DNA of 64,000 nt from Sulfurospirillum sp. GTDB lineage: Bacteria > Campylobacterota > Campylobacteria > Campylobacterales > Sulfurospirillaceae. This document shows, in pieces, positions 1 through 64,000 of this stretch. The DNA lies in the NCBI GenBank assembly GCA_016744795.1, contig JADGDR010000008.1, positions 44,969 through 108,968 on the forward strand, written 5' to 3'. The position numbers and the translations under genes are program-made. The notes beneath the pieces are model-generated. The model saw only the letters and a list, made by a program, of their open reading frames with translations, did no database searches and was not told the DNA's origin. Position 1 is the stretch's first letter. Every line of letters starts with the position of its first letter.

Positions 1-85
1 TTGCGCAAACTGCACTTCCACTTGGTAAGTATCTTAGTTCACAATCTCTTGTTAAATTTCCTACTAAAATTACTTTATTAAACAT
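1..85 (-). CDS. ssb: Single-stranded DNA-binding protein, N-terminal fragment cut by the window edge
   Basis: Reading the minus strand from the ATG at 85 gives [23 protein letters not shown], the first OB-fold strands of bacterial SSB. The remainder lies beyond the left edge. An AAGGAG ribosome-binding site precedes the start. The gene follows rpsF by 15 bp on the same strand, the usual rpsF-ssb(-rpsR) arrangement. SSB coats single-stranded DNA during replication and repair. A second ATG 4 bp upstream is immediately followed by a stop in its own frame, so 85 is the start. The ORF track omits it because it is partial. Confidence 0.93.
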
Positions 86-100
86 ACATGGCTCCTTAGA

Positions 101-595
101 TTAAGCTTCAGTTGTCTCTTGAGTAGCGGCAGGTGCTTCAATAGCAGCTGCTTCTGTAACAACTGTTTCTTCAACAACTGGTGTTTCTTCAACAACTGGT
201 GTTTCTTCAACAACCGGTGTTTCTTCAACAACCGGTGCTTCTGTTTTAGTTTCAGTTTTTGGAGTAAACTTTTCTACTAGTTTATTCCAGTGTCTAATCT
301 CTTTTTGTTTTTCATATTTAACAGTCATAAACTTAATGAAATCTTCACTAATACGAAGGTTACGCTCAACTTCTAAGATAGAATCTGTTGGAGCTTCAAA
401 ATAAAACACACCATAGTGTCCACGTTCAAATTTTTGAACTTGGTAAGCAAGTCTTCTTGTTCCCATATCTTGTAATGCAGCAATTGCTGCGCCATTTTTT
501 TCTAAAATTTCTTTTAGATAGTTAATTTTTGCTTGTAACTCTTCTTCAACCAATGTTGGTTTAAGAACGAAAAGCAATTCATACTTTTTTGTCAT
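101..595 (-). CDS. rpsF: 30S ribosomal protein S6 with an acidic repeat tail
   Basis: S6 binds 16S rRNA with S18 in the small-subunit platform. Residues 1-100 match S6, with the opening KKYELLFVLKP and the core GTRRLAYQVQKFERGHYGVFYF. At 164 aa it is longer than many S6 proteins. The extra length is an acidic, low-complexity C-terminus made of four PVVEET hexapeptides and an Ala/Glu-rich end. The repeats are tandem 18-bp units in the DNA, so length could vary by slippage. The RBS is AAGGAG. It lies between holA and ssb, as in Helicobacter. Confidence 0.95.
   Translation of the reverse strand: MTKKYELLFVLKPTLVEEELQAKINYLKEILEKNGAAIAALQDMGTRRLAYQVQKFERGHYGVFYFEAPTDSILEVERNLRISEDFIKFMTVKYEKQKEIRHWNKLVEKFTPKTETKTEAPVVEETPVVEETPVVEETPVVEETVVTEAAAIEAPAATQETTEA
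165..236 (-). repeat. 18-bp tandem repeat inside rpsF
   Basis: About four consecutive copies of an 18-bp unit (plus strand gtttcttcaacaactggt with single C/T changes) encode PVVEET repeats in the tail of S6. The near identity at DNA level suggests recent expansion by slippage. Confidence 0.85.
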
Positions 596-671
596 TGTTT
601 CTCCTTATGGATTTGACTCTGTTTGACAGAGCAAGAATAGCACTGCATATGCAGTACGAACGCGGAGTATA

Positions 672-1646
672 TTACAAATATGCTTGCAGTTTGATTAAAG
701 AAGAAATAAGATATGAGTTTTTGTCAATATTTTTTGTTTTTTTTAGAGCCAATTCACTTTTAGCTAAATGTTCGAGTAAGTTTTTATAACTTAGTAGATT
801 TATTTTGATACTTTGGTCTGCCCTTTGTTTTGCTAATTGAGGAGGAAGAGGGTATCCTAGTATTGCTCTAGCATCAAAAGAACCATGCATTTTAATATAC
901 ATATGAAAAAGAAGAAGTTGGCTTAGATAATTTTGTATTGAGTTTATGACCCTAACTTCATCTGCTAATCCACTTTCACAAAGAGTAACAAAAGAGTCTT
1001 TTATATCCTCTTTTTTTAGTAGTTTTTCTACAAAAGTATCAAGTCCTACTGAACCAAGACCATAAACAACTCTATCTATATCTACTGAGTGTATTTCACG
1101 TTCAAATAAAGCGAGTTTTTCAAACTCATTTACACACAAAGAGAGATTTTCCAAGTGTAATAAATATAAATGTTGAAGTGTATATCCATTGATATTTAAT
1201 CCAACTTCTTTTGCCTTTACCTGTAGAAGAGTTAAAGCTTCATTAAGATTTGGTTTGAAAAATCTAACAAAGCTTTTTTTAAATGATTTTGCTATGCTCA
1301 TAGCTTTTTTTGAATCACCAAAATACTGAAAAAGAAAAAAACTGTTGTCACTTTTTTCACAAAGACCTACTAAAACATCTAACTCTTTTTTTGGTATTGC
1401 CTTATCACTTTTTATTATGACAATATTTTGCCCGCCAAAAAGAGATGACTGACTTAGATGATTTTTTGCAGTTATAAAATTATATTCATCATAATGAAGT
1501 AAAAGTTTTTCATCATCAGGTTCACTCCAAGAAGCTATTATCTTTTCAGAAAAATAGTTATTTTGATAGTTACACTCTCCATAAAGAAAGATAGTTTTTT
1601 GTAGCTTATTATTATTTAAAAGATTTTCAAATTCTCTTTTATACAT
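672..1646 (-). CDS. holA: DNA polymerase III delta subunit (clamp-loader wrench)
   Basis: Delta opens the beta sliding clamp within the clamp-loader complex. The 324-aa length fits the divergent Campylobacterota HolA. The N-terminus KTIFLYGECNYQNNYF resembles the opening strand and nucleotide-fold region of delta, and the middle and C-terminal parts are helical like the clamp-loader collar. There is no Walker A, as expected for delta. It overlaps the 3' end of rnr by 8 bp and precedes rpsF, matching the order rnr-holA-rpsF-ssb known in Helicobacter. Sequence conservation is low, so the call leans on position. Confidence 0.82.
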   Translation of the reverse strand: MYKREFENLLNNNKLQKTIFLYGECNYQNNYFSEKIIASWSEPDDEKLLLHYDEYNFITAKNHLSQSSLFGGQNIVIIKSDKAIPKKELDVLVGLCEKSDNSFFLFQYFGDSKKAMSIAKSFKKSFVRFFKPNLNEALTLLQVKAKEVGLNINGYTLQHLYLLHLENLSLCVNEFEKLALFEREIHSVDIDRVVYGLGSVGLDTFVEKLLKKEDIKDSFVTLCESGLADEVRVINSIQNYLSQLLLFHMYIKMHGSFDARAILGYPLPPQLAKQRADQSIKINLLSYKNLLEHLAKSELALKKTKNIDKNSYLISSLIKLQAYL

Positions 1647-3579
1647 CTTTACTCACAATTTTAGCATATATTCTACCAGTAGCTATATCTGCTTCAACGA
1701 TTTTGATTATAACTCTCTCAAAAAGTTCTGCTTCATCATCGAGTAAAAATATTCTAGCACCTACTATCTCATCATCAAGTTTTGCTATCGGGTTTTTTGC
1801 TATATCTGTTACTATTGCTTTAACATTTTCTCCAATTCGCTCATTTGCCCATCTTGCAAATTTTCTATCCATATAATCCCAAGCCACTTTGTCACTTTCT
1901 CTTTCAAGATTGCTTATACTTTCACAAAGAGAATCTATATTTTTTAGTAAAAATTCTTTTCTTTTTTTATCTGATTTCAAATCAGCTTTTAGTAGTCTAT
2001 GAAGAGTTAAATCACTATATCTTCGTATAGGAGAAGTAAAGTGAGTATAACTATCAAATCCTAAACCAAAATGACCTTTATTTTGAGGTTCATATACTGC
2101 TTTTTGTTGAGCTCTTATAATGAGTTTATCTACTTCTTCGCGTATATCAATTTCATCTGCTTTTTTTTGAAGATGCTTTATAAGAAGTGGAATTTCTGGA
2201 TTAAATTTTTCATGTATGCCAACATAAGCCAAATCTTCGAGTAGTTTTTCTATTTTTGAAAGACTTGGTTCACCATGAGTTCTAAATATTCCATACTCTA
2301 GTTTTTTTGCTGCGGCTTTATTTGCCAAAAGCATACAGTCTTCTATTAGTGAGTGCGAAGCCGTCTCTTTTTCAATGCGTGTTGATATAAGATTTTGTTT
2401 TTCATCTACAATCATTCTAGTATCTGATGAACGAAATTCAAAAGAGTTTTTTAGTCTTTTGTTTCTAACTTTTTTCATAAATTCATTTAATGGAAGTAGT
2501 GATTTTAATATTTTTTTATCTATTTCATTTTGTTGTGAGAAATCACCTTCTAAAAAGTTATCTATCTCTTCGTAGGTATATCTTCTTTTTGAATGAATTA
2601 CAGCATTTAAAAGTTCTTCTTTTATAGGAGCATAGCTATTTTTATCTAGTGTGATTTTAAAAACAAATGCAAGCCTATCAACATCAGGTTTAAGTGAACA
2701 TATGTTTTCACTTAGTGAGCGTGGAAGCATAGGGATTGATTTATGAGGAAAGTATATGGAAAAAGCTCTTTGTTTTGCTTCTTTATCAATGTGCCCCATA
2801 TCAAAAATATATTCACTAACGTCTGCTATAGCTACATAAAGAGTTGAATTTTCTACATCAAAGTAAACTGCATCATCAAAGTCTTTTGCATCTACTGGGT
2901 CTATGGTACAAAAATCAAGCTGAGTTAAATCTACTCTATCTGGATAAAAAGATTTATCTACATAATTGCCATGAGATGCGGCTTCTAATTCAGCTTTTTC
3001 ACTAAAAGACTCAGTTTTTTCAAAAATAGCCATAGAAATTTTTTCATCTATTGTTGGGTCACTCAAAATTCCTAAAACTTCGACTAGTGTTCCTGTTTCA
3101 TTGTCTATTTTTAGTACAGTTCCATCTGGCAGTTGTTTAAGTGATTTTTGTGTTGCAGTTATGTCTTGAACAAGCGTTGTTTTTACATTTACACCAACTA
3201 CTCTTTTATGCAGAATTTTTGTATAGACTAAGCTTGTTGCATGTTTTCTTTTTGCTATATGTATAACTTTTGCTTTAGGACGACCTTGTTTAGTGTGAAG
3301 TCTTTTTACAATGACTATATCACCTCTCATAGCCCCATTTGTATCGCTTGCTTCAACTAAGAGGTCTTTCATTTGTTTGTTAGCATAAGTTTTAACAAAA
3401 CCTGTTCCACCAAAGGTTATATCTATAGTTCCTGCTCGATATCTTGAATCAAGTGTATATGTTCCTTTGTTAAGTTTGATAGCTTTTAGTCTTACAAGGT
3501 CATTTATGAGGGAGGAAAATTCAGAAGGAATCTCCTCGTTTGCCACACCATGGCTCAGTGCGAGGAGAAGTTCTATCAC
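1639..3579 (-). CDS. rnr: Ribonuclease R (RNB-family 3'-5' exoribonuclease)
   Basis: A processive exoribonuclease that degrades structured RNA. The 646-aa protein has N-terminal OB/cold-shock-like segments (FGGTGFVKTY near residue 55), then the RNB domain with the metal-binding signature DFCTIDPVDAKDFDDAV near residues 220-240. The HFTSPIRRYSDLTLHRLL motif and a short S1-like C-terminus follow. The start is a GTG whose GTGA overlaps the stop of the upstream HDOD gene, so the two are probably translationally coupled. It is shorter than gamma-proteobacterial RNase R but normal for this phylum. Confidence 0.93.
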   Translation of the reverse strand: MIELLLALSHGVANEEIPSEFSSLINDLVRLKAIKLNKGTYTLDSRYRAGTIDITFGGTGFVKTYANKQMKDLLVEASDTNGAMRGDIVIVKRLHTKQGRPKAKVIHIAKRKHATSLVYTKILHKRVVGVNVKTTLVQDITATQKSLKQLPDGTVLKIDNETGTLVEVLGILSDPTIDEKISMAIFEKTESFSEKAELEAASHGNYVDKSFYPDRVDLTQLDFCTIDPVDAKDFDDAVYFDVENSTLYVAIADVSEYIFDMGHIDKEAKQRAFSIYFPHKSIPMLPRSLSENICSLKPDVDRLAFVFKITLDKNSYAPIKEELLNAVIHSKRRYTYEEIDNFLEGDFSQQNEIDKKILKSLLPLNEFMKKVRNKRLKNSFEFRSSDTRMIVDEKQNLISTRIEKETASHSLIEDCMLLANKAAAKKLEYGIFRTHGEPSLSKIEKLLEDLAYVGIHEKFNPEIPLLIKHLQKKADEIDIREEVDKLIIRAQQKAVYEPQNKGHFGLGFDSYTHFTSPIRRYSDLTLHRLLKADLKSDKKRKEFLLKNIDSLCESISNLERESDKVAWDYMDRKFARWANERIGENVKAIVTDIAKNPIAKLDDEIVGARIFLLDDEAELFERVIIKIVEADIATGRIYAKIVSKDV

Positions 3580-4388
3580 TGTTTAACTTTTTCTATTGCG
3601 TTTAAAAATACTTCTTGGTTTAAATTATTTGAAGCGAGCATCTCTAAAGATGAAGATATATCTTTATCTTCAAATTGTCCAAATATATTGATACACTTTT
3701 TAATGATTAAAAGCGTTGTCGCATAAGGTCGTATATGCTCATCTGCATTTAGCGGTGAATTTGAGTATCTTATTGTATCTACAAGTTCTGGTTCTAAATT
3801 CCATTGCTCAAATATCTTAGCTGTAATTTCTTCATTAGAAAACCCAACTGCCTCATTTTCTAATGCTGAAAGTTCTGAAGGTGTATTTATTTTTTTAAGA
3901 CCTATTAAAAAATCTTCATTTTTATTTTGCTCTATGAGTTCATTTGCTATGATTATTTTACCAACTTCCATCATAAAAGAGGCGGGTAGAAGAATGTCTA
4001 ACATCTGTGTATCTACTTTTGAAAACCAGTTAAAAGTTAAGGCACTTTGAGCAACACTTATTTCTAAAAATTTAGCATTTGTTAAATCATAAGGAGATAG
4101 GTTTATTTTGATGTTTTGTTTAATAGCACTAGAGAGTGCAAAACCTCTGATAGTTGCCATACCAAATAAAGAGATAGCATGAGAAATATTTTTTATCTCA
4201 CGACTAAATCCATATAGAGGTGAATTTGAGGATTTAAGTATGTTTGCTGTGAGCATAGGGTCACCCTCTACGACTTTAACTAAGTCATTTAGTGAACTAT
4301 TTTTATCTGTGCATATTCTTTGTATTTTCATGATTGTGTCATCAAGTGGTGGAAGTGCTTTTATTTTCTTAAGTATGTTGCTATCCAT
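3576..4388 (-). CDS. HDOD domain protein
   Basis: A 270-aa protein that is essentially a single HDOD domain (LPPLDDTIMKIQRIC, GDPMLTANILKSSNSPLYG, ISHAISLFGMATIRGFAL). HDOD proteins are catalytically degenerate relatives of HD phosphohydrolases, found as signalling or scaffolding modules in motility, biofilm and stress regulation. No effector domain is fused, so its target is unknown. It is the first gene of the leftward HDOD-rnr-holA-rpsF-ssb block and overlaps rnr by 4 bp, suggesting co-expression with RNA-decay and replication genes. Confidence 0.85.
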   Translation of the reverse strand: MDSNILKKIKALPPLDDTIMKIQRICTDKNSSLNDLVKVVEGDPMLTANILKSSNSPLYGFSREIKNISHAISLFGMATIRGFALSSAIKQNIKINLSPYDLTNAKFLEISVAQSALTFNWFSKVDTQMLDILLPASFMMEVGKIIIANELIEQNKNEDFLIGLKKINTPSELSALENEAVGFSNEEITAKIFEQWNLEPELVDTIRYSNSPLNADEHIRPYATTLLIIKKCINIFGQFEDKDISSSLEMLASNNLNQEVFLNAIEKVKQ

Positions 4389-4443
4389 AAGTGTTCCCTA
4401 ATTTGTTATTTAGCCTATTTTACCTATTGTTAGTTTATAGTTT

Positions 4444-4459
4444 CCTTTACATGTAAGGG
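4444..4459. repeat. Palindromic TTACATGTAA element, divergent intergenic copy
   Basis: CCTTTACATGTAAGGG lies between the divergent HDOD gene and ilvC. It is an extragenic copy of the palindrome that recurs through the window (see findings). Its position in a shared promoter region would also fit a dimeric regulator site, but the many intragenic copies argue against a purely promoter role. Confidence 0.7.
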
Positions 4460-4518
4460 TGAGAAATATTATTCTAAGTATGATTTAGTTAAAATAACGT
4501 AAATTAATAAAAGGGTAA

Positions 4519-5544
<1,026 letters not shown>

Positions 5545-5549
5545 AAACC

Positions 5550-5581
5550 TTTACATGTAGGGAATCTTCTCTACATGTAAA
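5550..5581 (+). terminator. Hairpin built from two inverted copies of the TTACATGTA palindrome, ilvC-minD gap
   Basis: TTTACATGTAG (5550-5560) and CTACATGTAAA (5571-5581) form a perfect 11-bp stem with a 10-nt loop right after ilvC. No T-run follows, so it may act as an RNA 3'-end stabiliser or weak terminator rather than a classical intrinsic terminator. Each arm is itself nearly palindromic, so a cruciform is also possible. Confidence 0.6.
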
Positions 5582-5601
5582 CCTATAAAGCGGAGAATAA
5601 C

Positions 5602-6411
5602 TTGGGAACAATCATAACTGTAACATCTGGAAAAGGCGGTGTTGGAAAGTCAACTACAACAGCAAATCTAGCAGTAGGGCTTGCTAATCTTGGTAAAAAA
5701 GTAGTAGCAATAGATTTTGATATTGGGTTAAGAAACCTTGATATGATTTTAGGGCTTGAAAACCGTATTGTTTATGATGTTGTTGATGTTATGGAAGAAC
5801 GTTGTAACCTTTCTCAAGCACTTATTAACGATAAAAAAGCAAAAAACCTTTATTTCTTACCCGCGAGTCAAACAAAAGATAAAGACGTACTAGAACGTGA
5901 TAAAGTAAAAAAACTTCTTCTTTCACTTAAAAAACAGTTCGATATTGTTTTACTAGATTCTCCTGCTGGAATAGAGAGTGGTTTTGAACACTCAATATTT
6001 TTAGCTGATAGAGCCTTAATAGTCTCTACCCCTGATGTTAGTTCAGTTCGTGATGCTGATCGTGTTATAGGCATTATAGATGCCAAAAGTGAAAAAGCAA
6101 AAAATGGAGAAGAGGTAGAAAAACACGTTATTATTAACCGTATTAAACCAGAAATGGTTGAAGCTGGTAATATGCTTAGTACAGAAGATGTTCTTAGTAT
6201 TTTAGCATTACCACTTATAGGCGTTGTTCCTGATGATGAAGACATAATTGGTTCAACTAATATGGGTGATCCTATCATAAATAAAGAAAAATCAATTTCA
6301 GCAGAGAGTTACAGAAGAATTTCAAGAAGAGTTTTAGGCGAAGAGATAGAGTTTTTGGATTTGAAAGCTAAAAAGGGATTTTTTAAAGCCATAAAAAGTA
6401 TTTTCAAATGA
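5602..6411 (+). CDS. minD: Septum site-determining ATPase MinD
   Basis: Membrane-associated ATPase that recruits the division inhibitor MinC and is driven by MinE. The deviant Walker A motif is GKGGVGKST at residues 10-18, with later conserved segments [13 protein letters not shown] and [15 protein letters not shown]. The C-terminus FFKAIKSIF is the expected amphipathic membrane-targeting helix. The start is TTG with GGAG upstream, giving [13 protein letters not shown], the normal MinD start. minE overlaps it by 4 bp (ATGA). No minC is visible here. Confidence 0.96.
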
Positions 6412-6650
6412 GTTTCTTAAGTAGTATATTTGGAAATAAAAAGAGTAGCGCTAGTGTTGCAAAAGATAGACTTACTATCATGTTAGCCCATGAAAGAGTA
6501 AACTGCAAACTTCCATATTTAGATGATTTAAGAAATGATTTGATAGAAGTTATAAAAAAGTATACTTCAGTTGATGATGTAAAGATAAGTTCACAAAATA
6601 ATCAAAATATAGAAATGCTTGAAATTGAGATAATTCTTGGCAAAAAATAG
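6408..6650 (+). CDS. minE: Cell division topological specificity factor MinE
   Basis: An 80-aa partner of MinD. It stimulates MinD ATPase and drives pole-to-pole oscillation. The sequence has the N-terminal membrane-targeting part ([15 protein letters not shown]), the conserved [35 protein letters not shown] contact region and the C-terminal beta-rich topological domain. It is translationally coupled to minD and overlapped by 14 bp at its 3' end by the next gene. Confidence 0.94.
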
Positions 6651-7686
6651 CAGAAAAAAGAAAAAAAGTAGTAAAATAAATACTTTTTTTTCTAAGAAAA
6701 AGATAGCGCTTGTTTTATTGGCTTGTTTTAGTGCTTTTGCTATAGTTTATGGAGTTAACTATTTTCAGTTAATACAATCTAAAAGTGTGAATGAAAAATC
6801 AACAGAACTCTTGATGGACAAGATGCAAAAAATGCTTGATGATGAGAAAAAAAGGTTAGATTCTATTCCTAAGTACGAAAAAGAAAAAAAGCTTAAAAAA
6901 CTACCTCCTGTTGCAATCATAAAACCTAAAGAGATTGAAAAAGAGACTCATCTTTCAGAGATAAAAGATTATAAAAAAAGCTTGGAAGCAGAAGCTAAAA
7001 AACCAAAGAAACCTTTACATGTAGAGAAAAAAGTTATCTACAGTGGTAAGCCAAAACTTGCTATTATTATAGATGATGTTGCATATGTACATCAAACTAG
7101 ACTTATTAAACAAATTCCTTTTAAAGTTAGTCCATCATTTTTTCCACCTACAAAAAGGCACCCTGATACCATAAATCTTTCAAAAGATTTTAAATTTGCT
7201 ATGATTCATCTCCCTGCTGAAGCTTTGAGTTATGGAAAACCTGAACCACAAACTCTTAGAGTTGCTGATTCAGTGATTGAGATGCGAAAGAGAATTAAAC
7301 AAATCAAAAAATGGTTCCCAACAATAAAATATTATAATAACCATACAGGAAGTAAGTTCACTTCAGATTATGAAGCTATGGACCGACTTATGAGAATTAT
7401 GAGAGATGAAAAATTACACTTTGTAGACAGTCGAACAACGGCAAGAACAAAAGCTCCTGAATTGGCTAAAAAATATGGTTTAAAACTTTACTCTAGAGAT
7501 ATTTTTATAGATAATGATATAGATAAAAAACTAATTAAAAAGCAGTTAAAAAAAGCTGTAGCAATAGCTAAAAAAAGAGGCTATGCAGTTGCTATAGGGC
7601 ATCCTCACGAAAACACGCTCAGAGTACTTATTGGTGCAAAAGATATGCTAAAAGATGTTGATTTAGTTTATTTAAAAGACTTATAA
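6637..7686 (+). CDS. Divergent polysaccharide deacetylase family protein (YibQ/DUF610)
   Basis: A 349-aa protein. Residues 1-20 are very basic, residues 24-42 form one membrane helix, and a charged periplasmic linker runs to about residue 145. The conserved domain follows, with PKLAIIIDDVAYV, a FKFAMIHLPAEA strand, HTGSKFTSDYEAM, FVDSRTTA and AIGHPHENTL. It has the NodB-like barrel of divergent polysaccharide deacetylases, whose activity and substrate are not established. The start is a TTG inside minE (14-bp overlap), and its stop overlaps the dprA start by one base. Confidence 0.85.
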   Translation: MAKNSRKKKKSSKINTFFSKKKIALVLLACFSAFAIVYGVNYFQLIQSKSVNEKSTELLMDKMQKMLDDEKKRLDSIPKYEKEKKLKKLPPVAIIKPKEIEKETHLSEIKDYKKSLEAEAKKPKKPLHVEKKVIYSGKPKLAIIIDDVAYVHQTRLIKQIPFKVSPSFFPPTKRHPDTINLSKDFKFAMIHLPAEALSYGKPEPQTLRVADSVIEMRKRIKQIKKWFPTIKYYNNHTGSKFTSDYEAMDRLMRIMRDEKLHFVDSRTTARTKAPELAKKYGLKLYSRDIFIDNDIDKKLIKKQLKKAVAIAKKRGYAVAIGHPHENTLRVLIGAKDMLKDVDLVYLKDL

Positions 7687-8456
7687 TGATAAATGAAGTT
7701 CAATTTCATATAAATGAGTTGGACTTTATGAAAAAATATCCTAAAGAGCTTTTTTATATGGGTAATATAGAAGTTCTTAAAAGAAAAAAAATCTCTATTA
7801 TTGGAACACGTAGACCATCTTCTTATACTAAGTTTCAAACAGCAAAAATTTCATCTGAACTCTCAAAACGAGGAGTTTGTGTTGTAAGTGGTGCTGCTAT
7901 GGGAGTGGACTCTATAGCTCATAAAAATGCAGGATCAAAAAACACTATAGCTGTTATGGCAAATGGACTTGATATAAGATATCCAAATATAAATAAATCT
8001 ATTATAACAAGCATAGAAGAAGAGGGTTTAACACTCAGCCAGTTTAAAGCTGGATTTAGAGCAACTTCTTGGAGTTTTGTAGTTCGTAATGAAATAGTAG
8101 TCTCTTTAGGCGATATTCTTATAGTTTCAGAGGCAGATTTAAAAAGCGGAAGTATGCGTAGTGTTGAATATGCTTTAAAAATGCAAAAAAAAATATATGT
8201 TTTACCTCATAGATTAGGTGAAAGTGAAGGAACAAACTATCTTTTAAAAAATTCTTTAGCAACTGCAATTTATGATGTAGATGAGTTTGTATCTCAGTTT
8301 GGTTCTATATGTAAACACAATTATGATGGTTTTTTAGAGTTTTGTAAAACAAATCCAACTTATGAAGATGGTATCAAAAAGTTTGGTGATAAAGTCTTTG
8401 AAAATGAGTTAAATGGTAAAATTTCTGTTATAAACAACATTATATCGGTTAATTAA
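7686..8456 (+). CDS. dprA: DNA processing protein DprA/Smf, natural transformation
   Basis: DprA binds incoming single-stranded DNA during natural transformation and loads RecA. The 256-aa protein is a Rossmann-like Smf domain (KKISIIGTRRPSSYT, GVCVVSGAAMGVDSIAHKNA, TIAVMANGLDIRYPNIN, GDILIVSEADLKSGSMRSVEYAL) without the extra C-terminal winged helix seen in longer DprAs. The start ATG overlaps the upstream stop (TAATG). Its presence implies competence, which bears on the repeated palindrome described in findings. Confidence 0.9.
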   Translation: MINEVQFHINELDFMKKYPKELFYMGNIEVLKRKKISIIGTRRPSSYTKFQTAKISSELSKRGVCVVSGAAMGVDSIAHKNAGSKNTIAVMANGLDIRYPNINKSIITSIEEEGLTLSQFKAGFRATSWSFVVRNEIVVSLGDILIVSEADLKSGSMRSVEYALKMQKKIYVLPHRLGESEGTNYLLKNSLATAIYDVDEFVSQFGSICKHNYDGFLEFCKTNPTYEDGIKKFGDKVFENELNGKISVINNIISVN

Positions 8457-8513
8457 GCATGAATTACTCTTAATTGGATTAGAATCTAAAATATTAAAGA
8501 TAAGGAGGCGAAG

Positions 8514-10394
8514 GTGAGTTTTAAAAATAAAATAGGATTGGTTGTTTCAGTTATAGTCTTTTTAGGGCTGAGTATGTTTGGTATTTTTAGTTATGTTGAT
8601 ACTAAAAAGAGTAGCGTTCTTCAAGTTCAAGCTACACTACTTTCAAAAGCGGAAGGTTTAACAAACTATATAGATTTATGGCTTAGAAATAAAAAAAATA
8701 CAGTTGCCAATACAGCTGAAATCTTTAAATATTCAGAAGATTCTTGGGAAGGAGAATTAGTTCCTAAACTTAAGAAATATGCAGATAGAATTGGTGCAAT
8801 TGAAGCGTATATTGCTTTTAAAGATGGAAGGATTATTCTTGCTACAGGAACTAAGTTACCTGATGGGTATGACCCAAGAAAAAGGCCTTGGTATATTAAG
8901 GCTAAAAAAGATAAAAAAATGGGTATTACAGATGCCTACATTGATGCTTTTACGAAAAAATATATTGTAACAATTATGGCTCCAGTTTTTTATGATTCTG
9001 ATTTTATTGGTGTTTATGGTGTTGATTTAGCATTAGATGATTTATTAAAAGAGATTGATAGTGTAAAATTTGATGGTGGATATGGTATTCTTTTAGATGG
9101 TAAAAATAGATTTATTGCACATCCCGAAAAAACATTGTTAGGAAAAGATTTATCAAAAGTTATGCCAACAATGGCTAGTGCTTTAAAAAGCCCAAAAGGT
9201 TCTTTTATAGAGTATACATATAAGGGAAAAGAAAAACTTTTTGCATATTTTGTTTCAAAGGAGAGTGGTTGGACTCCAGGTATTACATTTGATAAAAAAA
9301 CTGCTTATGCCTTTTTAAATAAACAAGCAATGGGTCTTTTTTTGTTAGGATTAATTATTTTGGCAATTACTTTATTAGTAGTTGTTTTTGGAACAAGAAT
9401 TTTAATGAGACCTCTTGATAATCTTAATGAATTGGTAAAAGGTATGGCTGGAAGTGAAGGGGATTTACGCCAACGTCTTGAAGTAAAATCAAATGATGAA
9501 TTTGGAGAAGTCTCAAAAAATATAAATCTTTTTATAGAAAAACTTCATAAGATAGTCAAAGTTTCAAAAGGTATAAGTGCTGAAAATTCAGCTATCTCAG
9601 AAGAGCTTTCTCAAACAGCGGCAGAAGTTGGCAAAAATGTAGAACAAGAATCAGCAATAGTTACCAACACAAGAACTACAGGTATGGAGTTAAGCTCTTA
9701 TCTTGATGGTGCAGTTGAAAAAGCAAAATTATCTCTAGTTGAGCTCGAAAATACTTTTAGTAGCGTAAATAATGTAAAAACTAAAGTAGAAGAGTTAGAA
9801 AACACTATGCAAGGAACTTCTCAAAAAGAACAAGATTTAGCAGAAAAACTCAATCAGGTAAGCCAAAATACAAATGAAGTTAAAGAGGTCCTTAATATTA
9901 TCAAAGATATTGCAGACCAGACAAATCTTCTTGCCTTAAATGCTGCAATAGAAGCAGCACGTGCAGGAGAACAGGGACGAGGTTTTGCAGTTGTTGCTGA
10001 TGAAGTACGAAAATTGGCGGAGAGAACACAAAAGTCTCTTGTTGAAATTGATGCTACTATAAATATAGTAGTTCAATCAATTATGGAGGCAAATAGTGAG
10101 ATTTCAGAAAATGCGAAAGATGTTCATGATTTGGCTGATGTTTCTGTAGAACTACAAAATCAGATGGTTGAGATTTCAAATGTAATCAATCAAACTATAA
10201 GTGATGCTAGTAAAACAGTAGATGATTTTTCTGATACATCTAAAAAAGTACAAGATATAGTTAACGAAGTAGATGCGGTGAATGATATTTCTGCAAGTAA
10301 TGTAGAGAGTGTTGAAAATGTTTCAACTGCTTCAGGACATCTACACTCAATGACAGAGAAGTTAAATAATGAATTGGGGAAATTTAAATCATAA
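8514..10394 (+). CDS. Methyl-accepting chemotaxis protein with an amino-acid-type dCache sensor
   Basis: A 626-aa transmembrane chemoreceptor. TM1 is at about residues 7-27, a periplasmic double-Cache domain at about 30-270, TM2 at about 273-293 and HAMP to about 350. The signalling coil contains the hairpin tip [40 protein letters not shown]. In the distal Cache, Y119, R124, W126, Y127, Y142 and D171 have the spacing of the dCache amino-acid-binding motif as I recall it from PctA. A strong AAGGAGG site precedes the GTG start. The end lacks an obvious CheR-tether pentapeptide. Confidence 0.93.
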
Positions 10395-10476
10395 AATTGA
10401 TATAGAACATTTCATTGTAATTAAAAGGTAATTTTTTTAATGTAGTATTAAAAAGAAAAAATTTAAGGAGAAAAAT

Positions 10477-11538
10477 ATGAAAAAACTAGCTATTATATCT
10501 GTAGCTGCGGTTACGTTACTGTCATCAACACTTTTTAGTGCTGAAACTCTAAAAATATTGACATGGAAAGGTTATGCTCCAAAAGCATTAGTGGAAAAGT
10601 TTGAAAAACAAACAGGCATAAAAGTAGAACTTACTTATTCAAATAACGAAGAGATGATTTCAAAACTTCGTGCAACTAGAGGTGCTGGTTTTGATTTAGC
10701 ACAACCAAGCCAAGACAGAATAAGTTCAGTTCAAGCAAAATATAAAATTTACAAAGCATTAGATTACTCAAAAATCAATTCTTCTCAAGTAATAACTTCA
10801 ATGCTTGAGGCAGTTAAGAAAAATACAAAAGTAGGTAATGAATCATTTGCGGTTCCTTTTTGTTATGGTACTTCTGGTTTGATTGTTAATACAAAACTGG
10901 CTCCCAATGTAAAAGATTATAGTGATTTACTTAATCCTTCTTATAAGGGTAAAATTTCTTATAGGCTTAAGCGTCCCACTCTTATAGCTATTGCTTTTTC
11001 AAAGGGTGATGATCCATTTGCAAAGTATGGTGATGTAAAAGCATATAAAAAGCTTATGGATGGAGTAGCTAAAGATTTAAAAAAAGCTAAACCTTATGTT
11101 AAGAATTATTGGGCAAATGGAGATGCACTTTTAGGTATGATTAGAAGTGGAGAAGTTACTGTAGCTATGGGTTGGGATAATGGTGGTTGGAAACTTCATA
11201 AAGAAAATCCAGATTTAGATTTTATTGCACCAAAAAGTGGAGCATTGGGTTGGATTGATACTTTTGCCATTCCTTCAAAAGCTAAGAATGTAGAGGGCGC
11301 TTATAAGTGGATTAATTTTATATTAAAACCTGAAAATGCTGCATATTTTACAAATGATAGTGGTTATGGTACTGCTTCAAATGGTGCAATTGCACTTTTA
11401 GATGCTGAGAAAAAAGCTGATTTTCAAAGAAGTTTTTCCAAAGCAGATATAGATAACATTAAATGGTATCCACCAGTTCCAGCAAAGTTAGAGAAAATAG
11501 AAGGTAAGATTTTAGATAAGATAAAATCAGCAAGATAA
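10477..11538 (+). CDS. potD: Periplasmic PotD-like solute-binding protein of an ABC importer
   Basis: A 353-aa secreted protein with signal peptide MKKLAIISVAAVTLLSSTLFSA (cleavage near residue 22). The mature protein is a type II binding fold (LKILTWKGYAPKALVEKFEKQTGIKVELTYSNNEEMISKLRA, VPFCYGTSGLIVNT, MGWDNGGWKLHKENPDLDFIAPKSGALGWIDTFAIP) typical of spermidine/putrescine binding proteins. It is the first gene of a potDABC-like operon. The ligand is inferred from family; other cationic or amino-acid-like ligands are possible. A strong hairpin follows and probably sets expression above that of the downstream genes. Confidence 0.85.
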   Translation: MKKLAIISVAAVTLLSSTLFSAETLKILTWKGYAPKALVEKFEKQTGIKVELTYSNNEEMISKLRATRGAGFDLAQPSQDRISSVQAKYKIYKALDYSKINSSQVITSMLEAVKKNTKVGNESFAVPFCYGTSGLIVNTKLAPNVKDYSDLLNPSYKGKISYRLKRPTLIAIAFSKGDDPFAKYGDVKAYKKLMDGVAKDLKKAKPYVKNYWANGDALLGMIRSGEVTVAMGWDNGGWKLHKENPDLDFIAPKSGALGWIDTFAIPSKAKNVEGAYKWINFILKPENAAYFTNDSGYGTASNGAIALLDAEKKADFQRSFSKADIDNIKWYPPVPAKLEKIEGKILDKIKSAR

Positions 11539-11544
11539 TTTATG

Positions 11545-11570
11545 CAAAAGGAGGATTATTCCTCCTTTTG
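11545..11570 (+). terminator. Intercistronic hairpin after potD
   Basis: CAAAAGGAGGA / TCCTCCTTTTG form a perfect 11-bp stem with a 4-nt loop, followed by TTTC. It is probably a partial terminator or mRNA stabiliser that gives more binding protein than transporter, a common arrangement in ABC importer operons. Confidence 0.8.
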
Positions 11571-11584
11571 TTTCAAGGGAAAAG

Positions 11585-12652
11585 ATGAATCAGAGTTTAG
11601 TGATAGAGAGTTTAAAAAAGAGTTTTGGTGATTTTAAAGCAGTAGATGGTATAGATTTTTATGTTGAAGAGGGTAAGTTTTTTTCAATACTTGGACCTTC
11701 TGGATGTGGTAAAACTACACTCCTTAGGATGATAGCGGGATTTTTAGAACCAAGTTCTGGCTCTATTAGAATATGCGGTGATGAAATGATAGGAATATCA
11801 CCAAATAAAAGACCAGTAAATCTTGTTTTTCAAAATCTTGCACTATTTCCTATGATGGACGTTGGTGAAAATATTGCTTTTGGATTAAAAAGACAAAATT
11901 TTAGTAAAAAAGAGATAGAAGAAAAAGTAAAAAATATTTTAGAAAAAGTTCATTTAACTGGTTATGAAAGAAAAAATGTATCTAATTTATCTGGAGGGCA
12001 AAAACAAAGAGTAGCAATAGCAAGATCTCTTGTACTAGAACCTTCAATACTTCTTTTAGATGAACCACTTGGTGCTCTTGATTTGAAACTTAGAGAACAG
12101 ATGAAAATAGAGCTTAAAAAACTTCAAAATGAGTTTGGAACTACTTTTATATATATAACACATGACCAAAGCGAAGCACTTGTTATGAGTGATAAAGTAG
12201 CAGTTATGAACAATGGAAAATTTGAACAGATTGATACTCCTAAGAATCTTTATGCAAATCCAAAAACAAGTTTTGTAGCTAATTTTGTTGGAGAAACCAA
12301 TAAATTTGAGGCAAAACTAATTGATGATGCAGGAGTCGTTAAAACGAAAGAGGGAATTGATTTTAGAGTTAATTTAATTGATAAAAATATAAAAAAAGAT
12401 TGTTTTGTTTTTATTCGACCTGAAGCTATCGTTATGATGGTTGAAGGAAATATGGAAGATATGAACTATTTTGATTTGAGTATAAAAACAATTCTTTTTG
12501 ATGGTTCAAATACAAAGGTTTTAGCAACACTTAATGACACTGAACATGAAATCATGGTCTCTTTACCTCAAAATAGAAAATTTGCTCACATAAAAGAGGG
12601 TGAAGTTATAAGTGCTGGTGTACATATAAGCGATTGTAAGTGTTATGAGTAA
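11585..12652 (+). CDS. potA: ABC importer ATP-binding protein (PotA-like)
   Basis: A 355-aa ATPase energising uptake with PotB and PotC. It has Walker A GPSGCGKTT (about residue 36), a Q-loop in VFQNLALFPMMDV, the signature LSGGQKQRVAIARSL, Walker B SILLLDEPLGALD and a switch His in YITHDQSEAL. A C-terminal TOBE-type domain from about residue 240 is as in the polyamine/opine family. It lies 47 bp after potD, across the hairpin, and overlaps potB by 8 bp. Confidence 0.92.
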   Translation: MNQSLVIESLKKSFGDFKAVDGIDFYVEEGKFFSILGPSGCGKTTLLRMIAGFLEPSSGSIRICGDEMIGISPNKRPVNLVFQNLALFPMMDVGENIAFGLKRQNFSKKEIEEKVKNILEKVHLTGYERKNVSNLSGGQKQRVAIARSLVLEPSILLLDEPLGALDLKLREQMKIELKKLQNEFGTTFIYITHDQSEALVMSDKVAVMNNGKFEQIDTPKNLYANPKTSFVANFVGETNKFEAKLIDDAGVVKTKEGIDFRVNLIDKNIKKDCFVFIRPEAIVMMVEGNMEDMNYFDLSIKTILFDGSNTKVLATLNDTEHEIMVSLPQNRKFAHIKEGEVISAGVHISDCKCYE

Positions 12653-13502
12653 ACATTCTAAATTGGGATTTTATATCTTTTTTATGCCAATTTTTTTATG
12701 GCTGTTTTTACTTATAGTATTACCTCATATTGAACTTTTTTTGATGTCTTTAAAGTATGAAAATGATATGGGAGATATGGTTTGGTCTCTTCAGAATTAT
12801 GGCGAGTTTTTTGCTGAAGAGATATATTGGTTGACTTTTATTAGAGTAGCTTTATATTCAATATTAGTAACTTTTTTGACTTTTGTTATAACCTTTCCAA
12901 TAGCCTTTTACATTACTAAGATTGTCTCAGTAAAATATAAAGGTTTTTTGATAATTCTTCTTTTGATGCCTTTTTGGGTTAGTGAATTGGTAAGAGTTTA
13001 TGGTTGGATGATACTGCTTCGTGAAAGTGGTGTAATAAATTATTTTTTACAAGCTCTAGGTTTGATTGATAAACCAATCGAAATGCTTTATAATGATGTT
13101 AGTATGATTATGGGTTTAGTTTATACTTCTATGCTTTTTATGGTTGTTCCTCTTATCTCTTCACTTGATGGTATGGATGATAGTTATATAGAGGCTGCAC
13201 ATGATTTGGGTGCTTCAAAAATTGTGATTTTCTTTAAAATTGTAATTCCTTATACTGCTCCTGGTATTGTATCTGGCTCAATTGTTGTTTTTATGTTAAC
13301 GCTTGGAAATTATCTTACACCAAACCTTATGGGAGGGAAAAACTCTCTTTGGTTTACAGAACAAATTTATAATCAATTTATAGCAAGTTTTAACTGGAAT
13401 CAAGGAGCTGCATTTGGATTTTTATTGTTAATTCTATCTTCTTTTATAATTTGGCTTGGTTTAAAATTAACAAAACAAAATCTTACTAAGGCTCTTTCAT
13501 GA
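12645..13502 (+). CDS. potB: ABC importer permease (PotB-like)
   Basis: A 285-aa inner-membrane permease with about six helices, starting with FYIFFMPIFLWLFLLIVLP. The cytoplasmic EAA loop EAAHDLGASKIVIFFKIVIPYTAPGI docks on the ATPase. It pairs with the next gene to form the heterodimeric channel of the PotABCD-like importer. It overlaps both neighbours by a few bases. Confidence 0.9.
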   Translation: MSKHSKLGFYIFFMPIFLWLFLLIVLPHIELFLMSLKYENDMGDMVWSLQNYGEFFAEEIYWLTFIRVALYSILVTFLTFVITFPIAFYITKIVSVKYKGFLIILLLMPFWVSELVRVYGWMILLRESGVINYFLQALGLIDKPIEMLYNDVSMIMGLVYTSMLFMVVPLISSLDGMDDSYIEAAHDLGASKIVIFFKIVIPYTAPGIVSGSIVVFMLTLGNYLTPNLMGGKNSLWFTEQIYNQFIASFNWNQGAAFGFLLLILSSFIIWLGLKLTKQNLTKALS

Positions 13503-14359
13503 TAAAATCTCTTCCTAAATCTAAGTTCTATGATAATGGTTTTAAGATTTACGTTGTACTATTTTATATTTTTTTATTTTCACCACTAGTGATTACATGC
13601 ATATTAGCTTTTAATGATTCTGATTTTCCAACATTGCCTTGGAATGGGTTTTCATTAGATTGGTTTTTTTCAGATACTGAACAAAGAGTGGGACTCTTTA
13701 GTGATAGTGCAAATTTAAAAAGTATTTGGGTAAGCATACAGACCGCTTTTTTTGTGTCAATATTCTCTTTAGTAATTGGAACTATGGGAGCTTTTTTGTT
13801 TGAACAAGAAGATTTTAGATTTAAACAAGGTCTTTATTTTTTAGCTCTTTCACCACTTGTTATTCCTGGAGTTATTTTGGGTATTTCGCTTTTACTTGCA
13901 ACAAATAGCGCAGGAACTTTTGTAGAAGAAAATTTTGGATTTGATTTTTCTATTCTTAGACCTAGTTTTTGGTTAGTAGTTTTAGGACAATTTGCTTTTA
14001 TATCAACTTTTGTGCTTTTAGTTGTAAGTGCTAGATTAAAAAAGTTTGATAAATCACTTGAAGAAGCAGCCTTAAATCTAGGAGCAAGTAGATTTGATGT
14101 GATTAGATTGATTACATTACCATTTTTACGTCCAGCTCTTATTGGGGCTGGTGCAGTTGCTTTTTTAATGAGTTTTGAGAATTTTAATACTACAATGTTC
14201 TTAATAGGCTCAGACACTACCTTGCCAATAAACTTATATTTGCAAGTTAGAGATGGAAGTACACCAATTATTAATGCTATTTCATTTTTACTTATCATTT
14301 CAACGTCAATATTAGCTATAATAAATCTAATATTTACAAAAAAAGAAAACAGTAGGTAA
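13499..14359 (+). CDS. potC: ABC importer permease (PotC-like)
   Basis: A 286-aa second permease, with about six helices and the EAA motif EEAALNLGASRFDVIRLITLPFLRPALIGAG. The overlap with potB is 4 bp (ATGA). The long antisense ORF on the other strand (13834-14532) is a codon-composition shadow. The next gene starts 3 bp downstream, so a phosphodiesterase is co-transcribed with this importer. Confidence 0.9.
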   Translation: MIKSLPKSKFYDNGFKIYVVLFYIFLFSPLVITCILAFNDSDFPTLPWNGFSLDWFFSDTEQRVGLFSDSANLKSIWVSIQTAFFVSIFSLVIGTMGAFLFEQEDFRFKQGLYFLALSPLVIPGVILGISLLLATNSAGTFVEENFGFDFSILRPSFWLVVLGQFAFISTFVLLVVSARLKKFDKSLEEAALNLGASRFDVIRLITLPFLRPALIGAGAVAFLMSFENFNTTMFLIGSDTTLPINLYLQVRDGSTPIINAISFLLIISTSILAIINLIFTKKENSR

Positions 14360-14362
14360 AAG

Positions 14363-15175
14363 ATGGGATTTTGGGAAAATTTTAAAAAAGATAAGAAGCT
14401 AATAGTAGCGCATCGTGGTGCTAGGTCAATAAGAGCTGAAAATACAATGTCTGCTTTTAAAGAAGCTATAAAAAAAAGTGATTTTATAGAATTAGATGTT
14501 GGGTTAACCAAAGATGGAGTTGCCGTTGTCATTCATGATAATACACTTGAGAGAACTTCAAATGTTAAGGAGTTTGCGGAATTTAAAAAACCCTATAGAG
14601 TTATTGATTATACCTATAAACAATTACAAAAATTGGATTTTGGCTCTTGGTTTTTAGAAGAAGATCCTTTTGAGAGTATTAAAAATGGGGTTGTGAAACT
14701 AGAAGAATTACAAGCTCTTAAAATTCAAAGAATTCCAACATTAAATAATGTATTAAAATTTTTAAAAAAATATAATTATCCTGTAAATGTGGAAATAAAA
14801 GATTTAACACGAACAAAATACAATAAAACAGTAGTAAAAACAATAGTGGATATTATTGAAGATAATGTGATGGTAAATTATGTACTAGTTTCATCTTTTA
14901 ACCATAAGTATTTGAGGCAAGTGCATAAGCATAATACAAGCATAGATATTGCAGCACTACAAGAAAATGAACATCCAAAGGATTTAGTTAAACGTTTAAA
15001 ACGTTTAAGAGTTAGAAGTTATCATCCTGAATTTAGAATTGCAGATACAGATTTGATACAAAACCTAAATAATGTAGGAATTTTTACAAATATTTATACA
15101 GTTAACGAGGATGATGATATAGAAAAATTATTTAATGCTGGTGCAAAGTCAGTATTTACAGATAAATTAAAATGA
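14363..15175 (+). CDS. Glycerophosphodiester phosphodiesterase family protein
   Basis: A 270-aa GDPD TIM-barrel enzyme expected to hydrolyse glycerophosphodiesters to glycerol 3-phosphate and an alcohol. The first catalytic His and metal ligands are in IVAHRGARSIRAENTMSAF, followed by FIELDVGLTKDGVAVVIHDNTLERTSN (ELD and second His). Later VNVEIKD and VFTDKL complete the barrel. There is no signal peptide, so it is cytoplasmic. It sits 3 bp after potC and overlaps ruvX by 4 bp. Co-transcription with an importer recalls ugp systems, though this importer looks PotD-like. Confidence 0.88.
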   Translation: MGFWENFKKDKKLIVAHRGARSIRAENTMSAFKEAIKKSDFIELDVGLTKDGVAVVIHDNTLERTSNVKEFAEFKKPYRVIDYTYKQLQKLDFGSWFLEEDPFESIKNGVVKLEELQALKIQRIPTLNNVLKFLKKYNYPVNVEIKDLTRTKYNKTVVKTIVDIIEDNVMVNYVLVSSFNHKYLRQVHKHNTSIDIAALQENEHPKDLVKRLKRLRVRSYHPEFRIADTDLIQNLNNVGIFTNIYTVNEDDDIEKLFNAGAKSVFTDKLK

Positions 15176-15561
15176 AAAAAATAGCTTCAATTGATATAGG
15201 ATTAAAACGTATAGGAATAGCTATATGCTTAGGTGGAGAGATAGTAAGTCCACAAAATGCGATATTAAGAAAAAACAGAAATCAAGCTGCACGTGATGTT
15301 GATTTTTTTTTAAAAGAGTGGGAAATCAATACCTTAGTAGTAGGGCTTCCTAGAGGTGGTTCAAGCGAAGAAGAGATGACAAGACGTATAGAGCATTTTG
15401 TATCTCTTTTGGAGTTTAGTGGAACAGTAACATACCAAGATGAGTACGGTTCATCAATCGAAGCCAAAGAGATGATGCAAGGAGTAACCAAACAAAAGAG
15501 AGATGGTAAAATAGACTCTATGGCTGCAAAAATAATTTTAGAGAGATGGTTAACTAGATAA
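15172..15561 (+). CDS. ruvX: RuvX/YqgF-type putative Holliday junction resolvase (pre-16S rRNA nuclease)
   Basis: A 129-aa RNase H-like nuclease. The first catalytic Asp lies in IASIDIGLKRIGIAI, with TLVVGLPRGG and the YQDEYGSSIEAKEMM and KIDSMAAKIIL segments supplying further acidic residues. In other bacteria this family is needed for 16S rRNA 5' maturation and has been implicated in recombination. It overlaps the GDPD gene by 4 bp and the convergent ArsC-like gene by 8 bp. Confidence 0.9.
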   Translation: MKKIASIDIGLKRIGIAICLGGEIVSPQNAILRKNRNQAARDVDFFLKEWEINTLVVGLPRGGSSEEEMTRRIEHFVSLLEFSGTVTYQDEYGSSIEAKEMMQGVTKQKRDGKIDSMAAKIILERWLTR

Positions 15562-15892
15562 AAATAGTTTTATATTTTTCCTCATCAAAAGCTACAAAAA
15601 CATCATTTTTGTACTCAATAACAGGTCTTTTAATAAGAATATTTTCTTTTATAAGCCACTCTTTTTTAGCTTTATCATCTAAGTTTAGCTCTTTTAATTT
15701 GAGTGTTCTATATTTTGTACCTCTGTTGTTAAAAAGAGTATCAATAGATACTTTTTCTAGCCAATAATTTATTTCATCTTCACCTACTGTAGTTTTTTTG
15801 AAATCTATAAGTTCAAATTCTATTTTATTTTCTTTGAAAAACTTTATAGCTTTTCTAACACTTCCACAAGTTTTGATTCCATATAGTTTCAT
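15554..15892 (-). CDS. ArsC/Spx-family thioredoxin-fold protein
   Basis: A 112-aa small protein of the ArsC/Spx/YffB superfamily. It has the opening strand MKLYGIKTCGSVRKAIKFFKENKIEFELIDFKK, the NRGTKYRTL segment and the LIKRPVIEY cis-Pro motif. Only one Cys is in the active loop (TCGS), as in glutathione-dependent ArsC and YffB-like proteins. It is not within an ars cluster, so arsenate reduction is unproven. It converges on ruvX with overlapping stops. Confidence 0.82.
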   Translation of the reverse strand: MKLYGIKTCGSVRKAIKFFKENKIEFELIDFKKTTVGEDEINYWLEKVSIDTLFNNRGTKYRTLKLKELNLDDKAKKEWLIKENILIKRPVIEYKNDVFVAFDEEKYKTIFI

Positions 15893-15914
15893 ATATTTAT
15901 CCTAGTTTAATTTT

Positions 15915-15920
15915 TATAAT
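15915..15920 (+). promoter_or_regulatory. Possible -10 element upstream of the rod-like gene
   Basis: TATAAT lies 45 bp upstream of the small rod-like gene. No clear -35 is seen, which is common in this phylum. A TATACATGTAAA variant of the repeated palindrome follows between this box and the start codon. Confidence 0.45.
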
Positions 15921-15964
15921 AGTAGAGTATACATGTAAATAGTCCAAAATGCAAGGAGAAGATT

Positions 15965-16249
15965 ATGCAAGTAAACGCAAATTCTATGATGGCTCATCAA
16001 AATTGGATGAGTAATAATGCAAACAATGTTGCGAATGTAAATACAGAAGGTTTTAACTCCACGCAAACTACGATACAAAATCCGAGTGAAGGGAGTGTTC
16101 AAGCTGTTTCGTCTTCAACTGAGACTAGTACTAATCTAGCTCGTGAACTTACTGAAGAAATTCCTATTGAAAAAGCTCATGGAGCAAATGCAGTAGCTGT
16201 TAAAGCTTATGATGAGATGATAGGCTCTTTAATCGATTTGAGTGTTTAG
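15965..16249 (+). CDS. Very small flagellar rod/hook-like protein
   Basis: A 94-aa protein with AAGGAG upstream. Residues about 9-30 (MAHQNWMSNNANNVANVNTEGF) match the N-terminal signature of flagellar rod and hook proteins (ANNxANVNTxGF). The end (AVAVKAYDEMIGSLIDLSV) resembles the C-terminal coiled-coil of the same family. The central globular domain is almost absent. It could be a minor rod subunit, an adaptor or a degenerate paralogue. It stands alone, convergent with queA with stops overlapping by 4 bp. Confidence 0.7.
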   Translation: MQVNANSMMAHQNWMSNNANNVANVNTEGFNSTQTTIQNPSEGSVQAVSSSTETSTNLARELTEEIPIEKAHGANAVAVKAYDEMIGSLIDLSV

Positions 16250-17265
16250 ATAATCAGCATTGCATCACCATAAGAGAAAAATCTATATTTTTTCTCTACA
16301 GCAATTTTATATATTTCTAACGATTTTTCTATTCCTACGAAAGATGCAACAAGCATTAGAAGTGTTGATTTTGGTAAATGAAAGTTTGTCAAAAGATGAT
16401 TAACACGTTGAGGCTTATTATTCGGATGTAAAAAGAGATCACTTTTTCCTGTACGTAAGTTTTCTCTAACATAGTATTCAACTGTTCTTGTTACTGTTGT
16501 TCCAACTGCAAGTATAGGTTTGTTTGAATCTATTGCTTTGCAAGTTGATTCAGGAATCTCATAAAATTCTGAGTGCATAACGTGATCTTTTATATGTTCT
16601 GCTTCTACAGGTTTAAAAGTTCCAGCTCCTACATGTAAGGTTAAAAAATGAGTTTTGTATCTTTTTTTTAGCTCTTTAAACATGTTATCTGTAAAGTGAA
16701 GAGATGCTGTAGGAGCAGCTACTGCTCCACGTTCTTTAGAAAAGACTGTTTGATATTGTGTTTCATCTTCTTTATTGTCTTCACGTTTTATGTAAGGAGG
16801 AAGGGGAATATGTCCTATTTTATCTAAGATATTAAATAATTTATCACTATTGATTGCTATTTTATTGCAGTAAAAAGATACTACGCGAGTTCCATCTTCT
16901 TGTAGTGATATAACTTTTGCACTTAAGCCTTCCTCAAAGATGAGTTCCATGTCTTTTTTTACACGTCCTTTTATGTAAACACAAAATTTTTCATCTTGAA
17001 GTGGAGAGTTTAGTAAAAGTTCTATCTTTCCACCACTCTTTTTTTTACCAAAAACTCTAGCTTTGATTACTTTTGTATCGTTTAAAAGTATATTTACATC
17101 TTTATCAATAAACTCAAAAAGTTTTGAAAAAACACTATGTGTTATGGAATTGTTTTTTGTGTTAAAAACTAGTAGTTTTGCACTGTCACGAGGAGATGCC
17201 GGAAACGCTGCTATAAGAGATTCCGGTAGTTTATAATCGTAACTTGATTTTAAAAGAGGGTTTAT
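16246..17265 (-). CDS. queA: tRNA preQ1(34) S-adenosylmethionine ribosyltransferase-isomerase, apparent ATA start
   Basis: QueA adds a SAM-derived ribosyl group to preQ1 in tRNA, making epoxyqueuosine. The ORF track shows only 234 aa from an internal Met (16950), but the frame continues upstream without a stop. It encodes SSYDYKLPESLIAAFPASPRD and LLNDTKVIKARVFGKK, the normal QueA N-terminus. From 17265 the product is 339 aa, the usual length. No ATG, GTG or TTG exists in this extension. ATA at 17265-17263 occupies the start position, 7 nt after GGGG and overlapping the tatC stop (ATAA, where ATGA would be usual). Later motifs such as KRYKTHFLTLHVGAGTFKPV and LFLHPNNKPQRVNHLLTNFHLPKSTLLMLV are intact. 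Confidence 0.88.
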   Translation of the reverse strand: MNPLLKSSYDYKLPESLIAAFPASPRDSAKLLVFNTKNNSITHSVFSKLFEFIDKDVNILLNDTKVIKARVFGKKKSGGKIELLLNSPLQDEKFCVYIKGRVKKDMELIFEEGLSAKVISLQEDGTRVVSFYCNKIAINSDKLFNILDKIGHIPLPPYIKREDNKEDETQYQTVFSKERGAVAAPTASLHFTDNMFKELKKRYKTHFLTLHVGAGTFKPVEAEHIKDHVMHSEFYEIPESTCKAIDSNKPILAVGTTVTRTVEYYVRENLRTGKSDLFLHPNNKPQRVNHLLTNFHLPKSTLLMLVASFVGIEKSLEIYKIAVEKKYRFFSYGDAMLII

Positions 17266-18035
17266 TTTATTTCCCCTTTTGTCTCTTCTTCGTCTTCATC
17301 TTTTTCATCATCACTTTCTTCTTCGTCAAGTTCTGGATTAACAGTACGAGCTACAAGGATAGAAACACCATAAAGTACAATAAGAGGACCGGCCATTAAA
17401 AACTGAGTCAAAAGATCAGGAGGAGTAAGAAGAGCAGCCACAAAGAATATAATGATTATTGCATATCTAAAAAATCGTATAAGACTTTTGTCCGTTACAA
17501 ACCCAAGTTTAGCAAAGAAAAATGTGATAACAGGAAGTTCAAAAGCTAAGCCAAAACCAAAAAGAAGTTTTGTAAAGAAGCTAACATAATCACCAATGCT
17601 TGGAAGTGCTTTAAATAGTTTAGCACCAAAGTTGATTAGAAAATCAAATCCAAGAGGAACAACTATGTAGTAACAAAACGAGGCTCCCATAAGAAACATA
17701 AGAGTTGCAAATAGAACAAAAGGTATAACTAGTTTTTTTTCATTTTCATAAAGACCAGGTGCAATAAATAACCAAAATTGCCAAAATATAACTGGTAATG
17801 ATAGAATAAAGCCTGAAAAGAATGCAACTTTTAGAGCTGTAAAAAATGGTTCTTGTACTCTAGTAAAAATTACTTCAGATCCTGCTGGTAGAATAGCCTC
17901 TAGTGGATGAATCATCCATGCTAAGATAGGTTCCCAAAAAGAGAAACATGTAAAAAAAGCAATAAAAAGAACAGCTACTGAAATTCCAAGACGTTTTCTT
18001 AATTCAATTAAGTGTGGTTTTAACTCATCAAACAT
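17262..18035 (-). CDS. tatC: Twin-arginine translocase subunit TatC
   Basis: TatC is the signal-peptide receptor of the Tat pathway for folded proteins. The 257-aa product from ATG 18035 starts MFDELKPHLIELRKRLGISV, the canonical TatC opening. Six helices and the VFTRVQEPFFTALKVAFFSGFILSLPVIFWQFWLFIAPGL block follow. The C-terminus is an unusually acidic Asp/Glu-rich tail (DEEESDDEKDEDEEE). The longer track start (18083) would lie well inside tatB, so the internal Met is preferred. It overlaps tatB by 8 bp. Confidence 0.95.
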   Translation of the reverse strand: MFDELKPHLIELRKRLGISVAVLFIAFFTCFSFWEPILAWMIHPLEAILPAGSEVIFTRVQEPFFTALKVAFFSGFILSLPVIFWQFWLFIAPGLYENEKKLVIPFVLFATLMFLMGASFCYYIVVPLGFDFLINFGAKLFKALPSIGDYVSFFTKLLFGFGLAFELPVITFFFAKLGFVTDKSLIRFFRYAIIIIFFVAALLTPPDLLTQFLMAGPLIVLYGVSILVARTVNPELDEEESDDEKDEDEEETKGEIK

Positions 18036-18459
18036 CTTCGCCCTTATCTTGTGTGTTTTTAGATTTTTTTTCTGTGTTATCACTTGTGATAGTTTTTTTG
18101 ATTCCTAATGGATCAGTTTTCATTTCATTGACTTTACTCATACTCTCTTTTATCTCTTTGAAAGTATCAGTTACACCAGCAGTTGATTTTTTTATATCTT
18201 CTAGTTCATCGAAACTTACAGTTTTTCTCATACTTGTTGCAGCTGAATCAAGTTTCTTTTTGTACTCTAAAGTCTCTTCTTTTAGTTCTTGTATTTTCAT
18301 CTCTTGTTCAAATGATGACTTTGCATCATTAATGCTACTTTTAAAAGATTTAAAAAATTTAGCTATTTGTACCATAGTAGATGGGAGTTTATCTGGTCCT
18401 AAAAAAAGTACAGCGATAACTGCTATTATCATAATTTCTGCGAAACTCATTCCAAACAT
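18028..18459 (-). CDS. tatB: Twin-arginine translocase subunit TatB
   Basis: A 143-aa TatB with one N-terminal membrane helix (FAEIMIIAVIAVLFLGPDKLPSTMVQIAKFFKSFK), the Gly-Pro hinge and a long charged amphipathic region to about residue 100. It partners TatC in substrate recognition. TatA is not in this window. The gene overlaps tatC, as expected for a tatBC operon, and queA follows. Confidence 0.93.
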   Translation of the reverse strand: MFGMSFAEIMIIAVIAVLFLGPDKLPSTMVQIAKFFKSFKSSINDAKSSFEQEMKIQELKEETLEYKKKLDSAATSMRKTVSFDELEDIKKSTAGVTDTFKEIKESMSKVNEMKTDPLGIKKTITSDNTEKKSKNTQDKGEDV

Positions 18460-18502
18460 ATTTATCCTTTAATGTAAGCCTTGAATTTTATCTAAAATAG
18501 CC

Positions 18503-19546
18503 TTAAGAAATTATGTAAAGTGCTATCTCATCTGCTATAAGAAAGTTGTTGTTATTATATACTTTGTTATCTTTACATGTAAGCTTTTTTTCTTCTATTA
18601 ATATATCAAGTTTAAGTTTTTGTTTGGCATTTAATATACTTATGTCGACCCCAACTTTACTTCTAAGTCCTAAAAATATTTTTTCAGTGGTTAACTCTTC
18701 ACAAGATAACTTTTCTATCTTTACATGTAGAGGATTTTTTATGTACTCTTCAATGTCTTTATTTGGATAATATCTTTGGTTTTTTAAAAAACCAACAGCA
18801 CCAGCACCTATTCCTATGTAATCTGAACCGCTCCAATATCCTAAGTTGTGTATACTTTGATACTCTCCAAAGTTTGAAATTTCATATTGGGTAAATTTTG
18901 AAGTGACCTTATTGATAAACTGACCTGCCAGTTTTGTTGAGTCATCTGTTAACTCTGTTTTTTCAAAAAATGGAGTATTTTCCTCGAGAGTTAATGCATA
19001 GGAGCTAATATGGTTTATTGGAAGTGAAAAAGCTATATCAATATCATCTTCAACATCGAATGATGTTGCATATATGAGGTCTATCGAAATATTTTTAAAT
19101 CCAAGTTTATGTGCACTGTTTACTGCATCAATAGCCTGTTTTTTTGAGTGATTACGTCCTAGTTTTTTTAGTTTTTTCTCATCAAAACTTTGCACACCAA
19201 AACTAACACGGTTTACACCTAAACTTTGCATGCCTTTTAACCATTGTGTTGAAGAAGAGTTTGGATTTGCTTCAGTTGTTATCTCCGCGTTTTGTTTTAA
19301 GTAAGGGGCTAATGTATCAAAAAACTCTTTGTACATGTAAGGCTCAACTGTCGAAGGAGTTCCTCCCCCTATAAAGAGGGATTTGATTGAATTTGGTTTT
19401 GGATTAAATCTTTTTAGCTCATATTTTAGCTGTTTTGTGATAGCTTTCATATAATCTTTTCTTTTTGAGAATTTATCAACATAAGAGTTAAATGCACAGT
19501 AATGGCACTTTGAGTCACAAAAAGGGATGTGTAGGTAAGTTAACAA
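18503..19546 (-). CDS. hemW: HemW-like radical SAM protein (coproporphyrinogen oxidase family)
   Basis: A 347-aa radical SAM protein with the [4Fe-4S] motif CDSKCHYCAF at residues 9-18. It also has FIGGGTPSTV, ITTEANPNS, GVNRVSFGVQSFDEKKLKKLGR and ISIDLIYATSFD. It lacks the extra Cys of authentic HemN (CxxxCxxCxC), which favours HemW, a haem chaperone or insertase. Two full TTACATGTA palindromes and one core variant lie inside it (18573, 18721, 19332). Divergent from rppH. Confidence 0.85.
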   Translation of the reverse strand: MLTYLHIPFCDSKCHYCAFNSYVDKFSKRKDYMKAITKQLKYELKRFNPKPNSIKSLFIGGGTPSTVEPYMYKEFFDTLAPYLKQNAEITTEANPNSSSTQWLKGMQSLGVNRVSFGVQSFDEKKLKKLGRNHSKKQAIDAVNSAHKLGFKNISIDLIYATSFDVEDDIDIAFSLPINHISSYALTLEENTPFFEKTELTDDSTKLAGQFINKVTSKFTQYEISNFGEYQSIHNLGYWSGSDYIGIGAGAVGFLKNQRYYPNKDIEEYIKNPLHVKIEKLSCEELTTEKIFLGLRSKVGVDISILNAKQKLKLDILIEEKKLTCKDNKVYNNNNFLIADEIALYIIS

Positions 19547-19714
19547 ATTTACTCCATTATGAGGTACAAACTAAATTGCTACCAGATTTTTTTGTATATA
19601 TTTTAGCATATTATATTGTTGGATTTAAAACTTTTTAAATAAAATTTCTTATCAACTCATCATTTTTTAATCATACTTTAGATAAAATCACGCTATTAAA
19701 TATAAGGAGAGAGA

Positions 19715-20179
19715 GTGCATAAACGTTATCGACCGAATGTTGCTGCTGTTATTGTCTCTTCTAAATATCCATTTGAGGCAGAACTTTTCATAGCTTTACG
19801 CAATGATATTGAAGATGCATGGCAATTTCCTCAAGGTGGAATTGATGATGGAGAGACTCCTAGAGAGGCACTTTTTAGAGAGCTTGAAGAGGAGATAGGT
19901 ACGGGAGATGTAGAGGTTTTAGCTGAGTATCCGCAATGGATTAGTTATGATTTTCCAGGAACTGTGGCGAAAAAAATGTACCCATTTGATGGGCAAACAC
20001 AGAAATATTTTTTAGTTAGATTAAAAGATGATTCAAAAATAAGTTTAGAGACTAAAGAACCAGAGTTTAGTAGTTATAAATTTGTTAAAGTCAATGAGGC
20101 TTTTAAATATATTACATTTTTTAAAAGACCTGTTTATAAAAAAGTTTTAGAATATTTCAGAAAAGAAGGATATTTGTAA
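19715..20179 (+). CDS. rppH: RNA pyrophosphohydrolase (Nudix)
   Basis: A 154-aa Nudix hydrolase that removes pyrophosphate from mRNA 5' ends to trigger decay. The Nudix box is [22 protein letters not shown]. The [13 protein letters not shown] opening and DAWQFPQGG are typical of RppH/NudH. The start is GTG preceded by AGGAGAGAG. The stop is directly followed by the GTG of lysC, so the two are co-transcribed. Confidence 0.92.
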
Positions 20180-21382
20180 GTGTTAGTAGTTCAAAAATAT
20201 GGTGGTACTAGTGTAGGAACATTGGAGAGGATTGAAGAGGTTGCTAAGAGAGTTTCAAAAGCAAAAGCAGATGGTAATGATGTAATTGTCGTAGTTTCTG
20301 CTATGAGTGGAGAAACCAATAAGCTTATAAGTTATGCAGAGCATTTTAGTAAAAATCCACAACCAAGAGAGATGGATATGCTTTTGAGTTCTGGGGAGAG
20401 GGTAACAAGCTCTCTTTTAGCTATTGCTCTTAACTCAATGGGGTTTCGTTCAGTTGCTATGAGTGGACGACAAGCTGGTATAAAAACAGATAAATTTCAT
20501 ACTAAAGCAAGAATAGAATCCATAGATAGATTATGCATAGAAAAAGAGTTAAATGGTGGCAATATTGTAATTGTAGCTGGATTCCAAGGAGTTACTGAGT
20601 TAGATGAAGTTTCAACTTTGGGACGTGGGGGAAGTGATCTTAGTGCAGTAGCAATTGCTGGAGCATTGGAAGCTGACTTGTGTGAGATATATACTGATGT
20701 TGATGGTGTATATACAACAGATCCTAGAATAGAGCCAAAGGCAAAAAAATTAGAAAAAATATCTTATGATGAGATGTTAGAGCTTGCTAGTCTTGGAGCA
20801 AAAGTGCTTCAAACTCGCTCAGTTGAGATGGCTAAAAAATTAAATGTAAATCTTGTAACAAGAAGTAGTTTCAACAATAACGAAGGTACATTGATAACAA
20901 AGGAAGAAAATATTATGGAACAACCATTAGTCAGTGGTATAGCATTGGACAAAAACCAAGCAAGAGTAACACTTAGAGGCGTAACAGATAAACCAGGAAT
21001 AGCAGCAGAAATTTTTAGAAAACTTGCTAATGATAATATAAATGTTGATATGATAATTCAAAATGTAGGACATGACGGAACTACAAACCTTGGTTTTACA
21101 GTACCTGAGAATGAATTAGAGATAACAAAATCTTCTATGAGTGAAATTAATGCTTCACGAACAGTAGAGTATGATAGTGATATAGTAAAAGTAAGTATAG
21201 TTGGTGTTGGAATGAAAAGTCATAGTGGTGTTGCTTGTACTGCATTTGATACTCTTTCAAAAGACGGGATTAACCTAGAAATGATAAGCACAAGTGAGAT
21301 AAAAATCTCTATGGTAATAGCTTCAAAGTATGGTGAATTAGCAGTTCGTGCACTTCATGCGGCATATGAGTTAGATAAATAA
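20180..21382 (+). CDS. lysC: Aspartate kinase
   Basis: A 400-aa aspartokinase, first step of the lysine, threonine and methionine pathway. The kinase domain opens VVQKYGGTSVGTLERI, with SSGERVTSSLLA and TLGRGGSDLSAVAIAGAL. Two C-terminal ACT domains (about residues 265-400; NVDMIIQNVGHDGTTNLGFTV) suggest amino-acid feedback. The GTG start abuts rppH and the end overlaps hobA by one base. The lysC-hobA-holB-folP order is the Helicobacter order. Confidence 0.95.
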   Translation: MLVVQKYGGTSVGTLERIEEVAKRVSKAKADGNDVIVVVSAMSGETNKLISYAEHFSKNPQPREMDMLLSSGERVTSSLLAIALNSMGFRSVAMSGRQAGIKTDKFHTKARIESIDRLCIEKELNGGNIVIVAGFQGVTELDEVSTLGRGGSDLSAVAIAGALEADLCEIYTDVDGVYTTDPRIEPKAKKLEKISYDEMLELASLGAKVLQTRSVEMAKKLNVNLVTRSSFNNNEGTLITKEENIMEQPLVSGIALDKNQARVTLRGVTDKPGIAAEIFRKLANDNINVDMIIQNVGHDGTTNLGFTVPENELEITKSSMSEINASRTVEYDSDIVKVSIVGVGMKSHSGVACTAFDTLSKDGINLEMISTSEIKISMVIASKYGELAVRALHAAYELDK

Positions 21383-21933
21383 TGCAGCAATTACTTAAGT
21401 GGACCTTGGAGACCATCAGAAAAGATGGCTCAATGATGAGTTGGATGGAAGAGAAGAGATTTGAGTGGGTTCCTCAAGTCTCTTCAATGTTACAAAACCT
21501 TTTATCCGGACAGACAATAGTTATAATCACAGATTTTGAACGTGAATGGTTTAGTGAATACGTTTTGAGAAAGTTAAATGAAAATGACAAAAATCGTCCA
21601 ATGCTTCCTTTTGTATCACTAAAAACATTTTTTCCAAATGTACGTCAATTAAAAACAAAAGACGATATAGAATTACTTGAAGATATGCTTGCTCAGTCAT
21701 TTTCAAATGGATATACATTTTTTTATATTGGTAAAAGTACGGATATCAAGATGCAAATAGCAAAACTCCATGACGATAGTTTTATGTGGGTTTTTGATGA
21801 GCATCTTCAAAATAGTTTTTATCTTTCAAGTGGTGATGATTTATTAGATATTAAACTTATTCAACTTTTTAGGTTATTAGATAAAAGCATAAATGCTGTA
21901 CTTTTTGCAGAGGTAGATTTAGAAGATGGTTGA
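21382..21933 (+). CDS. hobA: HobA-like regulator of DnaA-dependent replication initiation
   Basis: A 183-aa protein with no obvious domain by eye. The GQTIVIITDFEREWFSEYVLRKLNENDKNRPMLPFVSL region and the FMWVFDEHLQ...DDLLDIKLIQLFRLLDKSINAVLF ending parallel HobA of Helicobacter pylori as I recall it. HobA is a DiaA-like tetramer that bridges DnaA molecules at oriC and is confined to this phylum. Placement between lysC and holB matches. It overlaps holB by 8 bp. Confidence 0.83.
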   Translation: MQQLLKWTLETIRKDGSMMSWMEEKRFEWVPQVSSMLQNLLSGQTIVIITDFEREWFSEYVLRKLNENDKNRPMLPFVSLKTFFPNVRQLKTKDDIELLEDMLAQSFSNGYTFFYIGKSTDIKMQIAKLHDDSFMWVFDEHLQNSFYLSSGDDLLDIKLIQLFRLLDKSINAVLFAEVDLEDG

Positions 21934-22546
21934 ACCTCTTAGTCATATATTAGTTTGCTCTGATATACTAAAAGCCTACGAGAAATGCCAAGAGTTATAT
22001 GCAGAGTTTAGAATCTGCCCTTTTCTAAAAGAAAAAGATGATTTTCTTTTAGAAGATGCAAAGAAGGTTGTTAAAGAGGCTTATATAGCTGAGATAAAAC
22101 CAAAAATTTTGATTTTAGGAGCAAAGGGCTATAGAGTGGAAGCTCAAAATTCTCTTTTAAAAATCTTAGAAGAACCGCCAAGAAATATAGTTTTTGTTCT
22201 TATAGCTCCAACAAAAACAGTTTTTTTACCAACTATACGTTCACGTATGGGACTCCAAGAATTAAAAATTGAAAAAGAGATAATCAAAATTGGATTAAAT
22301 TTAAAAAATATTTGTGAAAAAGATATATATGAATTTGTTCAAGCAAATTCTAGAATAAGTAGAGTAGAATTAAAAGAGACAATACAAGCAGTAGTAAGTG
22401 AAGCTGTGTTAGAACAAGGTATCTCGTTTACGCAAAACGAGCTAAGCCATTTTGGAAATTTATTAGAACTAGCACAGTTAAATTCCCGACCACAAAACCT
22501 GCTTTTCACACTTTTGATTTCTATTATGAAGAGAAAAAGACAATGA
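21926..22546 (+). CDS. holB: DNA polymerase III delta' subunit
   Basis: A 206-aa clamp-loader stator subunit, much shorter than the E. coli protein, as in Helicobacter. Recognisable segments are KILILGAKGYRVEAQNSLLKILEEPPRNIVFVLIAPTKTVFLPTIRSR, which carry the sensor region (SLLKILEEPP) of the AAA+ family. No Walker A is present. It overlaps hobA and folP by a few bases. Confidence 0.88.
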   Translation: MVEPLSHILVCSDILKAYEKCQELYAEFRICPFLKEKDDFLLEDAKKVVKEAYIAEIKPKILILGAKGYRVEAQNSLLKILEEPPRNIVFVLIAPTKTVFLPTIRSRMGLQELKIEKEIIKIGLNLKNICEKDIYEFVQANSRISRVELKETIQAVVSEAVLEQGISFTQNELSHFGNLLELAQLNSRPQNLLFTLLISIMKRKRQ

Positions 22547-23364
22547 AAATACTTAATAATAAAGAGTTCTTACCAAAAATAATGGGTGTTTTAAATACCA
22601 ATGAAGATAGCTTTTTTCATGGAAGTAGGTTTAAAGAAGATAAAGCTCTTTTACATGTAAACAAGATGATAGAAGAGGGTGCAAGTATCATTGATCTTGG
22701 TGGAGTATCTTCACGTCCTGGTAGTATTGGTGTGAGTGAAGAAGAGGAATTGCGTAGAGTAAAACCTATCATAGACATGATATATGCAACGAAGCTTTAT
22801 GAAAAAGTAGAATTTTCTATTGATAGTTACTCTCCATTGTGCGTTAAGTATGCATTGGAACATGGATTTAGTATTGTAAATGATATAACGGCTTTACATA
22901 ATGATGAAGTTGCAAAATTGGTGGCTTCATTTGATGCAACAGTAGTATTGATGCACAAAAGTGGAAATACACAAGATATGCAAATAAATCCAAAGTATAA
23001 CAATGTCATAATTGAAGTGAATGATTTTTTTGAAGAACGCATTAAAAGAGCAGAAAGTTTTGGTATTAAAAAAATAGTATTAGATGTTGGAATAGGTTTT
23101 GGCAAGAGTTTGGAGCATAATTTGCTTTTGATAAAACAACATTCTTATTTTTTACATTTTGGCAAAGAACTTCTAATAGGAGCTAGTCGAAAATCAATGA
23201 TAGACATGATAAGTAAATCAAGTGTAGAAGATAGATTAAGTGGTACTTTAGTTTTACACTTAAAAGCTGTGCAAGAAGGGGCTAATATAGTGAGAGTTCA
23301 TGATGTAAAAGAACATATTCAAGCGTTAAAAGTACAATACGCTATAAATAAGGTAGCAGTGTGA
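22543..23364 (+). CDS. folP: Dihydropteroate synthase
   Basis: A 273-aa TIM-barrel enzyme joining p-aminobenzoate to pterin diphosphate in folate synthesis; the sulfonamide target. It has PKIMGVLNTNEDSFFHGSRF (a divergent form of the NVTPDSFSDGG loop), ASIIDLGGVSSRPGS, FSIDSYSP, IVNDITAL, ILDVGIGFGKS and LLIGASRKSMI, with an RVHDV end. It contains an in-frame palindrome copy (LLHVNK). Overlaps of 4 bp on both sides indicate one operon. Confidence 0.93.
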   Translation: MKILNNKEFLPKIMGVLNTNEDSFFHGSRFKEDKALLHVNKMIEEGASIIDLGGVSSRPGSIGVSEEEELRRVKPIIDMIYATKLYEKVEFSIDSYSPLCVKYALEHGFSIVNDITALHNDEVAKLVASFDATVVLMHKSGNTQDMQINPKYNNVIIEVNDFFEERIKRAESFGIKKIVLDVGIGFGKSLEHNLLLIKQHSYFLHFGKELLIGASRKSMIDMISKSSVEDRLSGTLVLHLKAVQEGANIVRVHDVKEHIQALKVQYAINKVAV

Positions 23365-23792
23365 ATATATCTCTTATAGCACAGGAATATAATGTACCAG
23401 AATATCTAGTTATTTTTTTCCCAATGGTACTTCTTTTAATGACTATCTTTTTGGTCATAGTTATTATTAAAATATTTGAACCAAAATATAAACAATATAA
23501 ACAAGACATGTTTCATAATATGTTTTGGAAATGGAGATATAAAGGTGATAGTATCATAGATTTATGGTGTTATTGTCCATCATGCAAATCTATGCTTCTG
23601 GTAGATGATGAAAATTGTAGTGCTACGTCAAATTTAGGTGACAAGATAACTTTTTTTATCTGTCACGAGTGTGGAGAACATGAAATAGGACGTATAAAAG
23701 GTGGAGATAGAACGTATGCACTAAAAATTCTTAAGCGTGAGATATTAGCAAAAATACGACTTAAAACATTTGATATATATGCTTATAGATGA
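23361..23792 (+). CDS. Membrane-anchored zinc-ribbon protein of unknown function
   Basis: A 143-aa protein I cannot name. Residues about 17-41 form one membrane helix (YLVIFFPMVLLLMTIFLVIVIIKIF). The cytoplasmic part has paired cysteines (CYCPSCKSMLLVDDENC and later CHECGEHEIG), like a zinc ribbon. The C-terminus is basic. It is translationally coupled to folP and to the permease gene, and a conserved membrane gene follows folP in Helicobacter too. Its function is unknown. Confidence 0.75.
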   Translation: MNISLIAQEYNVPEYLVIFFPMVLLLMTIFLVIVIIKIFEPKYKQYKQDMFHNMFWKWRYKGDSIIDLWCYCPSCKSMLLVDDENCSATSNLGDKITFFICHECGEHEIGRIKGGDRTYALKILKREILAKIRLKTFDIYAYR

Positions 23793-24550
23793 TAGAGTTT
23801 GAACTATATTATTACGCTATTTTTTTGGCAGCTGGATTTTTAGCAGGTTTTGTAGATAGTATAGCTGGAGGTGGAGGAATCATCACTGTTCCTGTCCTTT
23901 TAGCATCAGGGATGCCTCCTCATATCGCACTTGCAACTAATAAACTTCAAAGCTCATTTGGTAGTTTTACCGCTTCTTTTAATTATATACGTAAAGGTTT
24001 AGTTAGTCTAAAAGAAGTTTATATAGGAGTGATTTTCACTTTTATTGGAGCGGGTTTAGGTGCTTATTCTATTCTTCTGATGGATGCAGAGATTCTTAGT
24101 AAAATTATTCCTGTGATGATGGTAATTATATTCTTCTATACATTGTTTACTCCAAAACTTGGTTCAAAAGATAGGCATCATGTACTAAAACCAAATCTTT
24201 TTTATTTTATGCTTGGTATAACTCTTGGATTTTATGATGGCTTTTTTGGACCAGGAACTGGAGCATTTTGGACTATTGCCATTGTAACGCTTCTTGGATT
24301 AAACTTGAAAAGTGCAACTGCACAAACAAAGATAATGAACTTCACAAGTAATATAGTTTCATTGGGAGTATTTATCATAGGTGGGCAGGTTTTATGGCTT
24401 GTAGGTATTCTAATGGGCGTAGGACAGATACTTGGAGCATATCTTGGTTCTAATTTGGTCATCAAAAAAGATGTAAAGTTTATACGAGTCTTTTTTCTTA
24501 TTATTGTTGCTATAACAATTGTAAAACTTATGTATGATAGTTACATGTAA
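23789..24550 (+). CDS. TSUP-family (TauE/SafE) membrane permease
   Basis: A 253-aa membrane protein with seven to eight helices. The hallmarks are GFLAGFVDSIAGGGGIITVPVLLASGMPPHIALATNKLQSSFGSFTASFNYIRKG and the internal repeat GFYDGFFGPGTGAFWTIA. The family moves sulfite, sulfonates or other organic anions; the substrate here is unknown. The final codons and stop (SYM, TAA) are part of a TTACATGTAA palindrome, immediately followed by a terminator. Confidence 0.87.
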   Translation: MIEFELYYYAIFLAAGFLAGFVDSIAGGGGIITVPVLLASGMPPHIALATNKLQSSFGSFTASFNYIRKGLVSLKEVYIGVIFTFIGAGLGAYSILLMDAEILSKIIPVMMVIIFFYTLFTPKLGSKDRHHVLKPNLFYFMLGITLGFYDGFFGPGTGAFWTIAIVTLLGLNLKSATAQTKIMNFTSNIVSLGVFIIGGQVLWLVGILMGVGQILGAYLGSNLVIKKDVKFIRVFFLIIVAITIVKLMYDSYM

Positions 24551-24580
24551 AGAGTTATGCTTTTATGAAGCATAACTCTT
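24550..24580. terminator. Bidirectional terminator between the TSUP and HD-GYP genes
   Basis: AAGAGTTATGCTT / AAGCATAACTCTT form a perfect 13-bp stem with a 5-nt loop between convergent genes. It starts within the TTACATGTAA palindrome at the end of the TSUP gene. Confidence 0.85.
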
Positions 24581-24584
24581 GCGT

Positions 24585-27500
24585 CTAAGATAAATAATCT
24601 TCGATATTTATATCATCAATTTGTTCTTTAAATAAAAATCTTTTAGCATATTTCATATATACACCAGATTTTAAAAACAGATCAAATATATCAGGATCTA
24701 TATGTTTGTCTGCTACCATAAATTTCATAATTTTTAATGATTCTGAAAGTGTTTTTGCTTTTTTATATGGTCTATCTGAGGCTGTTAAAGCTTCAAAAAT
24801 ATCGGAAATAGCCATAATTCTTGAAGGTATTGACATATCTTCTTTACTTAATTTTTTAGGGTAACCAGTTCCTATTAGAGTTTCGTGATGTCCTCCTGCA
24901 TATTCTGGGATTCTTTTTAATCTTTCAGGTAGAGGAAGTTTGTTTAACATTTTAATTGTAACCATTATATGTTCGTTGATTTTAAATCTTTCTTCTTCCG
25001 TTAGTGTTCCTTTTTTTATTGAAAGATTATAGATTTCACCTAAATTATATAAATCTTTAGGAATATTTACTTTAAAGCCATATTTTTCATACTCTTTTGT
25101 TCTGTCTACTTCTCTCTTAATTATATGTTCTTTTTTGTCACTTAGAAGATTTTCTTCAAAAGGAACTTTATCAATATTCGTATATCTTTTTTCCTCTGAT
25201 ATTGATAAACCTAGGCTATTATCGAAAAATCTTACCCAAGGTCTTTTTGCTATTTCTTCGACTCTTAACATATCTTCATCGCTCATAAACTCTCCACCAA
25301 CGTTGCATTTTGCAATAAATTCAAAATCATCTTTTAACTTATTTTGTTCTTGATTTAACCAAGTATTTGTTTTTTCTCTGTCTTCATTGTTTTGTATTTT
25401 TTCATAAGCTTGAATTTGTAGGTCCCTATAAATAACCTCGAATCTAGTTCTAATTTCATGTATTCTATTATATATTGTTTCAAGTTTGACCGCTTTATCT
25501 ACAACATATTCAGGAGTTGTAACTTTTCCACAGTCATGTAACCATGAAGCTATTGTTAACTCTCTTTTTTCATCTTTTGTTTTTAAGTCAAAATCTTTAA
25601 AAGGCTCATTTTTTGATTCAATTGCTTTTTCTGTTAACATTAAAGTCAATATAGGAACTCTATGGCAGTGGCTTCCTGTATAGATTGATTTTTCATCAAT
25701 GGACTCAGCCATTAAATGAATAAAAGAGTTTAAAAGGTTTTCATGCTCTTTTTCATGATTTTTAATTATGCTCGCTAAATCAAAAAAAGATAAAGATAAA
25801 TCATTAAGCTCTTTAATCCTTGTTTGAATTATGTTTACTTTGTTATATTCCCTATTTTTCATTTTTTCATTTTCTTTTTCAAGAGCCAAAATAGGTTTAA
25901 CAATCATTGATGTTAGGTACCATATAGCTGGTAATGTTATTAAAAATATAATAATACTCATGATTGATGAATCTAATATTTTTTTCATATAAGGAGCAAG
26001 AATATCTGATTCTTTTGTTAAAATAGCAAAATAGTGGTTATGTGAAACATTCTTTAGTTTTGAGGTAAAAAGAAAATATTTATTATTGTTTATTGTTATT
26101 TTAGTTATTTTATCTGAATTTTTCCTTGCAATATCTAATATTTTTTTGCTTGGAATTGTATTTGAGTTGTTAATAAAAAAATCAATATGTTTATCAGAAA
26201 ACCACTTTTGATATAAAAAATCTTTTTCCTCTTTTGTTATATTCGCACAAACTCTATTAAAAATTTCTATCAATATTTTATCTTTACTCATGAATTTTAA
26301 TCCAGGAAAAAGAGTTAAATCAATTTCTCCTTCTGGTAATTCAACCATTTTTAAATCACTAATATGATGACTTTTTGTGATATTTTCAAAGGTTTTATCT
26401 ATTTCTATATATGCCGGAGATGTTCCTTCCTCTAGCATTTCAAAAGCACCTACAGGGTTTTTAGCATAAAGTATTTGTAGATTTGGATAATGTTTTCTTA
26501 TATAGTTTTCTGTATAGGCATAACCTTCTACATTTATGATGCTTTTTTTGTTTTCTTCCAGTTCTTTTAGAGTATTATATTTAGAGTTTTTTTTAAGAAC
26601 AAGCATGGGTTTTACTTTTAAATAAGGTTTATTTGAAATATAGGTATCTTCTGTTTTATAAGATCTTGATAAAATTGAATTGACAATATCAATTTTGTCA
26701 TTCTCAAATAAATTTAGAAGTTCTATCCATGTATACCCATTCATAAATCTTATTTTGATATCTGCTTTTTTTGCAATTAATTTAAACAAATCAACTGAAT
26801 AACCTTTTGGTATTCCACTTATGGTAAAATCAAATGGCATCCAAGAATGATCATTACTAACAATAATTGTACCTAAATTTTTTAAGTAGTTTTTTTCTTT
26901 TTTTGTTAATTTAAATTTTTTTTCCAGAAAAATTTTTTTATCTTTTGCATTTAAATTAGCAGTTAATTCTTTATCATCATTAAAAATAAATGCATTTACA
27001 TTAGATTTTAAACTATTGTCTTTTAATTTTTGGGTAATACTTCTAATAGTATAACTTAAGCCTAAAGAAGCATCTAAGTTTTTAACTTTTTTTGCATAAG
27101 TAATCCCTTCTTGAAGTAAATGTGCAAAGGAGTAAGGTGGAGTTTTAATAACGGAATTTTTTATTTGACTCAAAGTATACCAACTTCTAATTTTTAAATC
27201 ATAACTGGTTTGAGTTTGATCTCTATCTATAATATTTAAATTTTTATCAAAAATTTTTTTATGAAGGGTATTCTTATTTCTTCTGGCATTGTAGTAGAGT
27301 CTATTTTCTTGCCAAATTGCATTTTTATTTATGTTGTTTAAATTTCCACTTTGTTTTACAGATAAATTTATTAATACGTATAAGTTTCCTTTTTTGTCGC
27401 CAAAATGAATAGCGTATAGATTCTTGTTATTTTCTAGAATTTGAACAAAAGTATCTAAATATTTGTATTTTGAATTAATTTCTGGCATTTTTGCTATGTC

Positions 27501-27737
27501 TTGTATATCAGATAAAGGAATCAATATATTTGAATTTGTTTTATCAAAAGATGCTATTTTTTCACTGATATTTTTTGAATACTGAACAAAATTATTTTGA
27601 GTCTCATTTATGGCTATATTTTTTAAATCAAAATACTTTTGAACTAGTATAAGTGTTGAAAAAACAAAAACAACAATAAAAAACAAAAATAAAATTGTAG
27701 GACGAATTTTTACTAAAAAGTTATTAAAATTTAACAT
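24585..27737 (-). CDS. HD-GYP sensor protein: Cache with nested SBP_bac_3 domain, TM and HD-GYP
   Basis: About 1050 aa. The start at 27737 (MLNFNNFL) has GGAAGG upstream and is preferred to the track start five codons earlier. Order in track numbering: TM1 at 17-38; Cache-like periplasmic part at about 40-260; SBP_bac_3-type domain at about 283-525 (TIIVSNDHSWMPFDF, KGYSVDLFKLIAKKADI); a membrane-proximal Cache-like strand (YFLFTSKLKNVSHNHYFAILTKESDI); TM2 at 595-615; a HAMP-like coil; then HD-GYP. The catalytic H739-D740 (SWLHDCGK), HHE 955-957 and GTGYP 961-965 are intact, so c-di-GMP hydrolysis is likely. About 170 residues are inserted between HD and GYP. Confidence 0.87.
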   Translation of the reverse strand: MLNFNNFLVKIRPTILFLFFIVVFVFSTLILVQKYFDLKNIAINETQNNFVQYSKNISEKIASFDKTNSNILIPLSDIQDIAKMPEINSKYKYLDTFVQILENNKNLYAIHFGDKKGNLYVLINLSVKQSGNLNNINKNAIWQENRLYYNARRNKNTLHKKIFDKNLNIIDRDQTQTSYDLKIRSWYTLSQIKNSVIKTPPYSFAHLLQEGITYAKKVKNLDASLGLSYTIRSITQKLKDNSLKSNVNAFIFNDDKELTANLNAKDKKIFLEKKFKLTKKEKNYLKNLGTIIVSNDHSWMPFDFTISGIPKGYSVDLFKLIAKKADIKIRFMNGYTWIELLNLFENDKIDIVNSILSRSYKTEDTYISNKPYLKVKPMLVLKKNSKYNTLKELEENKKSIINVEGYAYTENYIRKHYPNLQILYAKNPVGAFEMLEEGTSPAYIEIDKTFENITKSHHISDLKMVELPEGEIDLTLFPGLKFMSKDKILIEIFNRVCANITKEEKDFLYQKWFSDKHIDFFINNSNTIPSKKILDIARKNSDKITKITINNNKYFLFTSKLKNVSHNHYFAILTKESDILAPYMKKILDSSIMSIIIFLITLPAIWYLTSMIVKPILALEKENEKMKNREYNKVNIIQTRIKELNDLSLSFFDLASIIKNHEKEHENLLNSFIHLMAESIDEKSIYTGSHCHRVPILTLMLTEKAIESKNEPFKDFDLKTKDEKRELTIASWLHDCGKVTTPEYVVDKAVKLETIYNRIHEIRTRFEVIYRDLQIQAYEKIQNNEDREKTNTWLNQEQNKLKDDFEFIAKCNVGGEFMSDEDMLRVEEIAKRPWVRFFDNSLGLSISEEKRYTNIDKVPFEENLLSDKKEHIIKREVDRTKEYEKYGFKVNIPKDLYNLGEIYNLSIKKGTLTEEERFKINEHIMVTIKMLNKLPLPERLKRIPEYAGGHHETLIGTGYPKKLSKEDMSIPSRIMAISDIFEALTASDRPYKKAKTLSESLKIMKFMVADKHIDPDIFDLFLKSGVYMKYAKRFLFKEQIDDINIEDYLS

Positions 27738-27851
27738 TATTAATCCTTCCATTTCAGTATATAAAATGTATTTAAAGTTTAGCCTTATAAATATAAGCTA
27801 AATTCATTCTATGAGATTAGATTTTAAAGCTTTTTTTGTTATCCTAAAGAA

Positions 27852-27857
27852 TATAAT
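27852..27857 (+). promoter_or_regulatory. Likely -10 box of ligA
   Basis: TATAAT lies 20 bp before the ligA ATG, so the leader is very short. AGGAAG serves as the ribosome site. No clear -35 is seen. Confidence 0.5.
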
Positions 27858-27874
27858 GTATTAGGAAGAAATAA

Positions 27875-30534
<2,660 letters not shown>

Positions 30535-31358
30535 TGTTGATACTATCGCTATTGGTAGTTTTGATGGTATTCACTTAGGGCATATGCAACTTATTGATAA
30601 ATTGGGAGAAAATGGTGCCTTATTTGTTATAGATAAGGACCAAGCAAATTTGACACCTGGGTTAAAACGTGTACAGTATTCAAGGTACCCTTGCATGTTT
30701 TATCATTTTTTAAAAATAAAAAATCTTAGTGGTAATGAGTTTATAAAACTGCTTAAAAATGAGTTTATAAATCTAAAAAAGATTGTTGTAGGGTATGATT
30801 TTCAATTTGGTAAGAGTCGCTCTTGTAGTACGTCTGATTTGATAGAACTTTATGATGGTGAAGTTGAGATTGTTGATGAGTTTTTATATGATGGAGTATC
30901 TGTTCACTCTTCATTGATAAGAAAGACTTTAGTAAACAAAGGAATAGATAGTGCAAATAGGTTTTTTGGAAGAGAGTACTCTATTTTAGGCAGTGTGATT
31001 TCTGGTCAAGGTTTAGGAAAAGAAGAGCTTTATCCTACCATAAATGTAGAAGTAAAAGATTATTTGTTACCAAGTGATGGTGTTTATGCTTCTAGAACAA
31101 AAATAGGTTGCAAGATATATGATTCAGTTTCATTTATAGGAACAAGAGTTAGTACTGATAATATATTTTCTGTAGAGACACATATACTTGATTGTAATGT
31201 AGAAGTAGATGATGAGGTTGAAATATTTTTTGTGCATTATTTAAGAGAAAACATAAAATTCTTGAATCTAAAAAATTTAAAAGCTCAGATAAGTAAAGAT
31301 ATTACTAATGCTAAAAGTGCACTTAAAGTTTGTAAGTTTTATAATTATGAGTTGAGCA

Positions 31359-32060
31359 ATGGATAAAGTTTTTTCAAAAGCAATTAAAAAACAGTTTGAA
31401 TTTGATGAGAGTGTAGCAACTGTTTTTGACGATATGTTAGAGCGTTCAATACCTTTTTATAATGAGGTTATCACTTTAGTTTGTGACTTGATTGAACTTC
31501 ATTGCAAAAGTGATGCTAAGGTAGTAGACCTTGGATGTTCTACTGCTAACACACTTCTTCATTTATATAAAAAATCTCATAAATATAATTTAGTTGGCAT
31601 AGATAACTCAGCGGCGATGTTAGAAAATGCAGGCAAAAAAATAAGAGCATATGGAGCTAATATTGAACTTATAAATGGTGATATTACAAAAGAAAATTTG
31701 AGTGGTAGTGATGTTGTTATAGCTAATTATATGTTACAGTTTATTCGTCCATTAGTTCGGGATAAATTTGTTAAAAAGATTTATGATTCTTTGGAAAAAG
31801 AGGGTATTTTTATATTTAGTGAAAAAATCATTTTTGAGGATAAGAGTTTAAATAAAGAGATGATAGATATGTATTATGAGTTTAAAAAGAAACAAGGTTA
31901 TAGTGAATTTGAAATTTCACAAAAAAGAGAAGCTTTAGAAAATGTACTTGTCCCATACACAGAAGAAGAGAATAAAAACATGATATTAACTGCTGGATTC
32001 AAAAGTGTAGAATCGATTTTTAAATATGGTAATTTTGTTACATTTTTAGCGAAGAAATAA
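31359..32060 (+). CDS. cmoA: Carboxy-S-adenosylmethionine synthase
   Basis: A 233-aa Rossmann enzyme that makes carboxy-SAM from SAM and prephenate for wobble-uridine cmo5U34 modification. It has [54 protein letters not shown] and [11 protein letters not shown]. Its pathway partner cmoB is at 52357-53256, so the modification is probably complete. It overlaps ribF by 8 bp. Confidence 0.92.
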
Positions 32061-32069
32061 CTTTTTTAT

Positions 32070-33419
32070 TTAATAAATAATTTTCCACCAAAGATAGTTT
32101 AATGGGTATAAAAATACGATACTAACAGAACCAAGAATTAATAAAATTTTTATAATTTCTTTGTATTTTATTTTTGCTAATTGTATCGCAATCATAATTG
32201 GTGGTGCTTGAAAAGGAAATAAAACAGTTGAAAATCCAACAACCTGCATCATAAGTATTTGATCTAAAGTAAAATTAGTAATATCTGCAAGATGTTGGGC
32301 TATTGGAGTAAATAGTGCAGGAATTGTAGGTTGAGTAGTTAAAACAGCTGTAAAAGTTGAACTTAGAGTGATAAACATGTAGTTTAGGAATGAATTATGT
32401 GAGAAATTATAAATACTTATAATTTCTTGCAAACTCTCTTTTATGAAAAGGTTGCTTGAAATAATGTTCCCAAAGCTTATAAGCGTTGCGACAAATAGAA
32501 GTAAAGGAAAATTAAGATTTTTTAAGTTTTTTTCTTTAATTATGCCAATACTTGGATTTGCTAAAATTAAAACACCAATAATAGCAATGAAGCTAACATT
32601 TAAATGGTGAATAAAATCTGTTATCCAAAGAAGTATCATAATGCCTAGCACAATAGAAACTGTTTTTTCATCTTTTGATATAGGTGTATTTATCTCTTTG
32701 TCATTTTTTGATTTTTGACGCACTTTATCATTGTAAAAATAGTAAATAATAAAGGTAATAACAATAGTTTTTAAAAATCCTAATACTAAAAAGTTTACAA
32801 GTAAATAGTGAGAATATAAAAATTTGTAAGAATATAGGCTTTCACTCATACCACTTAAAATCATATTTGGTAAATTTGAAGGTAAAATGGAAAAAGCTGA
32901 TAAATGAGTGGAAAGAACTAGTCCGAGTATGATTCCTATATATCCTTTTGAATTGCTTTGAAATCCAAAATTCTTCGCAATACCAATAGCAATAGGGACT
33001 AACAATATGATTCTAATAATAGCTGATGGCATAATGAAGCTAAAAAGAAGTCCAAATGTATTTAATGAAACTAATATTTTAAAATAGCTGGGTGAATTTA
33101 ATTTACCAAAAACAGTAGCAAGTCTATTTGTAAGTCCTGACTCTTTAATCGCAGTTGCAATAAGCATACCTGCAAAAACAAGCCAAAAAGCTGAAGATGA
33201 AAATCCTGAAAAAACAATCTCTTTTGGTTCTAAAGAAAAGAAGAGTGTACCAAAAAGAAATATTAATGATGTTTGATAGCTTGGTATAAGATTTGTTACC
33301 CAAGATATTATGGTAGTAAATAATAGGGTTATTAATAGGGCATTTTGTATATTTTGTAAAAAATGAAAACTAAAAAAATATATGCATAACGAAATAATAA
33401 AAAATGAAATATTTTTCAT
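32070..33419 (-). CDS. DASS/SLC13-type anion transporter
   Basis: A 449-aa integral membrane protein with about 11-12 helices and two-fold pseudo-symmetry. SSSAFWLVFAGMLIATAIKESGLTNRLA in the first half and the TTQPTIPALFTPIAQHLADIT segment in the second resemble the substrate-binding hairpins of the divalent anion:sodium symporter family (dicarboxylates, sulfate and others). The substrate cannot be told. It is convergent with cmoA, with a 9-bp gap. Confidence 0.8.
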   Translation of the reverse strand: MKNISFFIISLCIYFFSFHFLQNIQNALLITLLFTTIISWVTNLIPSYQTSLIFLFGTLFFSLEPKEIVFSGFSSSAFWLVFAGMLIATAIKESGLTNRLATVFGKLNSPSYFKILVSLNTFGLLFSFIMPSAIIRIILLVPIAIGIAKNFGFQSNSKGYIGIILGLVLSTHLSAFSILPSNLPNMILSGMSESLYSYKFLYSHYLLVNFLVLGFLKTIVITFIIYYFYNDKVRQKSKNDKEINTPISKDEKTVSIVLGIMILLWITDFIHHLNVSFIAIIGVLILANPSIGIIKEKNLKNLNFPLLLFVATLISFGNIISSNLFIKESLQEIISIYNFSHNSFLNYMFITLSSTFTAVLTTQPTIPALFTPIAQHLADITNFTLDQILMMQVVGFSTVLFPFQAPPIMIAIQLAKIKYKEIIKILLILGSVSIVFLYPLNYLWWKIIY

Positions 33420-33449
33420 TTATTTTATAATCCTTCTTTAATAATTATT

Positions 33450-33479
33450 TAACATGTAGAGGTCTATATCTACATGTTA
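33450..33479. terminator. Hairpin made of inverted variants of the repeated palindrome
   Basis: TAACATGTAGA / TCTACATGTTA form a perfect 11-bp stem with an 8-nt loop, between the acidic small gene and the DASS gene (both leftward). The arms are one-base variants of the TTACATGTAGA word with the compensating change in both arms, which suggests selection for pairing. No strong T-run follows. Confidence 0.6.
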
Positions 33480-33486
33480 TAATATT

Positions 33487-33750
33487 TTATCTAAAAAGAT
33501 GTTTATGTGTTGTTTTAAGAGAATTAATAACTTGGATAACTTCTTCAAATCCCATTTCAGCTGACTCTTCATCATCGTCAAAAACTTCGTCAAGCCCTTT
33601 AAGATATGCATCAACTGCATCTGGAATTTTATCTTCTTTAACTCCTGCAAAATGTAGAGCAGCTCCAAGCATATCTGCTAGTTGCATTGCTATTTCATCT
33701 AGCTCAAATTCAGCATCTTCTAAAGCATCTGTTAAATTTTTATTTGGCAT
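33487..33750 (-). CDS. Small acidic protein of unknown function
   Basis: An 87-aa, strongly acidic, helix-predicting protein (DALEDAEFELDEIAMQLADMLGAALHFAGVKEDKIPDAVDAYLKG...FDDDEESAEMGFEEVI). There is no membrane segment and no motif I recognise. It overlaps the DHH phosphoesterase gene by 11 bp on the same strand, so it is probably co-translated with it. Confidence 0.7.
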   Translation of the reverse strand: MPNKNLTDALEDAEFELDEIAMQLADMLGAALHFAGVKEDKIPDAVDAYLKGLDEVFDDDEESAEMGFEEVIQVINSLKTTHKHLFR

Positions 33751-34804
33751 TGTGTACCCCTTTGCTTAGGATTATATCCATTACTTGTTTTCTTACGTTA
33801 TCATATATAAAACTATCTTTAAAACCATTTAAAAGTCCACCACTTGCATTTGGATGTCCTCCTCCATTACCTATTCTTGCTGCCATTTTACTTACATCTA
33901 TTTTACCATTTGCTCTTAGACTTACAGTTTTTCTTGAAGTTATGTCCATAAAAAAATCAAAATCAGGGTTTGCTTTTAAAAAGTCATTTCCAATAATAGA
34001 AACATTACCTATATTGTAGGTTAAAATTCCCTTAAACTCTCCATAGTTTATAGTCATTTTATCTCTGTTTTTCGTAAGCATAGCGACGTTACATGTAGAA
34101 ACAAGATTACTTAATGTATCATCTTTTTTAAGAGTAAAAAATGCTTTTTTTATGGTGTGAACTGCTTCATCTAAAGCAATATGAGGATTTTGTTTTATAA
34201 AGTATGGTTGTATTTCTTGAAGGATATTAAACATATACTCAGAGTTCTCTTTGTTAAACATTATTCTATTTATCTCTTTTGCACCACTTATAAGTCCAAG
34301 ACAGACTTTACCAAGTTCAAACTCAGGTTTGTCATCTAGCCAAATATCAACAGCATTTATAACATCTACTAGTTTTGAAAGTTGCAAGTTTTCACTCATA
34401 ATAGAACTAAAGAAATCATATGCTATTTTTGTTGCACATCTAGTATGATCAAGATAGTACCAGTCAAATTCATTGGCACAATCTTGTCCACTTTTATGGT
34501 GATCTAGCAATAAAATCTTTACATCTTTTTGATTTGTTTTGGCTCTACCATCTAAGTCTCTAGCTTGTTCAATTGTTAGGTTTAAATCTGTTATAAGTAT
34601 TAGATTGTTTTGTATTTCACTAGAAGCAATTGATTGAATTATTTGATTTATTCTTTCGTTTATCTCTTTACCGTAGTTTGAGTTTAAAAATTCAACATTT
34701 TTAAAAAAGTGATTGGTTACCATTTGGCAACCGTATCCGTCTAAATCTGTATGTGACAGATGATATATTTTATATTTTTCCATATTTTTATTGAGGACAG
34801 CCAT
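33740..34804 (-). CDS. DHH-family phosphoesterase
   Basis: Up to 354 aa. A second Met seven codons in (MEKYKIYHLSHTD) may be the real start. It has the DHH-DHHA1 architecture: HLSHTDLDGYGCQMV, LITDLN, LLLDHHKSG and DHTRCATKIAYDFF bind Mn, and a C-terminal DHHA1 region ends with RIGNGGGHPNASGG. The family includes nano-RNases, pAp phosphatases and cyclic dinucleotide phosphodiesterases; which activity applies is unclear. It lies between flhA and the acidic small gene, as in Helicobacter, where a DHH gene neighbours flhA. Confidence 0.85.
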   Translation of the reverse strand: MAVLNKNMEKYKIYHLSHTDLDGYGCQMVTNHFFKNVEFLNSNYGKEINERINQIIQSIASSEIQNNLILITDLNLTIEQARDLDGRAKTNQKDVKILLLDHHKSGQDCANEFDWYYLDHTRCATKIAYDFFSSIMSENLQLSKLVDVINAVDIWLDDKPEFELGKVCLGLISGAKEINRIMFNKENSEYMFNILQEIQPYFIKQNPHIALDEAVHTIKKAFFTLKKDDTLSNLVSTCNVAMLTKNRDKMTINYGEFKGILTYNIGNVSIIGNDFLKANPDFDFFMDITSRKTVSLRANGKIDVSKMAARIGNGGGHPNASGGLLNGFKDSFIYDNVRKQVMDIILSKGVHNAK

Positions 34805-34850
34805 TTTTTACTTTGAAAAACTAGGCAGTCCCACTCCTTCCATTTTTAAT

Positions 34851-37061
34851 TTAAAGATTTTCAATTTGCACACTTCCCATGACTTCAAATTTTGCTTTTG
34901 AGTCAATTTCAGCATGACTTAATACAACAATATCTAAGCCAAATTTTTCAAAGATATCATTTAGTGCTTTTCTAAGCATTGGATCGACGATAATAACAAC
35001 AGGGGCAACTCCACGTTGTAGTAATTTTGTAGCTTCATCACTTACAACTTGGACAAGTGTATTTATCTGTCCTATGTTTAAAAGTAGTTCTCTTACTCCA
35101 TCTCTATCGTGAGAAGCATCTAGTAGTTTTTGTTCTGTATTTGCATTAAATGTGAGTAACTTTAAGATACCATCTTCATCTACATACTGTTTTGTTATCA
35201 TGCGTGATAGTCTTGCACGAACTTGTTCTACAATTATATCTATGTTTTTAGTAACTTCTGCTACATCGCTTATTGTTTCTAATATTGTTAAAAGATCTTT
35301 AATTGGTATTTTCTCATGAAGAAGAGCTTTTAGCACTTTTTGTATAAGTCCTATAGTCGCTACTTTTTGACAATCTTCTACTATAACAGGGTAAGTTTCT
35401 TTTAGCTTTTCTACAAGAGATTGAACTTCTTGACGAGTAAGAAGCTCTTCTGAATGTGCTTTTATAAGTTCGCTCATGTGAGTTGAAACTACTGTAGCAG
35501 GGTCAACTGCTGTATAACCCTTTATGATAGCATCTTCTTTTATTTTAGGATCAATCCAAAGAGCATCAAGCCCAAAAGCTGGCTCTTTTGTGGGCATGCC
35601 CTCTACTATATCTGTTACAAGTCCACTATCCATCGCTAGATACTTATCTGGATATATTTCACCTTCTCCAATAGCAATTCCTTTTAATAAAAGTTGGTAT
35701 TGGTTTGGTTGAAGATGTAGATTGTCTCTAATTCTTACTTGAGGAATAAGATAACCAAAATCTCCAGCAATTTTACGTCTCATACTTTTGATACGTTCAA
35801 GCAAATCACCACCTTGTGCTGGGTCTGCTAATTTTATAAGTTGATACCCTAAATCTAATTCTAAAATTTCAAGTTTTAATATATCATTTAAGGCCGTTTC
35901 TTCTTCTTTTTTCTCTTCTTCACGACTCTTCCTTGGAGCTTCTGAGGTGGAAGTTTGATCTGCATTTGCTTGAGAAAGTTTTGTTCCTGCTTTAGGCTCT
36001 TTTTGACCACCATGTTTGTTGAAGAATTCTTCCATTGAAAAACTACCATCTTGTGTTACTTTTACAAGATAACCAAGGCACAAAAATATAAGCCCAACAA
36101 AACCCAAAGAGATAGTGGGAAGACCTGGTACTATTGCAAACATCATCATAATAAAACCTACAATAATTAGTGTTTTATATTCACTAAAAAGTTGATCTAT
36201 AGTACTATCTGAAAAGTTTTTGCTATCATCGGCTTTACTTGCACGAGTTATAATAATACCAGTTGCTGTAGAAGATATTAGTGCAGGAAGTTGAGAAACT
36301 AAACCATCACCAATAGTTAAAATTGTATAAGTTTGAGCACTAACAGCTGCATCCAAATCATGTTGAAATGCACCAATGAGAAATCCACCAATTATGTTAA
36401 TAATAGTTATGATAATACCAGCAACTGCGTCACCTTTTACAAATTTGCTTGAACCATCCATTGCTCCATAAAAGTTTGCTTCTTGAATAATGGCTTCACG
36501 TCGTTCACGAGCCGTTTTTTCATCTATTAGTCCAGCATTTAAATCAGCATCTATTGCCATTTGTTTTCCAGGCATTGCATCAAGAGTAAAACGTGCAGCA
36601 ACTTCTGCAACTCTTGTTGATCCTTTTGTGATAACCATAAAGTTAATTAAAACTAAAATAGAAAATACAATAATACCAATAACATAGTTTCCACCAACAA
36701 CAAACTGCCCAAAGCTAGATATGATTTCACTAACTGCGTCAGTTCCTTCATGCCCTTTACTAAGAATCATCCTAGTAGTTGCAATGTTAAGTGAGAGTCG
36801 ATAGAGGGTTATGATTAGAATAAGAGTAGGAAATGTTGTCAAATCAGTTGGTTTAGGAATATAAAGTGCAATTAAAATAAGAAGAACTGAAATGGCAATG
36901 GATATGGTTAAGAAAAAATCCAATAGTCCACTAGGAAGTGGTACGATGATAATAGCAATAATAGCTATTATAAAAGCTACTACTGTTAAATCTTTTGCTT
37001 TAACAATTATCTCTAAAAAAGGAGCAATACGAGTAAGCATGCTTTTTTGTCTGGGTGCCAT
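34851..37061 (-). CDS. flhA: Flagellar type III export gate protein FlhA
   Basis: A 736-aa protein of the flagellar export apparatus. About eight N-terminal helices carry the FHIPEP-type block (IALYIPKPTDLTTFPTLILIITLYRLSLNIATTRMIL...MPGKQMAIDADLNAGLIDE). A variable Lys/Glu-rich linker (about residues 345-400) leads to the C-terminal cytoplasmic ring domain that binds chaperone-substrate complexes. It implies a motile cell, in line with the chemoreceptor. An Rrf2 gene precedes it. Confidence 0.95.
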   Translation of the reverse strand: MAPRQKSMLTRIAPFLEIIVKAKDLTVVAFIIAIIAIIIVPLPSGLLDFFLTISIAISVLLILIALYIPKPTDLTTFPTLILIITLYRLSLNIATTRMILSKGHEGTDAVSEIISSFGQFVVGGNYVIGIIVFSILVLINFMVITKGSTRVAEVAARFTLDAMPGKQMAIDADLNAGLIDEKTARERREAIIQEANFYGAMDGSSKFVKGDAVAGIIITIINIIGGFLIGAFQHDLDAAVSAQTYTILTIGDGLVSQLPALISSTATGIIITRASKADDSKNFSDSTIDQLFSEYKTLIIVGFIMMMFAIVPGLPTISLGFVGLIFLCLGYLVKVTQDGSFSMEEFFNKHGGQKEPKAGTKLSQANADQTSTSEAPRKSREEEKKEEETALNDILKLEILELDLGYQLIKLADPAQGGDLLERIKSMRRKIAGDFGYLIPQVRIRDNLHLQPNQYQLLLKGIAIGEGEIYPDKYLAMDSGLVTDIVEGMPTKEPAFGLDALWIDPKIKEDAIIKGYTAVDPATVVSTHMSELIKAHSEELLTRQEVQSLVEKLKETYPVIVEDCQKVATIGLIQKVLKALLHEKIPIKDLLTILETISDVAEVTKNIDIIVEQVRARLSRMITKQYVDEDGILKLLTFNANTEQKLLDASHDRDGVRELLLNIGQINTLVQVVSDEATKLLQRGVAPVVIIVDPMLRKALNDIFEKFGLDIVVLSHAEIDSKAKFEVMGSVQIENL

Positions 37062-37080
37062 ATATACCTTAATAAATTTA

Positions 37081-37482
37081 TTAGCTAATTATATCTTTAA
37101 GTGACATATTATCTAAAAAATCATCAATTTTAGATTGTAGTTTATTTAAAAATGGTAAAATTTTACAAAAATCTGACTTATTGTTAGGACAACAACCATG
37201 TGATGTGGTGCATTCTAATACCATAGTTGGTTTTTTTTCTGCACAGGCTATTATCTGTTTTAGGCTAAATTCACTGGGATCTTCTGCAAGTAAAAAACCT
37301 CCATGAGCACCTTTGTAGGATTTTAAAATTCCTTCTTTTGCAAGTGATTGAAGTATCTTTGCTAAAAAGCTTTTAGAAATGCCAAGTTGAGTTGATAAAG
37401 TATCCACATCTTGAGGGGTCTCCTTTTGAGAAATCATTATCAATGATAATAGGGCATATTCGCTTGCTTTTGTTAGTAGCAT
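37081..37482 (-). CDS. Rrf2-family transcriptional regulator
   Basis: A 133-aa winged-helix regulator (LLTKASEYALLSLIMISQ, STQLGISKSFLAKILQSLAKEGILKSYKGAHGGFLLAEDP). Its cysteines C94, C100 and C101 in ECTTSHGCCPNN, and C110 (FCKI), could ligate an Fe-S cluster as in IscR/NsrR-type members. The ATG at 37482 has AAGGA 6 nt upstream and is preferred over the track's TTG. It is divergent from rpsO and upstream of flhA. The target genes are unknown. Confidence 0.87.
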   Translation of the reverse strand: MLLTKASEYALLSLIMISQKETPQDVDTLSTQLGISKSFLAKILQSLAKEGILKSYKGAHGGFLLAEDPSEFSLKQIIACAEKKPTMVLECTTSHGCCPNNKSDFCKILPFLNKLQSKIDDFLDNMSLKDIIS

Positions 37483-37600
37483 ACACAATCCTTGTTTTAA
37501 ATAAATGAGACAATAATTGTACTAAATATAAACTTGTATTTTCTTTACATCTTGAAGTTACTGTTTAGTTGTTAGCTTTAATGATAAATTTTGTTTAAAG

Positions 37601-37609
37601 TGGTATAAT
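37601..37609 (+). promoter_or_regulatory. Extended -10 promoter of rpsO
   Basis: TGGTATAAT is an extended -10 element (TGnTATAAT) 45 bp before the rpsO start. No -35 consensus is visible, as is frequent in this phylum. Confidence 0.6.
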
Positions 37610-37654
37610 GATGTTCCTCATTTTATGAGAGATTATACCAATTTGGAGGTCATT

Positions 37655-37927
37655 ATGGCTTTGGATTCGGCGAAAAAATTAGAAATCGCAGCAGAATATG
37701 GTTCAAGTGCAACCGATACAGGTTCACCAGCAGTGCAAATCGCACTTTTAACTTTTAGAATTAGAGAGTTAACTGAGCATTTAAAGATAAACAAGAAAGA
37801 TCACTCTTCAAGACTTGGTCTACTAAAACTTGTTAGTCAAAGAAAGAGATTAATGAAATATCTTAAAAGACAAGATTATGCTAAGCATAATGATATAGCT
37901 GCAAAGCTTTCTATAAGAATAAAGTAA
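37655..37927 (+). CDS. rpsO: 30S ribosomal protein S15
   Basis: The 90-aa S15 binds the central domain of 16S rRNA early in assembly. It has LEIAAEYGSSATDTGSPAVQIALLTFRIRELTEHLKINKKDHSSRLGLLKLVSQRKRLMKYLKRQD. The start is the ATG at 37655 with GGAGG 7 nt upstream. The track's longer start adds 10 residues foreign to S15. A terminator follows directly, so it is monocistronic. Confidence 0.97.
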   Translation: MALDSAKKLEIAAEYGSSATDTGSPAVQIALLTFRIRELTEHLKINKKDHSSRLGLLKLVSQRKRLMKYLKRQDYAKHNDIAAKLSIRIK

Positions 37928-37930
37928 TTA

Positions 37931-37951
37931 AAGAGACCGTGAAGGTCTCTT
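37931..37951 (+). terminator. Intrinsic terminator of rpsO
   Basis: AAGAGACC / GGTCTCTT form an 8-bp stem with a 5-nt loop, followed by a pyrimidine-rich CTCTCTTCC tract. Confidence 0.82.
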
Positions 37952-38100
37952 CTCTCTTCCTCCAATAAATAATTCTTCTTTAATTTATGTTTTATACGAT
38001 AAACCGTATAATTATATACTTATGTGTTTCTAAATTCTCTAAAACTGTATAAAAAACAAAAAATAATGTTTAAAATGGTATTAAATTGAGTTTTTTTCGA

Positions 38101-38106
38101 TATAAT
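38101..38106 (+). promoter_or_regulatory. Likely -10 box of the small HTH gene
   Basis: TATAAT lies 59 bp before the HTH start, in an AT-rich spacer after the rpsO terminator. Confidence 0.45.
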
Positions 38107-38164
38107 TTATGATGTTTTACTTATATTTAGGTGTAATTAAAACAATATTGGTTAAACTCTTGTG

Positions 38165-38413
38165 ATGAAGACAAAAGATATATTTAATCTGCTTCACAAT
38201 GCAGTGGAATCAAAATTTCTTGGTAAAAAAATTAGTCAACGTGAAATGGCAAATAGACTGGATATTTCAATGAGAACATATCAAGATTGGAAGCTTGGTA
38301 ACTCCCAACCTCAGTCAGCAGTTGCTATTTTTAAAATGCTTACTGAATTAGATGATGATGATGTATTACATGTAGTAAGACGAATCAGACGTGGCTTGGA
38401 GGAAAAAAGCTAA
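38165..38413 (+). CDS. Small XRE-like helix-turn-helix protein
   Basis: An 82-aa protein with a Cro/C1-type HTH (KKISQREMANRLDISMRTYQDWKLGNSQPQSAVAIFKMLTEL). The recognition helix is near residues 32-45 and the tail is basic (RRIRRGLEEKS). It carries an in-frame palindrome copy (LHVV). The start could be ATG 38165 or the GTG just before. Its stop overlaps the start of a 53-codon ORF (TAATG), so the two form a bicistron. The target is unknown; nothing around it suggests a phage. Confidence 0.8.
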   Translation: MKTKDIFNLLHNAVESKFLGKKISQREMANRLDISMRTYQDWKLGNSQPQSAVAIFKMLTELDDDDVLHVVRRIRRGLEEKS

Positions 38414-38574
38414 TGAGTACACTTACAAAGAATGAAAGACAAGCATTAGATGAGCTATTTATAGCTATGAAAGAGAGACGCAATTTTTTTGCTAGAGTTC
38501 AAGACTCAAGAAAAGAGATGCTTCGTCTTTTAAAAACACTATTTATAAAACAGAAAACTTCAAAACACTATTAA
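38413..38574 (+). CDS. Small 53-aa protein coupled to the HTH gene
   Basis: MSTLTKNERQALDELFIAMKERRNFFARV...; basic, helical, with no membrane segment. It is too short for the ORF track. The start ATG overlaps the HTH stop by one base, a typical translational-coupling junction. The opening NERxxLDExF resembles a family of short hypothetical proteins I associate with this phylum. The function is unknown; a regulator partner is one possibility. Confidence 0.65.
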   Translation: MSTLTKNERQALDELFIAMKERRNFFARVQDSRKEMLRLLKTLFIKQKTSKHY

Positions 38575-38683
38575 CTTCTAGCATGCAGATACTTATCTAT
38601 GAATAATGTATTATTTAACATAATCCTATCTTAAAATATTTATAACTAAATAAACTTGAGTTAAGTAGACTAAAGTTTATTGC

Positions 38684-38713
38684 TTGACAAGACTACACTC
38701 AATGTTGTATAAT
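38684..38713 (+). promoter_or_regulatory. Sigma70 promoter of hrcA-grpE-dnaK
   Basis: TTGACA (38684-38689), an 18-bp spacer and TATAAT (38708-38713). This is the only near-perfect -35/-10 pair I noticed in the window. The expected transcription start falls inside the CIRCE-like operator just downstream. Confidence 0.85.
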
Positions 38714-38717
38714 GCTA

Positions 38718-38744
38718 TCAGCAATTAAACATAAAGAGTGCTAA
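38718..38744 (+). promoter_or_regulatory. CIRCE-like HrcA operator with a degenerate left arm
   Basis: TCAGCAATT-N9-GAGTGCTAA. The right arm is a perfect CIRCE half (GAGTGCTAA) and the spacing is exactly 9. The left arm matches TTAGCACTC at 6 of 9 positions. It overlaps the transcription start and ends at the first base of the hrcA ATG, so HrcA should repress its own operon. Confidence 0.8.
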
Positions 38745-39535
38745 TGACTAAGAGAGAGATTATACTTGAAGCGATTATCCAAGAATACTTAAGTTCTGGA
38801 GAGCCTATAGGCTCGTTGGAACTTCAAAAGTGTATGGATATAGAAATATCCCCTTCAACTATAAGAATCTACCTTAACAGGCTTTCACAAGAGGGTGCTT
38901 TAGTTCAATTGCATGTTAGTAGTGGAAGAGTACCGACCAATGATGCTCTTGTTCAGTATTGGATAGATAGGCTTAATCCTATGAAAACTTTAGAGATAGA
39001 TGATATACAAAGGTTTGAAAACTCAGCTAATGAGTATGGTCTTTTTTGTATTGCTCAAAAGAGTTCAGAAGAGTTTCTTAAAGAGATTATTGAAGTAAGT
39101 GCTAGGTTTCTTATTTTAAGCTTTGATACTCAAGAAGTCGTTTTGAAATATAGTGAACAAGTTAAAAGATTTTTATCAAATCTGATTGGTTCTGAGATGA
39201 GAGAGCTTAAAAATATTTCTGCTCAAGTAGGATTGTATGAACTATACGATAAATTGGACCAGATTTTAAATCATGAGCCTCTTATAAGTGTTGGTATAAA
39301 CCAGCTATACGATATTGCAAAAGAACAAAGTGATAGTACTTTTGTAAATAAGTTACTAAATAATGAGTTCTCTTTTGGATTAAAAGAGGGTGTTTATTTT
39401 GATGGTTTTGTTCCTTATGGATGTTTGGCTGTTAAGCAATTAGCGACTATAGAAGAAAAAGACGCTAGTCTATTTTACTTTGGTGATATAGGCAGTGATT
39501 TTGAAGGTTTTTTAAATCAAGGAGATAATAAGTGA
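38744..39535 (+). CDS. hrcA: Heat-inducible transcription repressor HrcA
   Basis: A 263-aa repressor of class I heat-shock genes. It has an N-terminal winged helix (TKREIILEAIIQEYLSSGEPIGSLELQKCMDIEISPSTIRIYLNRLSQEGAL) followed by a GAF-like effector domain. The track start is a GTG two codons earlier, but the ATG at 38744 gives the normal MTKREI and sits at the end of CIRCE. It overlaps grpE by 4 bp (GTGA). It is shorter than Gram-positive HrcA. Confidence 0.92.
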   Translation: MTKREIILEAIIQEYLSSGEPIGSLELQKCMDIEISPSTIRIYLNRLSQEGALVQLHVSSGRVPTNDALVQYWIDRLNPMKTLEIDDIQRFENSANEYGLFCIAQKSSEEFLKEIIEVSARFLILSFDTQEVVLKYSEQVKRFLSNLIGSEMRELKNISAQVGLYELYDKLDQILNHEPLISVGINQLYDIAKEQSDSTFVNKLLNNEFSFGLKEGVYFDGFVPYGCLAVKQLATIEEKDASLFYFGDIGSDFEGFLNQGDNK

Positions 39536-40095
39536 GTGAAAAAGAAGAAGAGACTAACTTAGCTGAAGAAGAAGTCGTTAAGACAGAAGAAGAGAAAGTT
39601 GAAGTGGTTGACCAGAAAGAAGAGATTCTTGAAGTTGATGAAGTAGAAACTTTAAAAGAAAAAGTCGCCCAACTAGAAGATCAATATTTAAGAGCAAATG
39701 CAGAGTTTGCAAATATGAAAAAAAGACTTGAAAAAGAGAAATTGAGTGCTGTTGCATATGCAAATGAACTTTTTGCAAGAGATATGTTAGCTATTATCGA
39801 TGCCCTTGATTCAGCTTCACTTTTAAAAGAGAGTGAAGATATAAAATCTGAAGAGCTTTTTGAAAAAGTAAAAGAAGGTATAGATTTAACAGTAGACCAG
39901 TTTAAAAAATCTTTTGAAAAACATGGAATTGAACTTGTTCACGTTGATGGAGAATTTGATCCAAATTTTCATAATGCAGTTATGCAAGTAGATAGCGAAG
40001 AGAAAAAAAGTGGCGAAATTTTACAAGTATTCCAAAAGGGATATAAGATAAAAGATAGAGTTCTAAGACCCGCAATGGTTAGCATAGTAAAGTAA
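39532..40095 (+). CDS. grpE: Nucleotide exchange factor GrpE
   Basis: A 187-aa DnaK cochaperone. The first 50 residues are Glu-rich and low-complexity, followed by the long coiled coil (LKEKVAQLEDQYLRANAEFANMKKRLEKEK) and the beta-wing (HGIELVHVDGEFDPNFHNAVMQV...ILQVFQKGYKIKDRVLRPAMVSI). The GTG start overlaps the hrcA stop. Confidence 0.95.
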   Translation: MSEKEEETNLAEEEVVKTEEEKVEVVDQKEEILEVDEVETLKEKVAQLEDQYLRANAEFANMKKRLEKEKLSAVAYANELFARDMLAIIDALDSASLLKESEDIKSEELFEKVKEGIDLTVDQFKKSFEKHGIELVHVDGEFDPNFHNAVMQVDSEEKKSGEILQVFQKGYKIKDRVLRPAMVSIVK

Positions 40096-40194
40096 TCAAG
40101 TTAAAGAAAACAGTAAATCTAAATACGACCGTAAGGTTGTGCTTTAGTGCAATGAATTTAACTTGGACTTGTTCAAGTTAAAGAAAACAGTAAA
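40096..40194 (+). repeat. Structured grpE-dnaK leader bounded by a 22-bp direct repeat
   Basis: TCAAGTTAAAGAAAACAGTAAA occurs at 40096-40117 and again at 40173-40194, 77 bp apart. Between them lies a hairpin with a GTAA (GNRA-type) loop (ACGACC/GGTTGT) and TTTAACTTG (40157-40165). The latter is complementary to CAAGTTAAA in both repeat copies, so two mutually exclusive hairpins can form. It could be an interspersed element or an RNA switch controlling dnaK, whose ribosome site follows about 10 nt downstream. Confidence 0.6.
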
Positions 40195-40211
40195 ATAAAA
40201 AAGGAAATAGT

Positions 40212-42092
40212 ATGGGAAAAGTAATAGGAATAGATTTAGGAACAACAAACTCTTGTGTTTCTGTATATGAACGTGGTGAAAGTAAGGTTATAGCAAATAA
40301 AGAAGGAAGAAATACAACTCCTTCAATCGTAGCTTTTACAGATAAAAATGAAGTTTTGGTAGGAGAGACTGCAAAACGTCAAGCTGTAACAAACCCAAAA
40401 AGAACTATTTACTCTATAAAAAGAATCATGGGTCTTATGAGCAATGAAGAGACAACAAAAGAAGCTAAAAAAAGACTTCCTTATGAGATAGTTGATAGAA
40501 ATGGTGCTTGTGCAATTGATATTGAAGGAAAAGTTTATACTCCTCAAGAAATTTCAGCAAAAGTTCTTATGAAGTTAAAAGAAGATGCGGAAAGCTTTTT
40601 AGGTGAAGAAGTAACTGATGCAGTTATCACTGTTCCTGCTTATTTTAATGATTCACAAAGAAAAGCTACAAAAGAAGCTGGTGTAATTGCTGGGCTAAAT
40701 GTTCTAAGAATTATTAATGAGCCAACTTCAGCTGCACTCTCTTATGGACTTGATAAAAAAGAAGCTGAGAAAATCGTAGTTTACGATCTTGGTGGTGGTA
40801 CATTTGACGTTACAGTTCTTGAAACGGGTGACAATGTAGTAGAAGTTTTATCAACAGGTGGTAATGCATTTTTAGGTGGAGATGATTTTGATAACCGTTT
40901 AATTGATTGGTTAGCTGCTGAGTTTAAAAAAGATAATGCAATTGACCTTAAAAATGATGTTATGGCTCTTCAAAGACTAAAAGAAGCTGCTGAAAATGCA
41001 AAAAAAGAGCTTTCAGCTGCAAGTGAAACTGAAGTAAACTTACCATTTATTACAGCAGATGCATCAGGACCAAAACACTTAGTTAAAAAACTTACTCGTG
41101 CTAAATTTGAGTCTATGATTGATGATTTAGTAGATGAGACTATCAAGAAAATAGCAGAAGTTGTTAAAGATAGTGATTTAGCTAAAAACGAAATCAAAGA
41201 GATTATTATGGTTGGTGGTAGTACAAGAATTCCATTAGTTCAAGAAAAAATCAAAGCATTCTTCGGAAAAGAGTTAAACAAGTCAGTTAATCCTGATGAA
41301 GTAGTTGCAATTGGTGCTGCTATTCAAGGTGCTGTTATAAAAGGTGATGTTAAAGATGTTCTTCTTCTTGATGTTACTCCTTTAAGTCTTGGAATCGAGA
41401 CTCTTGGTGGAGTTATGACAAAGTTAATTGAAAAAGGAACTACGATTCCTGTTAAAAAAACTCAAACTTTCTCAACTGCTGAAGATAATCAACCAGCAGT
41501 TACAATTAATGCTATTCAAGGTGAACGTGAATTTGCTAGAGATAACAAGTCTTTAGGACAATTTAATCTAGACAATATACCTGCAGCTCCAAGAGGTGTT
41601 CCTCAGATTGAAGTTGCATTTGATATAGATGCAAATGGTATTTTAGTTGTAAGTGCAACTGATAAAGCAACTGGAAAAGCTCAAACTATTACTATTTCTG
41701 GTTCAAGTGGACTTGATGATGCTGAAATTGAAAAGATGGTAAAAGATGCTGAACTTCATAAAGAAGAAGATAATAAGCGTAAAGAAGCAGTAGATGCTAG
41801 AAATCAAGCAGATGCTCTTGCTCATCAAACTGAGAAGTCTTTAGGAGAGATGGGTGAAAGTATAAGTGCTGAGGACAAAGAAAATATAGAAGCAAAACTA
41901 AAAGAGTTAAAAGACGTTTTAGCTGATGAAAATGCAACTAAAGAGCAAATTGATGAAAAAGTGAAAGCTCTTACAGAAGCTAGTCATAAACTTGCTGAAG
42001 CAATGTACAAAAAAGATGAAAAAGGTGCTGAAGGAAATGAGCCTAAAGGTGCTAAAAAAGATGAAGATGTAATTGACGCAGAAGTCGAGTAA
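40212..42092 (+). CDS. dnaK: Molecular chaperone DnaK (Hsp70)
   Basis: The 626-aa Hsp70. Its ATPase domain opens [19 protein letters not shown], with [30 protein letters not shown] and [14 protein letters not shown]. The [27 protein letters not shown] linker leads to the substrate-binding domain and helical lid. The C-terminus is Lys/Glu-rich and ends [10 protein letters not shown], similar to the EEVxDADFEE tail of other DnaKs. It follows grpE in the HrcA-controlled operon; dnaJ is not here. Confidence 0.97.
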
Positions 42093-42099
42093 TCTTTAC

Positions 42100-42126
42100 A
42101 TGTAAGAGCCATTTTGGCTCTTACAT
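42100..42126. terminator. Terminator between convergent dnaK and ppk2
   Basis: ATGTAAGAGCC / GGCTCTTACAT form a perfect 11-bp stem with an ATTTT loop. Its left arm includes half of a TTACATGTAA palindrome and its right arm overlaps the ppk2 stop codon. Confidence 0.82.
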
Positions 42127-42948
42127 CTGTTCGTTTTTAAGTGTAAATTTAAACTCTTTTTCCATTTTTATTGCTTCATCTCTCCCGTAAATAATAACAC
42201 TTCTATCAACTTTTATTTTATTTATATTGATTTTATCAGGATAATCAACAAAATTGAGTATATGTTTTATTACATTGATTCTAGCTTTTTTCTTATCATC
42301 ACTTTTTATTATTGTCCATGGAGCAATATCTGTATGAGTTGCACTTAGCATCATAAATTTTGCTAATGAATATTCATCCCATAGCTCTTGAGATTTTTTA
42401 TCAACTGGCGAGAGTTTATACTGTTTTAGTGGATCTGTTTCTCTTGATTTGAATCTATTGTCTTGCTCTTTTTTAGAAACTGAGAAGTAAAATTTAAATA
42501 TTTTTATATCTTCATTAACTATCATAGTCTCAAATTCAGGAGCATCTTTTAGAAACTTGTGATGTTGTCGTTCAGAACAAAAACCCATAACAGGTTCAAC
42601 CATAGCTCTATTGTACCAGCTCCTATCAAAAAGTACTATTTCTCCTGCACTTGGAAGATGTTTTACATATCGTTGAAAGTACCATTGAGTTTTTTCAGTA
42701 TCACTTGGTTTTTCTAGTGCTACAACTCTTGCCCCCCTTGGATTGAGGTGTTCAGTAATTCTTTTTATAGTTCCACCTTTACCTGCGGCATCACGTCCTT
42801 CAAATATCATAAGAATTTTAAGGCCTTTCTCTTTAACGTGGTTTTGAAATTTTAGAAGTTCTACTTGGAGACGTCTTAACTCTTGTTCATAAGCAAGTTT
42901 GTCTTTTTTTACCCAAATTTGTATTCTATTTTTATTTTTTTTGTCCAC
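42121..42948 (-). CDS. ppk2: Polyphosphate kinase 2
   Basis: A 275-aa PPK2-family enzyme transferring phosphate between polyphosphate and nucleotides. It has a Walker A in MIFEGRDAAGKGGTIKRI, NPRGARVVALEKPSDTEKTQWYFQRYVKHLPSAGEIVLFDRSWYNRAMVEPVMGF with Walker B (LFDRSWYNR), and a lid in SKKEQDNRFKSRETDPLKQYKLSP. It is a single-domain form; the direction of the reaction (GTP synthesis or polyP synthesis) cannot be read from sequence. Convergent with dnaK. Confidence 0.92.
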   Translation of the reverse strand: MDKKNKNRIQIWVKKDKLAYEQELRRLQVELLKFQNHVKEKGLKILMIFEGRDAAGKGGTIKRITEHLNPRGARVVALEKPSDTEKTQWYFQRYVKHLPSAGEIVLFDRSWYNRAMVEPVMGFCSERQHHKFLKDAPEFETMIVNEDIKIFKFYFSVSKKEQDNRFKSRETDPLKQYKLSPVDKKSQELWDEYSLAKFMMLSATHTDIAPWTIIKSDDKKKARINVIKHILNFVDYPDKININKIKVDRSVIIYGRDEAIKMEKEFKFTLKNEQM

Positions 42949-43051
42949 ATATAGTCCTTTAGAAGAGTTCGTACGTATAAATCGCCAATATTTATAATAT
43001 ATTTAGAGTTATTTGATAGAATAAGACAAATTATTGGGCAAGGTATAATTT

Positions 43052-44818
43052 ATGATGAGATTGTTAAAGTTATTTCTAATGGTATTATTGTTTTCAACGT
43101 CACTTTTTGCTGTAACACAAAAAAAGGTTTTAATACCAGAAGAAGCATTTAAAGTTAATGCTAAACGCACTGGTGATGTTATTGTTTTGAGTTTAGAACT
43201 TGGTAAAAATATATATGTTTATGATGATAAACTTAAAATTTCTATAATAGAACCTACAAAAATTATTTTTGATAAAGAGATAAAAAGACCAACAGCCGTT
43301 GATTATAAAAATTATCAAGTGCATAAAGAACCTTTGTCATTTATGATTCCAATTTCTGTTATAAAAAAGTATGTTAGTAGTGGTAAATTTAAGATTCAAT
43401 TAGAGTATCAAGGATGTGCAACATCTGGTATCTGTTATCAACCTATGAAGAATGATTTTGCTTTTGATTTGGGTGGAATAGTTAGTAAAACAAAAAACAC
43501 AAGTTCTCAAGGAAATCTTTCAGAATCAGATTTTATAGCAAGCACCTTAGCAAATGGCAATACTTGGATAGTATTATTGAGCTTTTTGGGTTTTGGAATT
43601 CTTCTTTCTTTTACACCTTGTATATTTCCTATGATACCAATTCTTTCATCTATTATAGTTTCTCAATCTGGAAAACAGATGTCAACTAAACGAGCCTTTA
43701 TGCTCTCTTTAGTATATGTACTTGCAATGTCTTTAGCTTATACAATTGCAGGTGTTTTTGCTGGACTTTTTGGAGCGAATATATCTGCTACTCTTCAAAA
43801 TCCATGGATTATAGGTACTTTTAGTGCAGTTTTTGTTGGGCTTGCTTTTTCTATGTTTGGTTTTTATGAGATCCAAATGCCTTCATTTATACAATCAAAA
43901 TTAACAAAAAAATCAGATGAAATGCAAGGGCAGGGTGTTCTTGGGGTTGCTATTATGGGTTTTTTATCGGCTCTTATTATGGGACCTTGTGTCGCAGCTC
44001 CTTTAGCAGGCGCACTTGTGTACATAGGTCAAAGTGGTGATGCTTTTCTTGGTGGAGCTGCTTTATTTGTTATGAGTATGGGTATGGGACTTCCTCTTTT
44101 AGTTATAGGAACTGGAGCAGGAAAGTATATGCCAAAGCCTGGTGGATGGATGGATGCAATCAAAGCTATGTTTGGTGTTGTTATGTTGGCTCTTAGTGTG
44201 TGGACACTTTCACGCGTTATTTCTGGTGATATAATCATATTTTTATGGATGGCATTAGTTATAAGTTCAGCTGTATATATGGGTGCTTTGGAAAGTTTAG
44301 AAAAAGGTGTTAGCGGTTGGAAAAAACTTATAAAGAGTTTTGCTGTTATTTTATTTATTTATGGAATTATGCTTTTCATTGGAGCAATGACAAGTGCTAC
44401 TAATCCTTTGAATCCATTAGAAAAATTTTCATCTAAAACAACAGTAAGTTCTTCCTCTAAAGTAATTGAAGATAAATATTTTCAAGTAGTACCAACGCTA
44501 AAAGAGTTAAAAACTATTATAGCTGAGTCAAAAGAACCTGTTATGGTTGATTTTTATGCTGATTGGTGTGTGAATTGCATTGAGTTAGAACATTATACAT
44601 TTTCAGACCCAAGTGTTAAAAACAAATTAAAAGAGTTTAGACTTGTTCAGATAGATGTTACAAAAAACAGTGCTGATGATAAAGAAATCTTAAAAGAATT
44701 TGGACTTTTTGGTCCACCTGCCATTATGTTTTTTAAAGATGGCAAAGAACTTAAAAGAAAGAGGATTATAGGTTTTAAAAATGCAAAAGAATTTTTAGCC
44801 CATCTTAATTCTTTCTGA
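43052..44818 (+). CDS. dsbD: Thiol:disulfide interchange protein DsbD
   Basis: The 588-aa protein carries electrons from cytoplasmic thioredoxin to periplasmic partners. After a signal peptide (LLKLFLMVLLFSTSLFA), the alpha domain has the Cys pair in YQGCATSGICYQP. The eight-helix beta domain has FTPCIFPMIP and MGPCVAAPLAGAL, and the C-terminal thioredoxin-like gamma domain has DFYADWCVNCIELE. All three redox pairs are present. AAGG precedes the first ATG. It is divergent from ppk2. Confidence 0.94.
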   Translation: MMRLLKLFLMVLLFSTSLFAVTQKKVLIPEEAFKVNAKRTGDVIVLSLELGKNIYVYDDKLKISIIEPTKIIFDKEIKRPTAVDYKNYQVHKEPLSFMIPISVIKKYVSSGKFKIQLEYQGCATSGICYQPMKNDFAFDLGGIVSKTKNTSSQGNLSESDFIASTLANGNTWIVLLSFLGFGILLSFTPCIFPMIPILSSIIVSQSGKQMSTKRAFMLSLVYVLAMSLAYTIAGVFAGLFGANISATLQNPWIIGTFSAVFVGLAFSMFGFYEIQMPSFIQSKLTKKSDEMQGQGVLGVAIMGFLSALIMGPCVAAPLAGALVYIGQSGDAFLGGAALFVMSMGMGLPLLVIGTGAGKYMPKPGGWMDAIKAMFGVVMLALSVWTLSRVISGDIIIFLWMALVISSAVYMGALESLEKGVSGWKKLIKSFAVILFIYGIMLFIGAMTSATNPLNPLEKFSSKTTVSSSSKVIEDKYFQVVPTLKELKTIIAESKEPVMVDFYADWCVNCIELEHYTFSDPSVKNKLKEFRLVQIDVTKNSADDKEILKEFGLFGPPAIMFFKDGKELKRKRIIGFKNAKEFLAHLNSF

Positions 44819-44854
44819 GTATAATTATATCTAACTTATCACGAGGAGGTTGTT

Positions 44855-45148
44855 TTGAAAGTGATTTTGATAGTAGATGTAAAAGGGTTAGAAGATAGAG
44901 AGTTGTTTGACAAACACCTAAAAAAAGAGGGTTTTAAATCTGTAGAAGACGAAGAGTCAGCCTATGAAGGTGATACTACAACTCATTTAGAAAGTACTAA
45001 AGCATATATATTAGATGTAGTTATAAAAGGTTTGAAGAAATCAGATTTTGATACATGTAAAATCATCTTTCAAGTTGGTGAAAATCCTATGGAAGCATAT
45101 GTTTTTAACAAAAAAGATGACGGCTTTGATGGAGTTGGAATTAGTTAA
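44855..45148 (+). CDS. Conserved small protein of unknown function
   Basis: A 97-aa soluble protein starting at TTG with a strong GAGGAGG site. MKVILIVDVKGLEDRELFDKHLKKEGFKSVEDEESAYEGDTTTHL suggests a small alpha/beta (ferredoxin-like) fold. I do not recognise a family. It lies 36 bp after dsbD and its 3' end overlaps the convergent kdsB stop by 8 bp. A TACATGTAA variant lies at 45052. Confidence 0.7.
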   Translation: MKVILIVDVKGLEDRELFDKHLKKEGFKSVEDEESAYEGDTTTHLESTKAYILDVVIKGLKKSDFDTCKIIFQVGENPMEAYVFNKKDDGFDGVGIS

Positions 45149-45842
45149 AATACTCCAAGGCTCTTTTTAAATCCTCTTTTGTATCTATTCCAAAGCTTTC
45201 ACTTTTTACTCTTACCATAGATATCTTTTTTCCATGATAAATAGCTCTAAGTTGTTCTAGTTTTTCAATATTTTCAAGAGGGGCAGGGCTCAATTCACAA
45301 AACTTTTTTAAACTTTTTTTAGTAAAACCATATATGCCTAAATGTCCAAAGTATTCTAAGTGTTCTTCTCTATCATAAGGGATTTTACTTCTTGAAAAGT
45401 AGATTGCATTTTCATTTACATCAGTTATAACTTTTACATGATTTGGGTCATCAGCAAATGTTTTATCTATAAGTTTATAACAGCTTGCCATAAAACAATC
45501 GCTATTTTTAACTCTATCAATAACATTTTGAACTACTTGTGGCTCTATAAAAGGCTCATCTGCTTGAACATTGACTATAACTTCATTTTCGTCTATATCT
45601 AAGCTCAAAGAGGCTTCATTGATTCTATCGGTTCCACTTTGATGGTGTGTTCCTGTCAGCACAGCTTCATATCCATATTTGTTTGCAATATCTATAACTT
45701 CTTGTGAATCAGTTGCAATAACAACACGATCAAGTTTTTTGACACGTGCAGCAGTTGCTATAACCATAGGTAAGCCATTTATATCTGCTAGGATTTTGTT
45801 TGGAAATCTATTTGAAGCCATACGTGCAGGGATTATTATCAT
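45141..45842 (-). CDS. kdsB: 3-deoxy-manno-octulosonate cytidylyltransferase
   Basis: A 233-aa enzyme activating Kdo as CMP-Kdo for lipopolysaccharide core. It has MIIIPARMASNRFPNKILADINGLPMVIATA, VVIATDSQEV, GTHHQSGTDRINEA and VNVQADEPFIEP. The ATG overlaps the stop of thrC by 4 bp. With lpxK in the same operon it points to a Gram-negative outer membrane with lipid A and Kdo. Confidence 0.95.
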   Translation of the reverse strand: MIIIPARMASNRFPNKILADINGLPMVIATAARVKKLDRVVIATDSQEVIDIANKYGYEAVLTGTHHQSGTDRINEASLSLDIDENEVIVNVQADEPFIEPQVVQNVIDRVKNSDCFMASCYKLIDKTFADDPNHVKVITDVNENAIYFSRSKIPYDREEHLEYFGHLGIYGFTKKSLKKFCELSPAPLENIEKLEQLRAIYHGKKISMVRVKSESFGIDTKEDLKRALEYFN

Positions 45843-47308
45843 TTTATGAATTCCAATATTTCTTTTTGTATCTCTTTTCTATCTATTACTTTGTTATGTA
45901 AAATTTCTTTTTCAAAAAGAGCATTTATAGATTCTGGAATCTTTACATGTAAAGATTCACTTATTCCTTTTAATGCTACTTTATCAGTATATTTTTTATT
46001 GTCTTCGTTGATAGCATTTAGCATGGTTGGAGCAAATTTTGTCCACTCCGCAGTTGAACATAATACACTTGGTATATTTTTTTCTCTGAGTTTATCATAT
46101 GCTTTTAGACAAGTTGCAGTGTGTGGATCCATGATATAATTTTCATTGGCAAATTCTTTTATAGTTTGTTTTGCATAAGTATCATCACAATATACTGCAC
46201 TAAAATCTTTTTGTAATTCTTCAAGTTCACCATTGCTAAGTTGGTAGAATTGTTTATTTTTTAACTCTTCCATCATCTCTTTACATCTTGTAGCTCCATA
46301 TTTGTCAAATAGAACTCTTTCTACATTTGAAGATATAAGTATATCCATAGCAGGACTTGTTGTCATAAGAAGTTCACGATTTCTCAAATCGTATTGACCT
46401 TTAGTGATAAGGTCTGTTAAGATGTTATTGATATTTGAAGCTATTAAAATCTTTTCTATAGGGAGTCCCATTTTTTTAGCATAGTATGCTCCTAGTGCAT
46501 TTCCAAAGTTACCACTTGGTACTATTTGATAAAATTTTTCTCCAAGGCTTAGACGATTTTGTTTCAATAGTGAAACATATGCAAAAACATGGTAAATAAT
46601 TTGAAAAATTATTCGACCAAAGTTTACTGAGTTTGCAGCACTAAGTTTAATATTTTGTTTTTCTAGTTCTTGAGCAAAACTTTCGCTTGCAAGAAGTGTT
46701 TTAAGAGCATTTTGTGCATCATCAAAGTTACCTTCTATTCCAATAACTTTTAGGTTTTTGCCTTTTTCAGTTACCATTTGTAGACGTTGAACATCACTTG
46801 TTCCACCATCTGGATACAAACAAGCTACTTTTATATTTTTTTTGTTAGCAAAAGTATCAAGAGTAGCAGGTCCAGTGTCACCACTCGTAGCTGCTAAGAT
46901 AAGATAGTCTTGATTCTGTTTTTGTGCTACATGTGACAAAATATGTCCAAAAGGTTGAAGTGCCATATCTTTAAAAGCCCTTGTTGGTCCATGATAAAGC
47001 TCATTTACAAAAAGGTCATTTTTTATCTGTACTAATGGTACAGGAGTATTATTATCAAAATTATCATAGAGACTAACTGCTTCTTTTAAAACTGATTTTT
47101 CAATATCTATATTAAAAAGTTCAAGAATATCTAGAGTTATCTCTTTATAGTTTTTTTTAGTTGCGAGTTGTAAAAATTCTAAATCAATTTTAGGTAAGTT
47201 TTCAGGAACATAGAGTCCCCCAAAACTAGCACTTGGATTCATAATAGCATATGAAAATTCTACTTTAGTATCTTTTTGCCCATCATTTCCTCTAGTTTCT
47301 ATAAACAT
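45839..47308 (-). CDS. thrC: Threonine synthase
   Basis: A 489-aa PLP enzyme converting O-phosphohomoserine to threonine. The PLP Lys lies in GPTRAFKDMALQPFG. ILAATSGDTGPATLDTFANKKNIKVACLYPDGGTSDVQRLQM and VPSGNFGNALGAYYAKKMGLPI match the long (class I) form. It contains the longest palindrome in the window (SLHVK, 45937-45958). It lies 2 bp from argB on the same strand. Confidence 0.94.
   Translation of the reverse strand: MFIETRGNDGQKDTKVEFSYAIMNPSASFGGLYVPENLPKIDLEFLQLATKKNYKEITLDILELFNIDIEKSVLKEAVSLYDNFDNNTPVPLVQIKNDLFVNELYHGPTRAFKDMALQPFGHILSHVAQKQNQDYLILAATSGDTGPATLDTFANKKNIKVACLYPDGGTSDVQRLQMVTEKGKNLKVIGIEGNFDDAQNALKTLLASESFAQELEKQNIKLSAANSVNFGRIIFQIIYHVFAYVSLLKQNRLSLGEKFYQIVPSGNFGNALGAYYAKKMGLPIEKILIASNINNILTDLITKGQYDLRNRELLMTTSPAMDILISSNVERVLFDKYGATRCKEMMEELKNKQFYQLSNGELEELQKDFSAVYCDDTYAKQTIKEFANENYIMDPHTATCLKAYDKLREKNIPSVLCSTAEWTKFAPTMLNAINEDNKKYTDKVALKGISESLHVKIPESINALFEKEILHNKVIDRKEIQKEILEFIK
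45937..45958. repeat. 22-bp perfect palindrome in thrC
   Basis: GAATCTTTACATGTAAAGATTC is perfectly self-complementary. It is the most extended copy of the window-wide TTACATGTAA motif and lies in coding sequence. Confidence 0.9.
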
Positions 47309-47310
47309 AT

Positions 47311-48177
47311 TTATTTATCTCTCTTTTTCTTTGTTATCATTGTTCCAATTCCTTCGTTTGTAAAAAGCTCAAGAAGTATAGAATGCTCTACTCTTCCATC
47401 TATAATAAAAGCACTTTTTACACCACTTTCTACTGCTTCTAAACAGGCATCTACCTTTGGTAACATTCCACCTGTTATAGTCTCATTTTGTTTTAATCTT
47501 TCTACTTCTTTTTTATCAAGTTCAGTTATAAGTTCTCCTTTTTTATCTAGGATTCCCTTAGTATCTGTTAAAAATATAATTTTTTCTGCTTTTAAGGCTT
47601 TTGCAATTTTACTAGCACATAAGTCTGCATTTATATTGTAACCTGAATGCGTTGAATTCTCTCCTGATGCTATAGGAGCAATAACAGGTATAAATCCATC
47701 TTTAAGAAGATTTTTTAGTACTTTTTTATCTATTTTAGTTATTTCTCCAACAAGTCCATACTTGCCATCTTTTAGAGGTTTTGCTTTTATGAAGTTTGCA
47801 TCTTTACCTGTAATACCAATAGCTTTTCCACCATGATGATTTAAAAGAGTAGTTATCTCTTTGTTTATATTTCCACTTAAAACCATCTCAGCAACTTCCA
47901 TAACTTGCTCATTTGTAACACGAAAACCATCTACAAATTCACTTTGAATATTTAGTTTTTCTAGCATTGAACTTATTTTATTACCACCACCATGAACAAT
48001 GATAGGTCGAAGACCTACTAAGTAAAGTAAGATAATATCTTGTGCAAACCTATCTTTTAGTACACTATTTATCTGGGCTGAACCGCCATATTTGATAACA
48101 ATAGTTTTTTTCTTATACGCTTTTATATATGGTAAAGCATCTAGTAGTGTTTTTACTTGTTGAATCTTTTTTTGCAT
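47311..48177 (-). CDS. argB: Acetylglutamate kinase
   Basis: A 288-aa amino-acid kinase, second step of arginine synthesis. It has KTIVIKYGGSAQINSVLKDRFAQDIILLYLVGLRPIIVHGGGNKIS, VNAD-like NINADLCASKIAKALKAEKIIFLTDTKGILDKKG and ETITGGMLPKVDACLEAVESGV. The N-terminal helix is extended, as in hexameric arginine-inhibited forms. Same strand as lpxK and thrC. Confidence 0.94.
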   Translation of the reverse strand: MQKKIQQVKTLLDALPYIKAYKKKTIVIKYGGSAQINSVLKDRFAQDIILLYLVGLRPIIVHGGGNKISSMLEKLNIQSEFVDGFRVTNEQVMEVAEMVLSGNINKEITTLLNHHGGKAIGITGKDANFIKAKPLKDGKYGLVGEITKIDKKVLKNLLKDGFIPVIAPIASGENSTHSGYNINADLCASKIAKALKAEKIIFLTDTKGILDKKGELITELDKKEVERLKQNETITGGMLPKVDACLEAVESGVKSAFIIDGRVEHSILLELFTNEGIGTMITKKKRDK

Positions 48178-48203
48178 TGCTAATCCTCTTAAAAGAAGAT
48201 ATT

Positions 48204-49136
48204 TTATCTAAAATTTGCTAAAAATGTGTTTACTTGGTTATTTATCTCGTTATTTATCTTTACATGTAAACATAAAATAGATAAGGGTAATCCAAAATCT
48301 TGCATTTTGACCATATCTTTTTGTGTAGTTAAAATAGAAGTTGCGCAGTATTTTTTCATTAACTCTTCAAGTTCCGCTTTTGTGTACATGTAATGGTCAA
48401 TGAAGTGTATTTTTCCTGCTAAGTTTTTTGGTAAGTAAACATCTAATCTTTTAGGTTTTGAAATAGCTGTTACTAAGAGCATATGTTTTGTTGGGTTTTC
48501 TAGTGTAACAACTCTTGTAAAGTCTATATTTTCCTCTACAACTAAGTTTGCATTTTTATAAAGAAATTTTGGTTCTCTATAAGCTCCACTTGGAAGAGTA
48601 AAATTTAGTTTTGGTTCTGGATTTGGACGAATAAGGATATCAAATTTTTCTATAAATGCTTTTGAAAACCCATCATCTAAAAATACTGCTTTACATCCTA
48701 ATTGATGGGCATAATTTATGCCTTCAAGTCTATCTTCACTTACTATGACGGTTGCATTTGGAAGTGAGAAGGCATAGAGCAAAGCTTCGTCTCCACTTGT
48801 TTTTACATCAGTTTTTTTAGTTATTACATGTAACCCAGTTGATTCTCTTCCATAACCCCTTAAAACTACTGCTATATTTTCATAATCCTTAACTAATGAG
48901 ATTAAAAAAGGAGTTTTACCGCTACCTCCGATGGTAAGGTTTCCAATGCTTATAACAGGGATAGGAGGTTTTGTTTTTTTTGCCATTAATCTTTTGGATA
49001 GAACTATAATAGAGTAGATAATACTAAAAGGAAACAATAAAAATAAAATAAAAAATTGTAATTTGGAAGTGGGGTGAAAGAGATACTCCTCCACCCAAAA
49101 TATAAAAGCCTGTTTGTTAAACACGAGTTTTAGCAA
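48204..49136 (-). CDS. lpxK: Tetraacyldisaccharide 4'-kinase
   Basis: A 310-aa membrane-bound P-loop kinase of lipid A synthesis. An N-terminal membrane helix (FFILFLLFPFSIIYSIIVLS) precedes PPIPVISIGNLTIGGSGKTPFLISLVK (Walker A), VLRGYGRES, SGDEALLYA and VFLDDGFSKA. The start lies 20 bp inside the upstream aminotransferase gene. It contains two full palindrome copies (48260, 48824) plus one core variant (48385). Confidence 0.92.
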   Translation of the reverse strand: MLKLVFNKQAFIFWVEEYLFHPTSKLQFFILFLLFPFSIIYSIIVLSKRLMAKKTKPPIPVISIGNLTIGGSGKTPFLISLVKDYENIAVVLRGYGRESTGLHVITKKTDVKTSGDEALLYAFSLPNATVIVSEDRLEGINYAHQLGCKAVFLDDGFSKAFIEKFDILIRPNPEPKLNFTLPSGAYREPKFLYKNANLVVEENIDFTRVVTLENPTKHMLLVTAISKPKRLDVYLPKNLAGKIHFIDHYMYTKAELEELMKKYCATSILTTQKDMVKMQDFGLPLSILCLHVKINNEINNQVNTFLANFR

Positions 49137-50250
49137 TCTCTTTTATCTGTTCACAAATGTAATATATTTCTTTATTAGTAAGACCATTATATATAGGAAT
49201 AGAAAGGATCTGCTGATAGTTGGTTAATGCATTTGGAAAGTCATTTACTCTTAGGTTATACTTGTGTTTGTAATAACTCAAAAGGTGAAGAGGTATAAAG
49301 TGCAGGGTAGTAAATATACCGTTTTGACTTAATTCTTTTGCAAAACCATCTCTATTTTTGTCAATTTTTATGATGTATTCACTATATATATGGTCACTCT
49401 TTTTTATTGGTGTAGATACATGAGGACAATCTTTTAATTCTTTGTCATATATAGCAGCTATCTCTAATCTTCTTTTTATAAAAGAATCATTTTTCTTTAG
49501 TTGGGCTACTGCATATGCTGCATTTAGCTCATTTAAATCGTATTTTAATCCTATGTCAACTACATCATAAACATAACCAATATTGCCAAATCTATCCCAG
49601 CCTTCACTCACAATAGCGTGATTTCTAAGTAGTTTTGCTCTTTCCATAAGTTTTTCATCATTGGTAGTCATAACTCCACCACTTGCAATAGCATTTTTCA
49701 TTTGAGGAGAGAATCTAAAAGCAGTTATATCAGAACCCGTTGTTCCTATTTTTTTACCCTTATATGTAGCTCCTAATGCTTGAGAAGCATCTTCTACAAC
49801 TTTTACACCATATATATTTGCTAGTTCATAAATTTTATCTAAATTTGCAACTTGCCCAGCAACATGAGTAATAAATATGGCTTTTAATTTTTTATGATTA
49901 CTTTTATCAAGAACTTTTTCAAGTTCAGCCATATCCATGTTGAAATCTTCTTTATTGATATCTACAAAAATTGGTTCAGCATCAAAATGTCTAACAACTT
50001 CTGCTACAGCAGGAAAAGAGTTTACAGAACATATGATTTTATCACCGCGTTTAAGATCAAGTGCACACATAGCCAAATGCATAGCAGCTGTTCCATTGCA
50101 TGTAGATACTGAGTGTTCGCATCCTATGTATTTAGAAAAGTTTTTTTCTAACTCTTCAACTTTTGAATTCTCATTGAACTCTAAAACTTCATTAATAAGT
50201 TTTTTTTCGCTCTCATCGATTGATGGTTTATAAAATGGAATCTCTTTCAT
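49117..50250 (-). CDS. DegT/DnrJ/EryC1/StrS-family sugar aminotransferase
   Basis: A 377-aa PLP-dependent nucleotide-sugar aminotransferase. It has IPFYKPSIDESEKKLINEVLE, CNGTAAMHLAM, VEDASQALGATYKGKKIGTTGSDITAFRFSPQMKNAIASGGVMTTND (the Lys in SPQMKNA should hold PLP) and the RNHAIVSEGWDRFGNIG...YDLNELNAAYAVAQLKK segment. The usual GEGG after the Lys is ASGG here. The product is likely an amino sugar for surface glycan or flagellin decoration; the exact substrate is unknown. It overlaps lpxK by 20 bp. Confidence 0.85.
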   Translation of the reverse strand: MKEIPFYKPSIDESEKKLINEVLEFNENSKVEELEKNFSKYIGCEHSVSTCNGTAAMHLAMCALDLKRGDKIICSVNSFPAVAEVVRHFDAEPIFVDINKEDFNMDMAELEKVLDKSNHKKLKAIFITHVAGQVANLDKIYELANIYGVKVVEDASQALGATYKGKKIGTTGSDITAFRFSPQMKNAIASGGVMTTNDEKLMERAKLLRNHAIVSEGWDRFGNIGYVYDVVDIGLKYDLNELNAAYAVAQLKKNDSFIKRRLEIAAIYDKELKDCPHVSTPIKKSDHIYSEYIIKIDKNRDGFAKELSQNGIFTTLHFIPLHLLSYYKHKYNLRVNDFPNALTNYQQILSIPIYNGLTNKEIYYICEQIKEIAKTRV

Positions 50251-50258
50251 AATTATCC

Positions 50259-51062
50259 TTATAACTTTATATCTCTTGGGTACAAGAAGTCATGCCCTAT
50301 TGTTCTATTGCCTAGTTTTGCTATTAGTGGTAGTTTTCTTTTAAATTGATTTTGGTAAATCTTAGTTGTTATGAGTTCAACTAATTCAAAATCAAAACCT
50401 TTTTTTATTAACTCTTCTTTACTAAATCTATTGTCTACAAAAGCTTCTAGTGCTAAGTCAAGCTCGGCATAAGTGTATCCTAAATCTTCTTCATCGCTTT
50501 GACCTTCCCACAAATCTGCAGTTGGTGGTTTTGTGATGATTGACTTTGGAATTCCCAAATGCTCAGCAAACTCAAAAACTTGAGTTTTGTACATATCACC
50601 TATAGGGTTTAGCGCACTTGCTAAGTCCCCAAACATAGTTCCATAACCCAAAAGAAGTTCACTCTTGTTACTTGTACCAAGGACAAGTGCTGAGTGTTTT
50701 GCTGAGAGATCATAAAGAACTGACATTCTCATTCTTGCACTAAAATTACCTATTCTTAGGTTAGATTTTTCTTTATCATGAAAATAGCTTTGTACTAAAT
50801 CACCTATGTAAACAGAGGTGTTTTTAATATTAAACTTTTTACAAAGCTCATCCGCATCATCAAAACTACTTTGAGATGAACTAGAACTTGGTAACATAAC
50901 TGCTAAAAAATTCTCACCAAAAGCACGCTGTGCAAGAACTGCAACTACAGCAGAGTCAATACCTCCACTAAGTCCAATAATTGTATTTTTAAGACCAGTT
51001 TTATAAACTTCGTCTTTTAAAAACTTGATAAGATAATTTTCTATAAGTATATATTTTTTCAT
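50259..51062 (-). CDS. nadE: NAD+ synthase (ammonia-dependent form)
   Basis: A 267-aa enzyme amidating nicotinate adenine dinucleotide. It has the PP-loop IIGLSGGIDSAVVAVLAQ, VLGTSNKSELLLGYGTMFGDLASALNPIGDMYKTQVFEFAEHLGIP and KPPTADLWEGQSDEEDLG. It lacks a glutaminase domain, so it uses ammonia. It is the first gene of the leftward nadE-aminotransferase-lpxK-argB-thrC-kdsB run. Confidence 0.95.
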   Translation of the reverse strand: MKKYILIENYLIKFLKDEVYKTGLKNTIIGLSGGIDSAVVAVLAQRAFGENFLAVMLPSSSSSQSSFDDADELCKKFNIKNTSVYIGDLVQSYFHDKEKSNLRIGNFSARMRMSVLYDLSAKHSALVLGTSNKSELLLGYGTMFGDLASALNPIGDMYKTQVFEFAEHLGIPKSIITKPPTADLWEGQSDEEDLGYTYAELDLALEAFVDNRFSKEELIKKGFDFELVELITTKIYQNQFKRKLPLIAKLGNRTIGHDFLYPRDIKL

Positions 51063-51144
51063 TTGTACTATTATACTAAAGAAAATATTAATTAATTCTT
51101 GTAATTGTAATGTTTTTATTTAAGATTAAAGATTTTATCAATTT

Positions 51145-51153
51145 TGCTATAAT
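51145..51153 (+). promoter_or_regulatory. Extended -10 promoter of the MBL-fold gene
   Basis: TGCTATAAT, an extended -10 box, lies 22 bp before the start codon. Confidence 0.55.
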
Positions 51154-51174
51154 AAATATAAAAAGGTCTAGAAA

Positions 51175-51768
51175 ATGAAGATTACTTATGAACCTATGGG
51201 AATGTACCAAACAAACTGTTATATAGTTGAAGTAAATGGGAAAGAATTTATTATAGATCCAGGTGTGGGTGCTACTAATTGGGTGTTAAAAAATGTCAAA
51301 AATCCTGTTGCTATTTTAAATACACATGGGCATTTTGATCATGTCTGGTCAAATAAAGAGTTAAAAGAGAAGTTAAATATTCCAATTTATGTACCAAAAG
51401 ATGATGAATTTATGTTAAAAGATGATCCTTTTGGACAAGGAACACCAGCAAGTCAAGCAGATGTTTTAGTTATTGGCGACCAAGAATTTGATATAGAAAA
51501 TGTTAGAGTCAAGTATCTTCATTTCCCTGGACATACTCCAGGATGTAGTGCTATTTTGATAGAAGAGACACTTTTTAGTGGAGATTTTGTTTTTAAAGGC
51601 TCAATTGGAAGAGTAGATTTTCCTTTTAGTTCTCCTGATGATATGAGTCAAAGTATAGAAAAGTTTTTACATGTAGAAGAAAACTGGACTATATACACTG
51701 GACATGGAGAACCAACAACTGTTCAAGCTGAACAAAAAACTCTTCCTATGTGGCTTAATATGATTTAA
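51175..51768 (+). CDS. Metallo-beta-lactamase-fold hydrolase (glyoxalase II-like)
   Basis: A 197-aa single-domain MBL-fold hydrolase. Metal ligands are in NTHGHFDHVW (HxHxDH), HFPGHTPG and FSGDFVFKGSIGRVDFP, with a late TGHGEPTT His. This is the glyoxalase II / YcbL-like type; the natural thioester substrate is unknown. A hydrolase of this family adjoins nadE in Campylobacter too. It carries one in-frame palindrome copy (FLHVEE). Confidence 0.88.
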   Translation: MKITYEPMGMYQTNCYIVEVNGKEFIIDPGVGATNWVLKNVKNPVAILNTHGHFDHVWSNKELKEKLNIPIYVPKDDEFMLKDDPFGQGTPASQADVLVIGDQEFDIENVRVKYLHFPGHTPGCSAILIEETLFSGDFVFKGSIGRVDFPFSSPDDMSQSIEKFLHVEENWTIYTGHGEPTTVQAEQKTLPMWLNMI

Positions 51769-51770
51769 AT

Positions 51771-52310
51771 TTATTTGTAAGAGCGTCCTGCATTTTTGAT
51801 TTTTGTCTTAAAGACATGTTGTTCTAAAACAACTGCTTGAAAGACTCCTTCATATACTTTAATTTCATTTATATGACCTGTTACCTTTATTTCACGTTTT
51901 CGACTATCTTCAAATTTGGCTTTTGCTTCAAATTCTATTAAGTCATCTATCTTTGCAGGTGCTAAAAACTTTGAACGAGAGCCAATAATAACTACATTTG
52001 GTTCATTTACAGCTACGGCAGCTGCATAATCAGCAGCTCCAAAGATAAAGCCACTATGAATTAAGCCCAAATCATCTAAAATCATATCTTTTGTAGTTTG
52101 CAGTGTTGTTTTTGAGTAGCCAGAGGCCAGTTTTAAGATAGTTCCACAAAGGTTTATTTTTATCTTCTCATGAGTTTTTAAGGCTTCTTTTCTTTCATCT
52201 ATGTCAAGAAGAGATTCTGTACTCTCTTCTTCATCTCCAAAGGCATTACTAAAATCTTCTTCTATACTATCATTTTCTATATTTATTTCATGTGTGACAT
52301 TATCTGCCAT
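51771..52310 (-). CDS. Hotdog-fold thioesterase-like protein
   Basis: A 179-aa protein. Residues 1-45 are acidic and likely disordered (SIEEDFSNAFGDEEESTES). The rest looks like a single hotdog domain: LGLIHSGFIFGAADYAAAVAVNEPNVVIIGSRSKFLAPAKIDDLIEFEAKAKFED, as in PaaI/4HBT or FapR-like proteins. No DNA-binding domain is seen. The ligand is presumably an acyl-thioester. Convergent with the MBL gene, with a 2-bp gap. Confidence 0.75.
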   Translation of the reverse strand: MADNVTHEINIENDSIEEDFSNAFGDEEESTESLLDIDERKEALKTHEKIKINLCGTILKLASGYSKTTLQTTKDMILDDLGLIHSGFIFGAADYAAAVAVNEPNVVIIGSRSKFLAPAKIDDLIEFEAKAKFEDSRKREIKVTGHINEIKVYEGVFQAVVLEQHVFKTKIKNAGRSYK

Positions 52311-52356
52311 GTAAGCTTCCTTGCTTTTATACTTTTATATTATTTATATCGGTAAA

Positions 52357-53256
52357 TTATTTTTTAAGTTTAACGTAGACTCGTTTTGGAGCCGGGTATC
52401 CTTCAATTGTAACTTCTGGATTATTTGGGTCTAAGAAGTCTCCTAAACTCTCACCTAGTATCCAATCAGTTCTTCTTTGTTCATCTGTATCTGTTTTTTT
52501 AATTTCAAGTACTTCAAATGAGCTAAATTTTGCTTTTTCACTCCAGTTTTGTAGGGCTTTTATTGTAGGAACAAAGTATATGTTTGGTATCTTCGAGTAA
52601 GTCTTACCTGGACATAAGGCATAAGGCTCATCTCCATCAATCATAAAAGTATCTAAAATTACTTCTCCATTTTTGTTTAAAGAATTCCATAATTCTTTTA
52701 GGGTATTAACTGGATTTGCTCTATGATAAAGCACACCAAGACAAAATAGTATATCAAATTTATGTTCATAAAAAGGTAGGTGCTCAACCCCTAAAAGTTC
52801 AAATTTTATTTTTGTTTTTGCAAAATGATTAATAAAGTCAAATTGCATTTTACAAAGAGCACTTGGATCAAAACCAACTATCTTTTTTGGTTTATCTTCA
52901 AGCATACGAAATAGATAGTACCCATTACTACACCCAATGTCACCAACAATTTTATCTTCTAAGTCAAAATATGATCTTATAAGGTTGTATTTAATAAAAC
53001 TTTTCCACTCAGTATTTATAAAAGTATCAAAAACTTGAAAAGGACCTTTTCTCCAAGGACGAAGACCTAAGGCACTTTTATGAATTTTTTCTTTATCTAT
53101 CTCACTTATATCTTTACATGTAAGAGTTACTTTATCTTTTAGTTCCAAAACGCAGCCATCTATTTTGGGTAGATTGTCTACTATGGCTTTTCGTATTTTA
53201 TTGTCTTTCCATTCAAAGCATTTGCTTCGTTCATATCTTATGCTATCTAAATTCAT
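52357..53256 (-). CDS. cmoB: tRNA U34 carboxymethyltransferase CmoB
   Basis: A 299-aa methyltransferase-fold enzyme that transfers the carboxymethyl group of carboxy-SAM to 5-hydroxyuridine-34 in tRNA, working with CmoA (31359-32060). It has ALGLRPWRKGPFQVFDTFINTEWKSFIKYNLI, IVGDIGCSNGYYLFRM, VGFDPSALCKMQF and FCLGVLYHRANPVNTLKEL. The start overlaps the lipoprotein stop by one base. Confidence 0.92.
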   Translation of the reverse strand: MNLDSIRYERSKCFEWKDNKIRKAIVDNLPKIDGCVLELKDKVTLTCKDISEIDKEKIHKSALGLRPWRKGPFQVFDTFINTEWKSFIKYNLIRSYFDLEDKIVGDIGCSNGYYLFRMLEDKPKKIVGFDPSALCKMQFDFINHFAKTKIKFELLGVEHLPFYEHKFDILFCLGVLYHRANPVNTLKELWNSLNKNGEVILDTFMIDGDEPYALCPGKTYSKIPNIYFVPTIKALQNWSEKAKFSSFEVLEIKKTDTDEQRRTDWILGESLGDFLDPNNPEVTIEGYPAPKRVYVKLKK

Positions 53257-53477
53257 TATTGTGTTGTATACTCTTTTGTATTTTTATATATTTTTTTAAC
53301 TCCATCTTTTACATCTTTGTATTCTACGAGGTTTTCATCACATGTTTTATGATAGATACCCATACTGTCATAGTACTCTTTGCAGTTGTTATAGTAGTGA
53401 TTATCTATACCTCTATCATTTACATAAAGACAACCACCTAATAAAAATGGTAAAATTAGAATTAATATTTTTTTCAT
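53256..53477 (-). CDS. Small putative lipoprotein
   Basis: A 73-aa protein with a lipoprotein signal (MKKILILILPFLLGGC), where Cys16 would be lipidated. The mature 58 residues are Tyr- and Asp-rich with two further cysteines (NNCKEYY, KTCDENL) that could form a disulfide. The function is unknown. It is translationally coupled to cmoB. Confidence 0.75.
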   Translation of the reverse strand: MKKILILILPFLLGGCLYVNDRGIDNHYYNNCKEYYDSMGIYHKTCDENLVEYKDVKDGVKKIYKNTKEYTTQ

Positions 53478-53483
53478 GGTGAT

Positions 53484-53489
53484 TATAAT
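53484..53489 (+). promoter_or_regulatory. Possible -10 box of the PepD-type gene
   Basis: TATAAT lies 35 bp before the ATG at 53525, in the short divergent gap with the lipoprotein gene. Confidence 0.45.
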
Positions 53490-53524
53490 ATCATTATATA
53501 AGTTAAATATTGATAAGGAAAATA

Positions 53525-54802
53525 ATGAGTAAAATATTGGAATACTTTAAAATCATAACTGCAACACCAAGATGTAGTTTTAAGACTGACATGATGAAAG
53601 AAAAGGTTCAAGAGATATCAAAGAATTTAGGTTATGATATTAGTATTGATAAAAGTGGAAATATTTTGTGTAAGAAAGGTAATCCAAAAGTTTGTTTGCA
53701 AGCCCATTATGATATGGTCTGTTTAGGAGATGTATCAAAAATAGAGTTGATTGAAAAAGATAGAATTTTAAAAGCAAAGAATTCAACACTAGGTGCAGAC
53801 AATGGTATGGGTATGGCAATTATGTTTACTCTTATGGAAAAATTTAGTGATTTAGAATGTCTTTTTACCAATAATGAAGAGGTGGGACTAATAGGTGCTT
53901 CACACCTAGAGTTAGAATTATCATCTGATAAACTCTTAAATCTTGATGGAGAAGAAGAGAAGGATATATACATAGGCTGTGCTGGTGGTGTTGATATTGT
54001 CTCAAAACTTACCTTAGAGTATTTACCCTTAAGTGAAGATGATGTAGTTTATGAAATTAGCATAGAAGATTTGCCTGGAGGTCACTCTGGTTTAGATATC
54101 AATAAAGGCGTAGATTCTGCTACAAAAGTTTTAGCATATGAACTTGTAAAACATGATTTGAAACTTTTGCATATTGAAGGTGGTGAGATTAGAAACTCCA
54201 TTGCTAAAAATGCTAAAGCAGTGGTTGCTACATGTAAAAATCTAGAGTTATGTAATAAGTCTTTACATGTAAAGAAAATAGAGCACAAAAGAGAGTATAT
54301 TAAAGATGGACAAAAGATAACAAAAGCACTCAATGCATTTGCTCAAGGTGTTAGAGGATTTGATCAAAGTTTTAATATACCATCTATTAGTATAAATTTG
54401 GGTGTTGTTCGTGTGAAAGACGGTATTTTACAGATTGATTGTGCTGCAAGAGCTATGGTAAATAGTGACTTGATAAGTTTAGCAAATCAAACTGAGTCAT
54501 TTTTTCAACTCATAGGTTGCAATACATCTTTAAGTGAAGGACATGAGCCTTGGGTTCCAAGTATTGGTGAGTTTGCTAATGTAGTAAAACAAGAAATGGC
54601 ACAAGTTTATGAAGATGCAAGTTTTTGTGCTATTCATGCTGGATTAGAGTGTGGTATACTTATGAGTAGTCAGTCAAAAAAGATTGAGGCTGTTGCCATT
54701 GGACCTACTATAAGATTTCCTCATTCACTTAGAGAAGAGTGTGATTTGGATTCAGTACAGAGAATTGGTAAAGTTGTAGAAAATATAGTGAGAGGATTGT
54801 AA
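53525..54802 (+). CDS. pepD: M20-family dipeptidase (PepD, aminoacyl-histidine dipeptidase type)
   Basis: A 425-aa zinc dipeptidase. Metal-site segments are CLQAHYDMVCLG, STLGADNGMGMAIMF, LFTNNEEVGLIGASHLE and LNLDGEEEKDIYIGCAGG, followed by the dimerisation insert (PGGHSGLDINKG) and FCAIHAGLECGIL near the end. The ATG at 53525 has AAGGA 6 nt upstream and gives MSKILEYFK, the family start; the track start is five codons earlier. Two palindrome copies lie inside it (54228, 54263). Confidence 0.88.
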   Translation: MSKILEYFKIITATPRCSFKTDMMKEKVQEISKNLGYDISIDKSGNILCKKGNPKVCLQAHYDMVCLGDVSKIELIEKDRILKAKNSTLGADNGMGMAIMFTLMEKFSDLECLFTNNEEVGLIGASHLELELSSDKLLNLDGEEEKDIYIGCAGGVDIVSKLTLEYLPLSEDDVVYEISIEDLPGGHSGLDINKGVDSATKVLAYELVKHDLKLLHIEGGEIRNSIAKNAKAVVATCKNLELCNKSLHVKKIEHKREYIKDGQKITKALNAFAQGVRGFDQSFNIPSISINLGVVRVKDGILQIDCAARAMVNSDLISLANQTESFFQLIGCNTSLSEGHEPWVPSIGEFANVVKQEMAQVYEDASFCAIHAGLECGILMSSQSKKIEAVAIGPTIRFPHSLREECDLDSVQRIGKVVENIVRGL

Positions 54803-54803
54803 T

Positions 54804-55367
54804 ATGGCATTGATGAAATCAGCCAAAGTAGAGTTAGGAACAAAATTAGAGCATTTCGTATTAGAAGATTCTTTAGCAAATAATTTTAACTCTAAAGAGA
54901 AGTTTGGGAAGGGTGGGATGATTATAGCTGTAATGTGTAATCACTGTCCCTATTCAAATGCTATTTGGGAAAGATTACAAGAAGTATCAGAATTTGCAAA
55001 AAAACTTGATATTAATACAATAGCAATAAATCCAAATATACATCCAAATTATCCAGAAGAAAGTCCTGCCCATATGACAGATAAAATAAAAGAGTTTCAA
55101 TTAGATTTTCCATATCTTGTTGATAGTGAACAAAAAGTATCAAAATCACTAGGAGCAATTTGTACTCCTGATATATTTTTGTTTGATGAATCTGCTAAGC
55201 TTTATTATCATGGTAGACTTGATGATAATTGGCATGATGCTAGAAGTGTTAAAGAAGAAGATTTAAGAGAAGCCGTAATTTCACTATTTGGTCAACAATC
55301 TGCACCAACATCACAGATAAATTCGCAAGGATGCTCCATAAAATGGATAGACACAGTAACGGGTTAA
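54804..55367 (+). CDS. Thioredoxin-like (AhpC/TSA-type) redox protein
   Basis: A 187-aa cytoplasmic thioredoxin-fold protein. The redox motif is CNHCPYSNAIWERLQEV, followed by INPNIHPNYPEESPAHMTDKIKEFQLDFPYLVDSEQKVSKSLGAICTPDIFLFDESAKLYYHGRLDDNW. This is the CNHCPY-type redoxin family, whose partners are not known. It begins 1 bp after the pepD stop and its last 25 bp overlap the response regulator gene. Confidence 0.85.
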   Translation: MALMKSAKVELGTKLEHFVLEDSLANNFNSKEKFGKGGMIIAVMCNHCPYSNAIWERLQEVSEFAKKLDINTIAINPNIHPNYPEESPAHMTDKIKEFQLDFPYLVDSEQKVSKSLGAICTPDIFLFDESAKLYYHGRLDDNWHDARSVKEEDLREAVISLFGQQSAPTSQINSQGCSIKWIDTVTG

Positions 55368-56050
55368 AAAAAGATACACATGTAGTTATTGTAGAAGATG
55401 AGACTATTATTGCAATGGATATTCAGCAGTGTTTATTAGAATTTGGTTATATAGTCGATGAGGTAGCTAGTACGACTGAAGAAGCTGTTTTTTATGTTGA
55501 TAAGTATCAGCCTAATATTGTTTTGATGGATATCAAACTCAAGGGCAGCCCTGATGGTATTGAAGTAGTGGATATTATTCAGCAAAAGTACAAAGTTCCA
55601 GTGATATATCTTACTTCTTTTAGTGATGAAGAAACTTTAAAACGAGCACAGTTTACAAAACCTTACGGATATATAGTAAAACCCATAGATGAAAATCAGC
55701 TTAATATAACAATTATGATGGTTTTATTAAAACTAAAAGATGAGCAGAAAAAAATTGTTGGTGAAGTTATTAACATGGGTGATAATTATACTTATAATAT
55801 AAAAACAAAAAATCTATATTTGTTAAGTGAAAAAGTAAATTTGACAAAAAAAGAGAGTGAATTTTTTGCATTTATGGTAGATAGACTTAATACAGAAGTT
55901 AGTTATGATGAAATTATTAAAAATGTATGGTATAGCAATGAAATACCTACTTCAACTCTTAGAAGTTTAGTTAGACGAGTGAGAAATAAGTTAAATGAGA
56001 ATTTGATAGAAAGCATCTCTTTAAAGGGATACAAAGTATCAAATAAGTAG
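55343..56050 (+). CDS. Response regulator: receiver domain plus winged-helix-like output
   Basis: About 235 aa from the internal ATG MDRHSNGLKKDTHVVIVEDE; the track Met is four codons earlier. The receiver domain has the acidic pair in VEDE, phospho-Asp in NIVLMDIKLKG, Thr in YLTSFSD and Lys in YIVKPID. The C-terminal about 100 residues (NLTKKESEFFAFMVDRLNTEVSYDEIIKNVW...STLRSLVRRVRNKLNENLIESISLKGYKVS) form an OmpR-like winged helix. No sensor kinase is adjacent. The overlap with the redoxin suggests a joint transcript. Confidence 0.85.
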   Translation: MDRHSNGLKKDTHVVIVEDETIIAMDIQQCLLEFGYIVDEVASTTEEAVFYVDKYQPNIVLMDIKLKGSPDGIEVVDIIQQKYKVPVIYLTSFSDEETLKRAQFTKPYGYIVKPIDENQLNITIMMVLLKLKDEQKKIVGEVINMGDNYTYNIKTKNLYLLSEKVNLTKKESEFFAFMVDRLNTEVSYDEIIKNVWYSNEIPTSTLRSLVRRVRNKLNENLIESISLKGYKVSNK

Positions 56051-56082
56051 TAGATAAGATTTGAAATTCATCTAAGAGCGAG

Positions 56083-56136
56083 TAGGAAGAGGTAGCGGAT
56101 TATGGATTGTGGATAAGTGTAAAGACCCTCTTCCTA
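56083..56136 (+). other. Long-loop hairpin with a single DnaA-box-like word, 3' of the response regulator
   Basis: TAGGAAGAGG / CCTCTTCCTA form a perfect 10-bp stem around a 34-nt loop. The loop contains TGTGGATAA (56108-56116), a DnaA-box consensus. It may be a 3' UTR structure or a small RNA; a single box is no origin. Confidence 0.45.
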
Positions 56137-56157
56137 TGAGTAAAATTATACTATAAA

Positions 56158-56204
56158 AAAATGGTATTTCTGTGCCATTTTATACATTTCTGTGCCATTT
56201 TATA
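56158..56204 (-). terminator. Terminator-like hairpin and 19-bp direct repeat downstream of nth
   Basis: On the minus strand, AAAATGG-N10-CCATTTT followed by TTT makes a weak intrinsic terminator for nth. The unit ATTTCTGTGCCATTTTATA is present twice in tandem (56166-56184, 56186-56204), so one arm of the hairpin is duplicated. Confidence 0.6.
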
Positions 56205-56240
56205 TTTTTTTGAAGAATACTTGTTTTTTTACTTATATAA

Positions 56241-56888
56241 TTAGCCAACTTTAAAACTCTTTTTTGTTTTACAGTGTTTTTGTAAAAAACACTCAGTTTC
56301 GCATTTTGGTTTGATTGCCTTACATATATATCTTCCAAAAAGAACCATGCCTTGATGTAGTACATGTAAATCGGTTTTAAATTTCTTTGTTAATTCTTCT
56401 TCTGTTTTAATTGCTGTTTTTGCATCACTTAATCCTAGTCTATGTGCTACACGAAATACATGAGTATCAACAGCCATCAAATTTGCTCCAGCGTACTCAA
56501 TCATAACTACATGTGCTGTTTTTTGTCCAACACCAGCTAAAGTTATGAGATCCTTTTCATTAATAGGTATTTGACCATCGAAGTGTTCTACAACCCTATT
56601 CGCCATTTTGATGAGATTTTTTGCTTTATTGTTAAAAAAAGAGCAAGACTGTATAATCTTTTTTATATCATCTAACTCTGCAATAGCCAGTTTATAAACA
56701 TCAGGATATTTTAAAAAAAGTGTTGGTGTTATGATATTTACTCTTTTATCCGTACATTGAGCTGATAACATTACTGCAATAGTAAGTTCATATAGGTTTT
56801 TATAGTTTAGCTCTGTAACTGCATTTGTATAATTTTTTATTAAAATATCTTTTATTTTAGTAATTTCTAATTTTGTAGCTTTTTTTAT
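56241..56888 (-). CDS. nth: Endonuclease III (DNA glycosylase/AP lyase), apparent ATA start
   Basis: Excises oxidised pyrimidines. The track shows 176 aa from MLSAQCTDKRVN, an internal motif. The frame stays open upstream and encodes AVTELNYKNLYELTIAV, the normal Nth N-terminal region. From 56888 the product is 215 aa, the usual size. No ATG, GTG or TTG occurs in this extension. ATA at 56888-56886 lies 7 nt after GGAG, whereas the only nearby ATG (2 nt after GGAG) is out of frame and followed at once by TAA. The helix-hairpin-helix LAGVGQKTAHVV, Lys of GQKT, catalytic Asp in VDTHVFRVAHRLG and four cysteines near the C-terminus for the Fe-S cluster are intact. Confidence 0.9.
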   Translation of the reverse strand: MKKATKLEITKIKDILIKNYTNAVTELNYKNLYELTIAVMLSAQCTDKRVNIITPTLFLKYPDVYKLAIAELDDIKKIIQSCSFFNNKAKNLIKMANRVVEHFDGQIPINEKDLITLAGVGQKTAHVVMIEYAGANLMAVDTHVFRVAHRLGLSDAKTAIKTEEELTKKFKTDLHVLHQGMVLFGRYICKAIKPKCETECFLQKHCKTKKSFKVG

Positions 56889-56899
56889 TACATTTCTCC

Positions 56900-56925
56900 T
56901 TTAGCTTGAATAAACTCAAGCTAAA
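56900..56925 (-). promoter_or_regulatory. Hairpin abutting the nth ribosome-binding site
   Basis: TTTAGCTTGA / TCAAGCTAAA form a perfect 10-bp stem with a 6-nt loop. On the minus strand it ends directly at the AAGGAG Shine-Dalgarno of nth, so it could modulate access of ribosomes to the unusual start. Confidence 0.55.
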
Positions 56926-57012
56926 TTTTCTTTAACTAAAGTTATTACTCCAGCACAGAAAACATTTATAGTATTGTATCAAAATATTAACTAAGTGTTT
57001 AATATAGTTTCG

Positions 57013-57018
57013 TATAAT
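57013..57018 (+). promoter_or_regulatory. Likely -10 box of the PEB4-like gene
   Basis: TATAAT in TTTCGTATAATC lies 56 bp before the start codon in the divergent gap with nth. Confidence 0.5.
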
Positions 57019-57074
57019 CATATTTTAATTCAAACATTAGTAAAATAAGACAAATTTTATAAAGAAGGAAAGAT

Positions 57075-57887
57075 ATGAGAAAAGTTATTATTGGGAGTTT
57101 AGCAACACTTGCTTTGGGTGTTAGTTTAAATGCAGCAGTATATGCAACAGTAAATGGATCAGAAGTTACAGATAAAGATGTAGCAAATCTTATGAGAGCT
57201 ATGCCAGGTCAAAATTTTGCAACATTAAAATCTGAACAGCAAAAGCGCGTGCTAGACCAAGCGATTGAGAGAAAGCTTTTAGCAAAAGAAGCAATGAAAT
57301 CTGGTATAGAAAAAGATGCAGAGTATATAAAGACTTTAAATTCTATAAAAGGTGATTTAGCACTTGAAATATGGATGAAAAGAGTATTTGAAAAAGTAAA
57401 AGTTTCTCAGAAAGATGCAAAAGCATATTTTGATAAAAATAAAGATAAGTTTGTAAAACCAGCAACTGTAAAAGCAAGACATATTGTTGTAGCAGATGAA
57501 GCAACTGCAAAAAGCATTATCAAAGAGCTTAAGGGCTTAAAAGGTAAGGCATTAACAACTAAATTTATAGAATTAGCAAAAACAAAATCAACAGGACCAA
57601 GTGGTGCAAATGGTGGAGATTTAGGTTGGTTTAATAAGAAACAAATGGTTTCAGCTTTTAGTAAAGCTGCATTTGGTCAAGCTAAAGGTGAAGTTACAAT
57701 GACTCCTGTTAAAACTCAGTTTGGTTACCATGTAATTTTAACAGAAGATAAAAAAGGTGGAGAAAAAGTTAAATTTGCAGATGCAAAAGTACAGATAGAA
57801 AATGGTCTTAAAATGGAAAAATTCCGTAAAGATGTTTCAAAAAAAGCAAAAGATTTGAGAAAAAAAGCTAAAATAGTTATAAAATAA
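57075..57887 (+). CDS. peb4: Periplasmic peptidyl-prolyl isomerase/chaperone (PEB4/CBF2-like)
   Basis: A 270-aa secreted SurA/PrsA-like chaperone. The signal peptide MRKVIIGSLATLALGVSLNAA is followed by an N-terminal helical chaperone part and a parvulin domain. That domain is at about residues 128-225 (VKARHIVVADEATAKSIIKEL, GPSGANGGDLGWFNKKQMVSAFSKAAFG, VKTQFGYHVILTEDKK), ending in a basic C-terminal helix. In Campylobacter the orthologue assists outer-membrane protein folding and adhesion and precedes fba, as here. AGGAAAG is the ribosome site. Confidence 0.9.
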   Translation: MRKVIIGSLATLALGVSLNAAVYATVNGSEVTDKDVANLMRAMPGQNFATLKSEQQKRVLDQAIERKLLAKEAMKSGIEKDAEYIKTLNSIKGDLALEIWMKRVFEKVKVSQKDAKAYFDKNKDKFVKPATVKARHIVVADEATAKSIIKELKGLKGKALTTKFIELAKTKSTGPSGANGGDLGWFNKKQMVSAFSKAAFGQAKGEVTMTPVKTQFGYHVILTEDKKGGEKVKFADAKVQIENGLKMEKFRKDVSKKAKDLRKKAKIVIK

Positions 57888-57897
57888 GAGGTATTAC

Positions 57898-58965
57898 ATG
57901 GCACTATTTGATTTTGTAAAACCTGGGGTTTTATGTGGTGATGATGTTACTAAAGTTTTTGAAGTTGCAAAAGAGAACAACTATGCTCTTCCGGCAGTAA
58001 ATGTTGTTAGTACAAGTTCTGTTAATGCTGTTTTAGAGTCTGCAAAAAATGTTAACTCACCTATTATTGTTCAATTTTCTAATGGTGGGGCACAATTTTA
58101 TGCAGGAAAAGCTTTAAGTGGCACTGATTCTGGTGTTTTAGGAGCTATTAGTGGAGCTTTACATGTTCATACTATTGCAGAGGCTTATGGTGTACCAGTT
58201 ATACTTCATACTGACCATGCAGCAAGAAAGCTTCTTCCTTGGATAGATGCACTTTTAGATGCAAGTGAAGCTCATTTTGAAAAAACTGGAAAACCTCTTT
58301 ATAGCTCTCATATGATAGATCTTTCTGAAGAGAGCCTAGAGCAGAATATTGCAACATGCGAAGCTTATCATAAAAGAATGAGTAAAATTGGTATGACATT
58401 AGAGATTGAGCTAGGTTGTACTGGTGGAGAAGAAGATGGAGTAGACAATACTCATTTGGATAACTCAGCTCTTTATACTCAACCCAAAGATGTTGCATAT
58501 GCATACGAAAAATTAATGGCAATTAGCCCTAATTTTACTATTGCTGCTTCATTTGGAAATGTTCATGGCGTATATAAACCTGGTAATGTTCATCTAACTC
58601 CAAAGATACTTGATAATTCTCAAAAGTATATTCAAGAGAAGTTTGGAACTTTAGAAAAACCTGTAAATTTTGTTTTTCATGGTGGAAGTGGAAGTGAGTT
58701 AGCTGATATTCGTGAAGCTATTGAGTATGGTGTTATAAAAATGAATATTGATACTGACACACAGTGGTCTTTTTGGGAAGGAACTAAAGAATATGTGCAA
58801 AAAAATGAAGCATATCTTCAAACTCAAATTGGTAATCCAGATGGTGATGATAAACCAAATAAGAAGTACTATGACCCAAGAAAATGGCTAAGAGCAGCAG
58901 AAGAGTCTACTATAGCTAGATTAGAACGTGCATTTTCTGATTTAAACTGCCTTAATAGGAACTAA
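57898..58965 (+). CDS. fba: Class II fructose-bisphosphate aldolase
   Basis: A 355-aa zinc aldolase of glycolysis/gluconeogenesis. It has YALPAVNVVSTSSVNAVLESAK, VPVILHTDHAARKLLPW (Asp and His zinc ligands), LEIELGCTGGEEDGVDN, FGNVHGVYKPGNVHLTP and FVFHGGSGS, then IKMNIDTDTQW. The size and the GEEDGVDN insert mark the class IIA subtype. A one-mismatch palindrome (TTTACATGTTC) is read as ALHVHT. The stop abuts the next ATG. Confidence 0.96.
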   Translation: MALFDFVKPGVLCGDDVTKVFEVAKENNYALPAVNVVSTSSVNAVLESAKNVNSPIIVQFSNGGAQFYAGKALSGTDSGVLGAISGALHVHTIAEAYGVPVILHTDHAARKLLPWIDALLDASEAHFEKTGKPLYSSHMIDLSEESLEQNIATCEAYHKRMSKIGMTLEIELGCTGGEEDGVDNTHLDNSALYTQPKDVAYAYEKLMAISPNFTIAASFGNVHGVYKPGNVHLTPKILDNSQKYIQEKFGTLEKPVNFVFHGGSGSELADIREAIEYGVIKMNIDTDTQWSFWEGTKEYVQKNEAYLQTQIGNPDGDDKPNKKYYDPRKWLRAAEESTIARLERAFSDLNCLNRN

Positions 58966-59838
58966 ATGATATTTTCTCCTTCCCCATTTGAAAAACATAT
59001 TTTTAGAGGGAGGGAGATATATATTAAAAGAGATGATTCTTTACATGTAGACTTCTCTGGGAATAAAGCTAGAAAATTTCATTGGTTTTTAAATCAAGAG
59101 TTTTTACATGTAAAAAGATTAATTTCCTATGGGTCTAATCAGTCAAATGCTATGTATTCATTGTCTGTGATGGCACGTCTTAGAGGTTGGGATTTTGTAT
59201 ATTTTTGTAATCATATTCCAAACTTTCTAAAGCAAAATCCAGTAGGAAACTACAAATATGCTCTACAAAATGGTATGAAGATTTTTGAAAGTTCAAATAG
59301 ACAAGATGATGCATCCGCTTATAATTCTAAGAGTGATTTAGTTATACAAGAGGGTGGTCGTCAAGTTGAAGCAGAATTTGGAATTAAGATCTTAGCTAAT
59401 GAATTAGATAAAGATATAAAAGTAGCAGGTATTAAAGACCCATATCTATTTTTACCATCAGGAACTGGAACAACGGCACTTTATTTAGAAAAAAACTTAT
59501 CTTTTAGAGTCTTTACATGTAGCACTGTTGGAGATGATGAGTATCTAAAAGATCAGTTTCGAGAGATAGAGTCGGATGAAATACATTTTCCTACTATTTT
59601 GAGTAGTGAAAAAAAGTATCATTATGGAAAACTTGACCTTGAATTGTATGAATTATGGCAAGAGTTAAAGCGAGATATGGGTATTACATTTGATTTAATG
59701 TATGATCCTGTTGGTTGGAAAAAATTTCTTTTACATGTAGATAGTATAAAAGGAACGCCAATTTATATCCATCAAGGTGGAGTATTGGGTAATGAGTCTA
59801 TGAAACAAAGATATAAGAGGAAATATGAAACAAATTAA
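58966..59838 (+). CDS. PLP-dependent ACC-deaminase/D-cysteine desulfhydrase-like protein
   Basis: A 290-aa fold-type II PLP enzyme. The PLP Lys should be in SGNKARKFHWFL; SYGSNQSNAMYSLSVMARLRG and LFLPSGTGTTALYL are the phosphate- and substrate-binding loops. Relatives act on ACC, D-cysteine or other amino acids, so the substrate is open. It starts immediately after the fba stop and overlaps hisD by 14 bp. It holds four palindrome copies (59041, 59104, 59513, 59731). Confidence 0.8.
   Translation: MIFSPSPFEKHIFRGREIYIKRDDSLHVDFSGNKARKFHWFLNQEFLHVKRLISYGSNQSNAMYSLSVMARLRGWDFVYFCNHIPNFLKQNPVGNYKYALQNGMKIFESSNRQDDASAYNSKSDLVIQEGGRQVEAEFGIKILANELDKDIKVAGIKDPYLFLPSGTGTTALYLEKNLSFRVFTCSTVGDDEYLKDQFREIESDEIHFPTILSSEKKYHYGKLDLELYELWQELKRDMGITFDLMYDPVGWKKFLLHVDSIKGTPIYIHQGGVLGNESMKQRYKRKYETN
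59041..59740. repeat. Cluster of four TTACATGTA palindromes in the ACC-deaminase-like gene
   Basis: Copies at 59041, 59104, 59513 and 59731 within 700 bp. Three are read LHV and one (59513) in the Phe-Thr-Cys register, so the conserved item is the DNA word rather than a peptide. Confidence 0.85.
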
Positions 59839-61114
59839 CACTAAAGATGAAAATTTCAGACAAGAATTTGGGCAGTTATTAAAACGTGGGCATATGGATA
59901 TGGATAATGTATCTAAAATAGTTCAAAATATAATTTCTGAGATAAAACAAGATGGTAATGAGGCTTTAAAAAAGCATATAGAAAAGTTCGATATGTGGAC
60001 ACCTGCTAGTGATGAAGAGTTAGAAATATCTTGTAGTTCAATGAAAAAAGCTTATGATGAACTTGATGATAAACTAAAAAGTGCTTTACAACTTGCATAC
60101 GACAGAATCAAAGCATATCATCAAAAACAAAAACCTACTTCTTGGTTAGATTTTGAGGACAATGGTAATGTTTTGGGTCAAAAAGTAACACCAGTTGATA
60201 AGGCTGGACTTTATATTCCTGGTGGAAAAGCAGCATATCCTAGTTCTCTTCTAATGAATGCCATTCCGGCTATAGTTGCTGGAGTCAAAGAAATAGTAGT
60301 TTGTACACCTGCACCATGTAATGAACTGAATTCTCTCTTATTGGCGGCTATGCATCTTTGTGGCATAAAAAAAGCTTATAAAGTTGGTGGGGCAAGTGCT
60401 ATTTCGGCTATGGCTTATGGAACAAAAACTATATCTAAAGTTGATGTTATAACAGGACCAGGTAATATTTTTGTAGCAACTGCAAAAAAACTTGTTTTTG
60501 GTGAAGTAAACATAGATATGATTGCAGGACCAAGTGAGATAGGAATTTTAGCAGATGAGAGTAGTGATACTAATTTTTTAGCAATAGATTTGCTTTCTCA
60601 AGCGGAACATGATGAAATGGCAAGTTCCATTTTAATAACTCCTTCACAACGAATTGCAGATGAAACTAGTAAAAAAGTTTACGAATGGTTAGAAAAATTA
60701 AATAGAAAAGATATAGCAATGAGCTCTATAAAAGAGCGTGGAGCTATTATTGTAACACGTGATATGGATGAAGCAATTAAGCTAATAAATGAGATTGCAC
60801 CAGAGCATCTTGAAGTAATGACAGAGCAGCCTTTTGATATTTTGCCCTCTATTAAACATGCAGGAGCAATTTTTATGGGAAGGTATACTCCTGAGCCTAT
60901 AGGTGATTACATAGCTGGACCAAATCATACTCTGCCAACTGGAGGAACTGCGAAGTTCTATTCTCCACTTGGCGTAGAAAATTTCTTAAAGAAAACATCT
61001 ATTATAAGCATGAGTAAAGAGGGCATTAAAGAGATTGGGCATGAGTGTGCCTTACTAGCTAAAGCAGAAGGATTAGGAGCTCATGAGGCTTCAGTGCTTG
61101 AGAGATTAAAGTAG
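59825..61114 (+). CDS. hisD: Histidinol dehydrogenase
   Basis: A 429-aa zinc enzyme for the last two steps of histidine synthesis. It has PVDKAGLYIPGGKAAYPSSLLMNAIPA, VGGASAISAMAYGT, VDVITGPGNIFVATAKKLVFGEVNIDMIAGPSEIGILADE, LLSQAEHDEMA (Zn ligands) and APEHLEVM. The ATG lies within the previous gene. No other his genes are in the window. Confidence 0.96.
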   Translation: MKQINTKDENFRQEFGQLLKRGHMDMDNVSKIVQNIISEIKQDGNEALKKHIEKFDMWTPASDEELEISCSSMKKAYDELDDKLKSALQLAYDRIKAYHQKQKPTSWLDFEDNGNVLGQKVTPVDKAGLYIPGGKAAYPSSLLMNAIPAIVAGVKEIVVCTPAPCNELNSLLLAAMHLCGIKKAYKVGGASAISAMAYGTKTISKVDVITGPGNIFVATAKKLVFGEVNIDMIAGPSEIGILADESSDTNFLAIDLLSQAEHDEMASSILITPSQRIADETSKKVYEWLEKLNRKDIAMSSIKERGAIIVTRDMDEAIKLINEIAPEHLEVMTEQPFDILPSIKHAGAIFMGRYTPEPIGDYIAGPNHTLPTGGTAKFYSPLGVENFLKKTSIISMSKEGIKEIGHECALLAKAEGLGAHEASVLERLK

Positions 61115-61123
61115 GAATAATAT

Positions 61124-62470
61124 ATGAAAAAATTATATGCCCCATGGGAAAAAGCGTTTAATAAAATCTCAACACCATTTGAGGATTTTATACATGCACA
61201 GACTACTACTGGTTTAGTGTTAATGTTTATGACAGTGTTTGCACTTATACTTGCAAATAGTCCATTGGCAGATGGTTATGCTCATTTTTTTCATACAAAA
61301 GTAGATTTGACAATTGGTTCATGGCAGTTATCAAATAGTATTCATCATTGGATAAATGACGGTCTTATGGCTATATTCTTTTTTATAATTGGTCTTGAGA
61401 TAAAAAGGGAAATACTCGTAGGGGAACTTTCCAATATAAAAGTTGCGATTTTACCAATCTTAGCTGCTATTGGCGGAATGGTTTTTCCTGCATTAATATA
61501 TACTTGGATTAATGCAGGTGATTTTGGTGCAACTGGATGGGGCATACCCATGGCTACTGATATTGCCTTTGCTATTAGTGCATTAGTTCTTTTAGGCAAA
61601 AGAGTTCCTACTACCCTCGTAACGTTTTTAGTTGCTCTTGCTATTGTAGATGATTTAGGTGCTGTTTTGGTGATAGCCATATTTTATACGGATCAAATTC
61701 ATATGTTACCACTTGCTTTATCTGGAATCGCTTTCTTAATCTTAGTTGGTTTTAATCGTGTTGGAATACATATGATTCTGCCATATTTTATTGTGGGACT
61801 ATTAATGTGGTTTTTTATGCTTGAATCAGGTGTTCATGCAACAATAGCAGGTGTAATAGCAGCAATGGCTATACCATCAAAACCAAAATATCCTCCAGCA
61901 AATTTTGCAAAAAATACTAAAATATTACTTGATGATTATGATAAATATCCAGTTACACAAGATCATAGGCTCCACGAAAAACAAAAAGCAATTTTGCAAA
62001 ACATAAAAGATAAAATAGATGCAGTAGGTACTCCAGCTGCTAGGCTTGAGCATGATTTACATCTTCTTGTTGCTTTAGTGATAATTCCTCTTTTTGCACT
62101 TGCAAATGCTGGTATTGCTATAGATTTTAGCTCTATTGGTGCAATTATTATGGAACCTATTTCACTTGGAATAATAGCGGGTCTTATACTAGGAAAAGTT
62201 TTTGGAATTTTTGGCGTGGCATGGTTAGCTATAAAGTTAAAAATAGCAAAACTTCCAGAAGGAAGTAGTATGAGCCAAATTTTTGGTGTTTCATTTCTTG
62301 GTGGTATTGGTTTCACTATGTCTATTTTTGTAGCAGACTTGGCATTTTTAGATAAGCCTGAACTTGTTTTTCAAGCTAAAGTTGGAATTTTGGCAGCTTC
62401 ATTATTTGCAGGTTTATTTGGATTTTTCTGGTTAAAGCATGTAGCAAAAAGAGAAAATTCAATAAACTAA
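61124..62470 (+). CDS. nhaA: Na+/H+ antiporter NhaA
   Basis: A 448-aa antiporter with about 12 helices, somewhat longer than the E. coli protein. It has IFFFIIGLEIKREILVGEL, PMATDIAFAISALVLLGKRVP, VALAIVDDLGAVLVIAIFY (the paired Asp ion site), ESGVHATIAGVIAAMAIP and FLGGIGFTMSIFVADLAF. A hydrophilic insert at about residues 255-310 separates the halves. It suits a saline habitat. It begins 9 bp after hisD. Confidence 0.95.
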   Translation: MKKLYAPWEKAFNKISTPFEDFIHAQTTTGLVLMFMTVFALILANSPLADGYAHFFHTKVDLTIGSWQLSNSIHHWINDGLMAIFFFIIGLEIKREILVGELSNIKVAILPILAAIGGMVFPALIYTWINAGDFGATGWGIPMATDIAFAISALVLLGKRVPTTLVTFLVALAIVDDLGAVLVIAIFYTDQIHMLPLALSGIAFLILVGFNRVGIHMILPYFIVGLLMWFFMLESGVHATIAGVIAAMAIPSKPKYPPANFAKNTKILLDDYDKYPVTQDHRLHEKQKAILQNIKDKIDAVGTPAARLEHDLHLLVALVIIPLFALANAGIAIDFSSIGAIIMEPISLGIIAGLILGKVFGIFGVAWLAIKLKIAKLPEGSSMSQIFGVSFLGGIGFTMSIFVADLAFLDKPELVFQAKVGILAASLFAGLFGFFWLKHVAKRENSIN

Positions 62471-62539
62471 AAACAGTATAGAATGTTTTTATATATGTAC
62501 CTTTGTACAATAGATTTTAAAATTATATTTTAGTAATAT

Positions 62540-62545
62540 TATAAT
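62540..62545 (+). promoter_or_regulatory. Possible -10 box of the adhesin gene
   Basis: TATAAT lies 26 bp before the ATG. An inverted repeat CCTTTGTA (62500-62507) / TACAAAGG (62557-62564) also spans the region, and its right arm contains the AAAGG ribosome site. It would matter only if transcription starts upstream of the left arm. Confidence 0.4.
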
Positions 62546-62571
62546 AATAAAAATTATACAAAGGCTATATC

Positions 62572-64000
62572 ATGTCAAAAGTAATAGGAATAGTAAAAGA
62601 GATAATTGGAACAGTAAAAGTTACGACTCAAGAAGGAGAAGTGAAATTACTTTCTAAGGGCGATGTTGTACATGAAAATGATAAAATAGATGCAATGGCA
62701 TCAAGCCAAACAACGATTTTATTAAATAATGGAAAAGAAATCATTATTGAGAGTGATACTTCACTATCTCTAAATGAAGAGTATATAAATTCTTCTGATA
62801 CAGAAGTAGCTTTAACAGATACAAATAGTGATATAGCCGAAGTTGAAGCACTTTTGGCAAATGATGAAGAGGGAACCGCTGCAGGACAAGATGGCGGAGG
62901 AGAAGCAGGTGGACTAGGAAGTGCATATTATCATGATAGATTAGATTTTGGAGAAGATCAAAATGCACTTAATAGAACGGGGTTTGAAGAAAATAATTTT
63001 TCTACAGTTGAAAATGAAAATCTTAACATAAATGATACAGTAAATATTGATATAACAGCTCCAGATGCTCCAACAGTAGAATTAGCAAACGATACAGGAA
63101 CTAGCCAAACAGACCTTATTACCAAAGATGGAGAACTAAATGTAACTCCAAGTGAAGTTGGAAACACTATTGAATACTCAAATGATGGAGGAGCTACTTG
63201 GAGTACAACTCCACCAGTTCCAAGTGAGGGTGAAAATACTGTAAATGTAAGAGAAATAGATGATGCAGGAAATCAAAGTGCCTCAACACCTATTACTTTT
63301 ACATTCGATACAAGTGCTCCAAGTGTAGATGTAACAGATATATCTTCAACAAATGATTCAACACCTCAAATTACAGGAACAATTAATGATGGAACTGCAA
63401 CAGTAGTTGTCACAATTAATGGAACGGATTATACGGCTACAAATAATGGTGATGGAACATGGACCTTAGCAGATAATGTGGTTTCTGAGCTTTCAAATGG
63501 AGAAACCATTGTTAGTGTAAAAGCAATAGATATAGCAGGAAATGAAGGAACTGGTGAGGGAACAGTAAATATTAATAATGCCATAAGCCCACTAAGTGAT
63601 TCAGACTCCTCAACTAACACCGTAGATGAAAACGCACAAGCTGGAACAGAAGTAGGAATTACAGCTCTTGCCACTGACGCTGATGCTGGAGATACTGTAA
63701 CTTATAGCCTAAGCCAAACTGATATAGATGCAGGACTATTTAGTATTAATCCAACTACAGGAGTAGTAACAACCCTAGGTAATATGGATTATGAAACAGC
63801 TCAATCTCATACAATTAATGTAATAGCAACCTCAAGTGATGGATCTAGCTCTAATGCTGATATGACAATAAATGTAACTGATGCAACTGGTGGAGATACT
63901 GATAATGCCATAAGCCCACTAAGTGATTCAGACTCCTCAACTAACACCGTAGATGAAAACGCACAAGCTGGAACAGAAGTAGGAATTACAGCTCTTGCCA
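62572..64000 (+). CDS. LapA-type repetitive biofilm adhesin, 5' portion (runs off the window)
   Basis: The frame is open for 476 codons from ATG 62572 to the edge. The ORF track omits it, presumably because no stop lies in the window. Residues 1-105 resemble a LapA retention module: SKVIGIVKEIIGTVKVTTQEGEVKLLSKGDVVHENDKI with an FecR-like strand pattern. A Gly-rich linker carries GTAAGQDGG (Ala103-Ala104), the di-alanine context cut by LapG proteases. Ig-like repeats follow (DAPTVELANDTG, STNDSTPQITGTINDG), then cadherin-like repeats (VDENAQAGTEVGITALATDADAGDTVTYSL, DYETAQSHTINVIATSSDG). Such proteins are type I-secreted, and the C-terminal secretion signal lies beyond the window. Confidence 0.85.
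   Translation, partial: MSKVIGIVKEIIGTVKVTTQEGEVKLLSKGDVVHENDKIDAMASSQTTILLNNGKEIIIESDTSLSLNEEYINSSDTEVALTDTNSDIAEVEALLANDEEGTAAGQDGGGEAGGLGSAYYHDRLDFGEDQNALNRTGFEENNFSTVENENLNINDTVNIDITAPDAPTVELANDTGTSQTDLITKDGELNVTPSEVGNTIEYSNDGGATWSTTPPVPSEGENTVNVREIDDAGNQSASTPITFTFDTSAPSVDVTDISSTNDSTPQITGTINDGTATVVVTINGTDYTATNNGDGTWTLADNVVSELSNGETIVSVKAIDIAGNEGTGEGTVNINNAISPLSDSDSSTNTVDENAQAGTEVGITALATDADAGDTVTYSLSQTDIDAGLFSINPTTGVVTTLGNMDYETAQSHTINVIATSSDGSSSNADMTINVTDATGGDTDNAISPLSDSDSSTNTVDENAQAGTEVGITALA
63575..64000 (+). repeat. 327-bp near-identical tandem repeat in the adhesin gene
   Basis: From 63575 the DNA ataatgccataagcccac and onward recurs from 63902 without a mismatch to the window end (99 bp visible), a period of 327 bp or 109 aa. 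Each unit encodes a cadherin-like domain. Identity at third codon positions points to recent amplification or gene conversion. Confidence 0.9.

Follow-up and report, generated by a model that had tools for sequence, protein, structure and literature searches.

A Venus flytrap domain nested in the dCache domain of a predicted c-di-GMP phosphodiesterase from Sulfurospirillum

RESULTS

Gene and domain layout

In the 64,000-nucleotide stretch of Sulfurospirillum sp. DNA analysed here (the window), the gene under study occupies positions 24585..27752 on the minus strand and encodes a protein, P0001, laid out as a transmembrane helix (TM1), a dCache domain split by an SBP_bac_3 domain, a second transmembrane helix (TM2), a linker and an HD-GYP domain. 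The initial annotation had placed it at 24585-27737; this interval holds, with the qualification that the gene is read from the minus strand and that 27737 marks a later in-frame Met (codon 6), the open reading frame reaching 27752. Translation gives 1055 aa from the first ATG and 1050 aa from the Met at 27737, which we number as residue 1 throughout. The gene is convergent with a TSUP gene and divergent from ligA, outside any operon. Between the TSUP gene and the stop codon of the P0001 gene, a hairpin read from the sequence (24550..24580, AAGAGTTATGCTT-TTAT-GAAGCATAACTCTT, no strand assigned) could possibly serve both genes as a shared terminator.

All parts of the protein are encoded on the minus strand. 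TM1 (27642..27701, residues ~13-32, by hydropathy) is followed by the first part of the dCache domain (26952..27641, residues 33-262), comprising the membrane-distal module and the first membrane-proximal hairpin (FIFNDDKELTAN) and recognised from dCache-HD-GYP relatives without an SBP, mostly 22-35% identical over residues 1-265. The inserted SBP_bac_3 domain, a Venus flytrap, spans 26190..26918 together with its leading helix (residues 274-516, close to the ~283-525 first estimated); its Pfam match covers residues 291-514 with 57.5 bits against a cut-off of 26.4 (E 1.5e-15). The remainder of the membrane-proximal Cache module, a helix and the last three strands, follows at 25986..26141 (residues 533-584), where P0001 is colinear with the SBP-free relatives and the three strands are predicted with a pLDDT of ~52-80. 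TM2 (25902..25982, residues ~586-612, by hydropathy) leads into a juxtamembrane linker (25743..25901, residues 613-665) that the alignment shows to be kept in all relatives. The HD half of the HD-GYP domain (25494..25742, residues 666-748, with H690, H734-D735 and K738) and its GYP half (24633..25055, residues 895-1035, with H923, H950-H951, GYP at 958-960, D979, R989 and K992) are separated by a family-wide insert (25056..25493, residues 749-894) that corresponds to loop 7/8 of PmGH from Persephonella marina. The HD_5 match in Pfam covers residues 862-1017 (152.3 bits against a cut-off of 27.2, E 1.4e-44).

Nesting of the SBP in the Cache domain

Comparison with relatives confirms that the SBP_bac_3 unit (274-516) splits the membrane-proximal half of the dCache domain. 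That the SBP is inserted within a Cache fold had been proposed in the initial annotation, and it is borne out by the SBP-free relatives, by the alignment with dCache domains and by excision of the SBP from a nested homologue (L037). About 20 relatives, ~800 aa long, have the same make-up except that the SBP is absent: their alignment with P0001 covers residues 1-265, shows nothing from there until ~530, and then continues to residue 1049 with 48-59% identity. One of these (L036) is a paralogue encoded in the same genome as P0001. The SBP-free proteins read FDxxGEIIAS-short linker-KILDxxL-EYFVxxSxI-YLAILxP, and P0001 in the same alignment reads FIFNDDKELTAN, then the SBP, then KKILDIARKN-KYFLFTSKL-YFAILTKES; from this junction we place the SBP within the membrane-proximal PAS-like module, behind its first hairpin. 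The strand after the SBP (KYFLFTSKL...HYFAILTKES), previously likened to the end of a Cache domain, does align with the last two membrane-proximal Cache strands of the SBP-free relatives.

When the periplasmic regions of 20 SBP-free relatives are combined into a profile, it aligns across the insertion point with solved dCache domains (6pxy, PctA 5ltx, 3c8c and others), and 19 of these 20 relatives match the Pfam dCache_1 profile (length 240, cut-off 45 bits) at E <= 0.001. In L037, profile positions 71-204 are matched ahead of the SBP with 42.1 bits; after the SBP is excised in silico, the match extends over positions 71-233 of 240 and rises to 50.1 bits, above the cut-off, and with SBP and tail both removed it scores 44.4 bits. 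The periplasmic part of P0001 has no Cache match in Pfam, and none to dCache_1 even after in-silico excision of the SBP; its Cache has diverged too far for that profile, so the nesting in P0001 is read through its relatives. Three full-length nested proteins can be aligned end to end at 42% identity.

Structure prediction, proposed at the outset as a check, proved half decisive. In an AlphaFold2 model of residues 30-625, built on an alignment of SBP-only relatives, the SBP is modelled well (pLDDT mostly 75-95), and Foldseek matches it best to the PBP domain of RmcA (7ejg, TM 0.89 by target), then to amino-acid SBPs and BvgS VFT2. The N-terminal Cache (residues 30-255) is modelled poorly (pLDDT 26-66) because the alignment contained SBP-only relatives, and the model neither proves nor disproves a nested sheet.

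Occurrence of nested proteins

Six homologues carry an SBP at the same insertion point, three in a single Campylobacterales genus and three on plasmids of Vibrio and Pseudoalteromonas. The nested form thus recurs in a small number of marine bacteria belonging to two phyla. The search for homologues covered 399 genomes of the order. In the one other genus with nested proteins (135 genomes searched), full-length homologues occur in two genomes (G324 and G256), at 42% identity over the whole length, and a third copy (G428) has a frame break inside the SBP. The plasmid-encoded proteins belong to Vibrio mediterranei QT6D1 (WP_088879097.1), Pseudoalteromonas sp. THAF3 (WP_152441727.1) and Vibrio sp. 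THAF190c (WP_152471007.1), and all three are annotated only as 'HD domain-containing phosphohydrolase'. No nested protein was found in 43 other genomes of the family to which the P0001 organism belongs, in 104 f9 genomes or in 248 other genomes drawn from the phylum. A scan of genome contigs with the nested alignment (SBP-linker patterns) turned up no nested protein, most of its matches being to an SBP alone or weakly to HD-GYP; a protein search of viral contigs returned no relative, the motif WLHDCGKVTTPEYV occurred there in one contig, apparently chimeric, and phage records yielded no nested homologue. Other matches that combine Cache and SBP (L039, L041, L042, L043 and others) were set aside as ordinary tandem SBP/NMT1 kinases and GGDEF receptors.

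Ligand pockets

HisJ/GlnH-type SBPs hold the ligand carboxylate with an Arg and the amino group with an Asp. The column of this Arg is occupied by Arg in 56 of 57 related SBP domains, by K361 in P0001 (T362 in the phmmer alignment), by Thr and Phe in the Vibrio pair of nested homologues, and by Arg in those of f17 and Pseudoalteromonas; the lobe-2 Asp column is I446 in P0001, with D447 adjoining. For the Cache pocket, we count R126 and D146 as PctA motif residues. P0001 keeps the equivalents of Y121 (Y179), R126 (R184), W128 (W186) and Y144 (Y202); D146 corresponds to F204, the position being Phe or Tyr across the whole family, and D173 to S228, where 25 of 28 rows have Asp. Published PctA motif residues include D173, Y144, W128 and Y121 (PMC11245519). 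P0001 lacks the full dCache_1AA motif set, keeping four of six PctA positions, and lacks the Arg/Asp pair of amino-acid SBP_bac_3 domains. With anchors altered in both pockets (K361 and I446; F204 and S228), the amino-acid-like ligand first suggested finds little backing: as judged from these residues, an amino acid is possible but not indicated, and because of the altered anchors the SBP may bind no solute.

The HD-GYP catalytic part

The core described as intact in the initial annotation does hold all HD and GYP motif residues and seven of the eight PmGH metal ligands (H189, H221, D222, H250, H276, H277 and D305), the eighth, E185, being Tyr (Y686). H690, H734, D735, H923, H950, H951, D979, K738, R989 and K992 are invariant in 36 of 36 family rows, with K738, R989 and K992 equivalent to PmGH K225, R314 and K317. 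All 36 family members have Ser in place of D183 (S684) and Glu in place of D308 (E982); Ser at the D183 position is also seen in the three HD-GYP proteins of ordinary type that the genome encodes. In PmGH, D183 is essential and K225 and D308 are needed as well, and Tyr at E185 defines a recognised Y/F subfamily whose metal centre is expected to differ (PMC4159591); for P0001 the predicted centre is binuclear. Work on V. cholerae indicates that the PmGH requirements are possibly not universal (PMC4212101). The conserved residues make phosphodiesterase activity, with predicted hydrolysis of c-di-GMP, likely; the substitutions at D183 (Ser), E185 (Tyr) and D308 (Glu) mean that such activity is not guaranteed.

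An insert of ~170 aa between HD and GYP had also been reported. It is present, at ~160 aa, the span from D735 to H923 being 188 residues compared with 28 in the three ordinary proteins just mentioned, and it is usual for the subfamily: the equivalent span is 181-191 residues in all 36 members. We therefore dropped it as a feature special to P0001, since every family member examined has one. Loop 7/8, the site of the insert, forms one claw of the PmGH substrate cleft (PMC4159591). The genome encodes 39 GGDEF, 21 EAL and 5 HD_5 matches, so an extensive c-di-GMP network is present.

Origin and local history

In trees built from the flanks alone, P0001 groups with SBP-free proteins of the f9 type, the nested f17 proteins group with SBP-free f17, f6 and f4 proteins, and the gammaproteobacterial nested proteins fall outside all Campylobacterales members. 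These trees reject a clade made up of all nested proteins (AU p 4e-6 and 6e-5), a result that three flank partitions taken separately bear out, and also a clade of P0001 with the gammaproteobacterial nested proteins (p 0.001). In the SBP tree, the nested SBPs of Vibrio and f17 form a group with support of 99/92, and constraining all six nested SBPs to stay together improves on the free tree by 5.8 log units (p-AU 0.62), so a single origin of the SBP is not rejected; an earlier, smaller test of a single SBP origin was neutral (p 0.35). The branches of P0001 are long throughout, at 1.65-1.78 for its SBP. On these trees, the SBP probably entered the HD-GYP family in one old insertion that was followed by repeated (about four) losses, and transfer of the SBP segment between genes is a possible alternative history.

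The P0001 gene itself has a GC content of 25.0%, the lowest of the 40 window genes of at least 250 aa (mean 31.3%, SD 2.2). Each of the five genus-mates has the TSUP-type gene next to ligA with no P0001 gene between them; in four of them a small thioredoxin-like gene occupies this place, and in one the gap measures 10 bases. The low GC content and the absence from five genus-mates suggest that the P0001 gene is probably a late arrival, and its arrival probably replaced the small thioredoxin-like gene.

DISCUSSION

What sets P0001 apart is the nesting; its modules singly, and the combination of an SBP with c-di-GMP signalling, are already known, and a search of open-access papers found no report of an SBP nested in a Cache domain. 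RmcA of Pseudomonas aeruginosa (SBP_bac_3 - PAS - GGDEF - EAL) is a single-chain SBP receptor that controls c-di-GMP, with L-arginine as its ligand (PMC8846402), so a single-chain receptor of this kind, first thought unusual, is in itself known; the unusual part is the nesting. RmcA and P0001 are alike in joining a periplasmic SBP_bac_3 to a c-di-GMP enzyme in one chain, and the RmcA PBP domain is the closest solved fold to the P0001 SBP. They differ in the EAL output of RmcA and in its SBP, which as described lies outside any Cache. A likeness in ligand-dependent c-di-GMP turnover would concern only how the two proteins work. On the catalytic side, the resemblance to PmGH extends over the HD and GYP motifs, seven metal ligands and the basic residues, and ends at the three substituted positions and the loop 7/8 insert.

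PctA-type dCache_1 sensors share with P0001 the double PAS-like periplasmic domain and the four retained pocket residues, but differ at D146 and D173 and in having no SBP splitting the membrane-proximal module. In LuxP-LuxQ, HptA-HptS and ArtI-STM1987, a binding protein cooperates with a dCache-type sensor: LuxP and HptA work through double-PDC (dCache) sensors (PMC8534201), and L-arginine sensing needs both ArtI and the dCACHE of STM1987 (PMC8846402). In these systems the binding protein is a separate chain, whereas in P0001 it is covalently part of the Cache and lies inside it; P0001 would be the one-chain equivalent of LuxP working on LuxQ, or of ArtI together with STM1987. The closest relatives of the SBP unit, including its leading LTxEExxYL helix, are BvgS/EvgS-type tandem-flytrap kinases and Campylobacterales SBP-kinase and SBP-GGDEF proteins, which differ in having SBPs end to end, no surrounding Cache and other outputs. 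DvhD of Desulfovibrio (dCache-PAS-HD-GYP) likewise joins a dCache through the membrane to an HD-GYP domain, but its HD-GYP is degenerate and acts as a receptor, and it has no SBP.

We think it probable that P0001 is a single-chain inner-membrane receptor and enzyme in which a flytrap nested in a dCache domain controls an HD-GYP predicted to hydrolyse c-di-GMP. The SBP_bac_3 flytrap is inserted in the membrane-proximal PAS-like module, in the loop that follows its first beta-hairpin, and the final strand of the Cache leads directly into TM2 and on to the cytoplasmic HD-GYP. Most likely the flytrap would open or close upon binding either a small solute or a partner and, being held at both ends in the membrane-proximal Cache, would alter the shape of that module or of a putative dimer; the resulting shift of TM2 would pass to the HD-GYP and change its activity, a change whose sign, like the control by ligand, we infer. 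The two ends of the chain in an SBP_bac_3 domain are usually found on the same lobe, so closure of the flytrap need not pull on the Cache.

Other readings of the same data differ in how well they account for it. A sequential layout, in which a complete periplasmic domain is followed by the SBP and then by an unrelated juxtamembrane segment, would suit the lack of a significant Pfam Cache match in P0001 alone and the unresolved Cache of the AlphaFold model, but it is very improbable given relatives, one from the same genome, that are colinear through both flanks, the gain in dCache_1 score and reach (233/240) on excising the SBP from L037, and the match of the uninterrupted region to solved dCache domains. 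Granted the nesting, the SBP may have ceased to bind solutes and become a spacer, dimer or protein-docking module, with the Cache or a partner protein doing the sensing. Lys361 in place of an almost universal Arg, the Thr and Phe of the two Vibrio homologues, the very long SBP branch and the precedent of BvgS VFT2, which is closed without ligand (PMC8534201), all point this way; we nevertheless rate it the less likely case, as the fold is complete, the family-typical W299, P301, F302, G312, W337 and G405 are retained, and the Arg is still present in the homologues from f17 and Pseudoalteromonas. Doubt can also attach to the output, since DvhD sets a precedent for a non-catalytic dCache and HD-GYP protein (PMC13090378) and P0001 has Ser for D183 and Tyr for E185. 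A c-di-GMP receptor signalling inside-out in place of a phosphodiesterase is improbable here, however: DvhD is without the HD motif and the double His, both intact in all 36 relatives, and no gene for a periplasmic client lies next to that of P0001.

As to history, SBPs could have entered the same Cache loop at least two times independently, or by swapping. The flank trees, which in all three partitions split the nested proteins among SBP-free groups and reject one clade, favour this, and a single gain has to be paid for with the later losses; the SBP tree, in which the six nested domains fit better together than apart and the Vibrio and f17 domains group firmly, speaks against it. We regard repeated entry as somewhat unlikely and prefer the single old insertion.

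More tentatively, and with slightly less than even confidence, P0001 may be read as a two-input receptor in one chain, in which solute binding by the nested flytrap would be passed to the membrane-proximal module and so gate the HD-GYP enzyme, its insertion site being a hot spot of SBP gain and loss (or of repeated gain) in Campylobacterota and marine Gammaproteobacteria. Such nesting is overlooked by automatic annotation, as in the three plasmid genes. A flytrap held covalently inside a Cache offers a defined path from flytrap to TM2 within one protein, for which the SBP-free relatives, among them the paralogue L036, provide natural controls, and the family indicates that whole binding domains can come or go within a Cache fold without destroying it.

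Genomic context of the nested HD-GYP gene and its relatives

In five genus-mates, the TSUP-type gene adjoins ligA at the locus corresponding to window positions 24550-27878, and four of the five carry a small thioredoxin-like (CxYC) gene at this site that is missing from the same place in the window; it is as if the low-GC nested HD-GYP gene (minus strand, 24585-27752) had replaced it. A 13-base inverted repeat at 24550-24580 separates this gene from the convergent TSUP gene and, judged from sequence, could be a terminator common to both.

The gammaproteobacterial nested genes, from Vibrio mediterranei, Vibrio sp. THAF190c and Pseudoalteromonas sp. THAF3, are carried on plasmids. Genes for IS91-family transposase and recombinase flank the Vibrio mediterranei copy, which suggests that this copy is mobile. 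The fourth Campylobacterales nested homologue (L133, G428:C22) lies in two frames with the break inside the SBP, and is either a pseudogene or an assembly error.

Two viral or phage records also contain family HD-GYP sequence. The viral-collection contig IMGVR_UViG_3300009563_000286, with the HD half encoded at one end and phage-like sequence adjoining it, is probably a chimeric assembly. The 6.3-kb gut 'Bacteriophage sp.' record MT838501.1 (positions 337-1509; 47% identity to residues 643-1049 of the window's protein, P0001) is probably host DNA.

In the SBP-free gammaproteobacterial relatives L147 and L148, from Rahnella and Vibrio fortis, an additional GAF-like segment separates TM2 from HD-GYP; the sensor modules of this HD-GYP family thus differ among members on both sides of the membrane.
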